Shown here in pieces: positions 1 through 5,547 of a stretch of 5,547 bases of DNA. The position numbers and the translations under genes are program-made. The stretch spans positions 1 to 5,547 of the forward strand of contig JAGBCZ010000037.1 in the NCBI GenBank assembly GCA_017937735.1. The letters are read 5' to 3'. Numbering within the stretch: the first letter of the stretch is position 1; every line of letters starts with the position of its first letter. The DNA is from Alphaproteobacteria bacterium. GTDB lineage: Bacteria; Pseudomonadota; Alphaproteobacteria; Rs-D84. Below the pieces are notes generated by a model. It did no database searches and had not been told where the DNA came from. It saw nothing but the letters and a program-made list of their open reading frames with translations.

Positions 1-913
1 AGACAATTTTTTTGCAGCACTAGATGCGGCTGTATTTTCAGACGGAACATTTGTATACATTCCACCAAACACCAAATGCCCCATTGATTTAGCCAGTTTT
101 TTTAGAATAGAAACCGCAAAAATAGGACAATTTGAACGCACATTAATAATTGCAGATTGCGGTTCAGAATTAACCTATATGGAAGGATGCAGTGCCCCCC
201 GCAGAACAAATCACCAATTACACAGTGGCGTTGTTGAAATCATTGTCCACGATAACGCAACAGTAAAATACGCGACTGTACAAAACTGGTTTGCTGGCAC
301 ATTTGACGGCACAAAAAACATTGGCGGCATATTAAACTTTGTCACGAAACGCGGACGTTGCGACAAAAACGCAAAACTATTATGGACCCAGGTCGAAGTT
401 GGATCTGCCCTGACATGGAAATACCCATCCACTATATTGCATGGCGACAATTCTTACAGTGATTTTTATTCACTATCCATCACGCGTGGTGGACAAATGG
501 CAGACACCGGCACAAAAATGATTCACATTGGCAACAACAGCGTATCAAACATTGTTTCTTATGGGGTTGCATCCGACAAATCCGCACAAACATTTCGCAG
601 TTTGGTTTCTTTTACCGGCAACGGATGTACAAATGCATCAAAATGCGACAGCAGACTAATCGACAATTCCGCCACTGCGAATACCCTGCCCCGCATTATT
701 CACAACGGTTCAAACAACAAACAATCACACGAAGCATCAACTGGCACAATTGATGCAACAACACTAAACTATATGAACATGGCAGGAATAGATACAGACA
801 CTGCAATCGCATTAATAATTGGTGCCGCTGCAACGCCTGTGTTGTCCAGACTGCCAATGGAATTTTTGGTAGAATCAAAACAACTAATACAAATGGCATT
901 ATCAAAGGACTAA
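1..913 (+). CDS. sufB: Fe-S cluster assembly scaffold SufB, 5' end outside window
   Basis: Partial gene; about 303 codons are visible in the frame beginning at base 2, running in from the left edge. SufB is the cytoplasmic scaffold of the SUF pathway: with SufC (and usually SufD) it receives sulfur and assembles Fe-S clusters. SufB-specific stretches are clear: DGTFVYIPP, GQFERT, EGCSAP, VKYATVQNWF, GGILNFVTKR, ALTWKYPS and MADTGTKMIHIGN. Residues tied to cluster assembly in E. coli SufB (its numbering, from memory) are kept: a Cys in the KRGRC stretch (359-361, like C254), the Cys of SKCDSRLI (644-646, like C405), and the His-Glu pair of SHEAS (728-733, like H433/E434). The usual CGAHT loop between them is changed to SATANT. 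The ADTGTKMIHIG and ILNFVTKR stretches favour SufB over SufD. It ends 2 bases before sufC, so the two are surely co-transcribed. The first in-window ATG (179) is an internal Met, not the start. Confidence 0.95.
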   Translation, partial: DNFFAALDAAVFSDGTFVYIPPNTKCPIDLASFFRIETAKIGQFERTLIIADCGSELTYMEGCSAPRRTNHQLHSGVVEIIVHDNATVKYATVQNWFAGTFDGTKNIGGILNFVTKRGRCDKNAKLLWTQVEVGSALTWKYPSTILHGDNSYSDFYSLSITRGGQMADTGTKMIHIGNNSVSNIVSYGVASDKSAQTFRSLVSFTGNGCTNASKCDSRLIDNSATANTLPRIIHNGSNNKQSHEASTGTIDATTLNYMNMAGIDTDTAIALIIGAAATPVLSRLPMEFLVESKQLIQMALSKD

Positions 914-915
914 AT

Positions 916-1593
916 ATGCTGGAAATAAAAAACCTAACAGTCACATTATCAGACCGCGAACTATTAAAAAACATATCATTAAAAATTGATGATGGTGCAC
1001 GCGTTTTATTATCTGGTCATAACGGTTCTGGCAAGTCAACACTTGCGAACACAATCGCAGGGAATCCGTCGTATACAGTAAAATCTGGCACAATAAAATT
1101 TAATGGTTCTGATATTACAAATGAAAACATCACAACACGTGCATTAATGGGAATATTTTTAGGTTCTCAGCATGTGCCTGAAATTCCGGGTTTAACCGTG
1201 CTTAGTTTTTTGAAATATTCATGCATTGCACACACGCATTTTCAATCTGGCAAAGATTTACCAATGGGCGAATTTTTAAACCAAATTGAATCTGCACGCA
1301 CAAGATTAAATATTCCACAACAATGGTTAAATCGCAGTGTTAATGTTGGCTTTTCTGGTGGTGAACGCAAAAAGATAATGTTGATGCAGTTAATTATGAC
1401 AAATCCAAAATTTGCAATTCTTGATGAACCTGATTCTGGTGCAGACAAACAAACACAACAACTGATTGCCGACACAATAAAGTCTATGCCAGATACAACA
1501 TTTTTAATCATCAGTCATCAGCAATCTTTTACAGATTTAATATCACCTACTGACACAATCACTTTATCAGATGGTGAAATTATGCTAAAATAA
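916..1593 (+). CDS. sufC: Fe-S cluster assembly ATPase SufC
   Basis: ABC-type ATPase that binds SufB (and SufD) and uses ATP to remodel the scaffold during Fe-S cluster assembly; it is soluble and not a transporter subunit. Visible motifs: Walker A GHNGSGKST (residues 34-42), Q-loop Gln85 in FLGSQHVPEIPG, signature FSGGERKK (146-153), Walker B FAILDE (166-171) followed by PDSGAD, and H-loop His201. The RSVNVGFSGGE context is typical of SufC. At 225 residues it is shorter than the usual 245-250: the sequence stops at DGEIMLK, where E. coli SufC continues for about 20 more residues. The usual LDE-x-DSGLD is LDEPDSGAD here. The start is fixed by AAAGGA at 904-909, six bases before the ATG, with the sufB stop between. 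No sufD follows. The family call is very secure; the short C-terminus is a real feature of the sequence or a lineage trait. Confidence 0.95.
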   Translation: MLEIKNLTVTLSDRELLKNISLKIDDGARVLLSGHNGSGKSTLANTIAGNPSYTVKSGTIKFNGSDITNENITTRALMGIFLGSQHVPEIPGLTVLSFLKYSCIAHTHFQSGKDLPMGEFLNQIESARTRLNIPQQWLNRSVNVGFSGGERKKIMLMQLIMTNPKFAILDEPDSGADKQTQQLIADTIKSMPDTTFLIISHQQSFTDLISPTDTITLSDGEIMLK

Positions 1594-1619
1594 AACACAA
1601 GAACAGGGGGACAAAAGAA

Positions 1620-2534
1620 ATGAAAAAAACACCAACCTTATTAACATGGACCATTTGGACACCATTAAAGTTTGCACTGATATCATTTGCAATTATCACA
1701 ATGTTGTCATTAATATATTCTGTAATTCACAATATAGTATTTTCAAACACACCACAAATGCCATCCGTTGTATTAGGCCTGACGGCAATTGGGTTTATTG
1801 CTGGCGTATATTTATCTATACGAAAATTACCACACATAAAAATGGACAGACCATCTTTTATTGCGATACATAACGCCCAGGTATTATGGTTATTCATTCT
1901 GTTTGCCATATCGACATATTTATTGTTATCAAATCAACAAGAAATTATGTACGGATTGATGATGTATAACGGTGCAAATTCTGGAAAATTTTTATTACTG
2001 ATTATATTAATTGCATTATATTATTTATTTTTGTTCGGACTGGCAATTATTAACTTTTATGTTAAAATCCGCCGTATACAGCAATTTAATATCCCAACAT
2101 GGAAGATTGTTTGTTCATTTCCATTTGGGTTTGGCATGCTGTGGACACCTGGGTATTTATTGGAAACCAAACATGAAAAAAATCCATCACAGCCAATAAA
2201 ATCCAGATGGTATTCACGCATTACAAATTGGGCCCTGGCAAATCAGATTAACACAATATCAATGTTTGTGTTTATAACTGTTTTATCTGGCTTCTTCTTG
2301 GGCTTTACCCCAATACTGTTAACATTTACATTGGCACTAATTTTTGGTTTATGGTCATTGCAAATTGGCACAAAAAAGTTTATCAAAAACATGCACCAAG
2401 GCTATGCCACCACTGCAGTAGTTATAAATATTATCATGATAATTGTATTCAGTTGTGTTTATGCATTCGCACCAAAACAAAACATTGAACTGACAATATC
2501 AGAAACACAAATCATCACAACCCAAGGACACTAA
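1620..2534 (+). CDS. unrecognised polytopic membrane protein, 304 aa
   Basis: I do not recognise the family. The protein is strongly hydrophobic, with about seven membrane segments by eye: roughly residues 18-38, 49-67, 87-104, 124-148, 213-230, 231-249 and 262-284, plus a possible half-buried stretch at 161-181. The longest polar loop (about 149-205) is rich in Lys and Arg and contains the motif-like WTPGYLLETKHEKNP, the best candidate for a conserved functional site. There is no cleavable signal peptide; the N-terminus MKKTPTLLTW leads straight into TM1. The ATG at 1620 has a strong ribosome site, AGGGGGA at 1605-1611, eight bases upstream. It lies 26 bases after sufC and 2 bases before the AI-2E-family gene, so it is in the same operon. 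That suggests co-expression with them, but says little about function. A transporter or channel-like role is possible but unproven. Confidence 0.85.
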   Translation: MKKTPTLLTWTIWTPLKFALISFAIITMLSLIYSVIHNIVFSNTPQMPSVVLGLTAIGFIAGVYLSIRKLPHIKMDRPSFIAIHNAQVLWLFILFAISTYLLLSNQQEIMYGLMMYNGANSGKFLLLIILIALYYLFLFGLAIINFYVKIRRIQQFNIPTWKIVCSFPFGFGMLWTPGYLLETKHEKNPSQPIKSRWYSRITNWALANQINTISMFVFITVLSGFFLGFTPILLTFTLALIFGLWSLQIGTKKFIKNMHQGYATTAVVINIIMIIVFSCVYAFAPKQNIELTISETQIITTQGH

Positions 2535-2536
2535 AC

Positions 2537-3580
2537 ATGAACGGAATTATTGTATTCGCAGGTCTGGTATTATTTTTATGGCTGGGGCGTACGATATTGA
2601 TACCACTATTAATCGCCGGTTTTTTATGGTATTTAATGAACGCAATTTCAGATTATTATCGCAAGGTTTTACCATTTAAAAGCCCAAACACAAAATCTGA
2701 AACAGTATATTGGCACCTGTTTAATTGGTTATCAAACATTGCCAGTTTGGCGACAGTTTGTATTGTTATCTACATATTTATCACACAAATCAAACCTATG
2801 TTTTCAGAACTGGTATCGATATTACCCGCACTGCAAGACAAGTTAACTCAATTTGGTGCATATTTATCAAATTCTGTTGGTTTAAAATTTGATGCAAACA
2901 TGATACCAAACATTACTAAAATCGCGGCAAACATCGGTGCATCTGTTGCATCTGCTGCGACTTCGATGGGCATGGTATTTGTATATATGATATTTATGTT
3001 TATTGAACAAAGCACATTTAATCAAAAATTTTCCGCCTTGTTTAACAGCAAAAAGCAATACAAAAAATCGCGTTATATCTTGGACAGCATTGATTATAAT
3101 ATGAAAAAATATCTGTTTGTTAAAACGACAATATCTGCAATTACTGGTGTATTTTCATACATATGGCTGCAACTAATTGGCGTTGAATTTGCAGGCGTTT
3201 GGGCATTTATTGTATTTGTCACCAGTTATATTCCAACAATTGGTGCGATTGTTGCATGTTCATTACCAATACTGTATTCACTGGTCATGGCACCAACATT
3301 ACAACAACCAATATTGACAGCAGTCGGTTTAATTGCCCTGCAAATCATATTTGGAAATCTGCTGGAACCAAAACTAACCGGCAAGACACTGAACATATCG
3401 ACACTGGCGATATTAATCAATTTAGTTTTCTGGGGTATGATATGGGGTATTGCAGGCATGTTTTTCAGTGTTCCCCTGTTGGTTGCGATATACATTATAT
3501 GTGCCCAATTTGATTCAACCCGATGGGTTGCGGTGCTGTTATCTGCAGACGGTAACATACCAGACAAAAACGAAGATTAA
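2537..3580 (+). CDS. AI-2E family (PerM/UPF0118) membrane protein
   Basis: Inner-membrane protein of the AI-2E transporter family (formerly UPF0118). Members include YdgG/TqsA, linked to autoinducer-2 export, and Na+/H+ antiporters in other bacteria, so the substrate cannot be assigned from the family alone. At 347 residues it has the usual family length. The layout fits: two N-terminal hydrophobic segments (about 3-36), one at about 61-85, a less hydrophobic central domain (about 86-130), a segment near 135-157, then a dense C-terminal cluster. Family motifs are visible there: SYIPTIGAI (residues 230-238) and NLLEPKLTGK (274-283), followed by a glycine-rich WGMIWGIAGMFFSVPLL. The ATG at 2537 has AAGGA at 2524-2528, eight bases upstream, inside the end of the preceding gene. 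It is the last gene of the suf-containing operon; a hairpin starts right after its stop. I leave the gene symbol empty because the subfamily is uncertain. Confidence 0.9.
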   Translation: MNGIIVFAGLVLFLWLGRTILIPLLIAGFLWYLMNAISDYYRKVLPFKSPNTKSETVYWHLFNWLSNIASLATVCIVIYIFITQIKPMFSELVSILPALQDKLTQFGAYLSNSVGLKFDANMIPNITKIAANIGASVASAATSMGMVFVYMIFMFIEQSTFNQKFSALFNSKKQYKKSRYILDSIDYNMKKYLFVKTTISAITGVFSYIWLQLIGVEFAGVWAFIVFVTSYIPTIGAIVACSLPILYSLVMAPTLQQPILTAVGLIALQIIFGNLLEPKLTGKTLNISTLAILINLVFWGMIWGIAGMFFSVPLLVAIYIICAQFDSTRWVAVLLSADGNIPDKNED

Positions 3581-3603
3581 GAAACGGGCATTATGCCCGT
3601 TTT
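3581..3603. terminator. shared bidirectional terminator hairpin
   Basis: A perfect 9-bp inverted repeat, AAACGGGCA (3582-3590) and TGCCCGTTT (3594-3602), has the 3-base loop TTA; G3581/T3603 could add a wobble pair. It lies between two convergent genes. On the + strand it begins directly after the AI-2E-family stop codon and ends in TTTT. On the - strand the stem is followed by C and TTAATCTT, a weaker U-rich tail. The ruvX stop codon (TAA on the - strand) is exactly the loop, so one stem encodes the last ruvX codons. The T tracts are short and partly inside the stem, so termination efficiency is uncertain. Confidence 0.75.
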
Positions 3604-4040
3604 ATCATTGCAATTGCATTTTCTAAAATTACACGTGCAGACTGTGAATCTAGTTTTTGTTTGATATCACGCACACGAACGCGTCCCATTGATTCTTGGG
3701 CAGAAACAGAAGTTAAATTTTCTTCTATCATACAAATTGGCAAATCTGTTTTTTCAGATAAATCTTGCACAAAATCACGCACCATCTTTGTTGTATCAGA
3801 TTCCGTACCATCATTATACACAGGCAACCCAACAACAACACCGACGACATTTTCTTCGTCTGCAATTTTTGCAACAATATCCGCATGATTTTTTGCACCA
3901 CATGCCACCCCTACCCCAGGTCTAGCAAACACAAAGTCCCAAGTCGCATCAGATACAGCAACGCCAATTCTGCGTAAACCCCAGTCAACACCTAAGATGC
4001 GTCCGCCGCGTGGAAAACCCTTGAAATCTGGCAAAATCAT
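3591..4040 (-). CDS. ruvX: RuvX/YqgF Holliday-junction resolvase-like nuclease
   Basis: RNase H-fold nuclease of the YqgF family: annotated as a putative Holliday junction resolvase, and YqgF in E. coli also acts in 16S rRNA 5'-end maturation. The protein has 149 residues, close to the usual 135-155. Visible motifs: GVDWGLRRIGVAVSD (residues 17-31, first catalytic Asp19), VVGLPVYNDGTESD (69-82), IEENLTSVSAQ (105-115, matching the usual DERLTT..A motif) and LDSQSARVILE (130-140, with the C-terminal acidic Asp131). The Arg usually following the central Glu is Asn108 here. On the - strand, AAAGGA sits eight bases before the ATG, which supports the start at 4040. It diverges from gatC across 37 bases, an arrangement I know from alphaproteobacteria. 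Its last codons and stop lie in the shared terminator hairpin. Confidence 0.94.
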   Translation of the reverse strand: MILPDFKGFPRGGRILGVDWGLRRIGVAVSDATWDFVFARPGVGVACGAKNHADIVAKIADEENVVGVVVGLPVYNDGTESDTTKMVRDFVQDLSEKTDLPICMIEENLTSVSAQESMGRVRVRDIKQKLDSQSARVILENAIAMIKRA

Positions 4041-4048
4041 TGTATAAT
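4021..4048 (+). promoter_or_regulatory. sigma70-type promoter for the gatC operon
   Basis: TTGAAA (4021-4026), a 16-base spacer and a perfect TATAAT (4043-4048) give a near-consensus housekeeping promoter reading rightward. The start site would be near 4055, leaving a leader of about 23 bases before the gatC ATG. The -35 box and most of the spacer lie in the first codons of ruvX. This is a motif match only; it has not been mapped. Confidence 0.7.
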
Positions 4049-4062
4049 TCCTTTACTTTATA

Positions 4063-4091
4063 AATATAGGATTGAAAATGGCATTTAGCAA
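4063..4091 (-). promoter_or_regulatory. candidate promoter for ruvX
   Basis: On the - strand, TTGCTA (4091-4086), a 17-base spacer and TATATT (4068-4063) resemble a sigma70 promoter reading leftward. The match is 4 of 6 bases at -35 and 5 of 6 at -10. Its start site would be near 4056, giving a leader of about 15 bases before the ruvX ATG. The -35 box lies in the first codons of gatC. It is weaker than the opposing gatC promoter and overlaps the zone that promoter's polymerase would occupy. Confidence 0.45.
4068..4070 (+). promoter_or_regulatory. ribosome binding site deciding the gatC start
   Basis: The AGG of TATAGG lies seven bases before the ATG at 4078. An in-frame TTG at 4072 would be only one base away from it, so the ATG is the better start and the TTG-initiated extension by two codons is disfavoured. 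Confidence 0.6.
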
Positions 4092-4374
4092 GCAACAATT
4101 ACAAAAATTCGCTGATTTAATCAAGATTGAAATATCAGACGAAAAACTGGCCGAAATGAACATTGACTCTGTTATTGAATGGCTGGACAAATTGCAACAG
4201 ATTGATACAACTGGTGTAGAACCGATGTTAAATCCGTCGGAACACAAATTACCTATGCGTGAAGACATTGTCACAGACGGTAATATTCGTGATTTGGTTT
4301 TGGCAAACACACCTGATAACGCGGGCACATCACGCGGATATTTTGCTGTACCAAAAGTAATGGAAGGGGAATAA
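4078..4374 (+). CDS. gatC: Asp/Glu-tRNA amidotransferase subunit GatC
   Basis: Small subunit of the GatCAB amidotransferase, which converts Glu-tRNA(Gln) and/or Asp-tRNA(Asn) to the amide form in the cytoplasm; GatC wraps around and stabilises the GatA-GatB interface. The protein has 98 residues, within the usual 90-105. It shows the family pattern: an N-terminal helix with FADLIKIEISDEKL, a helix ending in EWLDKLQQIDTTGVEPM, the conserved PMREDIVTDG (residues about 59-68 in this start frame) and the C-terminal GYFAVPKVMEG. The ATG at 4078 is chosen over the TTG six bases upstream because of the AGG spacing. A near-consensus promoter lies just upstream. Normally gatA follows directly, but here two unrelated small genes intervene, the first only 3 bases after the gatC stop. 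Confidence 0.94.
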   Translation: MAFSKQQLQKFADLIKIEISDEKLAEMNIDSVIEWLDKLQQIDTTGVEPMLNPSEHKLPMREDIVTDGNIRDLVLANTPDNAGTSRGYFAVPKVMEGE

Positions 4375-4377
4375 ATC

Positions 4378-4776
4378 ATGAAAGATTCAACGGTAAAAAT
4401 AGTTATTCCATATTTAACAAATTTAAATTTAGAAACATCGACAGAAGATGCGATTAAACTGTTAGATTTGATAAAAAATACAGATATAAAAAATTCAACC
4501 TGTATTAAATCTTTCTTTAATGGTGAATTGGCAATCAGTACACATAATTCTGTCAGCACTGCTAGCATACACAGCGAACTGAAACTGTTGGGTTTGGCAA
4601 ACATGCAAAAAACAATATGCCAACCAGCCCAAGGTAAATTAGCATACACACAATCAAAACACGATATGTTAAAACGTTGCTTAAACAATCTGCAATGTGG
4701 CAAATGCCAAGATGAATATGTACGCAGAACTGTTGGTGCCGTACTATTCCCACAACACTATGCAAAGCAGAAATAG
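4378..4776 (+). CDS. unrecognised cysteine-containing small protein, copy 1 of a tandem paralog pair
   Basis: I do not recognise this 132-residue protein. It is soluble-looking, with no signal peptide or membrane segment. It has five cysteines: C42, C81, C101, C107 and C110. Its C-terminus (residues 101-132) has the signature C..NL..GKCQDE followed by GAVLFPQHYAKQK. The next gene is a full-length paralog: 22 of the last 32 residues are identical, and residues 22-46 align without gaps to residues 32-56 of copy 2 (shared A25, D30, N34, C42, K44, S45). Between the two blocks the proteins differ in length and are hard to align. The start is supported by AGGGGA (4365-4370) in the end of gatC, seven bases upstream, with only 3 bases between the genes. 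Translation is probably coupled to gatC. Shared Cys and His residues could bind a metal or form disulfides; that is inference. A longer antisense frame exists here but is rejected. Confidence 0.85.
   Translation: MKDSTVKIVIPYLTNLNLETSTEDAIKLLDLIKNTDIKNSTCIKSFFNGELAISTHNSVSTASIHSELKLLGLANMQKTICQPAQGKLAYTQSKHDMLKRCLNNLQCGKCQDEYVRRTVGAVLFPQHYAKQK
4678..4773 (+). repeat. conserved 3' block of paralog copy 1
   Basis: The last 32 codons of the first small gene form a diverged direct repeat with 5104-5199. Two 14-base stretches are identical between copies: GGCAAATGCCAAGA (4699-4712 and 5125-5138) and TTCCCACAACACTA (4747-4760 and 5173-5186). Differences elsewhere are largely synonymous or conservative, so this is old gene duplication rather than a recent DNA repeat. 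Confidence 0.85.
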
Positions 4777-4785
4777 GAAAACAAA

Positions 4786-5202
4786 ATGTCAAAACAAACA
4801 AACAATATTCCTATTAATTTTTTAGTGTACGAACCGTACAATGATTTTCCACAAACAATCAGACTTGGTCGCATTACACAAAGTCAAGCACTTGAAACCA
4901 TAGATAAATTCAGGAACAGTCGCCCTACAGAAAAAGCATGTCTTAAATCATTACAGGTAAATTACACAGATATCGTAAATTTTGAATCATTTAAAACTTA
5001 CGGTAAAAAACATGGGGTTCTAAATATATCTGGCATGTTCTTTCCTGACTATAAACCAAAATGTGCAAAATGTAAAAACGAAGATTTAGCAAAAGTAAAA
5101 TGCTGTGCACGCAATTTGCGTGCCGGCAAATGCCAAGACGAATTTATAAGAAAAACATTGGGTGCTATATTGTTCCCACAACACTACGGAAAGCAAAAAT
5201 GA
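4786..5202 (+). CDS. unrecognised cysteine-rich small protein, copy 2 of a tandem paralog pair
   Basis: I do not recognise this 138-residue protein. It is the paralog of the gene directly upstream, with no signal peptide or membrane segment. The six cysteines are C52, C93, C96, C106, C107 and C116; C93 and C96 form a CxxC that copy 1 lacks, so a zinc- or metal-binding knuckle is conceivable. The C-terminal block (residues 107-138) carries NLRAGKCQDEFIRKTLGAI and then LFPQHYGKQK. C52, C107 and C116 match C42, C101 and C110 of copy 1; C93 and C81 may correspond. The ribosome site AGGA (4775-4778) overlaps the stop of copy 1 and is seven bases from the ATG. The TGA stop overlaps the gatA ATG (ATGA at 5199-5202), so gatA translation is probably coupled to it. 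The residue pattern shows selection on the protein: 7 of 19 identical residues in the last 25 use different codons in the two copies. Confidence 0.88.
   Translation: MSKQTNNIPINFLVYEPYNDFPQTIRLGRITQSQALETIDKFRNSRPTEKACLKSLQVNYTDIVNFESFKTYGKKHGVLNISGMFFPDYKPKCAKCKNEDLAKVKCCARNLRAGKCQDEFIRKTLGAILFPQHYGKQK
5104..5199 (+). repeat. conserved 3' block of paralog copy 2
   Basis: Partner of the block at 4678-4773, in the same orientation and at the same position relative to the gene end. Twenty-two of 32 encoded residues are identical. Both copies end KQK just before their stops (TAG in copy 1, TGA in copy 2). Confidence 0.85.
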
Positions 5203-5547
5203 TAAACCTGACAATAGTTGAAGCATTAGAAAAATTAAACAATGGCGAAATTTCGTCTGTTGAATTGACAAAAGCGTACTTAGACCGCATTGAACAATAT
5301 GGTGCTGATTTAAATTGTTATATCACAACAACACCAGAACGTGCCATGGCAGATGCCGCCGCATCTGATGCCAGACGCGCATCTGGTGATGCCATGCCCC
5401 TGGACGGAATACCATTGGCAATGAAAGATTTGTTTGCAACACGCGGGATTCGCACAACTGCCGCTTCACGCATGCTGGAAAATTTTGTACCAGAATACGA
5501 ATCGACTGTTTCACAAAATTTAATTAATGCGGGTACAGTATTATTGG
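5199..5547 (+). CDS. gatA: Asp/Glu-tRNA amidotransferase subunit GatA, 3' end outside window
   Basis: N-terminal 116 codons of the catalytic amidase subunit of GatCAB, which releases ammonia from glutamine or asparagine for the amidation of mischarged tRNA. The protein begins MINLTIVEALEKLNNGEISS, typical of GatA, followed by VELTKAYLDRIE. The amidase-signature start is clear: LDGIPLAMKDLFATRGIRTT (residues 68-87), in which Lys76 is the base lysine of the Ser-cisSer-Lys triad, then ASRMLENF and PEYESTV. The two catalytic serines would lie beyond the right edge. The start ATG (5199-5201) shares ATGA with the stop of the preceding gene. No strong ribosome site of its own is seen upstream (AAAGCAAAA), which fits initiation by ribosomes finishing the upstream gene. 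It is the last gene of the gatC operon in view; gatB would be expected later or elsewhere. Confidence 0.95.
   Translation, partial: MINLTIVEALEKLNNGEISSVELTKAYLDRIEQYGADLNCYITTTPERAMADAAASDARRASGDAMPLDGIPLAMKDLFATRGIRTTAASRMLENFVPEYESTVSQNLINAGTVLL

Follow-up and report, generated by a model that had tools for sequence, protein, structure and literature searches.

The gatC–gatA locus

The window, by which we mean the whole 5,547-nucleotide stretch of DNA analysed here, carries part of sufB (assigned by eye), sufC, which encodes an ABC ATPase, genes for a membrane protein and an AI-2E-type transporter, ruvX on the minus strand (RuvX by Pfam, 5.9e-30), gatC, two genes designated X1 and X2, and gatA, in that order (Table 1). 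We placed the gatC start at the ATG at 4078, whereas the list of open reading frames has TTG 4072. The region contains nine promoter-like sites, compared with a shuffle mean of 6.9.

An earlier note on this DNA had described X1 and X2 as two unrecognised paralogous genes inserted between gatC and gatA, the first 3 nt past gatC, the second 9 nt past the first and overlapping gatA by 4 nt. This description holds. BLASTP identifies the two proteins as paralogues (E = 4e-19, 34% identity across 109 aa), the TGA of X2 overlaps the gatA ATG (5199), and the same short distances support the tight translational packing that the note had read from them. Likeness between X1 and X2 peaks in the C-terminal ~35 residues, where a 105-nt direct repeat is 72% alike. 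Elsewhere in the window, positions 1620–2534, between sufC and the AI-2E transporter gene, encode a basic 304-aa membrane protein that no Pfam family matches significantly.

Table 1 Features of the gatC–gatA junction in the window
Feature	Position	Strand	Evidence or remark
Sigma-70-like promoter match upstream of gatC	4021..4048	+	TTGAAA-16-TATAAT, 11/12; consensus match only
gatC (Glu/Asp-tRNA amidotransferase subunit C), left border of the slot	4078..4374	+	PF02686, 1.1e-13; stop ends at 4374
Purine-rich GGAAGGGGA within the final gatC codons, likely RBS of the first inserted gene	4362..4370	+	Sequence reading; putative function
X1, 132 aa, X family	4378..4776	+	3 nt past gatC; predicted fold pLDDT 84.5, pTM 0.78
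AGGAAAA spanning the X1 stop, likely RBS of X2	4775..4781	+	Sequence reading; putative function
X2, 138 aa, X family	4786..5202	+	9 nt past X1; predicted fold pLDDT 80.1, pTM 0.73
GGAAAG within the final X2 codons, likely RBS of gatA	5188..5193	+	Sequence reading; putative function
gatA, right border of the slot	5199..5547, continues beyond the window	+	PF01425 Amidase/GatA, 3.2e-25

The X family

Neither X1 nor X2 gave a significant match in Pfam (sub-cut-off matches only, best 0.053), PHROGs, NCBIfam or PADLOC, in keeping with the note's view of the family as unrecognised. Database searches returned 23 proteins for X2, the window's own included, and nine for X1, so both belong to protein families and are not chance frames. 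A profile search with X listed 68 proteins, and the only name shown for X relatives in the database listings is 'hypothetical protein'. The closest relatives of X1 elsewhere share 55–98% identity with it, against 33% for X2; the X1/X2 duplication is therefore old. In the X tree, which has many long branches, X2 groups with gat-slot X proteins of the near relatives G001 and G002 (97*).

Seven columns are invariant in a 46-sequence alignment: C42, C101, G108, C110, G120, F124 and Y128 (X1 numbering). Structure prediction, which the note had also proposed, gave X1 a beta-beta-alpha-beta-beta domain followed by C-terminal helices bearing conserved cysteines, and the same order of strands and helices was predicted for X2. 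The Cys-bearing tail is probably zinc-stabilised.

The junction in related genomes

When one genome per species was scanned, four loci (L001–L004) emerged, all at gatC–gatA and all in ruminant-gut MAGs named 'Alphaproteobacteria bacterium'. Three of them have one or two X genes at the junction, and two have a gene of a second family, F2. In L004 (G004; also L043), a 17-codon relic of an X C-terminus (10001–10051) lies behind the F2 gene and directly before gatA; here X was replaced or eroded, and the relic may have been kept for supplying the gatA RBS. By eye, L001–L004 also carry a gene resembling the 304-aa membrane protein of the window at the equivalent place, and each of the four has a tRNA-Phe(gaa) gene in the gatA–gatB interval, on the opposite strand.

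The wider survey covered 183 relatives with genomes of about 0.5–1.1 Mb, a group that, judged by its class, host and size, appears to fit the order Rs-D84/Candidatus Enterousia as described in an excerpt of PMC12306168. Searches located gatA in 177 of them and gatC in 176, and gaps were measured in the 144 genomes common to the two lists (150 rows listed of each). The gatC–gatA gap is either 4–85 bp (62 genomes) or 303–2049 bp (82 genomes), with none between. All 82 wide gaps were analysed, in forward frames, so that the description of the inserts as co-directional rests on forward family genes filling the gaps.

Before any profile was built, an all-against-all comparison of the 126 forward gap frames plus X1 and X2 yielded groups of 104 and 15 and nine singletons; 119 of the 128 proteins thus fall into two clusters, the larger being joined through fusions. 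Profiles built from the gap genes themselves divide these proteins into X, F2 (~91 aa), F4 (~200 aa) and a family of ~125 aa that resembles the alpha-CTD and has a coiled coil. The proteins of all four families are basic, with a median pI of 8.8–9.5. At least one of their genes is present in 81 of the 82 wide gaps, and X in 63. The exception, G159, encodes a single protein there; by eye it seems to carry a signal peptide, and Pfam does not match it. The 128 family genes occur singly in 49 genomes, in twos in 21, in threes in seven and in fours in four. The note had judged the family, its duplication and its location worth attention, and had named absence from every close relative, which would make the pair a one-off insertion, as grounds for rejecting its reading; the inserts recur across the survey, which supports the former and shows that the latter does not apply.

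Family genes span 0.67–1.19 of the gap in 80 genomes; in G033 the share is 0.46. Values above 1 arise because gap genes were taken from the longest start, which makes frames overlap on paper. For the second gap gene of G033, a by-eye label as CTD was rejected, backed by neither profile nor Pfam, and the gene is left unassigned. Median spacing is 6 nt from gene to gene, 12 nt before gatA and 5 nt after the gatC match, which omits the stop and sometimes the last residues. In empty-gap genomes the purine-rich end of gatC directly precedes gatA. With a wider profile, X was detected in 90 of the 183 family genomes, in none of 18 other genomes of the order and in none of 384 other genomes of the class.

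The F2, F4 and alpha-CTD families

Every one of the 21 F2 hits lies beside gat, 18 inside the gap and three just upstream of gatC. F4 gave 19 hits better than 1e-9, 16 of them beside gatA (15 in the gap and one in G138); two others lie elsewhere (G088 and G081) and one is unplaced (G170). Among five weaker F4 rows, the three loci read are UvrC, one of them confirmed by Pfam. A possible relation of F4 to the UvrC N-terminal domain (GIY-YIG) reaches 5e-7 at best in hmmsearch, with a target that is UvrC by Pfam, and a probability of only 44.5% in hhalign. Beside uvrC, L150:2065-2511, L151:1995-2474 and L156:1330-1794 encode proteins with pilin-like N-termini (by eye), which could bear on DNA uptake; the one tested had no Pfam match at 1e-5.

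The alpha-CTD family matches solved structures at 1.9e-14. Its member in L052 scores above the PF03118 cut-off (36.2 vs 23.8 bits; Pfam 5e-9), and those in L048 (22.7 bits) and in the L112 fusion (15.4 bits) score below it. X is fused to alpha-CTD-like domains in the gat gap of G044/G143. X, F2 and F4 had no significant match in any family library searched.

X genes away from gat

Among the 150 X hits listed, the gap accounts for 76; another 61, from 40 genomes, lie elsewhere, and 13 come from genomes whose gat pair was not resolved. Nine of the 62 empty-gap genomes have X elsewhere among these hits. Of 19 non-gat loci read, 12 have neighbours that could be named: five have X in the queH–fabD interval, three beside an MBL-fold gene near ftsH/tilS, two beside gyrA, one beside pheT and one in the secY–rpoA interval. 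Neighbours were named by eye, and Pfam confirmed one each of QueH, FabD-type acyl transferase, MetG, PheT, GyrA, FtsH, TilS-type PP-loop protein, SecY and MBL protein. Comparing positions by eye, with the identity of QueH checked for one, we found queH adjoining six of the 61 non-gat X hits among those listed. All six genomes belong to the window's 27-row clade of the GatC/GatA tree.

The X copies at the MBL place are fusions to acyl carrier protein. Genes with the X domain behind the carrier domain are L135:3618-4298, L135:5020-5784, L136:2186-2869 and L123:6017-6775; three of these fusions exceed the PF00550 cut-off of 20.8 bits (31.5, 47.6 and 48.5), and that of L123 falls below it (14.9). 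The X gene beside gyrA in L130 (4420-4914) is the sister (100*) of the gat-gap X of the same genome (G033, L098), which suggests movement between slots within one genome.

In L121:3169-4152 an X domain is followed by ~170 residues without a Pfam match. Between metG and queH lie genes for small Cys-containing proteins of ~100 aa (L036:8601-8921, L125:2972-3274, L129:4871-5197 and L120:5792-6425), of which the one tested had no Pfam match; this interval is possibly another variable slot. Cys-rich small proteins with a C-x-G-C-like motif near the start (by eye) are encoded beside non-gat X in L119:272-903, L123:6794-7660 and L128:375-2089.

Turnover and exchange of the inserts

We mapped insert presence onto a weakly resolved tree of GatC plus the first 100 GatA residues, whose 136 rows comprise the window and 135 of the 144 genomes, including 53 of the 62 empty ones. 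Presence requires 23 changes, against 42.2 in shuffles, and at least five of these are forced by starred branches. Even very close pairs differ in slot content: G146 (X) and G136 (empty) at a gat dS of 0.094, G128 (alpha-CTD) and G091 (empty) at 0.206, G026 (F2) and G042 (X, F4) at 0.248, and G019 (X, X, F2) and G043 (empty) at 0.351.

Silent divergence was compared for 37 gene pairs of the same family, similar length and ≥60% protein identity, a selection that biases the set toward recent sharing. Insert dS was lower than gat dS in 21 pairs and higher in 14, with two saturated. At P<0.01 the two differed in 16 pairs, the insert being less diverged in ten and more diverged in six (e.g. G144/G130 and G090/G045); replacement by a distant homologue would explain the latter, as could other causes. 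At P<1e-6, insert dS was below gat dS in seven pairs from five species pairs, which points to movement of inserts between species.

In G021/G035, for example, dS is 0.071 for X and 1.01, 1.57 and 1.08 for ruvX, gatC and gatA, respectively (X vs gatC plus gatA start, Fisher P=1e-15), and identity climbs to 93–100% at the end of gatC and drops just inside gatA. G080 and G095 have a near-identical X in common at different array positions. In G058/G068 the flanks are nearly identical and F4 has diverged slightly more, and in G037/G125 part of the insert has diverged more than the flanks. Insert dN/dS could be computed for 34 pairs; it is 0.77 in one of them and 0.04–0.36 in the other 33. This purifying selection indicates that the inserts are functional and not debris.

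A ComEC-type domain (PF03772) was found in 11 of 12 genomes, making DNA uptake plausible. DNA taken up in this way could then be exchanged through homologous recombination at two conserved stretches, the end of gatC and the start of gatA. The window's slot has no inverted repeat, and the gaps contain no recognised mobility gene.

Discussion

We consider it probable that one family of gut Alphaproteobacteria with reduced genomes has an exchange slot within its gat operon, and that X1 and X2 are occupants of this slot. Comparison of relatives shows that the junction is either empty or filled, in 81 of 82 filled cases with one to four small genes from the X, F2, F4 and alpha-CTD-like families, and that this content is often gained, lost and replaced. 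In at least some cases the inserts pass horizontally between species, and purifying selection keeps them intact. Tight coupling would allow their expression from the gat promoter: the first insert, starting a few bases past gatC, would use the purine-rich gatC end as its RBS, and the last would supply the RBS of gatA.

The function of the slot proteins is the least certain part of this reading. They may be conditionally useful cytosolic accessory factors, small and basic, and not amidotransferase subunits. Our best guess is that they act in conflict, either in defence against mobile elements or in immunity to competitors; none of ten proteins (X1, X2, three more X, F2, CTD, two F4 and ACP-X) matched PADLOC-DB 2.0.0 at E≤0.1. 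More broadly, and tentatively, the slot could be the main home of an accessory system in which interchangeable small basic adaptors of four kinds act on core machines (tRNA amidation, transcription via alpha-CTD, fatty-acid synthesis via ACP fusions), are traded between species as single genes and rely for their expression on being nested in essential operons; they would probably form a repertoire for defence or against parasites. We regard this broader view as possible but doubtful. X itself is probably not a GatCAB subunit: in 62 of the 144 genomes GatCAB has no insert between gatC and gatA, so an insert is not present wherever the clade's GatCAB is.

An unlikely alternative, which survives better than the others, is that the four families are optional factors of GatCAB or translation, involved in transamidosome assembly or mistranslation tuning, and exchanged for tuning one enzyme. 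Only four families recur, all tied to one junction, F2 solely at gat and F4 nearly so; an indiscriminate hotspot should gather many kinds, and the restriction therefore suggests a functional tie to gat and keeps a translation-related role alive. The basic character of the families, common among RNA binders, fits as well. There is also a precedent: an excerpt of PMC8406222 describes stimulation of H. pylori GatCAB by Hp0100, called QueH, a report made intriguing by the X genes that adjoin queH. That the junction itself can matter follows from a gatC–gatA fusion in M. smegmatis, reported in an excerpt of PMC7541841 to cause mistranslation.

Against such a role, the empty-gap genomes with both gatC and gatA manage without an insert, X also occurs near gyrA, pheT, secY–rpoA and ftsH/MBL genes, and the alpha-CTD has no obvious part in tRNA amidation. 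The queH link comes from a single clade around the window, and in all five queH loci read X lies on the strand opposite queH, which excludes co-transcription of the two. The earlier note had offered two roles for the pair, accessory factors of tRNA amidation or passengers using a strong housekeeping promoter. Passengers fit much better; the accessory role fits more poorly with the empty junctions, the variety of four families, on/off switching, sharing between diverged species and the many other places of X.

It is improbable that the inserts descend from an ancestral tandem family by vertical inheritance with many losses and no mobility. Such descent would accommodate three observations: genomes with an insert cluster on the tree, X2 falls together with gat-slot X proteins of near relatives, and in 16 of the 37 pairs silent-site divergence is greater for the insert than for its flanks if the two saturated pairs are counted with the 14 higher ones. 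The five species pairs with insert divergence far below that of the flanks contradict it unless their contigs are chimeric, and the displaced X of G080/G095 also speaks against it. Chimerism of MAGs (L001–L004 are MAGs and the other genomes probably too) is a possible though unlikely source of the pattern, and mis-assembly around shared short genes is a very improbable explanation of it given 81 genomes whose open family frames, with few exceptions, fill most of the gap, borders at gene ends, tight spacing and purifying selection.

The proposed exchange slot can be set beside several known systems. Hotspots of gene exchange between conserved core genes, carrying defence genes or cargo, are a familiar kind of locus, and variable genes are usually sought in islands, in prophages and at tRNA genes. 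Like such hotspots, the gat junction is a fixed site between conserved genes that is alternately empty and filled among relatives (62 vs 82 of 144) and has variable, horizontally exchanged content (7 of 37 gene pairs at P<1e-6). It differs in being part of an operon, flanked by the genes for two subunits of a single essential enzyme and packed with gaps of a few bases, and in containing four small-protein families and no recognised mobility gene. In open-licence PMC literature we found no description of a slot within an enzyme operon that holds four small-protein families at operon-grade spacing.

Orphan immunity arrays, namely T6SS immunity arrays in Vibrio and acquired interbacterial defence clusters in Bacteroidales, are, in the excerpts of PMC5361080 and PMC10470768, likewise tandem sets of small, diverse, exchanged genes without toxins; X, F2 and F4, in contrast, match no library family significantly, and the slot proteins are basic and encoded in a housekeeping operon. 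As with Helicobacter Hp0100/QueH in the excerpt of PMC8406222, an extra protein might act with GatCAB and X adjoins queH in some relatives, but X is not QueH, its partner role is putative, and many relatives keep gatC–gatA without an insert. One slot family is a clear relative of the RNA polymerase alpha subunit CTD (PF03118); it differs in being free-standing, with a coiled coil in place of the alpha N-terminal domain, and it is distinct from X.

Exchanged genes with near-perfect operon packing mean that annotation by the rule 'operon partner = functional partner' would mislead here. The gat slot offers a clean system for studying how reduced genomes swap genes within essential operons. It also yields X, F2 and F4, three protein families without a significant match in the family libraries searched. 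The slot may reach beyond gatC–gatA, since just upstream of gatC we observed F2 in G044 (C10:92847-93143, in L155), G057 (C54:2477-2773) and G139 (C3:3555-3851), and three X genes in G061 (C98:7431-8672).
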